Of a DNA stretch of 49,273 bases, positions 1 to 49,273 are shown in pieces; the stretch's first letter is position 1, and each line of letters starts with the position of its first letter. The DNA is from Bacteroidales bacterium. GTDB lineage: Bacteria; Bacteroidota; Bacteroidia; Bacteroidales; M50B96. The stretch is taken from NCBI GenBank assembly GCA_018401015.1, contig JAGYLP010000014.1:1-49273 (forward strand), given 5' to 3'. Position numbers and translations under genes: made by a program. Below the pieces are notes generated by a model. It was not told where the DNA came from and ran no database searches. It saw only the letters and a list, made by a program, of their open reading frames with translations.

Positions 1-266
1 CTGTAGGAAATAACCGTATTGTACCCATCGGGGTTATTCATCCCTTCGCCCATAAGTGTGAGGGGTTTGCTCATGGTGATACCTTCATAAACTGTTTGCG
101 AACCGGACAGCAACAACGTATCGCCCGGCGAAGCAGCATCGTAGGCCGCTTGTAAACTGCTAAACTGAGCCGGACGTGTTGGATCGTTGCTTACGGTCCA
201 TTGAGTGGCGCTAACTGAAAAGAGGGATAGAATGATGCTTATGCTTGTTAAGAAAAATGTTTTCAT
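1..266 (-). CDS. secreted beta-helix-like protein, C-terminus cut by window edge
   Basis: Only the first 88 codons lie in the window; the gene continues past position 1. It begins with ATG at 266 and a hydrophobic export signal of about 20 residues, followed by WTVSNDPTRPAQF, SLQAAYDAASPGDTL and a GEGMNNPDG motif. The same three blocks occur in the same order in the gene just upstream (321-1427), so the two are tandem paralogues about 54 bases apart, probably co-transcribed. The pattern of an export signal, then an 'A-V-AASPGDTL' strand and short turns is typical of right-handed parallel beta-helix proteins of Bacteroidota that are exported to the surface. No catalytic residues are visible in this part, and the function is unknown. 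Confidence 0.75.
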   Translation of the reverse strand, partial: MKTFFLTSISIILSLFSVSATQWTVSNDPTRPAQFSSLQAAYDAASPGDTLLLSGSQTVYEGITMSKPLTLMGEGMNNPDGYNTVISY

Positions 267-320
267 ACCTAGAGAGTTTTCCGGAAGTGATTAAAGAATA
301 CAAACTGATTTAGCAATTAC

Positions 321-1427
321 TTAGTTACGGGTTTTAGCTTTTACCTGAACAGGTAAATTTCCTCCCACCGGAACCGAGGTGCTGGGCAGCGTAAGCTCAG
401 TTACCACCGGAATGCGTGAGTAACCCGGAATATTGTTAATTGGTGCATTGCCACCGGTTAAGCCAATATTCGTTCCGTTGGTTCCCGTACCAATGGCAGG
501 CGAACCGGCTTGTAATCCAAAATCGTAGGCCCACGACCACGAACCACCCAAAGCAGGATAATCGACATAGAGCGGGTTCACATTGCTTAAGTTACCCGAA
601 CCTGCATTGCTCCCGTAAGGCAAGGTGTTGTTATTACAGAGATAGGTTATGTTGTTGTTGAAAACGGAGTTCTGCGCACCGGTGGGTTCCGATTTATAGA
701 ATATGCAGTTCTCGACAATAATCTCAAACAAATTATTGGCATCAAATGCATTACTGGTACTTTGATTGAACAGGCAATTTCGAATGATTACCCCACCGCC
801 CAAAGGATAGTTCGAGCCCGGACCGCTGATATCACCGGAGTTCTGATGAAAGAAAACCGAATTGGTAACTACAACACCGGAGTATGGACCCTGACTGCTG
901 AAGGTAATCCCATATTGGAAATAGCAATGCCGAAATAGGATCTGTTCAAACATACCATCCGAAAAGCCTGGTTCATACTGGAAAGTGCAACGTTCAAATT
1001 GAATATCCGACAACCTATTATTAACACCGGCCGTTTGTCCGGTAAAATTGCCGTACAATCCCACACCATACAGTGGCCATGCGTACCCCCAGGCAATACC
1101 AAAAAATTTACTCCCCGACGAACCGAGACTACTATTCAGATTTTTAAGACGTAATCCACCAATGGAAGTCGAAAAGCCATCGGGATTACTCGCTCCTTCG
1201 CCAATCCAAACCATCGGGAAGAACAATTCAACCCCGGTATATTCCGTATTGGATCCGGCAATTCGCAGGGTATCGCCAGGCGAAGCTGCATCGACAGCAT
1301 CCTGCAGGTTGGTAAATTGTGCAGGACGGTTCGGATCGTTGCTAACGGTCCAAACAGTAGCTAAAGCCCTCGACTGAAAGTAAATGAGCACCAGAAAGAT
1401 GAAGGAAAGACGTAATAGTGTTTTCAT
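321..1427 (-). CDS. secreted right-handed beta-helix-like protein
   Basis: The protein has 368 residues with an N-terminal export signal (about residues 1-23). It then carries WTVSNDPNRPAQF and DAASPGDTLRIAG, followed by a series of strands with a repeating N/R-C-x-F spacing (FERCTF, FRHCYF, IIRNCLF, IVENCIF). That periodic Cys-x-Phe pattern is what a parallel beta-helix looks like in sequence. The tail ends in a Val/Pro-rich segment and shows no clear type IX secretion sorting domain. It is a tandem paralogue of the partial gene downstream. Such folds are found in polysaccharide lyases and adhesins, but I see no catalytic site here, so binding or structural roles are equally possible. Confidence 0.75.
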   Translation of the reverse strand: MKTLLRLSFIFLVLIYFQSRALATVWTVSNDPNRPAQFTNLQDAVDAASPGDTLRIAGSNTEYTGVELFFPMVWIGEGASNPDGFSTSIGGLRLKNLNSSLGSSGSKFFGIAWGYAWPLYGVGLYGNFTGQTAGVNNRLSDIQFERCTFQYEPGFSDGMFEQILFRHCYFQYGITFSSQGPYSGVVVTNSVFFHQNSGDISGPGSNYPLGGGVIIRNCLFNQSTSNAFDANNLFEIIVENCIFYKSEPTGAQNSVFNNNITYLCNNNTLPYGSNAGSGNLSNVNPLYVDYPALGGSWSWAYDFGLQAGSPAIGTGTNGTNIGLTGGNAPINNIPGYSRIPVVTELTLPSTSVPVGGNLPVQVKAKTRN

Positions 1428-1540
1428 GCTGGAATAATCAGTTTATTAAAAATGGTAGTCAATAACACGCTAAAAGCGATTCAATTAAGGTGAATTCAAT
1501 TTTTAAGCGTTCAAAAGTGACCGGATTGAGAGGGAGTTCC

Positions 1541-1560
1541 AATACTCAAAAGTGAGTATT
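1541..1560. repeat. 8-bp perfect inverted repeat in divergent intergenic region
   Basis: AATACTCA and TGAGTATT are separated by four bases. The repeat lies between the divergent beta-helix gene and the histidine kinase gene. It is followed by a T run and could look like a terminator, but no gene reads into it from the left on the plus strand. A regulator-binding site is therefore more plausible. A 10-base direct repeat, TCAAAAGTGA, occurs at 1511-1520 and again at 1546-1555, overlapping this site. Confidence 0.35.
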
Positions 1561-1604
1561 TTTTATGCGAGCAATAGGTAGTACTTTAGAGTTTTAAACT
1601 ACCC

Positions 1605-3485
1605 ATGCTGAAACGGTTAATCTTCTTCTTCGGGCTATTACTTTCCTACACTGCGGTTAGCTCCGGTCAGGCTAATATCTTGGTGTTGGATGACGCATTT
1701 TCACGAACGCGAATTACCGGCGAAGCTTTCATGTTACCAGCGATAAAGGAAACCGACCAACTGGAATCAATCCTACTTATCGACCAGGATGAATGGGCTC
1801 CGGTGTCGAAAAAAGGATTCGCCAAACCCTACACCAACCAAGCCTGGTGGATTCGATTTCATGTTCAATCGACTAAACCCCGAACCCTGATGTTTGAAAA
1901 TCAATACCCCATGCTCGATGAATATTCCATCTACTTGCATCAGGAATCGACCGGGGAAATATCCTTTCTCGGAAATTTGGGAATGAACCGGGATTTACCC
2001 GACAGCCTGAATCAAACAAAGCTACCCACCGTGGAATTTCAGGTAGATAAAAATCATCGGTATACCATTTACGTCTACCTCGACAAGCGTTTTGGAACCT
2101 CCTTCCTGCCGTTCTACCTCTGGGATGCGGAAAGCTATCGCGACGATCTTGCAGACCGACGATTTAATGAAGGCTTCATTTACGGAGTCTTCTCGCTATT
2201 GTTCCTGGCAGGCCTATTTCTAAGCCTTTACCTGAAACAAAGAATTTACTTCCTGTATTCCCTCTACCTACTCAACCTCTGCGGAGTGCTACTCATTTCC
2301 GATGGCAGCTTTCGCATCTTACTCGACGGAAAAACCTACAAGCAGCATACTTCTCGCTCTACTATTTCATGCTGATAAGTTATTACCTCCTATTCCTTAT
2401 GCTGTCGGAAATCCCTCCATACCAAAACACTACTACCTCATGGCATCGAATGGTGCGCATGCTGATCGGATTTAGACGCAATAACCCTGGTTTTCATTAC
2501 CATCGCCTATTTTTACATTCCGGGTGTTCCACTGCTTGTTTTCAAACTCGCCCTCTTTCTGCTAACCCTGGTTCCTATTGTACTAACCATCATCAACATC
2601 AAAACTTATTTGCTAACCAGAGATGCCGAGCCCTTACTCTTTCTACTCTTGTTTAGTGTGGCCCTCATCTTTGCCCTTACGTTCTCCCTTTTGCCTTACC
2701 TGAAATACGACTTCGAAAAATTTCTATTCTTCCAGTGGCTCTTCCTCTTCGAAGGAATTATGCTTCTAATCATCATTAGTCGAGGACTTTACCTCTTAGC
2801 CCTACGTAGCTTTGAATTAGAAAAAGCCTTACTCCTCAGCAAAGAAGAAGCCTCTAAAGTGTATCTGGAAGGACTGTCGGACGAGCGCAAACGAATTGCT
2901 CAGGAACTCCACGATGGAATAGGACTTAAATTACTCAGTCTGAAAATGAAATTGAGTAAAGATGTGTTCTCGTCGGAAGATCTGAAACGAAATCGACTTT
3001 CCGAAATCGATCAAATTCATGCCGATATCCGAACTAGTTCCCAGGCTATCAGCCCCATCTTACTCCGAGAAAAAGGCTTAATAGCCGCAATGGAAGAAAT
3101 TATTCTAAGCCTGGAAGATGCCTACCCGGAAATGATTTTCGATTTTGAATGGTCGGATAAATTGGAATTCCCAAACCGGCAAATCGAAGAATATTTCTAC
3201 TGGACCTTTATGGAGCTCATGAATAACAGCTTAAAACATGCGCAGGCAAAAACAATTACCATCGTCCTAAAACCCATCGACTCCCATTGGGTATTATGCC
3301 TGAGCGACGACGGAATAGCTTACTCTTTGGATGAAAATGCGGAGGAAATGCAGGGTGGCAGCGGACTAAAAACCATTCGACGAAGAGCTAAAATTCTTAA
3401 CGGAGTATTCGAAGTAGAACGACCCAAGGCCGGTGGAATCAAGCAATGTTTTAAGATACCCTGTCAATCGAATCAATCCGATTAA
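1605..3485 (+). pseudogene. 7TMR-DISM sensor histidine kinase, frameshifted twice as sequenced
   Basis: An export signal (residues 1-22) is followed by a 7TMR-DISMED2-like extracellular sensor domain (about 40-185). A multi-helix membrane region and a HisKA_3 kinase come next, with phospho-acceptor His in AQELHDG (codon 2910-2912), an N-box FMELMNNSLKHA and a late GSGLKTIRRRA box. The reading frame leaves its phase near 2335-2345 and returns near 2470-2478, so the membrane region is read in another frame for about 130 bases. Restoring one A in TACAAGCAGCA and removing one T from GGATTTAGACG gives a continuous 626-residue protein. Both sites are short homopolymers, so sequencing error is likely, although a genuine pseudogene cannot be excluded. 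The convergent LuxR-type regulator at 3502-4125 is the natural partner. Confidence 0.8.
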
Positions 3486-3501
3486 GCTGCTAAAAATTTT
3501 G

Positions 3502-4125
3502 CTAAATCTGATTATTCAAAGCAAATGAAACTAACTCCCCAACGCCTCGCAAATTCAACTTCCGATAAATATTCCTCCGATGAGTTTGCACCGTGGTAAT
3601 GCTTATGTGAAGCTCATCGGAAATCTTTTTATTCGGATATCCTTTTACCAAACAACGGATTACCTCTTTCTCTCTTTCGCTTAAACTTTCTATAAGTTGA
3701 AAAGGATCATCGAACTCCGATTGATTCTTTTTCGGAGCTCCGCTTACATACACCTTACCGGTCCAAACAGCATGCAACGCTTCCAGAATCTCTTCGCGAG
3801 GTGCCGTCTTGAAAAGATAAGCATCTACCTTCTCCTGGATAGCTTTCCGAATGATACCGGGCGAATCGTAAGCACTTAGAATGATGATTTTACAGTCGGG
3901 ATGAATTAAACGGATGTCCTTGATTCGCTCCAACATATTTACCTTATTCACATTGATATCGAGAATGATGACCTCCGGCAACTCTTTTCTTAAACTCTCA
4001 AACAGCGCACCAGCCGTGCGACTCACACTAATACGCTCGATAAACAACTCTGATTCAAGCATGTAAACCAAGCTCTCTGTAATGAGTTGATGATCGTCGC
4101 AAATATGAATTTTGAAAGACTTCAT
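3502..4125 (-). CDS. LuxR/NarL-family two-component response regulator
   Basis: This 207-residue DNA-binding response regulator has an N-terminal receiver domain with the acidic pair D10-D11 and the expected phospho-acceptor D56 (VIILDIN). A switch residue lies in IIILSAY and the conserved Lys in YLFKTAP. The C-terminal helix-turn-helix (about 145-205) carries LSEREKEVIRCLVKG and TTVQTHRRNIYRKL, the NarL/LuxR signature. It converges with the HisKA_3 kinase, ending 16 bases from its stop. HisKA_3 kinases normally phosphorylate NarL-type regulators, so the two very probably form one system. The target genes are not evident; the repeats in 1511-1560 are a candidate site, but this is inference. 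Confidence 0.92.
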   Translation of the reverse strand: MKSFKIHICDDHQLITESLVYMLESELFIERISVSRTAGALFESLRKELPEVIILDINVNKVNMLERIKDIRLIHPDCKIIILSAYDSPGIIRKAIQEKVDAYLFKTAPREEILEALHAVWTGKVYVSGAPKKNQSEFDDPFQLIESLSEREKEVIRCLVKGYPNKKISDELHISITTVQTHRRNIYRKLNLRGVGELVSFALNNQI

Positions 4126-4301
4126 GGGGACTCGAATAGCGATTCTGACTCAAGCAATGCTATCTGGACAACTACTTGGAATTTGAAGGATGTTTAAACG
4201 TTAAAACGACATTTTGGTTCGATTCTGATTGCTTGAAAATTAAAGCTTTGAAGATAGCTACAGGCAAATTAAATCTTTTTTTCACTTCAGCCCATAAAAA
4301 C

Positions 4302-4332
4302 TTGCACCCCTTCGAAAAATCACTTAGCTTTA
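4302..4332 (+). promoter_or_regulatory. candidate Bacteroidota promoter for SPFH gene
   Basis: TTG at 4302-4304 and TAGCTTTA at 4325-4332 are 20 bases apart. This resembles the Bacteroidota -33 (TTTG or TTG) and -7 (TAnnTTTG) elements with one mismatch in the -7 box. Transcription would begin about 25 bases upstream of the SPFH start. Confidence 0.45.
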
Positions 4333-4364
4333 TGATATCATTTTAATACCAAAAACACATCATC

Positions 4365-5216
4365 ATGGAACAAGAAAAATTACGTAAGCCGTTGAACGGT
4401 TACCTCATGCTTAGCGCCATCCTGGCAGTCTTTGCCATCTCGCTCTACATCCTTATCGACGTTGAAAATCTTTGGTTTCTGATTGGAATCTTTCTCAGCG
4501 TATTTTTCGCCATTGGATTCACCATTGTTAATCCAAACCAAAGCGTCGTGATGACCTTGTTCGGAAAATACGTCGGCTCCATCAAAATCAATGGCTTTTA
4601 CTGGGTTAATCCTTTCTATGTGAAGAAGAAGATATCGCTCAGAGCTCGAAACTTCGACAGCCAAACAATCAAAGTGAACGACAAAATCGGAAACCCGATC
4701 ATGATTGGCTTAGTACTGGTTTGGAAAGTTGAAGAAACCTATCGCGCTGCCTTCAATGTCGACGATTTCGAACAGTTTGTAATCGTTCAAAGTGAAGCTG
4801 CCCTCCGAAAACTGGCTGGCATTTATCCATACGATAATTTCGAAATCGAAGAAAGCGACCTAACCCTCCGCTCGGGTGGCGAAGAAGTAAATAATGAACT
4901 GGAAAATGAAATCCGCTCCCGCCTCGAAATTGCAGGTATTCACGTAATCGAAGCACGCATAAACCACATTGCCTACGCTCAGGAAATTGCTCAAGCAATG
5001 CTTAAACGACAACAAGCAACAGCCATCGTAGCCGCTCGTTTTAAAATAGTAGAAGGGGCTGTTAGCATGGTCGAAATGGCTTTGACTGAACTCAGTAAAA
5101 ACAAGATTGTTGATATGGACGACGATAAAAAAGCCACCATGGTAAGCAATCTGATGGTAGTTTTATGTGGCGACAAAGACGCCACACCGGTTGTAAACAC
5201 CGGAAGCATTTACTAA
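4365..5216 (+). CDS. SPFH/band-7 domain membrane protein
   Basis: The 283-residue protein starts with two closely spaced membrane helices (about 13-31 and 37-54). An SPFH (stomatin/prohibitin/flotillin/HflK) domain follows, opening with VNPNQSVVMTLFGKYVGS. Later parts keep family features: RNFDSQTIKVNDKIGNPI, a beta-strand LVWKV and an Ala/Gln-rich helix (AQAMLKRQQATAIVAA) that drives oligomerisation. Such proteins form ring-like membrane scaffolds and often regulate proteases or lipid domains. A tiny Arc-like protein starts only 7 bases after the stop and is probably co-transcribed. The specific role is not known from sequence. Confidence 0.9.
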   Translation: MEQEKLRKPLNGYLMLSAILAVFAISLYILIDVENLWFLIGIFLSVFFAIGFTIVNPNQSVVMTLFGKYVGSIKINGFYWVNPFYVKKKISLRARNFDSQTIKVNDKIGNPIMIGLVLVWKVEETYRAAFNVDDFEQFVIVQSEAALRKLAGIYPYDNFEIEESDLTLRSGGEEVNNELENEIRSRLEIAGIHVIEARINHIAYAQEIAQAMLKRQQATAIVAARFKIVEGAVSMVEMALTELSKNKIVDMDDDKKATMVSNLMVVLCGDKDATPVVNTGSIY

Positions 5217-5223
5217 AACGTGT

Positions 5224-5403
5224 ATGACCAAGAAAAAAGCATTTGTAGTTAGGCTCGATCCTGAGCGGATGAAAGCATTGGAGCGATGGGCTGCTGATGA
5301 ATTTAGAAGCATCAACGGTCAAATGGAATGGATAATCGACCAAGCACTAAAAAATGCCGGACGCATGAAGAAATCGAACCCATCGGAAGAGAAAGAAGCT
5401 TAA
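5224..5403 (+). CDS. small Arc/ribbon-helix-helix-like protein downstream of SPFH gene
   Basis: This 59-residue reading frame follows the SPFH gene after 7 bases. Its start, KKKAFVVRLDPERMKALERWAADE, has the short basic strand followed by an amphipathic helix. The second helix, INGQMEWIIDQALKNAG, matches Arc-type ribbon-helix-helix folds. The strand FVVRL would contact DNA if it acts as a repressor. The tail is charged. I recall small Arc-like proteins next to SPFH genes in other bacteria, which supports a real gene rather than chance. It may act as an autoregulator or an adaptor of the SPFH ring. The stop codon sits inside a perfect hairpin shared with the convergent gene. Confidence 0.8.
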   Translation: MTKKKAFVVRLDPERMKALERWAADEFRSINGQMEWIIDQALKNAGRMKKSNPSEEKEA

Positions 5404-5419
5404 GGATTCTTAAGCTTCT
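5394..5419. terminator. bidirectional hairpin overlapping two convergent stop codons
   Basis: An 11-bp perfect stem (AGAAGCTTAAG with its complement CTTAAGCTTCT) closes a 4-base loop. It covers the stop of the Arc-like gene (5401-5403) and that of the convergent pyruvate-kinase-like gene (5410-5412). There is no long T tail, so terminator strength is uncertain. Confidence 0.55.
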
Positions 5420-6486
5420 GCTTCCGAAATCTTTTCCTCCATCTCTTTCCAAAGTCGAATGGCTTCCAATAAGTAAGGCCCCTGGTCGAGTAAAAAAGCA
5501 TCCATCGAACGTAAGAAATAGCGATCCGACAGTTCGCTGCGATTCCAAAATCCAGACTGAATAAAAGAATCGAGTACGCCAGTAGCCAAAAATAGTGGCA
5601 AACGAGCTTTTCGAGCTTCTTCCATGATTCGTTCCTGCCATATACCTAAATTTGACGGACCTCCTTCCGAAACCAAATCGCCCCGCGCTATCATTACCGA
5701 ACAGGGAGGATTCTCGACACAAGCTGCTATAATCGACGACAACTGAGCCATCGCCTCTCGGGTTTCAATCTTGATATTCATGGCTAACTCGCTTCGATTC
5801 CGTTGAATCAGCAATTCGCGAAACGTCTTCACTTCGTCGCCACTGCGTGTAAAGGAAAAACTAACCACATCGGCGTACTTTGCGGCCCATTCCAAATCGC
5901 GTAAATCCTTGTCGCTTAAGCCACGACCAATCGTATTGGTTTCGGGAAAATTAATGCCCTTCCCGACGGCCAAGGAATATGCATGGCCAAACACTCGCTT
6001 CACTTCAACCTGCCAAACTCCTCCCTGCTGAGCGATCAGGATTCCTTCTACCCGGGCATCGTCGAATCGGATTAGTTCCCCTGCTTTTGCCCGCGATAAA
6101 AAATCGTGGTCGGAACACTGAATCAAGGATCCTGCTTGCACGGTTGGCTCGGAGCTCAAGAAAGCGAATTGTCCTTTTCGCAAAGGAAGAGCATCTACTT
6201 GTTTTCCATCGATATAAAGCTCCTCGACCCGATTCTTCGGACCGGCCAAATCGAGCATCAACTTGCCGGAATGACCTCCTTCGATGTTAATTCGATTCAG
6301 CTCGCTGCGCACCACCATCCAATCCCCATGGGTGCCAAAAGCAGCATTGATGCGGAACAAACCCACACCGGCATGCAATAAATCGTTTAAATATGCCGGA
6401 TTCGCCGCAATCATTTCAGGACGAACATTCACCATCAAGGACAAATACCTCGGCGCAATCCAGGGCGCTAATCGTTTATCTATCAT
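5410..6486 (-). CDS. pyruvate-kinase-like barrel protein lacking the C-terminal domain
   Basis: This 358-residue protein aligns by eye with the pyruvate kinase A/B domains. It has R45-I-N47 for the RxN motif, a GPKNR segment, K239-I-E241 in NIKIETREAM for the catalytic Lys and metal-binding Glu, ARGDL with D270, and ATG with T302. The Ser-His of RxNFSHG is replaced by Ala-Phe, the Lys of LDTKGPE by Ala, and the SGETA motif near the end is absent. Usual pyruvate kinases are about 470 residues or more and have a C-terminal regulatory domain, which is missing here. It is therefore either a divergent kinase or a re-purposed relative. Its start overlaps the stop of the upstream membrane-protein gene by four bases (ATGA), so the two are translationally coupled. 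Confidence 0.75.
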   Translation of the reverse strand: MIDKRLAPWIAPRYLSLMVNVRPEMIAANPAYLNDLLHAGVGLFRINAAFGTHGDWMVVRSELNRINIEGGHSGKLMLDLAGPKNRVEELYIDGKQVDALPLRKGQFAFLSSEPTVQAGSLIQCSDHDFLSRAKAGELIRFDDARVEGILIAQQGGVWQVEVKRVFGHAYSLAVGKGINFPETNTIGRGLSDKDLRDLEWAAKYADVVSFSFTRSGDEVKTFRELLIQRNRSELAMNIKIETREAMAQLSSIIAACVENPPCSVMIARGDLVSEGGPSNLGIWQERIMEEARKARLPLFLATGVLDSFIQSGFWNRSELSDRYFLRSMDAFLLDQGPYLLEAIRLWKEMEEKISEAEA

Positions 6487-7508
6487 GGGTTAAGCGTATT
6501 CAAAGGTAACGAGTTGTGCTTCCTCAAGCGAATAATGCGTATCTCCTGAACGATCCAAAAAACAATACCTGTCGCTACGATATACAAGAAATTCAACCCA
6601 TTCGATAAAATACCAAAGCTCAATCCGGCTTGCTCACTAAGTCCAAAGACCAGGAAAAGCTGCAGGATGAACCAATGCGTGGTGCCAATGCCTCCGGGAG
6701 CAGGTAAAGCCCAACCTATGCCACCTATAAATAAGGTAACCGCAGCAAAATAAAAGCTATATCCGGCGGTCAAACTCAAGGCTTGTAAAAAGCCATAATT
6801 CATGAGTATGAGCAAGAACCAAATAAGAAAAGTTAACAGTAAGAACCGTGGATACTTTTTAATTTGAAAAGTAAGCAAAACCGTTTGAACCACTTCCTGA
6901 ACAAAATACACTAAACGCTGAATAATAGCCACTTGCATCAGCTTTTTCCGAAACAGAAAAAAGAAACCAGCCATGGCGATTACAGCAATCGCCAAATAGA
7001 GGTAGGTAGGCCACGAGGCTGAACCGCCTTCGAGCGTTGAACTACCAATTTGCAGGAAAAACTCCCAAAATTTATCGAGCTCAAACAAGCCAACAATCAA
7101 CACCCCAACACCTAAAATCAAGACATCCCAAATACGCTCGCTTACCCCGCTCCCAAACAATTGAGAAAATTTATAATCGTGGGTTCGCTTTATATTCGTG
7201 CAGCGCATAATCTCGCCAAATTTGGGAGTAAAGGAGTTTACGAAATATCCAAAAACAACCGAGTTGAGAATATCGGTAAACTTGACTTGCATACCGGAAT
7301 TTTCCAGTAGAATCTTCCAACGTTCAGCTTTCAAATAGAATACGATTAAAAGCATGGAGAAGCTAAAAGCCATCCAGGCAGGATCGGCGGTGCGGAGGCC
7401 CGCCCAAATTTCCGATAAATCTTTATTGTGGAGTGTGAAGTATAAAAATACCGAAGCTACGATTAGTCCGATGAGTAGCTGCAGGATGCTTTTGAACGAT
7501 TTCGACAT
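6483..7508 (-). CDS. UPF0104/lysylphosphatidylglycerol synthase TM region family membrane protein
   Basis: The protein has about 341 residues from the ATG at 7508; a longer form from a TTG at 7547 is possible but less likely. It has about eight hydrophobic segments. Family features include FGYFVNSFTPKFGEIMRC, ERIWDVLILG, and ALPAPGGIGTTHWF near the end. Homologues are flippase-like proteins: MprF N-terminal domains, and AglD, which acts in archaeal glycosylation. The substrate here cannot be told. It lies upstream of the pyruvate-kinase-like gene with a four-base overlap, so the two probably act together. Confidence 0.85.
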   Translation of the reverse strand: MSKSFKSILQLLIGLIVASVFLYFTLHNKDLSEIWAGLRTADPAWMAFSFSMLLIVFYLKAERWKILLENSGMQVKFTDILNSVVFGYFVNSFTPKFGEIMRCTNIKRTHDYKFSQLFGSGVSERIWDVLILGVGVLIVGLFELDKFWEFFLQIGSSTLEGGSASWPTYLYLAIAVIAMAGFFFLFRKKLMQVAIIQRLVYFVQEVVQTVLLTFQIKKYPRFLLLTFLIWFLLILMNYGFLQALSLTAGYSFYFAAVTLFIGGIGWALPAPGGIGTTHWFILQLFLVFGLSEQAGLSFGILSNGLNFLYIVATGIVFWIVQEIRIIRLRKHNSLPLNTLNP

Positions 7509-7613
7509 TTTATAAGAGTATGGCAGATGCAATAATTTAACGGACAAATGTAATGTTTTGATGCTGCTAAGTGCATGAACTTTTTTTCGTTAAAAAGAAT
7601 TAATTCAATTCAC

Positions 7614-7640
7614 GAAAACTTTTAAACCAAAAAAGTTTTC
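7614..7640. promoter_or_regulatory. palindromic candidate TetR operator over promoter
   Basis: GAAAACTTTT and AAAAGTTTTC form a perfect 10-bp inverted repeat with a 7-base spacer (AAACCAA), 27 bases upstream of the TetR start. A -7-like element, TAGTTTCG, follows at once at 7641-7648, and TTTT at 7620-7623 lies about 17 bases before it. The palindrome thus overlaps a plausible promoter, as expected for an autorepressor site. Confidence 0.6.
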
Positions 7641-7667
7641 TAGTTTCGCCGTACCAAAATCATCCAA

Positions 7668-8297
7668 ATGGACATCAAAACAAAAATACTGGAAACAGCC
7701 TCGGAAAAGTACTTGTCGTATGGTATTCGGAACATCACCATGGACGCACTTGCTCTCGACCTCGGCGTTTCGAAACGCACCATTTATGAACATTTTAGCG
7801 ACAAGGAAAATCTGGTAATCGAGGTTTTTGCTCATCTGTTTTTAAAACAGAACCAAATCAATTTCGAAATTGTGGAGCAAGCAGAGAATGCCATCGAGGC
7901 TATCTTCATCATCATGGCCCGACAGAAAGAAAACATGGAGAATCTTACGCCTATTTTCATCGAAGACATGAAGCGCTACATTCCCAAAGTGAATCGGATT
8001 TATTTTGGGAACGACGAATTCATCAAACAGCACTCGGCTTCGTATCATTTATTGGAAAAAGGTCTGAAAGAAAAAGTGTTTCGCAACGAATTGCGCATCG
8101 ACCTGATTGACGTATTCATTCAAGAGCTTCATCTTTTCATTTTCGACAACGACCGCATCAAGCTGCAGCAACCCTCGGAAGAAGAAATACGCGACAATAT
8201 TTTTATGCCCTATTTACGCGGGCTTTGCACGCCAAAAGGCATGAAACTAATTGAACATTATTTCGAAAAATCGCACGATTCAAAAACAAACGAATAA
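7668..8297 (+). CDS. TetR/AcrR-family transcriptional regulator of efflux operon
   Basis: This 209-residue regulator has an N-terminal TetR helix-turn-helix: NITMDALALDLGVSKRTIYE followed by HFSDKENLV. The C-terminal ligand domain is divergent, as usual for the family. It is the first gene of a cluster reading TolC, membrane fusion protein, RND permease and PII-like protein, all on the plus strand. It probably represses this pump and itself through the palindrome at 7614-7640 and releases it when a substrate binds. The ligand is unknown. A 123-base gap to the TolC gene shows no clear separate promoter. Confidence 0.93.
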   Translation: MDIKTKILETASEKYLSYGIRNITMDALALDLGVSKRTIYEHFSDKENLVIEVFAHLFLKQNQINFEIVEQAENAIEAIFIIMARQKENMENLTPIFIEDMKRYIPKVNRIYFGNDEFIKQHSASYHLLEKGLKEKVFRNELRIDLIDVFIQELHLFIFDNDRIKLQQPSEEEIRDNIFMPYLRGLCTPKGMKLIEHYFEKSHDSKTNE

Positions 8298-8420
8298 GTT
8301 GAATCATGCCGGAAAAAGAATCCAATCAATACCATTTACCATCAATATAAAGAATCAACAAAAGCATCTACTGAACCAATTTCATTGCTCTAAACATCAA
8401 AAACTATTAAACATAATCAG

Positions 8421-9728
8421 ATGAAAACCAAATCCATCCTTCTCGTCCTTACCCTAAGTTTGTTCGGATTGGCTCCTGGAAATTTACAAGCTCAACAGTC
8501 GCTGAGCCTGAGCCTTGATGAGGCTCGTCAGTACGCCCTTGAACACAACCGCACCTTAACCAATACCCAATTCGAAGTAGAAAAATCGCAGTGGGCCGTT
8601 CTGGAAAGTATTGCCGCCGGATTGCCCCAAGCCAGCGCACAGCTCGATTATCAAAGCTTCATGGGTGCCGAAATGCTTATCCGTTTTGGCGAAGGAATGC
8701 CCGAACAGTACATTCCGCTTCGTCCTCAAAGTAATATGAACATTACCCTGAGTCAGTTGGTGTTCAACGGAAACTACTTTGTGGGAATTCAGGCTGCACG
8801 TATTGCACAGGACATGGCTGCCACGAACCGACAAAAGTCGAAACTAGAAGTGGAAACTCAGGTAATCGATGCCTACAACCTTGTTCTCATTACCCAGGAA
8901 TTACTTCGAGTACTGGAAATGAATGTCGATAACCTGGAAGATTTATTCAAGAAAACAGCCGCTCTGGGCGAAGTGGGAATTATTGAACAAACCGATGTCG
9001 ATCAGCTCGAAATACAGCTCAATTCGCTCAAAAATGCCGTTAACCAAACACAACGGCAAAAAGAGCTGGCCATGAACATGCTCAAGATGCAATTGGGAAT
9101 CGACCCATCCGACGAAGTAATCCCAACCAATACGCTCGATGAAGTGCTCGCAACCATGGATCTCGACTACTTACTCATGACCGACCTGCAACTGCGCCAA
9201 AACTTCGATTATCAGCTCATGCTGAAACAAGAAGAACTCAGTAAAAAAATGATTAACATGCAATATGCCAACGCCTTACCAACCATTTCAGCCTTCTATC
9301 AACACACAATTAAAATTATACGACCCGACTTCGACATGGTTCCCAACAATGCAATCGGATTCTCGGTAAGCATTCCAATTTTCTCGAGCGGCCAACGCTA
9401 TTCGCAAGTCAAGCAAGCTTCTATCGATTTCCAAACAACTCAAAATAATCGTCGCCTCCTGGAAGATCAGCTCAAAATTCAGGAAAAGCAACTCAAATTC
9501 AATTTCAGCAATGCCTACGAAGCCTTTATTAATCAAAAGAAAAACATCGAAGTCTCGGAAAGAGTAAACAATAACATTCGCATCAAGTACGAGCAAGGAA
9601 TGGTTTCAGGACTGGATCTGATTAATGCCGACAATAATTATCTCCGTGCCGTGAACGAGTACATCAGCTCCATCATGGAAATGCTCAATGCTTCCACCCA
9701 ACTAAAAAAATTATACGGACAAATTTAA
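8421..9728 (+). CDS. TolC-family outer membrane efflux protein
   Basis: The 435-residue protein has an export signal (about 1-24) followed by SLSLDEARQYALEHNRTL, a typical start of an outer-membrane efflux domain. Two long coiled-coil stretches alternate with short beta segments: residues about 140-230 with EQTDVDQLEIQLNSLKNAVNQ, and the C-terminal YEQGMVSGLDLINADNNYL. It forms the outer-membrane duct of a tripartite pump with the two following genes. Spacing to the next gene is 15 bases, consistent with one operon. The substrate is not predictable. Confidence 0.93.
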   Translation: MKTKSILLVLTLSLFGLAPGNLQAQQSLSLSLDEARQYALEHNRTLTNTQFEVEKSQWAVLESIAAGLPQASAQLDYQSFMGAEMLIRFGEGMPEQYIPLRPQSNMNITLSQLVFNGNYFVGIQAARIAQDMAATNRQKSKLEVETQVIDAYNLVLITQELLRVLEMNVDNLEDLFKKTAALGEVGIIEQTDVDQLEIQLNSLKNAVNQTQRQKELAMNMLKMQLGIDPSDEVIPTNTLDEVLATMDLDYLLMTDLQLRQNFDYQLMLKQEELSKKMINMQYANALPTISAFYQHTIKIIRPDFDMVPNNAIGFSVSIPIFSSGQRYSQVKQASIDFQTTQNNRRLLEDQLKIQEKQLKFNFSNAYEAFINQKKNIEVSERVNNNIRIKYEQGMVSGLDLINADNNYLRAVNEYISSIMEMLNASTQLKKLYGQI

Positions 9729-9743
9729 TTTCCCTTCACATCT

Positions 9744-10790
9744 ATGAAAAACATCCTCAACCTGCTTGTCCTGTTCATGGCACTTAGCTTGATCAGTTGC
9801 AACCAACCAGCCGAATCAAAAACCGAAACGGCTGTCGATGAACCCAAAGTAGAAAACATCAAAGTAGTAGAACTAAAACGCCAGGAGGTTAGTCGCACCA
9901 TCGAAAATACTGCGACCTTGCTCGCATACGAAGAGCTGCATTTATCACCTTCTTCGCCCGGTCGAATCGATAATATTTATGTCGAAGTCGGATCGAGGGT
10001 TAACAAAGGAAGCCTCCTCCTGGAAATGGACAAAACGCAATTGCATCAAGCCGAACTGCAGTTACAACTACTGGAAACTGAATTTAACCGACTCGATACT
10101 TTACGAAAGCTTGGCTCCATTGCGCAACAGCAGTTCGACCAAACCCAATCGCAATACGAAATAGCTCAATCCAATGTAGCCTTCCTTCGGAAAAACATTG
10201 AACTACGAGCTCCTTTCAGCGGAATCATTTCGGGTAAATATTTCGAATCGGGCGAAATGTACTCCGGTACACCAACCACCCAATCGGGCAAATCGGCTGT
10301 TGTTTCGCTGGTGCAAATCAACAAACTCAAATCGATGGTCCCCATCTCAGAAACGTACTTTCCTTCCATTCGAGTGGGAATGGAAATCGAACTGGTGAGC
10401 GATGTGTACCCCGATAAAGTATTCAAAGGCAGCATCTATCGGATTCATCCAACCATCGACCCTGCCACTCGGAGCTTCCAGGTCGAAATCATGGTCGATA
10501 ATGCCGAAGAATTAATACGACCCGGGATGTTCGCTCGAGTAAGCATCGCCATCGACCGCATCGAATCGCTCTTGCTTCCTTCGCTTGCCGTATTGAAATT
10601 GCAAGGATCGAACGAACGATACCTTTTCAAAGTTGAAAACAATCGGGCAGTGCGGGTCGTTGTTACGATGGGCGCGCGCTACGACGATTTAGTTGAAGTT
10701 TTCTCCAATAACCTGAACGAAGGCGACCAGGTGGTCATTTTTGGTCAGAGCCGTTTAGTAGATGGAGTACCCGTTCAAATCATTCCCTAA
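9744..10790 (+). CDS. RND efflux membrane fusion protein, lipoprotein
   Basis: This is a 348-residue periplasmic adaptor. A lipoprotein signal ends in LISC with Cys19 as the lipid anchor. Next come the lipoyl half-motif SPGRIDNIYVEVGSRVNKGSLL, a helical hairpin (LQLQLLETEFNRLDTLRKLG) and the second lipoyl half, LRAPFSGIISGKYFESGE. A beta-barrel and membrane-proximal domain end with VLKLQGSNERYLFKV. It joins the TolC protein to the RND permease. The start is 15 bases after the TolC stop. Confidence 0.94.
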   Translation: MKNILNLLVLFMALSLISCNQPAESKTETAVDEPKVENIKVVELKRQEVSRTIENTATLLAYEELHLSPSSPGRIDNIYVEVGSRVNKGSLLLEMDKTQLHQAELQLQLLETEFNRLDTLRKLGSIAQQQFDQTQSQYEIAQSNVAFLRKNIELRAPFSGIISGKYFESGEMYSGTPTTQSGKSAVVSLVQINKLKSMVPISETYFPSIRVGMEIELVSDVYPDKVFKGSIYRIHPTIDPATRSFQVEIMVDNAEELIRPGMFARVSIAIDRIESLLLPSLAVLKLQGSNERYLFKVENNRAVRVVVTMGARYDDLVEVFSNNLNEGDQVVIFGQSRLVDGVPVQIIP

Positions 10791-10808
10791 AACTTTAATA
10801 GCTAAGCT

Positions 10809-13800
10809 ATGAGCATTTACAAAACCGCTGTCAGTAAACCCATTACAACCGTAATGATCTTTACGGCCATCGTCGTAATGGGCCTGTATTCGCTAACCCG
10901 AATACCCATCGACTTATACCCGGAACTCGATCCTCCTTTCCTTTCGGTTATTACCACTTATCCGGGTGCCAACGCAACCGATATTGAACAAAACGTTACG
11001 AAAATCCTGGAAGATGCACTTAACTCGGTCGATAAACTGAAGGAAATCACTTCTACCTCATCCGATAATCTATCCATCATCACCCTGGAATTTGATTGGG
11101 AAGCGAATCTCGACGAAGCCACCAACGATATCCGCGATGTAATCGACCGAACCTTTCAGTTTCTGCCGGAAGATGTAGAACGGCCAACCATCTTCAAGTT
11201 CAATACGAACATGATGCCCATCGTTTTCTATGCAGTTACCGCCAAGGAAAGCTATCCGGGCATTGAGCGAATTCTCGACGAAAAACTCATCAATCCTCTG
11301 AATCGAATCGAAGGAGTTGGATCGGTCGGGATGATGGGTGCTCCCAAACGAATCGTTTATGTTGAAGTCGATCCACAACGTCTCGATGCTTACAACATGA
11401 GCATCGAACAATTGGGAGCAGTTATTTCGGCCGAGAACATGAACTTGCCCTCCGGCAGCATCAAAATGGGCCTGATGGATTACCAATTACGGGTTCAAGG
11501 GGAGTTCAAAGAAAGCGCGGAACTGAATCACCTGGTAGTTGGAACCTTCAATGGCAAACCCATCTATTTGAGAGACATAGCCGATGTTGACGATCGCGAA
11601 AAAGACATTTCGCAAGACGAGAAGATAAACGGGGAAACCGGTTTGCGCTTCTTCGTTATGAAACAATCGGGTGCCAACACGGTGCAAGTAGCTCGCGAAG
11701 TACAGGCGATGCTCACAGATTTAAAAAAGACCTTACCGCCCGATATCGAAATCAACCTGATACTCGACACCTCGCACTTCATTAAAGGTTCCATCAATAA
11801 CCTTTCGTCCACCCTGCTCTACGCTCTATTCTTCGTCGTTCTGGTGGTCCTGTTTTTCCTGGGCCGATGGAGAGCAACCTTCATCATTGTGCTTACCATC
11901 CCGATATCGCTCATTGTTTCTTTCATTTACCTTTTTGTGAGCGGAAACAGCATCAATGTAATCTCCCTTACCTCGCTTTCCATTGCTATTGGTATGGTGG
12001 TCGACGATGCTATTGTGGTATTAGAAAATATTACCCGACACATTGAACGGGGTAGTAGCCCGCGCGAAGCAGCCGTTTACGCCACCAACGAGGTGTGGCA
12101 ATCGGTCATTATCACAACCCTCGTAATCGTAGCCGTTTTCTTCCCGCTCACCCTCGTAGGCGGGCTAACAGGAGTTATGTTCAAACAGTTAGGTTGGATT
12201 GTTACCATCACGGTTATTACTTCGACCTTTGCGGCCATTACCTAACACCAATGATGGCAGCACAGCTTTACGATTGCGTCCGCTTAATGCCGATCGGAAA
12301 AGCCTGTACGAACGAACCATCGAACCGCTACTTGCTTGGCTAGAAGACACTTACACAGGCACCTTGCGCTGGATGCTCAAGTACAAAGCCATGATTCTGA
12401 TTGTGGCACTGCTCCTTTTTGGTTCGTCCCTCGTGTTGCTAAAATTTATCGGAACCGACTTCATGCCGCAAACCGACGAATCGAGTATCACCTTAAATGC
12501 TGAATTACAAACCGGTACCCGTGTGGAAGAAACCATGAAAGTGGCTCGTAAAATTGAATCTTTCGTCTTTGAGGAGTTCCCCGAAATCCAAATCCTGGCT
12601 ACCTCGGCCGGTTCCGACGACGAAGGAAGCATGTTCTCGCTCTTCCAAACCAGCGGTTCGAATGTGATTAACATGACCATGCGACTCAAAAACCCCGACG
12701 AGCGTGCCGAAGATGTGTGGCAAGTTGCGGCTCGACTCCGGGAAAAAATCGATGTGATTCCCGAAATAGTTGTGTACGATATTTCAACTACCAGCGGTTT
12801 TGGAGGAATGACCGGCAACACGGTTAATGTGGAGATTTATGGCTACAACATCGACAAAACCAACCTGATAGCCAAGAATTTAGCCGATCGATTCGAAACC
12901 ATTCCCGGAGCGGTCGATGTACAAATAAGTCGTAAAGCGGATAAACCGGAACTACAAGTAATTCTCGATCGGGAGAAAATTGCCGGACATGGGCTAAACA
13001 CGGCCAACGTTTCCTCTCAAATCCGAAATCGGGTATCGGGTCTTACCGCCGCCATGTTCCGCGAGGAAGGAAGCGAATTCGATATCCGCATTCGCCTCAA
13101 AGAGGAATACCGTAATTCCATCACCGACCTCGAAAACATCAGCATTGTGAACCAAATGGGACAACGAATTAAACTGAAAGAGATTGGCGAAGTAGTGGAA
13201 TATTTCTCGCCACCATCCATTCAGCATAAGAAAAAAGAGCGTTTGGTTACCGTTATGGTGAAACCCGAAAATGTTTCGTTGGGCGAATTGGCCAATTCAA
13301 TCAACGCGAGCGTGAGCGAAGTGGAAGTCCCCGACGATGTTAAAATTGTAGTGGGTGGTGCCTTTAAAGATCAACAAGAATCCTTCATGGATTTGGGCCT
13401 CCTGCTGCTTCTGAGTATTGTGCTGGTATTCATCGTAATGGCTTCGCAGTTCGAGTCTTTCATCATGCCATTTGTCATTATGTTCTCCATTCCATTCGCG
13501 TTCTCGGGAGTATTTTACGCCTTAATCTTAACCAATACCACCCTTTCCATTATTGCGGGTTTAGGAGCTGTCTTGCTCATTGGAATTGTAGTTAAAAACG
13601 GCATTGTGCTCATCGACTATATCAATCTGATGCGCGACCGCGACAATCGATTGGAAGATGCCATCATCATGGCCGGAAAATCGCGTTTGCGTCCGGTTCT
13701 TATGACAGCCTTTACCACTACCCTCGGTATGCTGCCTTTAGCCTTGAGCAGTGGCGAAGGATCGGAGATCTGGAGCCCAATGGGTATTTCCGTCATTGGA

Positions 13801-13923
13801 GGATTGCTTTTCTCAACTTTAATTACCCTGGTGCTTATCCCTATTTTATATGCGATGATGGCAAAAACTGGTCAACGCGATAAAACCGGCCGCTTACGGG
13901 CAAAATTCACCGAATTAGAATAA
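10809..13923 (+). pseudogene. RND multidrug efflux permease, frameshifted as sequenced
   Basis: This is the inner-membrane proton-driven pump of the tripartite system. The N-terminus has YKTAVSKPITTVMIFTAIVV and PYPxLDPP-like YPELDPPFLS. TM4 carries IGMVVDDAIVVLENI with the paired proton-relay Asp residues, and TM10 carries GIVVKNGIVLIDYIN with the matching Lys. This is the HAE1 drug-efflux type rather than the heavy-metal type. The frame breaks at 12243-12245 and again near 12265. Two missing single bases (one C in ACCTAACACC, one T in CAGCTTTACG) would restore ITLTPMMAAQLLRLRPLNAD. The corrected length is 1038 residues, exactly that of the family. Sequencing error in short runs is the likely cause. 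Confidence 0.85.
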
Positions 13924-13941
13924 ACTCAAGTGTTAATCCAA

Positions 13942-13979
13942 GCCGATAAAACTTGCTAAACCAAGCAAGTTTTATCGGC
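13942..13979. promoter_or_regulatory. perfect 16-bp inverted repeat between RND permease and PII-like gene
   Basis: GCCGATAAAACTTGCT pairs exactly with AGCAAGTTTTATCGGC around a 6-base loop. Its core, AAAACTT...AAACCA...AAGTTTT, is the same as that of the palindrome ahead of the TetR gene, apart from the inner bases and one base of spacing. It could be a second TetR operator, an attenuator, or an mRNA stability or processing hairpin. No T run follows, so a simple terminator is less likely. Confidence 0.55.
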
Positions 13980-13997
13980 CCAACATACTTTTTAACC

Positions 13998-14294
13998 ATG
14001 ATGCAAGCTGTTTTTATTGTATTCAATCAAGCCAATACCGAGCGCGTGGAGTATCTGCTCGATTTACTCGAAATTCGTGGCTATTCCTGGTGGAGCGACG
14101 TAAAAGGACGCGGTAGTGTGAACGGCGAACCCCGCATGGGCACACACACCTGGCCCGAAATGAACTCGGCAGTCCTTACCATTATCCCATCCGACAAAGT
14201 GGATCCTTTGCTCGAAAAAGTGAAGAAACTCGACGAAATTAACCTCGATGTAGGCGTTCGGGCCTTTGTCTGGGAGGTGGTAAAAAGTTATTAA
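13998..14294 (+). CDS. PII-like small protein at end of efflux operon
   Basis: About 98 residues from ATG 13998 (ATG 14001 is equally possible; an earlier start at 13953 would lie inside the hairpin). It begins MQAVFIVFNQANTERVEYLLD, followed by GRGSVNGEPRMGTHTW, EMNSAVLTIIP and VGVRAFVWEV. This alternation of strands and helices fits a ferredoxin-like fold of the PII/CutA kind. A described PII subgroup (PII-NG) sits beside heavy-metal RND pumps in Proteobacteria. Here the neighbour looks like a drug-type pump, so any metal role is uncertain. Family assignment is by pattern only. Confidence 0.6.
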   Translation: MMQAVFIVFNQANTERVEYLLDLLEIRGYSWWSDVKGRGSVNGEPRMGTHTWPEMNSAVLTIIPSDKVDPLLEKVKKLDEINLDVGVRAFVWEVVKSY

Positions 14295-14371
14295 TTCATA
14301 AAGCTCTCCTTATCCATCGCGACCCTGAAACATTCTTCCCTTCCGCACCCTGCTCGTTTCAAGAAAAACTG

Positions 14372-14379
14372 TAATTTTG
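14372..14379 (+). promoter_or_regulatory. candidate promoter -7 element for sigma-54 activator operon
   Basis: TAATTTTG matches the Bacteroidota -7 consensus TAnnTTTG exactly, 26 bases upstream of the ATG at 14406. No good -33 box was found at the expected distance. It suggests a housekeeping promoter for the operon rather than sigma-54 control. Confidence 0.5.
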
Positions 14380-14405
14380 TCAGTCCCCAATATTGAAATC
14401 GTGTC

Positions 14406-15653
14406 ATGGAACTTCAGAAGATAAAGCAACGTTTTGGAATCATTGGCAACTCCGAAGGCCTTAACCGAGCCATCGATACTGCCGTGCAAGTAGCCCCAAC
14501 CGACCTTTCGGTCCTCATTACCGGCGAAAGCGGAGTGGGAAAAGAAGTTTTTCCAAAAATCATCCATCAAAATAGCATTCGCAAACACGAAAGCTACATT
14601 GCGGTCAACTGTGGAGCAATTCCCGAAGGAACCATCGACTCCGAACTGTTTGGTCACGAAAAAGGATCTTTTACCGGAGCCACCGAATCGCGGAAAGGCT
14701 ATTTCGAAGTAGCCGATAAGGGAACCATTTTCCTCGACGAAGTGGGCGAACTCCCGTTAGCTACTCAAGTGCGCTTGCTGCGAGTACTGGAAACCGGCGA
14801 GTTTATCAGGGTTGGCTCTTCGAAAGTGCAAAAAACCGATGTGCGTGTAGTAGCAGCAACCAATGTGCAACTCACCGATGCCATCCGAAAAGGGAAATTC
14901 CGCGAAGACCTTTTCTACCGGCTCAATACGGTTCCCATCAGCATCCCTCCCCTCCGCGAGCGCCAAGCCGATATTCACCTCCTATTTCGAAAATTCGCCT
15001 ACGATTTCGCCGAGAAGTACCGAATGCCTTCTATCAAACTCGACGATTCAGCGGTCAACCTACTCAATGCATACAAATGGCCGGGAAATATCCGCCAACT
15101 CAAAAATATCACCGAGCAAATATCCATCATCGAAGAAAAAAGACTCATCTCGGCCGATAAACTGCGCAGCTACCTGCCAACCACCGCACATAACGACCTG
15201 CCGGCACTCTACAAACCTATCGACGAAAAAACCTTCTCGTCCGAACGCGAAATCCTGTATCAAATCCTCTTCGACATGAAACGCGACATGAACGATTTGA
15301 AAAAACTCGTCAACGAACTCATGGAATCCAGCGGCCGAACCGACCTCGCTTTTCAAGAAGAGAAAACGCGTGTTATTCAGGATTTTCGGGATAATTCTCT
15401 ACTAGTTCCTGCCAAACGCACAGAAAGGGAGAACGTCGATTACGAACCGGAACTCAACATCGATCAGGATATTCAGGAAGCCGAAGCGGAAGAAGTGCGC
15501 GACGAAATCCTCTCGATGGCCGACATGGAAATTGAACTCATCAAAAAAGCGCTGGAAAAGCACCAGGGAAAAAGAAAGCTGGCAGCTCAGGAATTAGGCA
15601 TTTCCGAGCGAACCCTCTATCGAAAAATTAAAGATTACGACCTCAACCTATAA
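14406..15653 (+). CDS. sigma-54-dependent transcriptional activator without receiver domain
   Basis: This 415-residue AAA+ enhancer-binding protein has Walker A GESGVGKE at residues 40-47, the sigma-54 contacting loop GSFTGA at 87-92 and Walker B GTIFLDE at 106-112. A Fis-type helix-turn-helix, KRKLAAQELGISERTLYRKI, closes the C-terminus. The usual N-terminal receiver domain is absent and the AAA+ domain starts at about residue 10, so phosphorylation cannot control it directly. A charged linker (about 270-370) precedes the DNA-binding part. The first gene of a run with LptE, a TPR-like protein and SecG, it may respond to envelope state. No sigma-54 promoter was recognised with confidence in the window. 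Confidence 0.92.
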   Translation: MELQKIKQRFGIIGNSEGLNRAIDTAVQVAPTDLSVLITGESGVGKEVFPKIIHQNSIRKHESYIAVNCGAIPEGTIDSELFGHEKGSFTGATESRKGYFEVADKGTIFLDEVGELPLATQVRLLRVLETGEFIRVGSSKVQKTDVRVVAATNVQLTDAIRKGKFREDLFYRLNTVPISIPPLRERQADIHLLFRKFAYDFAEKYRMPSIKLDDSAVNLLNAYKWPGNIRQLKNITEQISIIEEKRLISADKLRSYLPTTAHNDLPALYKPIDEKTFSSEREILYQILFDMKRDMNDLKKLVNELMESSGRTDLAFQEEKTRVIQDFRDNSLLVPAKRTERENVDYEPELNIDQDIQEAEAEEVRDEILSMADMEIELIKKALEKHQGKRKLAAQELGISERTLYRKIKDYDLNL

Positions 15654-15671
15654 GCTTCCGGAGATTCTGCT

Positions 15672-16226
15672 ATGCACCGTTCTATTCTTGCTCCTGCTAA
15701 CCTTTCTCTCAAGCTCAAAACACTTGTGCGTTCGCTGCTGCTAATCATGATTCTTCTCGCAGGAAATCAGTGTGTGAAGATTAAATACAGCACCTCCGGC
15801 GCATCGATCCCGGTCGAAGCGAAAACCTTCTCGGTGCAACCGCTGGTGAATACAGCTACCATTGTTAATCCAAACTTAGCTCAGCTCATTACCGATAAAC
15901 TGCGCGACAAAATGGAATCGCAAACACCCCTGAAATCGATCAATGGAATGGGCGATCTGGATTTCGACGGAACCATTACAGCCTACGATGTACGACCGGT
16001 TTCTATTCAGGGCGACGATTTAGCAGCCAAAAACCGACTTACCATTTCCATTCGAATGCGCTACACCAGCTTATACGAGGAAAAATTCAATTTCGACAAA
16101 ACCTTTACTCGTTTCGAAGACTTCGACGGAAACACCGAATTCAGTTCGGTCGAGGACGGCCTGGTCGAGCTCATTGTGAATCGCTTAATCGAAGATATTT
16201 TCAACGAATCGGTTGTGAATTGGTAA
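15672..16226 (+). CDS. lptE: LptE-family LPS assembly lipoprotein
   Basis: The protein has 184 residues. A hydrophobic signal (about 20-32) ends at Cys34 in LAGNQC, which is not a canonical lipobox because Gln and Asn precede the Cys. The mature start KIKYSTSGASIPVEAKTFSV has the SGASIP hallmark of Bacteroidota LptE proteins. LptE plugs the outer-membrane LptD barrel during lipopolysaccharide insertion. The gene lies 18 bases after the sigma-54 activator and 15 before the next, so the four genes read as one operon with SecG at the end. If the lipobox fails, anchoring would depend on LptD alone. Confidence 0.85.
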   Translation: MHRSILAPANLSLKLKTLVRSLLLIMILLAGNQCVKIKYSTSGASIPVEAKTFSVQPLVNTATIVNPNLAQLITDKLRDKMESQTPLKSINGMGDLDFDGTITAYDVRPVSIQGDDLAAKNRLTISIRMRYTSLYEEKFNFDKTFTRFEDFDGNTEFSSVEDGLVELIVNRLIEDIFNESVVNW

Positions 16227-16241
16227 AAGCATCTTTAGGGA

Positions 16242-17075
16242 ATGAATAAAACGGAATTCTATCATCTTTTGCAACATCCCGCAGAACTCAATGCATCTAC
16301 CTTGGTGGACTTGCGTGAATTGCTCCGTTCTTTCCCTTATTTTCAGGCTGCTCGCTTACTTTACCTCAAAAACCTTTGGATCCTCGAACACCACGATTTC
16401 AAAAAAGAACTGCGCATTGCTGCCGCCCACATCCCCCAACGTAAAGCTATTTATGAATACTTGCATGGAAGCGCGATCGCTGCCGAAACCAATAAAGCAG
16501 CTCAGGACCTTCGGCCTAAGGAACAGGAACCCAAAAAAACCGACTATAATTCCATACAGCCGGAAAAAGCGAAGCTTCCCACCCTCAAAAGAGAACGGAA
16601 ATACCACGAACGCATGCGCAGTAAGCTGCTCATTCTGGTTTCGGAAAACGAAAAAACCGGTCTCGATTATTTCGACCAACTTGCCGGTGCTGTTAATCCA
16701 CTCAACGATTATCTCGAAGCCTTTCTGAACGATAGCAAGCCTCAGGATAACAACGCTCCCGTAAACCAAGAATCCTCCAAAGCAATCGACTTGATAGACC
16801 GATTCATCGAATTAAATCCAAAAATTAAACCCACTCAAAAGTCCGGGCAACCAACCCCCACACCACCAAAAGAACCTGAATTTTCGAATGATTCCGAGAT
16901 AGAATCCGATCACTTCATGACGGAAACCCTGGCCAAGATTTATCTTGCTCAGGGTCATTACGAAAAAGCCCTACTAGCCTATGAAAAATTAAGTTTGAAT
17001 TATCCCGAAAAAAGTGTTTATTTTGCTCGCCAAATTAAAAAGATAGAAGAATTAAAAAATCGCTCAAAAGCCTAA
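16242..17075 (+). CDS. conserved Bacteroidota protein with C-terminal TPR-like motif
   Basis: This 277-residue protein is soluble by appearance. The N-terminus (residues 1-75) is a helical segment with LRELLRSFPYFQAARLLYLKNL. The centre (about 85-205) is a Lys/Glu/Pro-rich linker, and the end, ETLAKIYLAQGHYEKALLAY followed by EKLSLNYPEKS, is a TPR-like helix pair. I recall homologues between LptE and SecG in Bacteroidota, but the function is unknown to me. It begins 15 bases after lptE and ends 4 bases before secG. A link to secretion is inferred from context only. Confidence 0.8.
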   Translation: MNKTEFYHLLQHPAELNASTLVDLRELLRSFPYFQAARLLYLKNLWILEHHDFKKELRIAAAHIPQRKAIYEYLHGSAIAAETNKAAQDLRPKEQEPKKTDYNSIQPEKAKLPTLKRERKYHERMRSKLLILVSENEKTGLDYFDQLAGAVNPLNDYLEAFLNDSKPQDNNAPVNQESSKAIDLIDRFIELNPKIKPTQKSGQPTPTPPKEPEFSNDSEIESDHFMTETLAKIYLAQGHYEKALLAYEKLSLNYPEKSVYFARQIKKIEELKNRSKA

Positions 17076-17079
17076 TATT

Positions 17080-17466
17080 ATGTACGTTGTAGTTTCCATC
17101 CTCATTTTCATTGCAGCCTTGCTGCTTATCTTAATTGTTCTCGTACAAAATTCGAAAGGTGGTGGATTAGCATCCAACTTTAGTGGTGGAAATCAAGCCC
17201 TTGGAGTTCGGAAAACAACCGATTTCCTCGAAAAAGCAACCTGGTCGCTGGCTATTGCCCTGTTGGTTTTCTCCATTGCAGCTAGCGCAACCATCCCTCG
17301 CGCCGAAATGAATACCAATCAGGCAATTATGGAAGAAGTCGATTTTTCGCAACGCGATAACATTCAAGACTTCAGTAATTTCGAAATGCCGGCCGAAAAT
17401 ACCGAAGCTCCTGCCACCCAGGAATTAAACCTCGAAACTACCCAACCAGAAGAAACGCAAGAATAA
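17080..17466 (+). CDS. secG: preprotein translocase subunit SecG
   Basis: The 128-residue protein has two membrane helices (about 3-22 and 51-70). Between them lies the SecG motif VLVQNSKGGGLASNFSGGNQ, the cytosolic loop that inverts or aids SecYEG cycling. A long acidic tail of about 55 residues, rich in Glu and Thr, follows. It extends beyond the roughly 75-residue core of SecG and is common in Bacteroidota. A strong terminator lies directly after it, so secG is the last gene of its operon. Confidence 0.92.
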   Translation: MYVVVSILIFIAALLLILIVLVQNSKGGGLASNFSGGNQALGVRKTTDFLEKATWSLAIALLVFSIAASATIPRAEMNTNQAIMEEVDFSQRDNIQDFSNFEMPAENTEAPATQELNLETTQPEETQE

Positions 17467-17491
17467 TCTTTATTCTCTTAAGACATTATTT

Positions 17492-17533
17492 AAAAATGTC
17501 AGGTCGCACAAGCTTGCAACCTGACATTTTTTA
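17492..17533 (+). terminator. intrinsic terminator after secG
   Basis: AAAAATGTCAGGT and ACCTGACATTTTT form a perfect 13-bp stem followed by T residues. It lies just after the SecG stop and before the groES leader. Confidence 0.85.
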
Positions 17534-17713
17534 TTTACAACCCTCCCATTCAGTTCATTTTTGCCAAAAATTCAGTCTTAACCTCATTTCTCGCCCCTTT
17601 AACCCCCCTTTTTGATAAACCAACTGCAATTTTTACAGCTTTTTGCTCTTGGCACACATTTAGACAATGCCCCACCCGTAATAACCAACCATGTTTAACT
17701 TAAATTTACGGAT

Positions 17714-17992
17714 ATGTCTGAACTAACCATTAAACCACTTGGCACACGAGTTTTAGTGCTACCCATCGAAGCTGAAACAAAAACCGCCTCCGGCATCATT
17801 ATCCCCGATGCAGCCAAAGAAAAACCACTCCAGGGAGAGGTCGTCGCCGTTGGAAATGGAACCGAAGGAGAAAAAATGGAAGTAAAAGTAGGCGACAAAG
17901 TAATGTACGGTAAATACACCGGAACCGAAATCTCCCACCAAGGTAAAGACTACCTCATTATGAACCAATCCGACATTTTGGCAATTGTCTAA
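17714..17992 (+). CDS. groS: co-chaperonin GroES
   Basis: The 92-residue protein matches Hsp10: [20 protein letters not shown] with the mobile loop [16 protein letters not shown], and [12 protein letters not shown]. It forms the heptameric lid of GroEL. The gene precedes groEL by 54 bases. No CIRCE inverted repeat (TTAGCACTC type) is visible in the 180 bases upstream, so heat control by HrcA is not supported by the sequence. Confidence 0.97.
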
Positions 17993-18043
17993 TAATCCTA
18001 TCGAATCAACTAAAAATCAATATTAACCTTTTTAATCATTTAA

Positions 18044-19684
<1,641 letters not shown>

Positions 19685-19708
19685 TCTAACCCATCACAGC
19701 ATTATCCT

Positions 19709-19745
19709 AAAGGAGGAAGATCGTCGATTTTCCTCCTTTTTGTTT
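19709..19745 (+). terminator. intrinsic terminator after groEL
   Basis: AAAGGAGGAA pairs with TTCCTCCTTT across an 11-base loop, and a T run follows. It separates groEL from the convergent kinase gene. Confidence 0.85.
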
Positions 19746-19839
19746 TTGGGCTAAACCATCCATTCTCTTTTCAACCAAAAGAATAAAACTCCCAATTTGA
19801 ATGATTTTCGAGCTTTCCCGTGAGCTTCACCCCCTCGGC

Positions 19840-22800
19840 TTAACCTACAGGAAAACGAATCGTAAATTGAGTTCCCGAACCCGGATCGGTCGTGAATTCA
19901 ATACTCCCGCCCCACTCATCGACAATCCCTTTCACAATGGCTAAGCCTAAACCCATTCCACTCGATTTAGTGGTAAAATAAGGTTGAAAAATCTTTTCCT
20001 GTACCTCGGGCGAAATACCCTTTCCATTGTCGCGAATGCTAATCTCCACTTCGGAACCCAAGGCACGTAAACGCAGCTCAATCCGACCGGGCCGATCGGG
20101 CAAGATCGACTGCAAACTATTCTTAATCAAATTAATAAGCATCCTTCGTATCTGTTCCGAATTAGCTTCAACGATATATTCTTCGTCTTTCTCGGCTTGC
20201 AATTGAAAACTTGCCTGCTCGCTCGGACGATACAAATTCAACACCTCCTCTGCCACCCGGTAAAGCGATACAGACTCACGACGCGCCTGACGAATGGACG
20301 CAAAGTTGGAAAAATCGGTCGCTATCTCATTCAAACTGTCTATCTGATGAATCAAAACCGCCGCAGTATTTTCAATCCGACTCCGGTAATCGGCTCCCTC
20401 ATCTTGCATCAGCTTTTGCAAATACTGAATATGCAAACGCATCGGAGTGAGCGGATTTTTAATCTCGTGGGCAATCTGACGAGCCATTTCCCGCCAGGCC
20501 GATTCCCTTTCCGATCGAGCCAGCAGCTCTGCACTCCGCTCCAACTCCTCTACCATCCGATTATAATCGTGAATCAAATCGCCAATCTCATCCTGCTGCT
20601 CGTAAACAATCTTCTCGTTCCGCTTGCGCAAATCGATACTCCCCAATTTTTGTTGCAATTGTTCCAGCGGACGCGTAATCTTTTTCGAAACCAGTAAGGT
20701 AACCACCAAGGTAAACAAGATAAGTAGCAAATAGATGTTGGTAACCGCCGTCACTAACCCACTTATCTCCTTGATTATAAGTCCTTGCCGTGTAAAATAA
20801 GGCAAGTTCAAATAGGCTAAAATCTCGTTATTCTGATTCCGAAAAGGTACGTAGGCCGACAAGTAACTCAACTGGCCGATTGATTCCTTATGTACAAACA
20901 GCGCTTTATTCCCCGAGTGCAAAGCCCGATAAGCTTCGGGGTTCATCACACGCCCACTCAGGCGCTTGTCGAAAACCTCACTACGCGAGGTAGCCAGCAA
21001 TTTCCCATCGAGCCGATACAAATTAATGTCGGAATAAAACACATTACTAAACTTGATGAGCAAGCTCGTAATGTAATCGATTTGATCGGACTCAAGGCTG
21101 TTTTCGCGAGCCAGCTTATGTTCCAATTCGACTAAAACGGATTGAATCTTCTCATTTAAAATATCATAATGTTTATTATTGAACTGCTTCACACTGAAGT
21201 AAACCGTTCCTCCTCCAATGAGCAACATGGTTAAAACCACCACCATGATCATCGAAAACTGAATGCGGGTTTTGAAGTTGAAACGAAAATCGCGCAACTG
21301 ACTGGTAAAATTCAACAAGAAGTATAACAAGGTATAGCTCAAGTGAAAAATCACAAAGGTGTATGACAACAACACAAGTAAATCGAGCCAGGTAACAGCC
21401 TCGCTGCTAACTAAAATCACATTATCGGCATCGATTCGATACACCCGATGAGCGTAACCCTCCCACTCAATGCGGCTCCAGGCGTCCTGACTCTGGTAAA
21501 AAAGGTCGCCCTGCAAAGGATAATCGAAACTACCCGATTGCGTAATCAATTGTTTATCGCTGTACTTCGCATAGGAAAAACCATATCGGTCGAGTTCATT
21601 GTTCTGTTCCCCCTCAATTAACAACTCCGGATAACCTAACTCATTCGTAACCAGCCTACTATTCAACTCCAGAATAAGTACTCCCTCCAACTCCGGATAG
21701 TGAATTTTCCCTAAATACGTAATGGCGCCATCGTTGTAATCGATGTAATGAAAAGATTGCTGACTAACCTTGATGGCATTCTCCTGAATCAGCTCCTGAA
21801 AAAAGGAAATGCAGGGAACCACCCGTTCCTCCGGCTCAACGTATAAACTATCGCCGGGCAAGCACCAAAATCCTTGTAACAAGTATCGATTCCAATAACC
21901 GGAAAAATACTCCTCTTGCACATAATCTAAAACCTTCATCCAATCGGTTTCAGATACAAGTAAGTTGGCCAAATATTCATCGCGATCTATACGACTTTCA
22001 ATCTCCATAAGAAACATCTCGGCAATCTGGTCGCGTTCGTTCGCCAAATTGGAGGCATACACCGTTTTGAGTTCATCTTTCTTCCGCCCCCCCTCAATCT
22101 GAATGACTAAAGCAGCCAATACCGCACTCAAAACCAACAAAATAAGCTTCGACGAATAACTCAACCATTTCGCTGTGCGCCTACCCAGAAACAGCACGAA
22201 CCATAAACCAAAACCCAATACAGCTGTGTAGGCAAAAGCTTTCAGTTGAGTCACAACCATTACTCCAGCCAAAACCGCAAATAAAACAACCTGAATAAAG
22301 ACCCAATTCTTTCGCGCATGTTGAGGAATCCAAGAGATAGCCACATTGCTCAATATCAAATAAATAACCACCCAAAGAGCCATAATCCAAAAGGCGATAA
22401 GGGTAAAGGAATTGGTCTCTAGAATCCGATTCACCTCAAAATGAATGGTCGAATTTTCAATGAGTAAGTGCCACTGCAGCATCAAGGCATAAAATCCCAG
22501 AATGGGCAATACGAGCGATAAGCCTATTTTTAAAAAGCGATGAGCGTTTTCTTGCTTCGCTAATAAATGGTAACGTAGCCAACCGAAGAGTAAGAGGAAT
22601 AGCTGAATGCTGGTTATAAAATAATGCCCCAAGGATGCATACCAATCGGAATAAGCAAATTGATAGGGTTTAAACAACTCAAGTTCCAGAACAACTCCTG
22701 GCCAGGAGAAACCAAACAAGAGTATTTGCATCGACAAGTAGGCACTGGAAAGCCCTATGAAAGATGGCCAAAACCGACGCGTTCGCGCCACCCGCTCGCT

Positions 22801-23487
22801 CATCCAAACAAACAGCAAAAAGATGAATAAGAGGTAAGGAATTAAAGGACTAATCCACCCTGAGTTACCGGAAGAATGCTCTTCGTCGAAAACCAGCGAA
22901 AAAAGATAATCACCCGATGAATCGTAAAAAGGCATGCCCGCTTCCTCGAACTCGACCAAATAACTACCCTCGCAACTCGATGGAAAACCAGCAGGATAAT
23001 GATTTGTCAGAAATTCATTTTCATAAGCATATTCTACCCGAACCTGTACCAACAACACCCAGGTATAGGATTTCAATTCCTTCCGATAGGCAACATACCA
23101 GGTATTTCCAAAGAAGAGTAATCGCTCCGATTTCGAAATTTCATTCAGCGACTCCGGCATAAAATCACGATTCGTGTTCCAATGAACGAGTTGCGATTCG
23201 TAATACGTTAACAGACTCACTTCCTCGTCGAGTAGCCCGAGGGTTAAGGCGGTGTATGCTTCAGAATGCCATAAAGAATCGGGGCTGAAATCCGCAAAAT
23301 TGGCTAAGTCTTGCTCGATAGATTGGAGCAATTGCTCCTTTTCGTACCACCTTTCGGTTAAGCGATCAAAACAAACCGATTCAGCATCGGGCAAATAAGC
23401 CTGCGTGGAAGAAAACCACCATCCTCCCAAACTCAGTAGGAAAGCGATTAACCAATAAATCCCGGTAGTTCGAAAATACTGCTTCAT
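19840..23487 (-). CDS. large NtrY-like membrane sensor histidine kinase
   Basis: The protein has 1215 residues from the ATG at 23487, preceded by GGAAG. An upstream ATG at 23523 lies inside the conserved GDPYHH end of rlmH and is less likely. TM1 is followed by an extracytoplasmic region, then a run of about eight membrane helices, a second outside loop, and two more helices flanking a sensor domain. Next come HAMP (SKKITRPLEQLQQKLGSID) and HisKA with His1007 in ARQIAHEIKNPLTP. The N-box is INLIKNSLQSI and the G-boxes include DNGKGI and GMGLGLAIVKGI. The cytoplasmic half resembles NtrY. No response regulator lies beside it, and it is far longer than typical kinases. Confidence 0.88.
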   Translation of the reverse strand: MKQYFRTTGIYWLIAFLLSLGGWWFSSTQAYLPDAESVCFDRLTERWYEKEQLLQSIEQDLANFADFSPDSLWHSEAYTALTLGLLDEEVSLLTYYESQLVHWNTNRDFMPESLNEISKSERLLFFGNTWYVAYRKELKSYTWVLLVQVRVEYAYENEFLTNHYPAGFPSSCEGSYLVEFEEAGMPFYDSSGDYLFSLVFDEEHSSGNSGWISPLIPYLLFIFLLFVWMSERVARTRRFWPSFIGLSSAYLSMQILLFGFSWPGVVLELELFKPYQFAYSDWYASLGHYFITSIQLFLLLFGWLRYHLLAKQENAHRFLKIGLSLVLPILGFYALMLQWHLLIENSTIHFEVNRILETNSFTLIAFWIMALWVVIYLILSNVAISWIPQHARKNWVFIQVVLFAVLAGVMVVTQLKAFAYTAVLGFGLWFVLFLGRRTAKWLSYSSKLILLVLSAVLAALVIQIEGGRKKDELKTVYASNLANERDQIAEMFLMEIESRIDRDEYLANLLVSETDWMKVLDYVQEEYFSGYWNRYLLQGFWCLPGDSLYVEPEERVVPCISFFQELIQENAIKVSQQSFHYIDYNDGAITYLGKIHYPELEGVLILELNSRLVTNELGYPELLIEGEQNNELDRYGFSYAKYSDKQLITQSGSFDYPLQGDLFYQSQDAWSRIEWEGYAHRVYRIDADNVILVSSEAVTWLDLLVLLSYTFVIFHLSYTLLYFLLNFTSQLRDFRFNFKTRIQFSMIMVVVLTMLLIGGGTVYFSVKQFNNKHYDILNEKIQSVLVELEHKLARENSLESDQIDYITSLLIKFSNVFYSDINLYRLDGKLLATSRSEVFDKRLSGRVMNPEAYRALHSGNKALFVHKESIGQLSYLSAYVPFRNQNNEILAYLNLPYFTRQGLIIKEISGLVTAVTNIYLLLILFTLVVTLLVSKKITRPLEQLQQKLGSIDLRKRNEKIVYEQQDEIGDLIHDYNRMVEELERSAELLARSERESAWREMARQIAHEIKNPLTPMRLHIQYLQKLMQDEGADYRSRIENTAAVLIHQIDSLNEIATDFSNFASIRQARRESVSLYRVAEEVLNLYRPSEQASFQLQAEKDEEYIVEANSEQIRRMLINLIKNSLQSILPDRPGRIELRLRALGSEVEISIRDNGKGISPEVQEKIFQPYFTTKSSGMGLGLAIVKGIVDEWGGSIEFTTDPGSGTQFTIRFPVG

Positions 23488-23497
23488 GTAATCTTCC

Positions 23498-23968
23498 TTA
23501 TTCGTGATGATACGGGTCGCCATTTAAAATGCTCAATCCACGATACAACTGCTCCATAAAAATAGCCCGAACTAATTGGTGCGAAAAGGTCATCCGCGAC
23601 AAGGACATTTGCTCATTGGCCCGCCGATATACCTCGTCGGAAAAACCATAAGGCCCTCCTACAACAAAGCAAACCGAACGATACGAAGCGTTAAACCACG
23701 TATTTAGTTTAGAAGCAAAATCGACCGATGATAGCATTTTCCCCCCTTCGTCGAGCAAAACCAAATACGATTCCCCCACCACTTGCAGGATTTTTTCCCC
23801 TTCTTTCTTTTTCCTTACCTCCTCGGGCATTTTGGCAGCTTGCTTCACTTCCGGAATAATGAGCATACTAAAATTCACCTGTCGTTTAATCCGTTTTTCA
23901 TAATCGACTACTGCCTGTTGAACCCAATCGATACTCGTTTTTCCTACTAAAACCAGTTGAAGCTGCAT
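23498..23968 (-). CDS. rlmH: 23S rRNA pseudouridine-1915 N3-methyltransferase RlmH
   Basis: The 156-residue SPOUT methyltransferase carries GGPYGFSDEVYRRANEQMSL and SRMTFSHQLVRAIFMEQLYR and ends in GDPYHHE; the family's C-terminal motif is intact. It methylates the pseudouridine at position 1915 (E. coli numbering) in helix 69 of 23S rRNA, using S-adenosylmethionine. The stop lies 11 bases upstream of the kinase ATG at 23487, so the two form a minus-strand operon. A weak promoter-like TACCTTTA (minus strand, 24006-24013) lies 38 bases before the start. Confidence 0.97.
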   Translation of the reverse strand: MQLQLVLVGKTSIDWVQQAVVDYEKRIKRQVNFSMLIIPEVKQAAKMPEEVRKKKEGEKILQVVGESYLVLLDEGGKMLSSVDFASKLNTWFNASYRSVCFVVGGPYGFSDEVYRRANEQMSLSRMTFSHQLVRAIFMEQLYRGLSILNGDPYHHE

Positions 23969-24075
23969 GCCCGAATCCTGTATTTCGTGTATTGAAGTTT
24001 TGCTTTAAAGGTAAAAGATTCCCCTGGATTAATCGAAAGCCCTCGTAAGTTTTCCCAAATGAGATAATAATCAAT

Positions 24076-24083
24076 TACTTTTG
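24076..24083 (+). promoter_or_regulatory. candidate promoter -7 element for DUF4783-nadC operon
   Basis: TACTTTTG matches TAnnTTTG exactly. A TTTTC at 24050-24054 is 21 bases upstream and could serve as the -33 box. Transcription would start about 80 bases before the DUF4783 gene. Confidence 0.5.
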
Positions 24084-24171
24084 TAGAGGAGTAATTCCAT
24101 CAGAAGTTCATGGTAATGAGATACGCCTCCCTAAACTCTGATTGGAAAGCCTAAACTTGAAAAATCGTATC

Positions 24172-24585
24172 ATGATGAGCCATTTAATAAAACCCTTCCT
24201 CTTGTTGCTGCTCATGCACACAGGAAACTGGACCCTTCAGGCCCAACCAATTCAGGAAAGCTTGTTACAGGATTTAGCTCAACTCTTCGAGCGAGCTGCC
24301 ATTGACGAGCTAGCGGGCCATTTCGACTCCAATCTGCAATTAAACCTGCTCGACCAGAAAAATTTCTACAGCAAATCGCAAGCAAGCATCATTCTCAAGG
24401 AATTCTTTGCCGACAAGTCTATCAAATCATTCAGCATTCAGCATAAAGGAGGAGGCGAAACCAATTGGTTCATGGTTGGCCTGCTCCAAACTCAAAAGGA
24501 TTCCTATCGTATCTCGCTGCATTTGCGCGAAGTGGATCAAAAAAGACTCATTTCCTTTCTCAGTATCGAACCGAATAAACATTAA
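24172..24585 (+). CDS. DUF4783-family exported protein
   Basis: A 137-residue protein from ATG 24172 (24175 is possible; an earlier TTG at 24142 is unlikely). An export signal of about 25 residues ends in LQAQPIQ. The mature part has LAQLFERAAIDELAGHFDSN, IILKEFFADKS and GGGETNWFMVGLLQT, followed by a C-terminal RISLHLREV strand. This fits DUF4783, an NTF2-like fold seen before nadC in Bacteroidota. It ends 20 bases before nadC. No activity is known. Confidence 0.75.
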   Translation: MMSHLIKPFLLLLLMHTGNWTLQAQPIQESLLQDLAQLFERAAIDELAGHFDSNLQLNLLDQKNFYSKSQASIILKEFFADKSIKSFSIQHKGGGETNWFMVGLLQTQKDSYRISLHLREVDQKRLISFLSIEPNKH

Positions 24586-24605
24586 TCCCAAAATAGAAGC
24601 TATCC

Positions 24606-25481
24606 ATGCATCATCCTCACCAACAAAAAATTGCCGACTACAACGAACTGCTCGACCAACTCATTCGCACTGCATTTCTCGAAGACATTGGCGATGGCGA
24701 CCACACCAGCTTGTCAGTTATCCCGGAAAATTGGACCGGAGCAGCCGAGTTACTCATCAAAGATGAGGGGGTGATTGCCGGAATAGAGGTCGCGAAAAAA
24801 GTGTTCCAAACCTTCGATCCGGAACTGCAGTTTGAAGCCTTCCTAAGCGATGGCAGCACTGTAAGCAAAGGTCAAAAAGCCTTTCGGGTTAGCGGACGAA
24901 AAGTTTCTATTCTGCAAACCGAGCGACTGGTGCTCAACATCATGCAACGCATGAGCGGCATTGCCACACAAACAGCTGCCTACTGTGAGCGAATTGCTCC
25001 TTATAAAACGCAAATCCTCGACACCCGGAAAACAACTCCCGGCATGCGCATCCTCGACAAAGAAGCCGTTCGACTCGGTGGCGGCGCAAACCATCGCATG
25101 GGCTTATACGATATGATCATGATCAAAGACAATCACATCGACTTTGCCGGGGGCATCGAAGCAGCTATAACACGCGTTAAAACCTACCTACGCGAGAAGG
25201 ATAAAAGCCTTGCTATCGAAGTAGAAGCCCGCAACCTAACCGATGTGAAAGAGATTGTTCGCATTGGCGGAATTCACCGCATCATGCTCGATAATTTCAG
25301 CTTGGAAGAAACCCGTGAGGCGGTACAATTTATCCACGGTCGCTACGAAACCGAATCGTCGGGAGGAATTACATACGACACTATTGCCGATTATGCTGCC
25401 TGCGGAGTTGACTTCATTTCGGTTGGCGCACTCACGCATCAAATTAAAAGCCTCGACTTAAGCCTAAAAGCAAGCGAATAA
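24606..25481 (+). CDS. nadC: nicotinate-nucleotide pyrophosphorylase (quinolinate phosphoribosyltransferase)
   Basis: The 291-residue enzyme converts quinolinate and PRPP to nicotinate mononucleotide in NAD synthesis. Visible signatures are FLEDIGDGDHTS, LNIMQRMSGIAT, ILDTRKTTPGMRILDKEAV, GGGANHRMGLYDMIMIKDNH and IEVEAR; the Asp-Thr-Arg-Lys and Lys-Asp-Asn-His residues bind substrate. The stop is followed at once by the YihY start at 25482, so the genes are tightly coupled. No nadA or nadB lies in the window. Confidence 0.97.
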   Translation: MHHPHQQKIADYNELLDQLIRTAFLEDIGDGDHTSLSVIPENWTGAAELLIKDEGVIAGIEVAKKVFQTFDPELQFEAFLSDGSTVSKGQKAFRVSGRKVSILQTERLVLNIMQRMSGIATQTAAYCERIAPYKTQILDTRKTTPGMRILDKEAVRLGGGANHRMGLYDMIMIKDNHIDFAGGIEAAITRVKTYLREKDKSLAIEVEARNLTDVKEIVRIGGIHRIMLDNFSLEETREAVQFIHGRYETESSGGITYDTIADYAACGVDFISVGALTHQIKSLDLSLKASE

Positions 25482-26399
25482 ATGAGAGAGAAGGCATTGG
25501 CATGGTTTAAATCGGTCGAGGAAAAATCGAAAAACATCAGCTTCCCCGGTTTAGACGGAATACCCTTGTACGACGTAGCGGTATTTTTCATCAGAGGGTT
25601 GATGAAGGGCGCACTCACCACGCGCGCCTCGGCAGTAGCATTTAGCTTTTATTTGGCAATTTTCCCGGCAATCATCTTCGTATTCACGCTCATACCCTAC
25701 ATTCCAATCGATAATTTCCAGGAAAACCTGATTGCGCTCCTGCAAGATTTAATGCCCACTAATGCTTACGCTACTTTTCAGGAAATTTTGGAAGACATCA
25801 TTACCAAACCCCGTGGCGGGTTATTGAGCGTTGGTTTTGTGTTGGCACTGGTCTTTTCGACCAATGGGTTCAGCTCTTTAATCGATGCCTTCAATGCGAC
25901 CTACCACGATATCGAAACACGAACCTGGTTCGCCCAACGTGCGATCTCTTTCGCACTGGTAATCATCATCTTCCTGCTTTCATTTACCGCCGTAATCCTC
26001 ATCACCTTCGGGCAACAATTGCTTGAACTCATGCTCACCAAAGAGCTGCTACACGATTCATTTTCGCGTATCATTTTTTGGGCAGGAAAATGGGTCGTTG
26101 TCATTGCTCTCTTGCTATTTGCCTACTCGTCGCTCTTCTACCTCGGTCCGGTCCGAAAAAAAGGATGGCGTTTTATCTCGGCCGGCTCAACCCTGGCAAC
26201 CACCATTTCTATCCTAATTTCCGTTGGATTTTCTTATTACATCAATAATTTCGGTAACTACAATTCGCTCTATGGCTCGATAGGAACCGTTTTAGTAATC
26301 CTCATGTGGCTTTATCTGAATTCAGTGGCATTACTCATTGGATTTGAGCTAAACGCCAGCATTCGCAATGCACGATCGGGAAATCAAACGAGCGTCTAA
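25482..26399 (+). CDS. YihY/virulence factor BrkB family membrane protein
   Basis: The 305-residue protein has six predicted membrane helices. Family signatures include TTRASAVAFSFYLAIFPAII and LVFSTNGFSSLIDAFNATY. It starts on the base after the nadC stop. YihY-type proteins are inner-membrane proteins of unclear function, once misnamed as ribonuclease BN. The N-terminal 40 residues are cytosolic. I see no particular reason for a link to NAD synthesis beyond the shared operon. Confidence 0.92.
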   Translation: MREKALAWFKSVEEKSKNISFPGLDGIPLYDVAVFFIRGLMKGALTTRASAVAFSFYLAIFPAIIFVFTLIPYIPIDNFQENLIALLQDLMPTNAYATFQEILEDIITKPRGGLLSVGFVLALVFSTNGFSSLIDAFNATYHDIETRTWFAQRAISFALVIIIFLLSFTAVILITFGQQLLELMLTKELLHDSFSRIIFWAGKWVVVIALLLFAYSSLFYLGPVRKKGWRFISAGSTLATTISILISVGFSYYINNFGNYNSLYGSIGTVLVILMWLYLNSVALLIGFELNASIRNARSGNQTSV

Positions 26400-26440
26400 G
26401 CATTTATTTTCTTCACCGCCTAAAATTTCGATTCAATCGT

Positions 26441-26448
26441 TACATTTG
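26441..26448 (+). promoter_or_regulatory. candidate promoter -7 element for glsA-glsB
   Basis: TACATTTG matches TAnnTTTG exactly and lies 16 bases before the ATG of glsA, implying a very short leader. No clear -33 box is seen. Confidence 0.5.
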
Positions 26449-26464
26449 CACAAATTTGAAAATT

Positions 26465-27343
26465 ATGAATGAAGTTTCAGCTTCAGGGAAATTCATCGAC
26501 ATAGAAAAAGTGTTCAAGCAAAAAAATGCTGGCTTGGGAAAATGGATCCCGGGTTTCGTTTTTAGCTTCATTCGCCGTATCATTCACGAAACTGAAATAA
26601 ACGCTTTTTTAGAAAGGAATAATAATGAGTGGGGCATCCCTTTCCTGAAACAGGTAACCGGATATTTCAATGCGAGCTACGAGCTGGTTGGGAAAGAAAA
26701 CTTGCCGGAATCGCCACGGGTGGTCTTCGCCGCCAATCATCCCTTAGGAGGCATGGAAGGGATTGTACTTACCGAAATCATTGCCGATCAATATGGCGAT
26801 GCTCGCGTTCCGGTAAACGATATTCTTTTGAGTATCAAAAACTTCAAACCGCTTTTTATTCCTATTAATAAGCACGGAATGAGTTCCAAAGAAGCCATTC
26901 TCGAATTTGATGAAAACTATAAAAGCGATCGGGCCATGCTGATGTTTCCGGCGGGCTATGTCTCCCGAAAAAATCAAGGAGTGATTCGCGATATTCCCTG
27001 GAGAAAAACCTTCATCAGCAAAGCAAAAGAACATCAGCGAATGATTATTCCAACCTTCGTGGAAGCAACTAACTCCAAGCGTTTTTATCGGGTAGCTTCC
27101 TTTCGGAAATTTTTCGGCATCAAAGCAAACCTGGAAATGTTCCTGCTTCCCGATGAACTCTTTCGTCAGAAAAACAGTAAGCTTCGGTTCTATTTCGGTC
27201 AAGCCGTTCCTCCCGACTTTTTCGACAAACGACACCGACCCCAGGATTGGGCCCTTTTGCTCCAAAACTATGTGTACGAACTCCCCAAAGGAGAAAAACG
27301 AAGTTTCATGGAAATGATTGATTCCCAAGCCCTGTCCTTGTAA
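26465..27343 (+). CDS. glsA: glycine/ornithine lipid O-acyltransferase (GlsA-like)
   Basis: A 292-residue protein from ATG 26465; a TTG at 26456 is possible. It belongs to the lysophospholipid acyltransferase family, with acyl-binding motif FAANHPLGGMEG, FIPINKHG, and MFPAGYVSRKNQGVIRDI. The next gene encodes a GNAT-type N-acyltransferase. In Bacteroides, GlsB adds an acyl group to glycine and GlsA adds the second, giving diacyl glycine lipids, which matches this pair. The catalytic His is present. The acidic residue of the motif is Glu where I would expect Asp, which may affect activity. Substrate choice (glycine or ornithine) cannot be read from sequence. Confidence 0.8.
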   Translation: MNEVSASGKFIDIEKVFKQKNAGLGKWIPGFVFSFIRRIIHETEINAFLERNNNEWGIPFLKQVTGYFNASYELVGKENLPESPRVVFAANHPLGGMEGIVLTEIIADQYGDARVPVNDILLSIKNFKPLFIPINKHGMSSKEAILEFDENYKSDRAMLMFPAGYVSRKNQGVIRDIPWRKTFISKAKEHQRMIIPTFVEATNSKRFYRVASFRKFFGIKANLEMFLLPDELFRQKNSKLRFYFGQAVPPDFFDKRHRPQDWALLLQNYVYELPKGEKRSFMEMIDSQALSL

Positions 27344-27404
27344 GTGATGTTAAACCTTAATGTGTACAAACCCGCGCAGCCAACACTCAACCGTTTGTAA
27401 TCCA

Positions 27405-28352
27405 ATGAAGAAGATAATAGCACCGATTCCCGTTGAAGTCCTCAAGTCTGAGCTGACCCCGGAACGTTTTGTTCGATACACCAACAATTCAGGAAACGAA
27501 ATCTACATCATTAATCACCATAATGCTCCGAATGTAATGCTCGAGATTGGCCGACTGCGGGAAGAATCCTTCCGTGTTGGCGGTGGAGGTACCGGCGAAG
27601 AAATCGATATCGACTATTACGACACGAAAGAAAACCCCTACGATCAACTCCTGGTTTGGGATCCCGACAATGAATTGATTTTAGGAGGATACCGATTTTT
27701 CAATTGCCAAGGATCGAGATGCCTGAACCCCAAGAAAAAACCCGATTTAAGCACCACGCATCTCTTTCATTTTAGCGACGATTTCATCCAAAATTACTTA
27801 CCCCATACCATCGAACTCGGTCGATCCTTTGTCCACGCCGACTACCAAAGCGGGAAAGAAGGCAGAAAGGGTATTTACGCACTCGATAATCTTTGGGACG
27901 GACTGGGAGCGCTCATCGTTGAGCATCCCGAAATCAAGTATTTCTTCGGAAAAATTACCATGTACCCTGGATTCCACACACTCAGCCGCGACTTGATTCT
28001 CTATTTCATGCACAAGTATTTTACCGATACCGAACGCTTGGTTGTGCCCATACATCCTGTGCCCTTTCTACACAACCGGGAAATGTTAGATGAAATCCTT
28101 ACCGGAAGCTCTTACGAAGAAAACTACAAAATCATGTCGCAGTTCGTTCGATCGAATGGAAGCACCATTCCGCCCTTATTTAGCTCGTACATGAGCTTAT
28201 CGGCTAGCATGAAATGTTTCGGAACGGCTATTAATCCCGAATTCGGATCGGTGGAAGAGACAGGTATCCTAATTACAATTGGCGATATTTTCGAAGGGCG
28301 TATCGACCGACATGTGCAAACTTATCAGAAGCCGGGCGAGAACAACGACTAA
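27405..28352 (+). CDS. glsB: GNAT-type N-acyltransferase for glycine/ornithine lipids (GlsB-like)
   Basis: A 315-residue protein from ATG 27405; an upstream ATG at 27360 adds 15 residues that do not look conserved. It has IGRLREESFRVGGGGTGEEI, a later IELGRSFVHADYQ block and KYFFGKITMYPGFH, typical of the hemolysin-like GNAT acyltransferases that make lyso-ornithine or lyso-glycine lipids. It would N-acylate the amino acid using acyl-ACP. The start lies about 60 bases after glsA. Its stop overlaps that of purF (opposite strand) by a few bases. Confidence 0.83.
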   Translation: MKKIIAPIPVEVLKSELTPERFVRYTNNSGNEIYIINHHNAPNVMLEIGRLREESFRVGGGGTGEEIDIDYYDTKENPYDQLLVWDPDNELILGGYRFFNCQGSRCLNPKKKPDLSTTHLFHFSDDFIQNYLPHTIELGRSFVHADYQSGKEGRKGIYALDNLWDGLGALIVEHPEIKYFFGKITMYPGFHTLSRDLILYFMHKYFTDTERLVVPIHPVPFLHNREMLDEILTGSSYEENYKIMSQFVRSNGSTIPPLFSSYMSLSASMKCFGTAINPEFGSVEETGILITIGDIFEGRIDRHVQTYQKPGENND

Positions 28353-30250
28353 TACGCTCTTCCGGATTTCCCTTCGATGTAATTGATAAACGACTTACTT
28401 ACCACCTTATTCCCGCCGGGTGTGGGATAATTGCCCGTGAAATACCAGTCGCCATGGTGAGCAGGACAAGCGCGGTGCAAACCCTCTACATCCTGATAAA
28501 CTACTTCTACCTCAGCACTAATCTCTGGAGCCTTCAGCATTTGAGCAATCTTAGCACTGATTTCTTCGTTGGAAAACGGGGCGTAAATCTCTTTTACATA
28601 GTTGACCATTTCTTCCTTGGGCAAATGCTCTTGCGCTTTGCACTTAGCATACACCTCGTTAATGATATGCTCCATTTTTCGATCGTGCAATAATTCAATG
28701 GCAGCATTAAAGGCAATAAAATCATTCAACACAGCCATGTCGATGCCATAGCAATCCGGGTAACGGATTTGTGGTGCAGAAGAAACTACCACAATCTTTT
28801 TCGGATTCAATCGATCCAATATACGAATGATACTCTCGCGCAAAGTGGTGCCCCGAACAATGGAATCGTCGATTACAACCAGGTTATCCTCATAAGAAAC
28901 CACTGTTCCGTAGGTAATATCGTAAACGTGGGCCACTAAATCGTTCCTCCCATCGTCCTGACTAATGAAGGTGCGAAGCTTCGCATCTTTTACCGCAATT
29001 TTTTCTACACGAGGCCGCTGACTAATCAGCGCATCCAGTTCTTCGTCGGTTAAAGCATTACCTAACTCTTTAATGCGAGCCTTTTTAGCCTGGATCATCG
29101 CATTTTCAATCCCCTTTATCATTCCGTAAAAGGCTGTTTCTGCCGTGTTCGGAATAAAGGAGAAAACGGTATGCTCCAAATCATGGTTAATCGCTTTTAA
29201 AATTGAGGGAACCAGGTATTCGCCTAAACTCTTACGTTCACGATAAATATCCTGGTCGCTTCCGCGCGAAAAATAAATGCGTTCGAAGGAACATGGTGTT
29301 GGGGTAAAGGCCTCACGGATAGTTTCAATTTGAATTTGACCATGATTTTTGATAATGATAGCCTTACCGGGATCAAGCTCTTTGATTTGATCGGCGGTTA
29401 AATTGAAGGCGGTTTGGATCACCGGTCGCTCCGAGGCAACTACTGCCACTTCGTCGTCGTGATAGTAAAATGCCGGACGAATCCCCCATGGGTCGCGCAT
29501 CACAAACGCATCGCCGGCTCCAATTAATCCACCCATTGCATACCCACCATCCCAGTCGCGCGAAGCAGGCCGTAAGACCTTGGCTAAATCCAGTTCCTCT
29601 GCAATTTTCCTGGAAATCTCATAATTCGAAAATCCTTCTTCCTTGAGCCGATTGAACAAACGCTGATTCTCCGAATCGAGGTAATGCCCCACTTTCTCCA
29701 GAACGGTAACCGTATCGGTATAACCGCTCGGATGCTGACCAAGCTGAATGAGTACATTGAATAACTCATCGACGTTGGTGAGATTGAAATTGCCTGCTAA
29801 TACAAGACTGCGCGATTTCCAATTGTTCGAACGAATAACCGGATGAACCGATTCAATTTCGTTCTTCCCAAACGTACCGTAACGAACATGGCCTAGAAAT
29901 AACTCCCCGGAAAAAGGCAAATGTTGCTTCACCCATACCGGATCGCGCAATAAATCAGGGTTGCGCTCTTTTGTTTTTTCGAAATGAGCATGAATCGATT
30001 CAAATACCTTCCGAATCGGTTCGCGCTGATTGGTGCGCTCGCGACAAATGTACTTGCTACCTGCCGGCTGGTCGAGTTTGATATTCACTACACCGGCTCC
30101 ATCCTGTCCCCGATTGTGTTGCTTTTCCATAAGAAGATAGAGTTTATTCAACCCATACATCCAGGAACCATATTTAAACTGATAGTATTCCAGCGGTTTT
30201 AAAAGGCGGACCAGTGCTATACCGCATTCGTGTTTTATTGCGTCGCTCAT
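28349..30250 (-). CDS. purF: amidophosphoribosyltransferase (long form PurF)
   Basis: The 633-residue enzyme catalyses the first committed step of purine synthesis, making 5-phosphoribosylamine from PRPP and glutamine. HECGIALVRL holds the likely nucleophile Cys9, freed after removal of a short leader. GHVRYGTFG lies in the glutaminase domain and RDPWGIRP follows. The PRPP-binding motif is LVVIDDSIVRGTTLRESI. The length exceeds that of typical PurF (about 470-510), as in the long form known from Bacteroidota. The last four bases overlap the glsB end. Confidence 0.93.
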   Translation of the reverse strand: MSDAIKHECGIALVRLLKPLEYYQFKYGSWMYGLNKLYLLMEKQHNRGQDGAGVVNIKLDQPAGSKYICRERTNQREPIRKVFESIHAHFEKTKERNPDLLRDPVWVKQHLPFSGELFLGHVRYGTFGKNEIESVHPVIRSNNWKSRSLVLAGNFNLTNVDELFNVLIQLGQHPSGYTDTVTVLEKVGHYLDSENQRLFNRLKEEGFSNYEISRKIAEELDLAKVLRPASRDWDGGYAMGGLIGAGDAFVMRDPWGIRPAFYYHDDEVAVVASERPVIQTAFNLTADQIKELDPGKAIIIKNHGQIQIETIREAFTPTPCSFERIYFSRGSDQDIYRERKSLGEYLVPSILKAINHDLEHTVFSFIPNTAETAFYGMIKGIENAMIQAKKARIKELGNALTDEELDALISQRPRVEKIAVKDAKLRTFISQDDGRNDLVAHVYDITYGTVVSYEDNLVVIDDSIVRGTTLRESIIRILDRLNPKKIVVVSSAPQIRYPDCYGIDMAVLNDFIAFNAAIELLHDRKMEHIINEVYAKCKAQEHLPKEEMVNYVKEIYAPFSNEEISAKIAQMLKAPEISAEVEVVYQDVEGLHRACPAHHGDWYFTGNYPTPGGNKVVSKSFINYIEGKSGRAY

Positions 30251-30268
30251 GAGTAAATTTTAGCAAGC

Positions 30269-30276
30269 CAAAAGTA
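30269..30276 (-). promoter_or_regulatory. candidate promoter -7 element for purF
   Basis: On the minus strand, TACTTTTG matches TAnnTTTG exactly, 18 bases before the purF ATG. No -33 box is evident. It suggests purF can be transcribed separately from the upstream TSUP gene. Confidence 0.45.
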
Positions 30277-30295
30277 AAAATTGATTGTATATCGA

Positions 30296-31087
30296 CTATA
30301 AATAACCTCCTATTAAATTCGCCGAAAAGAGAATAATCACCACCACCAAAAACCAGCGGATAAATTCAGCCCCTTTTTTAACGGCCATCTTCCCGGCTAA
30401 AATTCCTCCAGCTAAATTTCCAACAGCCGAAATGGTTCCCAGAATGTACTCTACCTCCATGTTCCACATGAATACAAGTAAAGCAAACGGACTATACAAA
30501 AAAACCACAAAAACCTTAAGAGCATTGGCCTTTACCAAGTCGTAACCGGATATTAATACCAAAGCCGACAGCAAAAAGATTCCTACTCCAATATGGATGA
30601 AGCCTCCGTATATTCCAATGAGGAAATAAACTACTATTTGAACCAAACCGGGCTTCTCGCTGCGCATTTCAACCCTACCCTTAACCCATCGCTCGGGTTT
30701 AAAAAAGAGGGTCAGCAACATGAATAGCATCACCCCGATGACGATTCGCTCAAAAAAAGCTTCGTCGATGTTAACCGCCAAATTAGCACCCAACAAGGTT
30801 CCGGCTATCAAAGGCAAGCCAATCTTCAAACCAAATCGCCAGTCGAGCATGCCATGTCGGTGGAATAACCACGAAGAAGCTAATGTTTGCAAGACCACCC
30901 CTAAACGAACTGTCCCATTAGCCAATCCTGCAGGAAAACCCAAAAGGATAAAAACCGAATAGGTAAGAATACTGCCCGTTCCGGCAATGGTATTAATGAT
31001 TCCGGCTAAAAAGCCCGAAGCAACCAGCAGGAAAATAACCCACGGAGTGCTAAGGCCAGTATCGACCACGCTTAACCATTCACTCAT
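30296..31087 (-). CDS. TSUP/TauE-SafE family membrane transporter
   Basis: This 263-residue polytopic membrane protein has about eight helices. Family signatures are LVASGFLAGIINTIAGTGS at the start and YGGFIHIGVGIFLLSALVL in the middle. Members move anions such as sulfite or organosulfonates across the inner membrane; the substrate is unknown. Its start overlaps the nth stop by eight bases, so it is translationally coupled to the DNA repair gene, probably by chance of position. Confidence 0.9.
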   Translation of the reverse strand: MSEWLSVVDTGLSTPWVIFLLVASGFLAGIINTIAGTGSILTYSVFILLGFPAGLANGTVRLGVVLQTLASSWLFHRHGMLDWRFGLKIGLPLIAGTLLGANLAVNIDEAFFERIVIGVMLFMLLTLFFKPERWVKGRVEMRSEKPGLVQIVVYFLIGIYGGFIHIGVGIFLLSALVLISGYDLVKANALKVFVVFLYSPFALLVFMWNMEVEYILGTISAVGNLAGGILAGKMAVKKGAEFIRWFLVVVIILFSANLIGGYL

Positions 31088-31736
31088 TTTGTTTCTTTTT
31101 CAAATCCTCCTGGAAATAACGACACCAAGCAGTTAGGCCACACTGTTCGCACAAAGGTTTTCGCGCTTTGCAAACATAGCGGCCATGCAGTATTAGCCAA
31201 TGATGAGCCCGGGCAAGCTTCTCTTCCGGAATATGCCGAACAAGTTGCTTTTCGGTCTCCAACGGAGTTTTAGCATTCAGCGTTAATCCTAGTCGGGCCG
31301 AAACCCTAAAAACATGGGTATCGACAGCCATTGCCGGTCGATTAAAAACGACCGAAGCAATTACATTAGCCGTTTTCCGACCAACCCCGGGTAACTTGAC
31401 CAATTCCTCGATCTCCGACGGTACAACCGACCCAAAATCCTTAACCAGCATTTGTGCCATTCCCAAAAGGTTTGCAGCCTTGTTATTCGGATAAGAACAG
31501 GATTTGATTAACTCAAAAACCTCATCGCGTTTAGCAAGCGCCAGATCCTTTGGTTCAGGAAATCGTTGAAACAAGGGCGGGGTAAGCAGGTTGACCCGTT
31601 TATCCGTGCATTGTGCACTTAAGATTACAGCAACCAATAATTGATAAGGATTAGCGTAGTGCAACTCTGTTTCTGCCACCGGCATTTCACGCTCAAAATA
31701 GGCTATTACTTCCCGGTAGCGATTGCTTCTTCTCAT
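31080..31736 (-). CDS. nth: endonuclease III
   Basis: The 218-residue DNA glycosylase/AP lyase removes oxidised pyrimidines. It has the helix-hairpin-helix LPGVGRKTANVIASVVF with catalytic Lys, AVDTHVFRVSARLGL with catalytic Asp, and a [4Fe-4S] cluster motif CKARKPLCEQCGLTAWC with the C-x6-C-x2-C-x5-C spacing. Length and motifs are complete. A TAATTTCG element on the minus strand (31753-31760) lies 17 bases upstream and may be the promoter. Confidence 0.97.
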   Translation of the reverse strand: MRRSNRYREVIAYFEREMPVAETELHYANPYQLLVAVILSAQCTDKRVNLLTPPLFQRFPEPKDLALAKRDEVFELIKSCSYPNNKAANLLGMAQMLVKDFGSVVPSEIEELVKLPGVGRKTANVIASVVFNRPAMAVDTHVFRVSARLGLTLNAKTPLETEKQLVRHIPEEKLARAHHWLILHGRYVCKARKPLCEQCGLTAWCRYFQEDLKKKQNE

Positions 31737-31752
31737 GCTTTTTTTTGTGCCC

Positions 31753-31760
31753 CGAAATTA
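31753..31760 (-). promoter_or_regulatory. candidate promoter -7 element for nth
   Basis: On the minus strand, TAATTTCG fits TAnnTTTG with one mismatch, about 17 bases upstream of the nth start. No clear -33 box was found. Confidence 0.3.
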
Positions 31761-31926
31761 CTAAAAATGTTCATCGGTCACTAGAATCGAACATGCTACA
31801 GAATACCTGAACAACATCCATTTTGATTGCATTTTTTTGTATCCTTGAAAACCAATGGAATCCGACAGGCAAAACAGATTCAGCATAATTTAAATATTAT
31901 CAATCAATTAAATAGACCTTTATAAA

Positions 31927-31942
31927 ACTAAACGCGTTTAGT
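31927..31942. promoter_or_regulatory. LacI-family operator candidate
   Basis: ACTAAACGCGTTTAGT is a perfect 16-base palindrome with the central CG step typical of LacI/GalR-family operators. It lies 175 bases upstream of the LacI-type regulator gene and would serve autoregulation or control of the ROK-GH92 genes. Confidence 0.65.
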
Positions 31943-32116
31943 AAAAATGAAACTAATATGATCCTGGATAAGCTTCAAATCGACTATTTTCTTACCAGAA
32001 CGAATCGGACAAGTAAGAGCGCACGTTGCCTGAGTCTGTTCAGCATCGGTTTAACCCTTAATCAGATTTATCGAGCTAATCAGCATGTTAATTAGCCAGC
32101 CCCTAAGATTCAGCCA

Positions 32117-33181
32117 ATGAAAAAAACATCCTTAAACGACATTGCAAAAAGCTTGGGCGTATCCAAAACCCTGGTTTCAATGGTTTTAAATGGTCATGGA
32201 ACGAAAAATGGCATCAGCAAGCAAACCCAGGAAAGGGTCCATGCCAAGGCGCGCGAATTAAATTACAAACCCAATCAGATTGCACGGGGCCTGCGTACCG
32301 GAAAATCCAATACCATTGGACTAATCGTGGCCGACATTTCCAACCCCTTCTACGCTAAGCTCGCCAGACACATCGAACATTACAGTAGCGAAGCAAACTA
32401 TAACGTCATATTTTGCAGTAGCGAAGAAGAACCCCATAAGGAGGCTGAACTACTCGACATGCTGGCCGACCGGCAAATAGATGGAATCATCCTTTCTGCT
32501 ACCGGACAAGACTCCAACCAAATACTCAAACTCAAACGCGATGGAATTCCGTTTGTACTCATCGATCGGTATTATCCGCGGCTCAATAATAACTTTGTTG
32601 GAGTCGATAACTTCCAAAGTGCATACAATCTTACCGACCACCTCATCCGCCTGGGTTACAGTCGAATTGCTCATCTTACGGTCTCGCCCTCGCACGCCAG
32701 CTCACTGCGCGATCGCTATAAAGGATACCGGGCCGCTCTTAAAGATGCCAACATACGATACTCTAGTCAATACTATCAGGAAGTGTCGTTCGAAGAACCC
32801 GAAGCGGGAGTCACACGAGCCATTCGTGAATTATTGGAACCACCGCACATTGTAAATGCTATTTTTGCAGCCAATAATCGCCTGGCTGTAACAGCCCTGG
32901 AAGTATTCAACAAATGGAATATCAAAATACCTCAAGATGTGGCCTTAGTAAGTTTCGACGACATGGATCTTTTTAAATTCTGTTTTCCACCTATTACCGC
33001 CGTAGCTCAACCCATTCAGGAAATTGGGAGACATGCTGTTGAACTCCTTATCCGTCACATCGAAAACAAAGAAAAAAACCCACCAACCCAGCAAATTATC
33101 CTTCCCACCAAGCTCGAAATTCGTCGCTCTTGCGGGAACTTCCTTACCCCATTGGAAACCTTACCTATTAAAACCAAGTAA
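32117..33181 (+). CDS. LacI-family transcriptional regulator
   Basis: This 354-residue repressor has an N-terminal LacI helix-turn-helix and hinge: SLNDIAKSLGVSKTLVSMVL followed by NYKPNQIARGLRTGKS. The periplasmic-binding-protein-like sugar domain includes NTIGLIVADISNPFYAKL and a DGIILSATG loop. It begins a plus-strand run with a ROK kinase (20 bases after its stop) and a GH92 mannosidase. The palindrome at 31927-31942 is a likely site. The ligand is probably a mannose-derived sugar, judging from the neighbours (inference). Confidence 0.94.
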   Translation: MKKTSLNDIAKSLGVSKTLVSMVLNGHGTKNGISKQTQERVHAKARELNYKPNQIARGLRTGKSNTIGLIVADISNPFYAKLARHIEHYSSEANYNVIFCSSEEEPHKEAELLDMLADRQIDGIILSATGQDSNQILKLKRDGIPFVLIDRYYPRLNNNFVGVDNFQSAYNLTDHLIRLGYSRIAHLTVSPSHASSLRDRYKGYRAALKDANIRYSSQYYQEVSFEEPEAGVTRAIRELLEPPHIVNAIFAANNRLAVTALEVFNKWNIKIPQDVALVSFDDMDLFKFCFPPITAVAQPIQEIGRHAVELLIRHIENKEKNPPTQQIILPTKLEIRRSCGNFLTPLETLPIKTK

Positions 33182-33200
33182 TCTCTTTTGTAGAATAAAC

Positions 33201-34169
33201 ATGAAACAACAACTCAGCGTCGGAATCGATATAGGCGGAACAAACACAGCCTTCGGCTTGGTCGATCATCAAGGAAATGTCATTGCACATGGTAGTATTC
33301 CAACTCAAAATCAGGAAAAAATCGAAGATTTTGTCAGCGACCTGTCCCACGAAATCAAAGCATCCTTGCAATCCATCCCGGAAGAAAGCGAAATAATCGG
33401 AATAGGGATTGGGGCCCCCAATGGTAATTATTACAGCGGAACCATCGAATACGCACCCAACTTACGCTGGAAAGGAGTTATTAACCTCGCCCAGCTCTTC
33501 CAACAACATTTCAACTGCCCGGCTTGGGTCACCAACGACGCCAACGCAGCCGCTATGGGAGAGATGATTTACGGCAGTGCCCGAAACATGAAAAATTTCA
33601 TCATGATTACCCTCGGCACAGGACTGGGCAGCGGGTTTGTCGTTAACGGAGAACTGGTGTATGGTAACGACGGATTTGCAGGCGAAATGGGTCATGTGAT
33701 TGTTGAAAAAAACGGACGACTTTGCGGTTGCGGCAGGCTTGGTTGCCTGGAAACGTATTGTTCGGCCCCGGGAATAGCTAACACCGCTCGTGAACTGCTT
33801 CAACAGTCGAAAATCAACTCCTTGCTTCGGGAGATTCCCATCAATGAAATCGGATCGAAAGAAGTATCGTTGGCAGCCGCACAAGGCGATGAAATCGCTC
33901 TCGAAGTATTCGAGAAAACAGGAGAAATTCTAGGTCTGGCCCTCGCAAACGCCGTGGCGCTCACCAGCCCGCAAGCAATCTTCCTGTTTGGTGGCCCCAC
34001 CCAAGCAGGCGATATCCTTTTTCAACCTATTCGAAAACACTTCGAAGCAAATCTTCTCGAAATCTTTAAAAACAAAATCCAAATTCTTCCATCCGGCCTG
34101 CCAACCGGAAATGCAGCCATCGTAGGGGCTAGCGCATTAGTATGGAATAACCTGAAAATCAACCCCTAA
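33201..34169 (+). CDS. ROK-family sugar kinase
   Basis: A 322-residue protein from ATG 33201; an earlier in-frame start at 33024 would lie inside the LacI gene. The ATP-binding motif VGIDIGGTNTAFGLVD is at the start. NDANAAAMGE and ITLGTGLGSG are present, and the zinc motif CGCGRLGCLE is in the middle. There is no DNA-binding domain, so it is a kinase and not a ROK repressor. It probably phosphorylates glucose, mannose or an N-acetylated sugar freed by the GH92 enzyme; the substrate is not resolved. One base separates its stop from the GH92 start. Confidence 0.92.
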   Translation: MKQQLSVGIDIGGTNTAFGLVDHQGNVIAHGSIPTQNQEKIEDFVSDLSHEIKASLQSIPEESEIIGIGIGAPNGNYYSGTIEYAPNLRWKGVINLAQLFQQHFNCPAWVTNDANAAAMGEMIYGSARNMKNFIMITLGTGLGSGFVVNGELVYGNDGFAGEMGHVIVEKNGRLCGCGRLGCLETYCSAPGIANTARELLQQSKINSLLREIPINEIGSKEVSLAAAQGDEIALEVFEKTGEILGLALANAVALTSPQAIFLFGGPTQAGDILFQPIRKHFEANLLEIFKNKIQILPSGLPTGNAAIVGASALVWNNLKINP

Positions 34170-34170
34170 A

Positions 34171-36399
34171 ATGAACTTTAGTTTACCCAGCATAATTCAT
34201 TGGTTTCTTCTACTGAATCTACTAGGAGGGTTGTCGGCCTGTGAACCAAACCAGCCTTCGAAAGCAATCGACCAGGTGGATCCTTTTATCGGAACAGGAG
34301 GCCACGGCCATACCTATCCCGGGGCAACCTACCCCTTTGGCCAAATCCAAGTAAGCCCAAACAATGGACGAAATGGCTGGGATTGGTGTTCCGGCTACCA
34401 TTACTCCGACTCCCTCCTCGCAGGATTCACCCATTTACACCTAAGCGGAACCGGAATCGGCGACCTCTGCGATATTGCTATCCTGCCCGGATTAAAATCA
34501 CTTCCGTATGGAACTCCGGGAAAGAATCGCGATTTAGTCCCACAACTTTACACCACTTATAAGCACGAAAATGAACAAGCTGAACCCGGATTTTATCGGG
34601 TGAAACTCGATAACCAAGTCGATGTAGAACTCACTGCGACTCAAAGAATGGGAGCTTACCGAATTCATTTCCCCAAAGCCTCCTCGAAAACAGTCCTCCT
34701 CGATCTCGGTTTTGCCATCAATTGGGATAAAACAACCGACACCTATCTCCAAGTGGAAGAAATGAACACGCTTACCGGTTATCGCTTCTCTACCGGTTGG
34801 GCCGAAGACCAAAAAGTCTATTTCGCCATCCGATTCTCATACCCCTTTTCCAATTGGACTGCCAAATCGAATGAAGAGTGGTTCCTGAATTCACCCGATG
34901 GAATCCAATCGGACGACCTGCTGGCCTTCTTCCATTTTAACGAAGACATCGATAGCCTGAAAATAAAAGTAGGGATTAGTGCAGCCAGCATCGAAGGAGC
35001 TCTCGCCGCAATCGACCAAACAGGAGGATGGAATTTTAACCAATGGAAAAGCAGCACACAAGCTACCTGGGAATCACACCTCGGACTCATCGAAGCTAAA
35101 AGCGACAACAACGACATTCTAAGCAACTTTTACACAGCCCTTTACCATGCTCAAGTTGCCCCAAACCTGCATTCCGATTGGTTGAACGAATACGGATTCC
35201 ACGATGGAAAATTCCTGCGCTCCGACTCCTTCGACTTCTACTCAACCTTCTCGCTTTGGGATACCTACCGAGCGCTGCACCCACTCCTTACCATTATTCA
35301 ATCCGAACGAAGCAATCACTTCATTCAAAGCTTCCTGGCTCATTACGAACAGCACGGCAAACTACCCGTTTGGGCGCTGTTTAACAACGAAACCAATTGT
35401 ATGATTGGCAACCACAGCATTCCGGTTATTGTCGATGCCTACCGAAAAGGAATTCGGGACTACGATACCCAAAAAGTCTACGATGCAATGAAGCATAGCC
35501 TCATGACCGACGACTTTGGTCTTGATCACCTAAAAAATTACGGATACATCCCTTACAACCTTGAAAATGAATCGGTTTCAAAAACGTTAGAATACGCTTT
35601 CGACGATTGGTGCATGGCGCAAATGGCTCAGTGGATGGGAAAAGACGAAGATTATCATTACTTCTTGAATCGCTCAAAAGCCTACCAACAGCTTTTCGAT
35701 TCGGAAACCGGATTCATGCGGGGAAAAGATAGCCTTGGAATTTGGAAACCCGATTTCAATCCGCTATTCGCCAACCATCGCGACGACGAATATACCGAAG
35801 GGAACGCCTGGCAATATACCTGGTACGTCCCTCATGCAATCGATTCGCTTATCGCTTTGATGGGAGGAAAGGATCCTTTTGTCGATAAACTGGATCAACT
35901 TTTCGATCAAAAAACAAAAGTGGAAGGAGAACACGCCTCACCCGATATTTCCGGTCTCATTGGTCAGTATGCACACGGGAATGAGCCGAGTCATCATGTG
36001 GCGTATTTGTACAACTACGCCGGACGACCAGACAAAACGCAAGAACGAGTTCGGCAAATACTCGATGAGCTGTATGCTCCAACGCCCGATGGCCTGTGCG
36101 GAAACGAAGACTGCGGTCAATTATCCGCCTGGTATGTCTTTTCTGCCATGGGTTTTTATCCGGTCAATCCAGCTTCGGGAATCTACCAAATCGGCTCTCC
36201 CATTTTAGATTCCTATCGCATTCATCTACCCAACCAGAAACAATTCGAAGTAAGCACCGAATCGGCCGGCGAGCAAGCAATCTACGTGAAAGAAGTTTGG
36301 TTGAACGACCAATTGCTCGATCGTTGGTGGATTACCCACGAGGAAATAGTCTCAGGAGGAAGACTGAAATTCGTGATGTCTGCTGAACCACCTAAATAA
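34171..36399 (+). CDS. GH92 family alpha-mannosidase, lipoprotein
   Basis: The 742-residue protein has a lipoprotein signal ending in LSAC, with Cys24 as lipid anchor. GH92 signatures follow: DPFIGTGGHGHTYPGATYPFG, FTHLHLSGTG, SLWDTYRALHPL, NNETNCMIGNHSIPVIVDAY with the catalytic-region Glu, HGNEPSHHVAYLYNYAG and GNEDCGQLSAWYVFSAMGFYP. These enzymes are calcium-dependent exo-alpha-mannosidases that trim N-glycans or yeast mannan, usually at the cell surface or in the periplasm. It sits last in the LacI-ROK-GH92 unit. No SusC/SusD pair is present. Confidence 0.94.
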   Translation: MNFSLPSIIHWFLLLNLLGGLSACEPNQPSKAIDQVDPFIGTGGHGHTYPGATYPFGQIQVSPNNGRNGWDWCSGYHYSDSLLAGFTHLHLSGTGIGDLCDIAILPGLKSLPYGTPGKNRDLVPQLYTTYKHENEQAEPGFYRVKLDNQVDVELTATQRMGAYRIHFPKASSKTVLLDLGFAINWDKTTDTYLQVEEMNTLTGYRFSTGWAEDQKVYFAIRFSYPFSNWTAKSNEEWFLNSPDGIQSDDLLAFFHFNEDIDSLKIKVGISAASIEGALAAIDQTGGWNFNQWKSSTQATWESHLGLIEAKSDNNDILSNFYTALYHAQVAPNLHSDWLNEYGFHDGKFLRSDSFDFYSTFSLWDTYRALHPLLTIIQSERSNHFIQSFLAHYEQHGKLPVWALFNNETNCMIGNHSIPVIVDAYRKGIRDYDTQKVYDAMKHSLMTDDFGLDHLKNYGYIPYNLENESVSKTLEYAFDDWCMAQMAQWMGKDEDYHYFLNRSKAYQQLFDSETGFMRGKDSLGIWKPDFNPLFANHRDDEYTEGNAWQYTWYVPHAIDSLIALMGGKDPFVDKLDQLFDQKTKVEGEHASPDISGLIGQYAHGNEPSHHVAYLYNYAGRPDKTQERVRQILDELYAPTPDGLCGNEDCGQLSAWYVFSAMGFYPVNPASGIYQIGSPILDSYRIHLPNQKQFEVSTESAGEQAIYVKEVWLNDQLLDRWWITHEEIVSGGRLKFVMSAEPPK

Positions 36400-36407
36400 A
36401 GCAGGAG

Positions 36408-36683
36408 TTATTCTTCGATGTTTTTAGGAACATAGCCCGGTAAATTCCGATGTTCATTATCGCAAAATGGTAAATCCTTACTGCGTCGGCAATCGCACCA
36501 TTTCACTTCCTGCTTAAAGCGAATTTTAACCGGAATGGGTTTAAACGTCTCGGTTGCCCGATGACTCCCATCGCAGAAAGGATTGTTCTTACTCAGCCCG
36601 CAAGCACAAAAGTAGTATTCGCCCGGTTCCATTAACAGTCGGAGGCTTTTGTAGCCCCGTATTTTAGGTAAATCCGATTCCAT
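36408..36683 (-). CDS. CDGSH iron-sulfur domain protein with two motifs
   Basis: The 91-residue protein holds two CDGSH-type motifs. The first, [16 protein letters not shown], is canonical (C-x-C-...-C-D-G-x-H). The second, [16 protein letters not shown], keeps the C-x-C and C-D-x-x-H ligands. Each binds a [2Fe-2S] cluster through three Cys and one His. Bacterial members have two tandem motifs; they are small redox or iron-handling proteins of unclear role. The gene is convergent with GH92, ending 8 bases from its stop. Confidence 0.9.
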
Positions 36684-36748
36684 CGTATTGAGTTTTAATT
36701 TTTCTTTTAAAGATTTTTACCGCCAAATTGTTGAGTCGTTCGAAAAAA

Positions 36749-38056
36749 TTAGGGTCGTTCGAGGGGAAGCAAAACCGATTTTCGATACAGGAGAGAAAGC
36801 ATTAAGCCGCGTGATAGTAAAAATCCCAATAAGGCTAACCATAAGCCATGATTTCCGAAAGAACTAGAACTTGCATAGATTACCGGCAAGAACACAAATA
36901 AAGAACTCACAATCATGGAATTACGAAGAGCTACACTCGCCAGCGCCCCAATATAAATTCCATCCCATACAAAGGCCGCAAAGGAAATAACCGGCATGAG
37001 CCAAATCCACCAACGATACTGTCGCACTTGTTCGAGCAAATCAATTTTATCCGTCAAAACGGAAAATAAATCGAGGTAAAAGAATCCGTAAAGAAGGCTG
37101 AACATCGCGCTTAAAAAACCACTAATGATAAAAATGCGAAGCACCACTTGCCGGAGCATTCTCGACGAACCTGCCCCATAAGCCCGTCCAACCAGGGATT
37201 CGGCAGCGTAAGCAAATCCGTCGATAAAATACGACAAGATCCACAAGAACTGAAGCATCAAAGAATTAACAGTGAGGATGTTATCGCCCAATTTCGCAGA
37301 ATAGGTGGTGAAGTAAAAAAAGGTGCCGGTGAGTAAGACGGAGCGGATCAAAATATCTTTGTTCACCCGAAAGAAAAGCTTGAAACGCTCTAGCCTCATA
37401 ATTAAGTTTAAAGACCAATACTTCAATAACTTACGATAATAGCGAAAGAACATAAACAAAGCGGTGATCAATCCACCGTATTGCGCTACCACCGTACCTA
37501 AGGCTACACCGTTCGATTGCATGCCACCATGGAGAACAAAGAACATACTGAATGCAATGTTCAGCAAATTAACCACCAGAGCCACAACCATAGGCGACCG
37601 GGCATTCTGCATACCAATGAACCAACCCGACAAAACGTAATTGGCCAAAGCGGCCGGCGCGGCCCAGATCCGAATCGAAAAGTAAGCGCCTGCCAATTCT
37701 TCTACATCCGGACTTCCCTCCATCCATTGAAAGGACCATTGCTTCAGAGGCGTTTGAAGCAGTAATAACAGTGCGGCTCCGGCTAAGGCCACAAACATCC
37801 CTTGACCCAATACAGTTACCGTTTCGTCGAGCCTGCGTGCCCCATACTGCTGTGCGGTGAATCCGGTAGTACTCGCTCTTAAAAATCCAAAGACCGAATA
37901 CAAAAACATAAAAATAACCGAACCCAAAGCTACCGCACCGATATAAATGCTATCGGACAAATGCCCCATGAGCCAGGTATCCACTAGCCCTACCAAGGGA
38001 ATGGTAAGATTACTGACAATATTGGGAATAGCTAGCCGTAAAATTTTTCGATTCAA
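36749..38056 (-). CDS. MATE-family efflux transporter
   Basis: About 435 residues, starting at the TTG at 38056. The preceding GAGGAG looks like a ribosome site, and NRKILRLAIPNIVSNLTIPL resembles the usual family start. A longer reading from 38131 would begin inside the GAPDH terminator hairpin, so I prefer the later start. The protein has about twelve helices, with LVGLVDTWLMGHLSD, SVFGFLRASTTGFTAQQYGA and other MATE/DinF features. It exports drugs or toxic compounds using an ion gradient. It follows GAPDH on the same strand. Confidence 0.88.
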   Translation of the reverse strand: MNRKILRLAIPNIVSNLTIPLVGLVDTWLMGHLSDSIYIGAVALGSVIFMFLYSVFGFLRASTTGFTAQQYGARRLDETVTVLGQGMFVALAGAALLLLLQTPLKQWSFQWMEGSPDVEELAGAYFSIRIWAAPAALANYVLSGWFIGMQNARSPMVVALVVNLLNIAFSMFFVLHGGMQSNGVALGTVVAQYGGLITALFMFFRYYRKLLKYWSLNLIMRLERFKLFFRVNKDILIRSVLLTGTFFYFTTYSAKLGDNILTVNSLMLQFLWILSYFIDGFAYAAESLVGRAYGAGSSRMLRQVVLRIFIISGFLSAMFSLLYGFFYLDLFSVLTDKIDLLEQVRQYRWWIWLMPVISFAAFVWDGIYIGALASVALRNSMIVSSLFVFLPVIYASSSSFGNHGLWLALLGFLLSRGLMLSLLYRKSVLLPLERP

Positions 38057-38103
38057 CAAGGATTCTCCTCGATTAACATGAATACGCTCAGGAATATTTT
38101 CAT

Positions 38104-38140
38104 AAAAAAAGGCTGCAGCTTTTTTCTGCAACCTTTTTAT
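38104..38140 (-). terminator. intrinsic terminator after GAPDH
   Basis: On the minus strand, AAAGGTTGCAG and CTGCAGCCTTT pair with one G-U, and a run of T follows. It lies between GAPDH and the MATE gene. Confidence 0.8.
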
Positions 38141-38158
38141 TTTGTGTTGTTTATTTTC

Positions 38159-39172
<1,014 letters not shown>

Positions 39173-39296
39173 TTATTAAGGAGTTAAAAATTCATATTTT
39201 AGTCCCGCGAAGGTAATAAAAAAAGCCTCAAGAGCTGGCTGTTATACACCATTAAATAATCCTAAATACCTAGGTGTTTCCAATGTTAAAAAAGAC

Positions 39297-39327
39297 TTTC
39301 AAACTGCCACTTGAAAGGCTAACTTTG
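39297..39327 (+). promoter_or_regulatory. promoter for lytic transglycosylase gene
   Basis: TTTC at 39297-39300 and TAACTTTG at 39320-39327, 19 bases apart, fit the Bacteroidota -33 and -7 elements. The start codon follows after 21 bases. Confidence 0.6.
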
Positions 39328-39348
39328 CCGCAAAATTTATTTGTTTGA

Positions 39349-40296
39349 ATGGGAAGAATTACATGCTCAAAGCCTCGAAAGGCCTTTTCTAAAACTCTCT
39401 TAAGCACCTTGGGTTTAATTATAATTGCCTCTGTTTTGGCCGAGCTGTTTTGGGGGTTCACCTCCAACTCAGCTTCCACCGTTTCGACACCAAAACGAAC
39501 GCTGCCCATCATCATCTCTCCTAGCTTACCCGATAAACTGGTTTTCGTCTCGGAAAATGTCCCTCTGAATGAATTCGACGTTATCGAGAGTCTCGACCGG
39601 GAACTCATCTCCAACACCTTCTTTCATTCGCAAACCATCAGCTTCATTAAAAAAGCAACCCGATTCCTTCCCGAAGTGGAGAAAATTCTCCAGGAAGAAG
39701 GAGTCCCCGACGATTTCAAATACCTGCCCTTTATCGAAAGTGCCTACTCCAATGTGGTTTCGCCTGCCGGAGCAGCCGGTTACTGGCAATTCTTAAAAGG
39801 GACAGCCTCCGATTACGGCCTCGAAGTGAATAAATACATCGACGAACGGTATCATTTCTCCAAAGCCACCCATGCAGCGTGTGAGTTTTTGAAGGAAAGT
39901 TACGAAGAGTTTGGATCCTGGACTTTGGCGGCAGCCTCGTATAACATGGGACGGCGTCGTTTACGAGAGGCTATTGAAGAACAAGGAGTTAACTCCTACT
40001 ACAATCTCTATCTCAACGAAGAAACATCGCGCTATGTATTCCGGTTACTGGCCGTCAAATTAATCCTGGAAGAACCACGCTTGTACGGTTTTGCTATCGA
40101 TAAAGGCGAAAAATATCCGCCTATTCCAACACGCAGTATCACCATCAATCAAACAGAAGTGGATTGGTTTGAATTTGCAAAACAGCAAGGAGTGAGCTAC
40201 AAAACGCTTAAGCAATTGAATCCTTGGCTGGTTAACAATCATCTAGTGAATAGTAACCGAAAATCGTACACCATCGATCTTCCTGAAAAACCTTAG
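39349..40296 (+). CDS. lytic transglycosylase (SLT/MltD-like, GH23)
   Basis: The 315-residue protein has an N-terminal membrane helix (about 17-36). A GH23 catalytic domain follows, with YLPFIESAYSN holding the catalytic Glu130 and SPAGAAGYWQFLKGTASDYG and AAASYNMGRRRLREA as family signatures. A C-terminal segment resembling a LysM motif (EVDWFEFAKQQGVSYKTLKQ) may bind peptidoglycan. It cleaves peptidoglycan glycan strands in the periplasm. Its stop overlaps the stop of the convergent hydrolase gene. Confidence 0.92.
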   Translation: MGRITCSKPRKAFSKTLLSTLGLIIIASVLAELFWGFTSNSASTVSTPKRTLPIIISPSLPDKLVFVSENVPLNEFDVIESLDRELISNTFFHSQTISFIKKATRFLPEVEKILQEEGVPDDFKYLPFIESAYSNVVSPAGAAGYWQFLKGTASDYGLEVNKYIDERYHFSKATHAACEFLKESYEEFGSWTLAAASYNMGRRRLREAIEEQGVNSYYNLYLNEETSRYVFRLLAVKLILEEPRLYGFAIDKGEKYPPIPTRSITINQTEVDWFEFAKQQGVSYKTLKQLNPWLVNNHLVNSNRKSYTIDLPEKP

Positions 40297-41276
40297 CGGC
40301 GTCGTTGAGCACGCTCCAGATTAATGATGGCGGGAAATTCCTTTGCGTCACGCACATAATCATCCAGAAACCGCTTCATTATCAGGAGTTTCTCCTCGGT
40401 GTGCTCTGTCAACAAATTGGTACCTCCTTCGAAATATACTGCCCGGAAAGGAATTAGATTCTTAAAGAACTGCTCGGCAGCACTGAAGGTTTCGCTCGGA
40501 TGAACGATTTGATCGGAAGTTCCATGCATCAATAAAAAAGGAATCTCTTTAGGCATTTCCTCTGCCCAATAAGCGACCGAACGTTTCTTTATCGGATTTA
40601 CGCGGTCGGAATAATAATCGGGAATCATTTCGGCCATATCGTCGTAGAATCCATCCCAGTCGTTGTTAGCAGCATACAAAAACAAATTCGAAATACCCGA
40701 TTCAACCACAGCAGCCGTCACTTTTGCCCGACGATGAATCGACAAATAAGTCATCATTCCCCCGCGATTAATACCATACATTCCAATTCGTGAAGTATCG
40801 GCCTCCGGAATCGAAGCTAATAATGGAATCAGATTGATTACATCATCAACATCTTCCCCTCCAAACTCATCTTCCCCTTCGCCACCGGCATATCCACGGT
40901 ATTGACTGGCAATTACCAAATAGCCCCAGCGGGCAAAACGATGCAATTCCTGAGCAACAATTATCTCATTCAATATTCCGTCGTCCTTGTGCCCATACCG
41001 ATTATAAATCAAACACGGATAAGTACCCGGCTCTGCAGGACGAATTAAATAGCCTTTCACCTCTGTTTTATTCGACTCATAGCTAATCTCTTCCATTTTG
41101 GCCAAAGCAAAGGTATCGGCATAGTTTGCTCCCGGGAAATCTTCATCCAAGTCCTTGATCAGTTGTGGCGAAGCTTCGAACGCACGAGAATTCAAGAGTT
41201 TACCATTTTGCGACCATGCTGCTGTAGTGCTTACAACGCTCATAACAATCAATAAGATTAAGCCTTTTCGTGTCAT
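40293..41276 (-). CDS. alpha/beta hydrolase (S9-like) with apparent loss of catalytic residues
   Basis: A 327-residue protein from ATG 41276; an earlier start at 41327 would only add residues before the export signal. The signal (about 1-23) ends in AAWSQ. Family features are CLIYNRYGHKDDG, GDDVDDVINLIPLLASIPEA in spirit, RIGMYGINRGGMMTYLSIHR and LMHGTSDQIVHPSETF. The nucleophile elbow expected as GxSxGG reads G-I-N-R-G-G, with Asn170 in place of Ser. The catalytic His segment, normally EGGTH or similar, reads EGGTN (Asn287). Asp of the triad (HGTSDQ) is present. The protein may be inactive and serve as a binding protein. Confidence 0.8.
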   Translation of the reverse strand: MTRKGLILLIVMSVVSTTAAWSQNGKLLNSRAFEASPQLIKDLDEDFPGANYADTFALAKMEEISYESNKTEVKGYLIRPAEPGTYPCLIYNRYGHKDDGILNEIIVAQELHRFARWGYLVIASQYRGYAGGEGEDEFGGEDVDDVINLIPLLASIPEADTSRIGMYGINRGGMMTYLSIHRRAKVTAAVVESGISNLFLYAANNDWDGFYDDMAEMIPDYYSDRVNPIKKRSVAYWAEEMPKEIPFLLMHGTSDQIVHPSETFSAAEQFFKNLIPFRAVYFEGGTNLLTEHTEEKLLIMKRFLDDYVRDAKEFPAIINLERAQRRR

Positions 41277-41414
41277 ATCTAATTCAAATTTTCGTTCGTA
41301 AAAATCGACCCTTGAAAATAGAGTCAATTCTTGAATGCTTGAAGCAATTCTACGAGAAATTTTAAGTTATTGAAAAGAAAACGAAGAAAAGAGGATTATT
41401 CTTGACCTGTCCAT

Positions 41415-41422
41415 TATTTTTG
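41415..41422 (+). promoter_or_regulatory. candidate promoter -7 element for coaX operon
   Basis: TATTTTTG fits TAnnTTTG exactly. It lies about 100 bases upstream of coaX, giving a leader of about 90 bases. No -33 box stands out. Confidence 0.45.
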
Positions 41423-41520
41423 CAACCAGGAAAAGCTTATTGACCCTCTTCTTCCGGTTTTTGGGTAAGAACCAGTTTAAAGGTTGATTCATAAGGAATA
41501 AGTAATAAACACACAAGCAC

Positions 41521-42252
41521 ATGAACCTGCTAATCGACATTGGAAATTCAAGCATTAAGTTAGCCAAATCGGCAGGCACTGATCTTTGTGAAGAAGTGAT
41601 TCAGAGCCAAATTTCGACCGACTTCCTGTCGATTTATTTAAGTACCGGACTAAAAGTAGAGCGGGCCATCGTAGCCGACTCCGGTAAAGTTCCCGATTTC
41701 CTGAAAGCTTTCCTCGAAGAGAAGCAAATTCAACTTCATGTTATTTCCCCTCAATGGAAGCTTCCCTTTTCCATTCATTACGAAACACCGGAAACCCTGG
41801 GGAAAGATCGTCTTGCCAATGTTGCCGGAGCACTCGCTCTCTATCCCGGCAAAAACTGTCTTATCATCGATGCAGGAACAGCTGTAACTTACGAATATCT
41901 GATCGAAGGGAACTACCTGGGAGGAGCCATTTCGCCCGGCCTTAAAACGCGTTTCAAAGCGCTCGCCGATCAAACCGACAAACTGCCACTTCTCGAAGCA
42001 TCCGATGATTTTATATTCCCAGGAAACAGCACTCGAAATTCAATTTTATCCGGCGTAATCCTCGGACTCGTTCACGAACTCAATGGGCACATCGATTCCT
42101 TTTTATCGCAATATCCCAATGGCAGTATCCTTTTGAGCGGTGGCGACTCAAAGTTCTTGGCTAAACGAATTAATTCTCACATCTTTGCGCATCCAAATTT
42201 GGTCATGATAGGATTAAACCATTTGTTAAACAGTAACTTTCGCTCGAATTAA
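41521..42252 (+). CDS. coaX: type III pantothenate kinase
   Basis: The 243-residue enzyme phosphorylates pantothenate in the first step of coenzyme A synthesis. It has the phosphate-binding LLIDIGNSSIKLAK and TLGKDRLANVAGA. CLIIDAGTAVTYEYL and GGAISPGLKTRFKALAD are further signatures, and the late GSILLSGGDSKFLA is typical. The type III form needs a monovalent cation and is not inhibited by CoA. It opens a plus-strand run of envelope genes that extends to ppiD. Confidence 0.97.
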   Translation: MNLLIDIGNSSIKLAKSAGTDLCEEVIQSQISTDFLSIYLSTGLKVERAIVADSGKVPDFLKAFLEEKQIQLHVISPQWKLPFSIHYETPETLGKDRLANVAGALALYPGKNCLIIDAGTAVTYEYLIEGNYLGGAISPGLKTRFKALADQTDKLPLLEASDDFIFPGNSTRNSILSGVILGLVHELNGHIDSFLSQYPNGSILLSGGDSKFLAKRINSHIFAHPNLVMIGLNHLLNSNFRSN

Positions 42253-42282
42253 ACCCGAATACAATCAGGGAACAAGTAAACT

Positions 42283-43566
42283 ATGACTACTAAACAACTT
42301 CTATTCGTTTCGGTCTTTCTCCTATCGGCATTCTTCACACAAGCTCAAACCTATATCTCATCACCATACTCCCGCTATGGTCTAGGAGATTTATTCACTC
42401 ACAGTGTTGGCCAATCGCAGGCAATGGGAGGTACCTTCATGGGTTTGCGCGACCCAAACCACCTCAACTTTAACAATCCTGCCTCCTATACGAGCCTCGA
42501 TTCCCTGTCGTTTCTATTCGAGATGGGTGGATTAGGCAGAGCTAGCATGGGGCGATCGGGCGAATTGGAAAATCAAAGCACCACCTTTAACTTTAATTAT
42601 CTGGCTGCGGGTTTTCGTATCAAAAAAGGATGGGCCGCCTCTTTCGGCTTATTGCCCTACAGCTCGGTTGGATATGAATTGCAAACCTCGGGCGAATTAG
42701 CACTCGATGGCGACGATGTTCAGCGTTACATCACCTCCTATGCCGGTCTGGGTGGATTGAGCCAAGTGTATATCGGACAAGCAATCGATTTGGGCAAATA
42801 TCTGTCGCTTGGGGTAAACGCGCGCTATTACTTTGGCTCCCTCGACCATGTTCGCGTAGTTAGCTTTGTGGAGGAAGATGGCACTTCGTCGCAAAACTAT
42901 TTCAACACACGCTTTAGCGATCGTATTCTTGTTAGCGATTTCTCCTTCGACTTTGGCCTTCAGGCTAAAAAAGAATTCAGCAATAACCGACAACTCACTG
43001 CAGGAATCACCTATGCATACAACGATCAGCTTTCGGGCTTTGCCAATCACTTCATCGAAAAAGCAAATTCGGCCGGACTGGTCGATACGATTGTCAACAT
43101 CGACTCTGAAAAAAGCAGCGTTAGTTTGCCAGCCCGCTTAGGCTTGGGCCTCACTTACCGCACCGACCAATGGACTTTTTCGGCCGATTATCAGCAACAA
43201 GACTGGACCGGAGCTAGTTTCATCAATCAACAAGATTCATTGGCTAACTCAAACCGTTTTGCTTTTGGGGCCGAATTCATTCCCAATTCCCGTAACGTGA
43301 TCAGTTTTTGGTCGCGCACCCGCTATCGGGTCGGAGCTTTTTATCACAACACCTATTGGAATATTAATCAAAATCAAGTAAGTGATTATGGCATAAGTTT
43401 TGGGTTGGGACTCCCCGTAAACCGAGGGAAATCGACCGTAAACTTCAACGTAATTTTAGGACAAAGAGGAAGCCTCGAACAGAATTTACTACAAGAAAAC
43501 TATGCCTTATTTAGCATAAATTTATCTTTGCACGACATTTGGTTTTTGAAACGAAAATTTGACTAA
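42283..43566 (+). CDS. outer-membrane beta-barrel-like protein
   Basis: The 427-residue protein has an export signal (about 1-22) ending in FFTQAQT. The mature part is rich in alternating aromatic strands: YISSPYSRYGLGDLFTH, GMGGTFMGL-like motifs, AAGFRIKKGWAASFGLLPY and a C-terminal NLSLHDIWFLKRKFD. This pattern fits an outer-membrane barrel. Similar proteins are found next to coaX in Bacteroidota, but a substrate or partner is not known. It lies 30 bases after coaX and 14 before the next gene. Confidence 0.75.
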   Translation: MTTKQLLFVSVFLLSAFFTQAQTYISSPYSRYGLGDLFTHSVGQSQAMGGTFMGLRDPNHLNFNNPASYTSLDSLSFLFEMGGLGRASMGRSGELENQSTTFNFNYLAAGFRIKKGWAASFGLLPYSSVGYELQTSGELALDGDDVQRYITSYAGLGGLSQVYIGQAIDLGKYLSLGVNARYYFGSLDHVRVVSFVEEDGTSSQNYFNTRFSDRILVSDFSFDFGLQAKKEFSNNRQLTAGITYAYNDQLSGFANHFIEKANSAGLVDTIVNIDSEKSSVSLPARLGLGLTYRTDQWTFSADYQQQDWTGASFINQQDSLANSNRFAFGAEFIPNSRNVISFWSRTRYRVGAFYHNTYWNINQNQVSDYGISFGLGLPVNRGKSTVNFNVILGQRGSLEQNLLQENYALFSINLSLHDIWFLKRKFD

Positions 43567-43580
43567 CAATCGATTAAATC

Positions 43581-44924
43581 ATGAAACACAAAAGCAGTTT
43601 CTTACTCATTTTCACCATTCTATTAAGCATTTTCACTGCCGAACTTAAGGCTCAGGAGGCCTCTACTTCGAAGTATGGAAACGACAGTATTCAATGCTTA
43701 AAAAATTCATCCCTCTACCGAGAATTCATCAAACAAGATAATTTCAAAGACGCATTCCCCTACTGGAAATGGGTTTACAACAACTGTCCGGCATCCAGCA
43801 AAAACATTTACATCGACGGGGTTAAAATCTATTACGTCAAAATTCAAAAAGCTGCCGACGATTCTCAGAAAGAAGCATATATCGACACCTTATTAATGGT
43901 TTACGATCAGCGCATGGATTACTTCGGGCAAAAAGGCTTCGTAAATGGACGAAAAGGCGTTGACATGCTTCGTTTCCGCCCCAGTAGCTTGAGTCTCGCC
44001 TACGAAACCCTTACCCAATCGGTTGAGGAACAAGGTAAAAAGGTAGAAGATGCGGTAGCAATCACTTTCATGCAAGCGTCGACTTATTTATTCAAAAACG
44101 ATGAAATTACAGAAGAACAAACCCTGGCCGATTTCACCAAGATTTTGAGTCACATGGAAGCACGTTACAATAACTACGTTGCTACAGGGAAACAAGCCAA
44201 CGCCGATCGAGCCAAAACCGCTATCGAAAGCATCGAAAATGCTTTCATGGAAAGTGGTGCTGCCGATTGCGATGTTCTCGAACCTTACTTCATGCCGAAA
44301 TTCACCGATGCACCTGGCGATGTTGAATTACTTTCTAAGATTACTAAATTGATGGAGAAAGCTTATTGTACCGATTCCGATTTATACTACGATGCAGCGA
44401 AGCAACTTCACAAATTAGAACCATCGGCCGAATCGTCTGCCTCCATGGCTAGGGCTGCTCTGAAAAGAGAATTATTCAGCGAATCCTCCGAATTTTACTT
44501 GCAAGCTATTGAATTACAAACCGATGAACTCGAAAAATCGAAACTATATTACGAATTAGGCCTTATTACCTTTAGCCAATTAAACAATTATTCCTTGGCT
44601 CGAAACTATGCTTACAAAAGCATTGAACTCGACAAGACCAGCGGCAAACCATACATCCTCATTGGAAACTTGTATGCTGCATCGGCCAAGCAATGTGGCG
44701 ACGACGATTTCCAACAGCGAACCGTCTATTGGGCTGCAGTCGATAAGTTCGAACAAGCCAAAAAAGTTGATCCAAGCCTCGTTATTGAAGCCAATAAATT
44801 GATCGAAGCATACTCTCCTTACTTCCCCGATGGAGAATCGCTCTTCTTTAACGGCTTAGAAGAAGGAACCAGCTACAAAGTTGGATGCTGGATAAATGAA
44901 ACAACCACTATTCGTAAAAACTAA
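43581..44924 (+). CDS. secreted TPR protein
   Basis: The 447-residue protein has an export signal (about 1-24) ending in AELKAQ. Helical repeats include a TPR-like pair, SKLYYELGLITFSQLNNYSL, then LARNYAYKSIELDKTSGKPY. It contains several Cys residues (SIQCLKN, WKWVYNNCP, AKQCGDD). Homologues lie between the outer-membrane gene and lptC in Bacteroidota. TPR domains usually mediate protein-protein contacts in the periplasm, so a role in envelope assembly is likely, but no partner is identified. The spacing to lptC is 3 bases. Confidence 0.78.
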   Translation: MKHKSSFLLIFTILLSIFTAELKAQEASTSKYGNDSIQCLKNSSLYREFIKQDNFKDAFPYWKWVYNNCPASSKNIYIDGVKIYYVKIQKAADDSQKEAYIDTLLMVYDQRMDYFGQKGFVNGRKGVDMLRFRPSSLSLAYETLTQSVEEQGKKVEDAVAITFMQASTYLFKNDEITEEQTLADFTKILSHMEARYNNYVATGKQANADRAKTAIESIENAFMESGAADCDVLEPYFMPKFTDAPGDVELLSKITKLMEKAYCTDSDLYYDAAKQLHKLEPSAESSASMARAALKRELFSESSEFYLQAIELQTDELEKSKLYYELGLITFSQLNNYSLARNYAYKSIELDKTSGKPYILIGNLYAASAKQCGDDDFQQRTVYWAAVDKFEQAKKVDPSLVIEANKLIEAYSPYFPDGESLFFNGLEEGTSYKVGCWINETTTIRKN

Positions 44925-44927
44925 CGA

Positions 44928-45509
44928 ATGCCAGACGACGACCCGTTACCTAAACCTCGAATACGGCAGCTACTGCTTTCGTTAGCAGTAGCTTTCACCG
45001 TGCTTCTTTCCGCGTGTAAAAACGACATTCAGCAAATTCTCGCTTTCGAGAACATGGCTGAACTACCTGCACAAAGCGCAAAGAATATAGAAATCCTATA
45101 CAGTGATTCGGCTCAATTAAAACTGAAAATCTTTGCCCCTCAACTCGATCGCTTCGTTTCCGAAGAAGAAACTATTATGGATTTCCCTTTGGGGATTCGT
45201 GTCGATTTTTACTCCCCCACCGGCGAAATTGACACTGAACTTACCGCCAATTATGCCCAATATTTCGAAACCGAGGAATACTGGGAAGTTTCAAACGATG
45301 TAGTGGTAGTTAATCGCGAAGGGACCGTTATCAATTCCGAATTTCTTACTTGGGATATGAAAAAGGAAAAAATCTTTTCCGATAAATATGTCAAGATTAC
45401 GTCGGACGATGAGATTATTATGGGTGAAGGATTCGAATCGGATCAAAATTTCATCGATTACGAAATCCTGAAACCAACTGGAATTATTAACCTCGAAACA
45501 ACCGAATAA
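44928..45509 (+). CDS. lptC: LPS export protein LptC, lipoprotein form
   Basis: The 193-residue protein has a signal that ends in LLSAC with Cys30 as a lipid anchor, followed by the LptC beta-jellyroll: ILYSDSAQLKLKIFAPQLDR, DTELTANYAQYF and INSEFLTWDMKKEKIFSDKY. LptC receives lipopolysaccharide from the LptBFG ABC transporter and passes it to the periplasmic bridge. Bacteroidota LptC is often lipidated, unlike the E. coli protein with its membrane helix. The next gene begins immediately after the stop. Confidence 0.9.
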   Translation: MPDDDPLPKPRIRQLLLSLAVAFTVLLSACKNDIQQILAFENMAELPAQSAKNIEILYSDSAQLKLKIFAPQLDRFVSEEETIMDFPLGIRVDFYSPTGEIDTELTANYAQYFETEEYWEVSNDVVVVNREGTVINSEFLTWDMKKEKIFSDKYVKITSDDEIIMGEGFESDQNFIDYEILKPTGIINLETTE

Positions 45510-46757
45510 ATGCTTAGCCTCATTCTCGGTCTATTGGGTTTAATCATCCTGTTTGTGATGGCAGGATTTGAAACAGCGCTCTTTTCAGCCAATAAGCTGC
45601 GGCTGGAAATGGACTTAAAAAAAGACAGTTTCCTGGCGCGCATCATCCATCCTATTTTGGATCAACCGGCAAAAATTTGGGCTGTGATTCAGGTGAGTCA
45701 AACCATGGCTGTGCTTGTCGCCGGGTTCAATGCATTCTTGCTTTTTGCCCAGCGTGAACCCAACCAATCAATATTCATCCTGGCAGGAAGTTTTGCCGTG
45801 AGCTTTATGATACTCGTAGTTTTATGGACCTATGCCGGTAAAATCCTGGCACGTCGATTTGCCATTGAGTTCCTTAAAATAGCAGCCTACCCCGTTTATT
45901 TCATCTATCTTCCTGTACTCTTATTCATTCGTGTTCAGGCAAAATGGCCCCACTACTTCCTCCCTCGTTTAATGAAATTGCATTCGCCTGAATTCCAGCT
46001 TGCCTTAGGCGAAGAAAAAGCAGAATGGGATAAATGGATGGAAAATGGCACCACCGGATCAAGTGACGACTCCGAGGCCGACTCCGAGGTGCGGATTTTC
46101 CAAAATGCCCTGGAGTTTACCGAATTAAAAGTTCGCGATTGCATGATTCCCCGAACTGAAATTGTGGCAGTAGAGCAACATGATTCAATCGATAAGCTTA
46201 CCAAACTATTCATACAAACCGGCTTATCCCGCATCCTCGTCTATCGCGAAAACATCGACCAAATAATAGGCTATTTCAAATACTCCGAACTATTCGATCA
46301 TCCCGAGTCCATTGAATCGAAACTGGTCGAGATTCCTATTATCCCTGAATCGATGGGAGCCAATGTCCTTTTAGCAAAGTTCATTCAGGAGAAAAAAAAC
46401 ATCGCTGTGGTGGTCGACGAGTTTGGCGGGACAGCAGGTGTAGTGAGTTTAGAAGACATCATGGAAGAAATTTTTGGCGACATCGAAGATGAGCACGATT
46501 ATATCCGCCTAACCGAGACACGGCTGAACGAGAAAGAGTTCATTTTTAGCGGTCGGTTGGAAGTCGATTATTTGAATGAAACCTACGAGTTAAACCTACC
46601 CGAAGAGGAAGAATTCAACACCCTGGCGGGATATATTTTACATCATTCGCCCCACATTCCTAAAAAGGGTGATTTAGTCGAAACGGAGCGCTTCTTTTTT
46701 CGCATCCTGAAAGTGAGTGAAACCCGCATAGAACTGGTGAATTTGAAAGTAAAATAA
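45510..46757 (+). CDS. CNNM/CorC-HlyC family transporter-like protein
   Basis: The 415-residue protein has an N-terminal DUF21 membrane domain (about 1-135; MAGFETALFSANKLRLEMDL). A pair of CBS domains (about 200-320) follows, with VRDCMIPRTEIVAVEQHDS and VVVDEFGGTAGVVSLEDIMEEIFGDI split across them. The CorC_HlyC domain sits at the C-terminus. Members move or sense divalent cations such as magnesium. It starts on the base after the lptC stop, so it is translationally coupled. No hemolysin activity should be assumed from the family name. Confidence 0.92.
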   Translation: MLSLILGLLGLIILFVMAGFETALFSANKLRLEMDLKKDSFLARIIHPILDQPAKIWAVIQVSQTMAVLVAGFNAFLLFAQREPNQSIFILAGSFAVSFMILVVLWTYAGKILARRFAIEFLKIAAYPVYFIYLPVLLFIRVQAKWPHYFLPRLMKLHSPEFQLALGEEKAEWDKWMENGTTGSSDDSEADSEVRIFQNALEFTELKVRDCMIPRTEIVAVEQHDSIDKLTKLFIQTGLSRILVYRENIDQIIGYFKYSELFDHPESIESKLVEIPIIPESMGANVLLAKFIQEKKNIAVVVDEFGGTAGVVSLEDIMEEIFGDIEDEHDYIRLTETRLNEKEFIFSGRLEVDYLNETYELNLPEEEEFNTLAGYILHHSPHIPKKGDLVETERFFFRILKVSETRIELVNLKVK

Positions 46758-46828
46758 ACAACTGTTTCTCACTTATTTTTATCCCTTTCCCGACACGATT
46801 TTTACCCCTATTGTTTTCAATTATTTTT

Positions 46829-46836
46829 TATATTCG
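46829..46836 (+). promoter_or_regulatory. weak promoter -7-like element before ppiD
   Basis: TATATTCG resembles TAnnTTTG with one mismatch, 37 bases before the ATG. It may allow separate expression of ppiD, since the gap after the previous gene is 116 bases. Confidence 0.3.
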
Positions 46837-46873
46837 TGGCTTGAATTTTTTTACGTTAAACAATTAAATTTTC

Positions 46874-48970
46874 ATGGCAACATTAGAAAAGATTAGAAAC
46901 AAGGGTGGATTGTTAGTGACCATATTCATTGGATTTGCGCTGGTAGCATTTATCCTGGGCGACATTCTAAACTCCGGTGGTGGTAGTGGTGTATCGAACG
47001 ACCTAAGCATTGCCGAAGTGCATGGCGAGGAGTTAAATGTTCAGGATTATCAAAATAAGTTAGACGAAGTATTCGATATCTACCGTATGAATCGTGGGGA
47101 AATGGACGACGCAACAGCCGACCAGCTAACCACTCAAACCTGGGACGATTTCATCAAAGATGCTGTTCTTGCTCCCATGTACGAAGCCTACAACATCGAA
47201 ATTTCGATGGAGGAAATGAAAGAAATGGTCCAAGGAGAGAATCTGCATCCAATTATTCCTCAAGTTTTTGGCGATCCCAACACCGGCGAAGTGAATCGTG
47301 ATGCAGTGCGGAATTTCATCGCTAACCTAAATGGAGAATTTGCTCAGCAAAAACCTTTCTGGTTATACATCGAAAAAGAAATCGTTTCGAAACGTAAAAT
47401 CACCAAATTCAACAACCTGGTATCGAAAGCGATTTATGTAACCAACACGCAAATCGATCAAGCTATTCAAGACAAGAGTCCAGTGGTCGATTTCGAATTT
47501 GTTGCCAAAAGAAAAGCCGAAGTAGCCGACAGCTTAGTTAGCTTCACCGAAGCCGATATTACCAACTACTACAAGGCAAACAAACATAAATTCGTACAAG
47601 AAAATACCGTTCGTAACCTGAAATACATCACCTACGATGTAATGCCTTCAGCTCAGGACAACCAAGATGCACAAAAATGGATTGAAGAGATTAAATCCGA
47701 TTTCCAAAATGCAGTCAACGATGCACAATTCGTTAACATTAATAGCGACGAGCCCTTCAACGACCAATTCTATGGACCCGGACAACTCGACGCTCGCCTC
47801 GACACCATCCTCTTCGACGAAGAACCTGGTTTTGTTTACGGACCTTACTTCGAAAACATGACTTACAAGTTGGCTAAATTAAGCAATGTGGCCATGCGTC
47901 CCGACTCGGTTAAAGCAAGCCATATCCTCATCCGCAACGACCAAGGTGATGTTGATATTAAGCAACGTGCCGATAATTTACTCGACAGTTTAAAAACGCT
48001 CGTAGAGAATGGTGCCGATTTTGCCGAACTGGCTATACAATACTCAGAAGATGGATCGGCTCCTACTGGTGGCGATTTAGGATGGTTTTCTGAAGGCATG
48101 ATGGTCAAACCTTTTAACGATGCTTGTTTCTCGAATTCAAAAGGTTCACTCGTTTTAGTCGATACTCAATTTGGACATCATTTAATTCAGGTAAATGAGC
48201 TTTCGAAGCCTAGTAAGAAAATTCAAGTAGCCATTCTAGCTCGTAATGTTGAAGCCAGTACCGCCACTTTCCAAAATTATTACGCACAAGCCTCAAGCTT
48301 TGCATCCGACAACCGCGATATGGCATCGTTCGATGCTGCCGTCGAAGCAAACGGATTAAATCCACGTACCGCCAGTGTTCAGGAAAACGACCGGAATATT
48401 CCCGGCTTAGAATCCCCTCGGGCTATGGTAAAATGGGCTTACGAAGCTGAAGCCGGTCAGGTGAGCGATGTATTTGAATTCGGAAACCGCTTTGTGGTTG
48501 CTTGCCTAACCGATCTTAAAGAAAAAGGCACTCTGCCGCTAGACGATGTTCGTAAAGAAGTAGAAAGTGCTGTTCTTCTCGAAAAGAAAGGAGACTACCT
48601 CAAAAATCAACTGGAAGAAGTCCTTAAAACAGATACCGATCTCGACAACATTGCGCTGGCTATTAATGGTAAAAAAGAAAAAGCAGAAATGATTAACATG
48701 GAATCGTTCCAGATTCCCGGTTTTGGTATCGAACATGCAGTTATTGCTCAGGCTGTTGCAATGCAAAAAGGAGAAACTTCAGGTGCTTTAGTGGGTGAAA
48801 ATGCAGTATTCGTCATTAACCTACTCGACTCTCGTCCGGGAACGGAAGCCGATCGCAACACGGAGAAAACACGAATTGCTTCTAGTAAGAAAGGAGCAGT
48901 TGAAACAAATGCCTATGGTGCAGTTCTTGAACTCGCCGAATTAGAAGATAAACGCTCGAAATGGTATTAG
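46874..48970 (+). CDS. ppiD: periplasmic peptidyl-prolyl isomerase (PpiD/SurA-like)
   Basis: The 698-residue protein has an N-terminal membrane helix (about 14-31; LLVTIFIGFALVAFIL) and a SurA-like chaperone segment. A PpiC rotamase domain (about 335-435) follows: VKASHILIRNDQGD, AELAIQYSEDGSAPTGGDLG and FGHHLIQVNEL. The C-terminal part is helical with another chaperone-like region. It helps fold outer-membrane and secreted proteins near the Sec channel. It is the last gene of the block and is followed by a terminator. Confidence 0.93.
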   Translation: MATLEKIRNKGGLLVTIFIGFALVAFILGDILNSGGGSGVSNDLSIAEVHGEELNVQDYQNKLDEVFDIYRMNRGEMDDATADQLTTQTWDDFIKDAVLAPMYEAYNIEISMEEMKEMVQGENLHPIIPQVFGDPNTGEVNRDAVRNFIANLNGEFAQQKPFWLYIEKEIVSKRKITKFNNLVSKAIYVTNTQIDQAIQDKSPVVDFEFVAKRKAEVADSLVSFTEADITNYYKANKHKFVQENTVRNLKYITYDVMPSAQDNQDAQKWIEEIKSDFQNAVNDAQFVNINSDEPFNDQFYGPGQLDARLDTILFDEEPGFVYGPYFENMTYKLAKLSNVAMRPDSVKASHILIRNDQGDVDIKQRADNLLDSLKTLVENGADFAELAIQYSEDGSAPTGGDLGWFSEGMMVKPFNDACFSNSKGSLVLVDTQFGHHLIQVNELSKPSKKIQVAILARNVEASTATFQNYYAQASSFASDNRDMASFDAAVEANGLNPRTASVQENDRNIPGLESPRAMVKWAYEAEAGQVSDVFEFGNRFVVACLTDLKEKGTLPLDDVRKEVESAVLLEKKGDYLKNQLEEVLKTDTDLDNIALAINGKKEKAEMINMESFQIPGFGIEHAVIAQAVAMQKGETSGALVGENAVFVINLLDSRPGTEADRNTEKTRIASSKKGAVETNAYGAVLELAELEDKRSKWY

Positions 48971-49273
48971 ACCATTCATTCAATTGAACAAGGAAAAAGC
49001 CATCCTCTCAGGGTGGCTTTTCTTTTTGTTTTTTTTTCGCTCTTTGGGGTGAAGGGCCTCGTGATAAAAATAATGCTCAAGCTATCAACATTGAATTTCT
49101 AAGAACCACCGATCCACTCCCGGCAGTAAGTTCTTGCCAGCTAAACAAGCATCGCTCTAATCCCTTCGAATCACTCCATGGGAACTACCGCGCGACTCCC
49201 GGCGCGTGGTTTAAAAAGAGAATCCAATTAAAAAACTAGTTTGTCGTAGCAAACTAATCCGTAAACCCGTATA
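48971..49273. other. 303-bp region without gene at the window end
   Basis: It holds the ppiD terminator and then no reading frame of note. A 7-bp inverted repeat, TAGTTTG and CAAACTA, at 49237-49256 and a GC-rich stretch near 49185-49210 are the only structures I see. No tRNA cloverleaf is convincing. Confidence 0.5.
48995..49033 (+). terminator. intrinsic terminator after ppiD
   Basis: AAAAGCCATCCT pairs with AGGGTGGCTTTT (one G-U) across a short loop, and T runs follow. Confidence 0.8.

Follow-up and report, generated by a model that had tools for sequence, protein, structure and literature searches.

The window (the whole stretch analyzed, 49,273 nucleotides of contig JAGYLP010000014.1 from a Bacteroidales bacterium) carries on its minus strand a gene for a shortened pyruvate kinase (PK)-like protein. 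We lean towards reading this protein as a reduced, fast-evolving descendant of PRK14725-type PKs that is particular to this lineage and probably keeps Mg/enolate chemistry. Its gene follows, with a short overlap, a gene for a membrane protein:

Positions 5410 to 6486, minus strand: PK-like gene, 358 aa, A barrel and B lid, PRK14725-like (from the ORF, PF00224, NF011314 and an AlphaFold2 model).
Positions 6483 to 7508, minus strand: LPG_synthase_TM/UPF0104 flippase-like membrane gene, 341 aa from the ATG at 7508 (from PF03706 and TIGR00374).
Positions 6483 to 6486, minus strand: four-base stop/start overlap ATGA between the membrane gene and the PK-like gene (read directly in the sequence).

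The four-base overlap with a UPF0104-type gene had been pointed out in the first-pass annotation and is confirmed here. The membrane protein passes both PF03706 (136.1 bits, cut-off 33.4) and TIGR00374 (50.3 bits, cut-off 43.2), and so belongs with UPF0104/PF03706 proteins such as GpgF and YbhN (UPF0104 as named in excerpts of PMC12713373), from which it differs in having a PK-like gene as partner; its reading frame would also allow a longer start at TTG 7547. The two proteins are probably co-translated. A frameshift artefact as the cause of the shortness of the PK-like protein was set aside as unlikely, because the upstream membrane gene is intact up to the overlap and because the two nearest relatives of the PK-like protein (L055 and L059) likewise end without a C domain.

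The PK-like protein matches PF00224 over residues 31-321 with 103.4 bits, above the gathering cut-off of 30, and fails the TIGR01064 pyruv_kin model (128 bits, cut-off 306). Its best NCBIfam model is PRK14725 (NF011314, 614 positions), with 216.2 bits, under the curated cut-off of 642. A PHROGs search returned one family of unknown function, and PADLOC gave no match for either protein of the pair. An AlphaFold2 model built from 8 sequences (pLDDT 82.4) superposes from residue 12 to residue 358 on rabbit PK 2g50, positions 41-391 (322 residues at an rmsd of 2.9, Z 33.5), and the best 50 structure matches listed for it are all pyruvate kinases (Z 29.8 to 33.5). In this predicted model, the barrel and lid are present and the C domain is absent; the ORF stops after the barrel, which bears out the earlier claim that the whole C-terminal domain is lost.

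Ranked by PRK14725 score, the relatives make up a falling series: 738 bits for L117 (640 aa), 626 for L108 (516 aa), 580 for L110 (515 aa), 323 for L059 (462 aa), 277 for L055 (466 aa) and 216 for the window protein (358 aa). The window protein shares with PRK14725 the DLxGPK, KIET and ARGDL motifs, the L(D/N)xG end and the lack of a C domain behind the barrel. It differs in having neither the insert seen in members of 610-650 aa nor the N-terminal extension (about 110 residues or more in relatives), the latter being absent in the window protein only, and in carrying Phe for His and Gly for Gln at two sites described below. With canonical PKs (TIGR01064 and the genome's own copy on contig C57), it has in common domains A and B, the catalytic Lys, the metal-binding Glu/Asp and the Thr, but it has no C domain, and the best trees keep it separate. 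Another PK model of similar length, PRK06739 (NF005234, 352 positions), scores only 71 bits against a cut-off of 564. Its length suggests that short PK-barrel proteins lacking, to judge from that length, the C domain are already present in family libraries.

Four motifs were placed in an alignment of 67 sequences, made up of three clade members (the window protein, L055 and L059), 44 other PRK14725-like proteins and 20 true PKs:

Positions 5677 to 5688, minus strand: A267-R-G-D270, motif of the metal-binding Asp (alignment; role presumed from PK).
Positions 5764 to 5772, minus strand: K239-I-E241, catalytic Lys and metal-binding Glu (alignment; roles likewise presumed from PK).
Positions 6226 to 6252, minus strand: D79-LAGPKNR-V87, the LDTKGPE motif in its K+-independent type (alignment, and the signature in excerpts of PMC8835810 and PMC4374775).
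Positions 6337 to 6354, minus strand: R45-I-N-A-A-F50, the RxNFSH site with Ser replaced by Ala and His by Phe (alignment).

'True PK' is a label that we assigned from score, length and motif; L012, L015, L020, L021 and the duplicate L052 lie outside the alignment, as do further matches without a locus. Lys239, Glu241, Asp270 and Thr302, earlier listed as kept, are indeed so: together with N47, they are invariant in 67/67 rows. We assume for K239, E241 and D270 the roles known from pyruvate kinases in general. In rabbit numbering, R72, N74, D112, R119, K206, K269, E271, A292, R293, G294, D295 and T327 are invariant (12/12) in the three clade members, this set having been chosen after the alignment was seen. 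When the changed positions S76, H77, T113, K114 and Q328 are added, 15 of 17 columns are invariant in the three, versus 93 of 339 overall (P ~1e-7); as the list was drawn up post hoc, and its columns are conserved family-wide, this speaks for constraint on the site and not for activity.

Three residue losses had been put forward as evidence of a special enzyme, and two of them, the Lys of LDTKGPE and the Ser of RxNFSHG, proved common in the group. The Lys is of no diagnostic value: of the 20 true PKs aligned, 17 lack it and read DLQGPK, the genome's own PK among them. The published K+-independent signature comprises L113, Gln114, K117 and V120 (excerpts of PMC8835810 and PMC4374775, from which we also took the rabbit numbering of the K+ ligands and of positions 113-120). 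The window motif D79-V87 has L113, K117 and V120 of this signature, with Ala in place of Gln114, and A, G, S or P stands at position 114 in 44/44 of the other PRK14725-like rows. Ser and His are both absent, as first read, but for Ser this is ordinary: among the 64 other PRK14725-like proteins, 58 lack it and 6 keep it (6/44 in the alignment and 0/20 in a phylum set described below), while 18 of 20 true PKs keep it and 2 do not. The loss of His is unusual. It is kept in 62/64 other PRK14725-like proteins (the exceptions being L121, with Tyr, and L126, with Ala) and in 20/20 true PKs, and is Phe in all three clade members. Likewise, the Gln following the active Thr is kept in all 84 others (44 + 20 + 20) and is replaced by Gly in the window protein and by Glu in L055 and L059. 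These two replacements could abolish catalysis.

A less likely reading is that the protein is decaying or non-catalytic and accompanies the membrane gene as a sensor of some ligand or as a leftover. Fast evolution, the shrinkage among relatives from 640 through 515 and 465 to 358 aa and the absence of the gene at the syntenic place in a genome of the same genus (G001) would all fit. Against it speak the active-site constraint and the open frame of 358 codons, whose codon use fits the other window genes better than shifted frames do (mean log weight -1.13 versus -1.27); a non-catalytic role in binding a metal or ligand is conceivable all the same.

The best trees place the protein, on a very long branch, among PRK14725-like ones. 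We computed a careful tree of 27 rows (the three clade members, 16 of the 44 other PK-like rows and 8 of the 20 true PK rows), in which the 8 true PKs lie across a 100/100 branch from the rest. The window protein groups with L059 and L055 (100/99), and this trio is nested in an 11-row clade (100/99) with 8 PRK14725-like proteins. The end branch of the window protein measures 2.7 changes per column, and the program warns that its placement, given this length, is uncertain; a quick tree of all 67 rows gave the same placement. A tree constrained to join these three to the true PKs is worse by 9.8 log units (AU p 0.114), so that their union with true PKs is disfavored and not rejected. In the comparison proposed earlier, the protein stands apart from true PKs in the best trees, without a grouping with them being strictly excluded.

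We searched for further members with profile A2, derived from the three nearest members. At E 1e-40, 27 of 393 genomes of the order match; three of these (G030, G334 and G253), judged by their score, length and motif, look like true PKs, so that 24 order genomes remain, window included. At E 1e-50, the profile matches 20 genomes of the class and 37 of the phylum, out of 395 in each draw, again with the window included and with overlap between the draws. In the phylum set, 20 new loci were checked with 1.5 kb flanks, and 7 listed matches have no locus. A scan of genome contigs with the single protein confirmed no relative; a second scan, with the alignment as query, yielded 7 loci.

The product of 5410-6486 would then be a complete TIM-barrel A domain with its B lid, devoid of N-terminal extension and C domain. 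Most likely, it would bind Mg2+ and a pyruvate- or PEP-like 2-oxoacid via K239, E241, R268 and D270 and carry out enolate or phosphoryl chemistry that, given the Lys at rabbit position 117, would have no need for K+. The site of the His-to-Phe change (F50) lies, as we assume, on the nucleotide side; because of this change and of the missing C domain, the protein would be neither the cell's glycolytic PK nor regulated like one.

A plain K+-independent second PK, working without a C domain and not specially tied to the membrane protein, is an explanation that we consider unlikely, even though the catalytic Lys, metal-binding Glu/Asp and Thr are retained. The missing Ser is no argument against activity by itself, since only 30% of crenarchaeal PK sequences have this residue (excerpts of PMC4374775). 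Harder to reconcile with a plain PK are the His-to-Phe and Gln-to-Gly/Glu changes in 3/3 members and the very long branch. Moreover, a stronger-scoring PK exists in the window's genome (G000; the ordinary PK on contig C57 has 392 bits to PF00224) and in G002, the genome of L055. In G003, the genome of L059, we found no PF00224 protein besides the PK-like one, which would suit a plain PK: either the assembly lacks the true PK or the genome has the PK-like protein alone. This lack is a weak point, as the assembly is about 90% complete and in 320 contigs.

Does the membrane protein take part in the function? In all three clade genomes, the membrane gene is the immediate upstream neighbor on the same strand, and the membrane proteins of the L055 and L059 loci are 50% identical to that of the window. 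In G001, G002 and G003, the membrane gene comes after a gene with ankyrin repeats (with one extra gene between in G003), and in G002 and G003 the pair faces a convergent gene of the CoA-ligase type. In the window's genome, the CoA-ligase gene is on another contig (C78), away from the pair; as the outer neighbors thus differ from those of G002 and G003, the two genes stay side by side in two distinct contexts. In G001, a genome of the same genus that is about 60% complete, the opposite strand after the membrane gene reads TAVDARIRILK-stop, like the end of the CoA-ligase. Since this convergent end follows at once, no PK-like gene lies behind the G001 membrane gene, and the incomplete genome has no PF00224 match; searching G001 for the CoA-ligase at 1e-30 yielded nothing, as only the last residues of the gene lie on the contig, where they were recognized by eye.

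Co-occurrence of the two genes, proposed earlier as a check, therefore holds within the clade but not beyond it: the pairing is seen in 3 of 67 PK-like loci, which are exactly the three clade members, all of one taxonomic family that is represented by four genomes in the draws. An HMM of 26 membrane proteins detected none around the other 44 PK-like genes in stretches of at most 17 kb, several of them shortened by a contig end, and none beside the 20 phylum PK-like genes in flanks of 1.5 kb. The 47 wide loci include some cut by contig ends, and the contig-cut G250 was left out.

These observations bear on a further explanation, a lipid-modifying and transport unit in which the PK-like protein would act on the head group of a lipid or on its precursor, adding or removing a phosphoryl or enolpyruvyl-type group, and the product would be flipped by the UPF0104 protein. 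The four-base overlap is consistent with such a unit, as is the same-strand adjacency in 3/3 clade genomes, maintained even with the different outer neighbors of the window. By analogy, operons of the gpgSDF/hexSDF type pair modifying enzymes with a predicted flippase: in Pseudomonas aeruginosa, a UPF0104 protein is encoded in an operon (gpgSDF) with lipid-modifying enzymes, its flippase activity being predicted only (excerpts of PMC12713373). By this analogy, a lipid-linked role with a flippase-like partner is possible; what speaks for it here is adjacency in three genomes. We consider the full unit unlikely, as the pairing is confined to one family, G001 has the membrane gene with no PK-like gene behind it, 0/64 other PK-like genes have such a membrane gene within the stretches covered, and no lipid- or glycan-synthesis gene was seen common to all three flanks in ORF lists read by eye and partly annotated. 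We would give no better chance to a monodomain PK descendant in which the nucleotide has been swapped for another phosphoryl or enolate partner and which acts with the UPF0104 flippase on a membrane lipid or precursor; no lipid-coupled, nucleotide-swapped use of the PK fold is among the literature matches listed, and to our knowledge pyruvate kinase has seldom been found re-purposed.

In other families of the order, the membrane gene keeps other company. Among 22 such loci, neighbors cluster with panC in 10 and panD in 11 (representatives identified by Pfam), so that this family of membrane proteins is not bound to PK-like partners. Together with the pairing being limited to one family and the G001 membrane gene standing without a PK-like gene, this leaves the lipid-linked or membrane substrate of the first-pass annotation unsupported. 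The genes recur as a row of panC, panD, UPF0104 and a cytidylyltransferase-like gene (10, 11 and 10 of 22 for panC, panD and the last), for example at L087:280-2953 (by Pfam).

Of the forms compared here, this clade holds the shortest, which closes a series running from 640 down to 358 aa, and it offers a compact test of a barrel without C domain in which the Lys and metal site are kept and a near-fixed His and Gln are changed. PRK14725 itself is a poorly understood subfamily: although it is named in the family library, the literature collection searched holds no paper on it, and the matches listed for truncated or C-domain-less pyruvate kinases include nothing on this subfamily. The plant protein At3g49160 is, we presume, a possible relative. 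The third PK of Vibrio cholerae (excerpts of PMC6069732) was set aside as not relevant for comparison.

The longer relatives (610-640 aa) recur in a row of genes comprising a class III nucleotidyl cyclase, an HD-PycTM protein (Pycsar-type), the PRK14725-like protein and Omp85, as at L117:722-10572 and also in L060, L114, L115, L118 and L119. Cyclase, HD-PycTM and PK-like genes occur together in 6 of 47 loci, with Omp85 next in 5 (L114 ends at a contig end); the HD-PycTM cluster is present in 10/47 loci and the Omp85 cluster in 9/47. One representative of each row member was identified by Pfam and, for PycC/PycTM, by PADLOC, the rest by BLAST cluster. PycTM has no match in G000-G003, so this setting is not seen for the present clade. 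No paper on Pycsar or DUF5706 together with pyruvate kinase was found in the literature collection searched, and a PK-like protein in a cyclic-nucleotide gene row merits a study of its own. An association of PK-like genes with TolC-MFP-RND pump genes, such as those at 8421-13923 of the window, was dropped, since Pfam identified representatives of the recurrent neighbors of the 620-aa relatives as class III cyclase, HD-PycTM and Omp85 proteins.

Two other genes of the window are broken over reading frames. At 10809-13923, an AcrB-type pump gene is split in two overlapping frames (ACR_tran model positions 1-480 and 490-1020) by a frameshift, either real or due to assembly, and adjoins a TetR gene and ORFs taken for TolC and MFP. 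At 1605-3485, an apparent single 7TMR-DISM sensor histidine kinase has its DISMED2 domain and the start of its 7TM domain at 1605-2375 and its HisKA_3/HATPase domains at 2610-3485.
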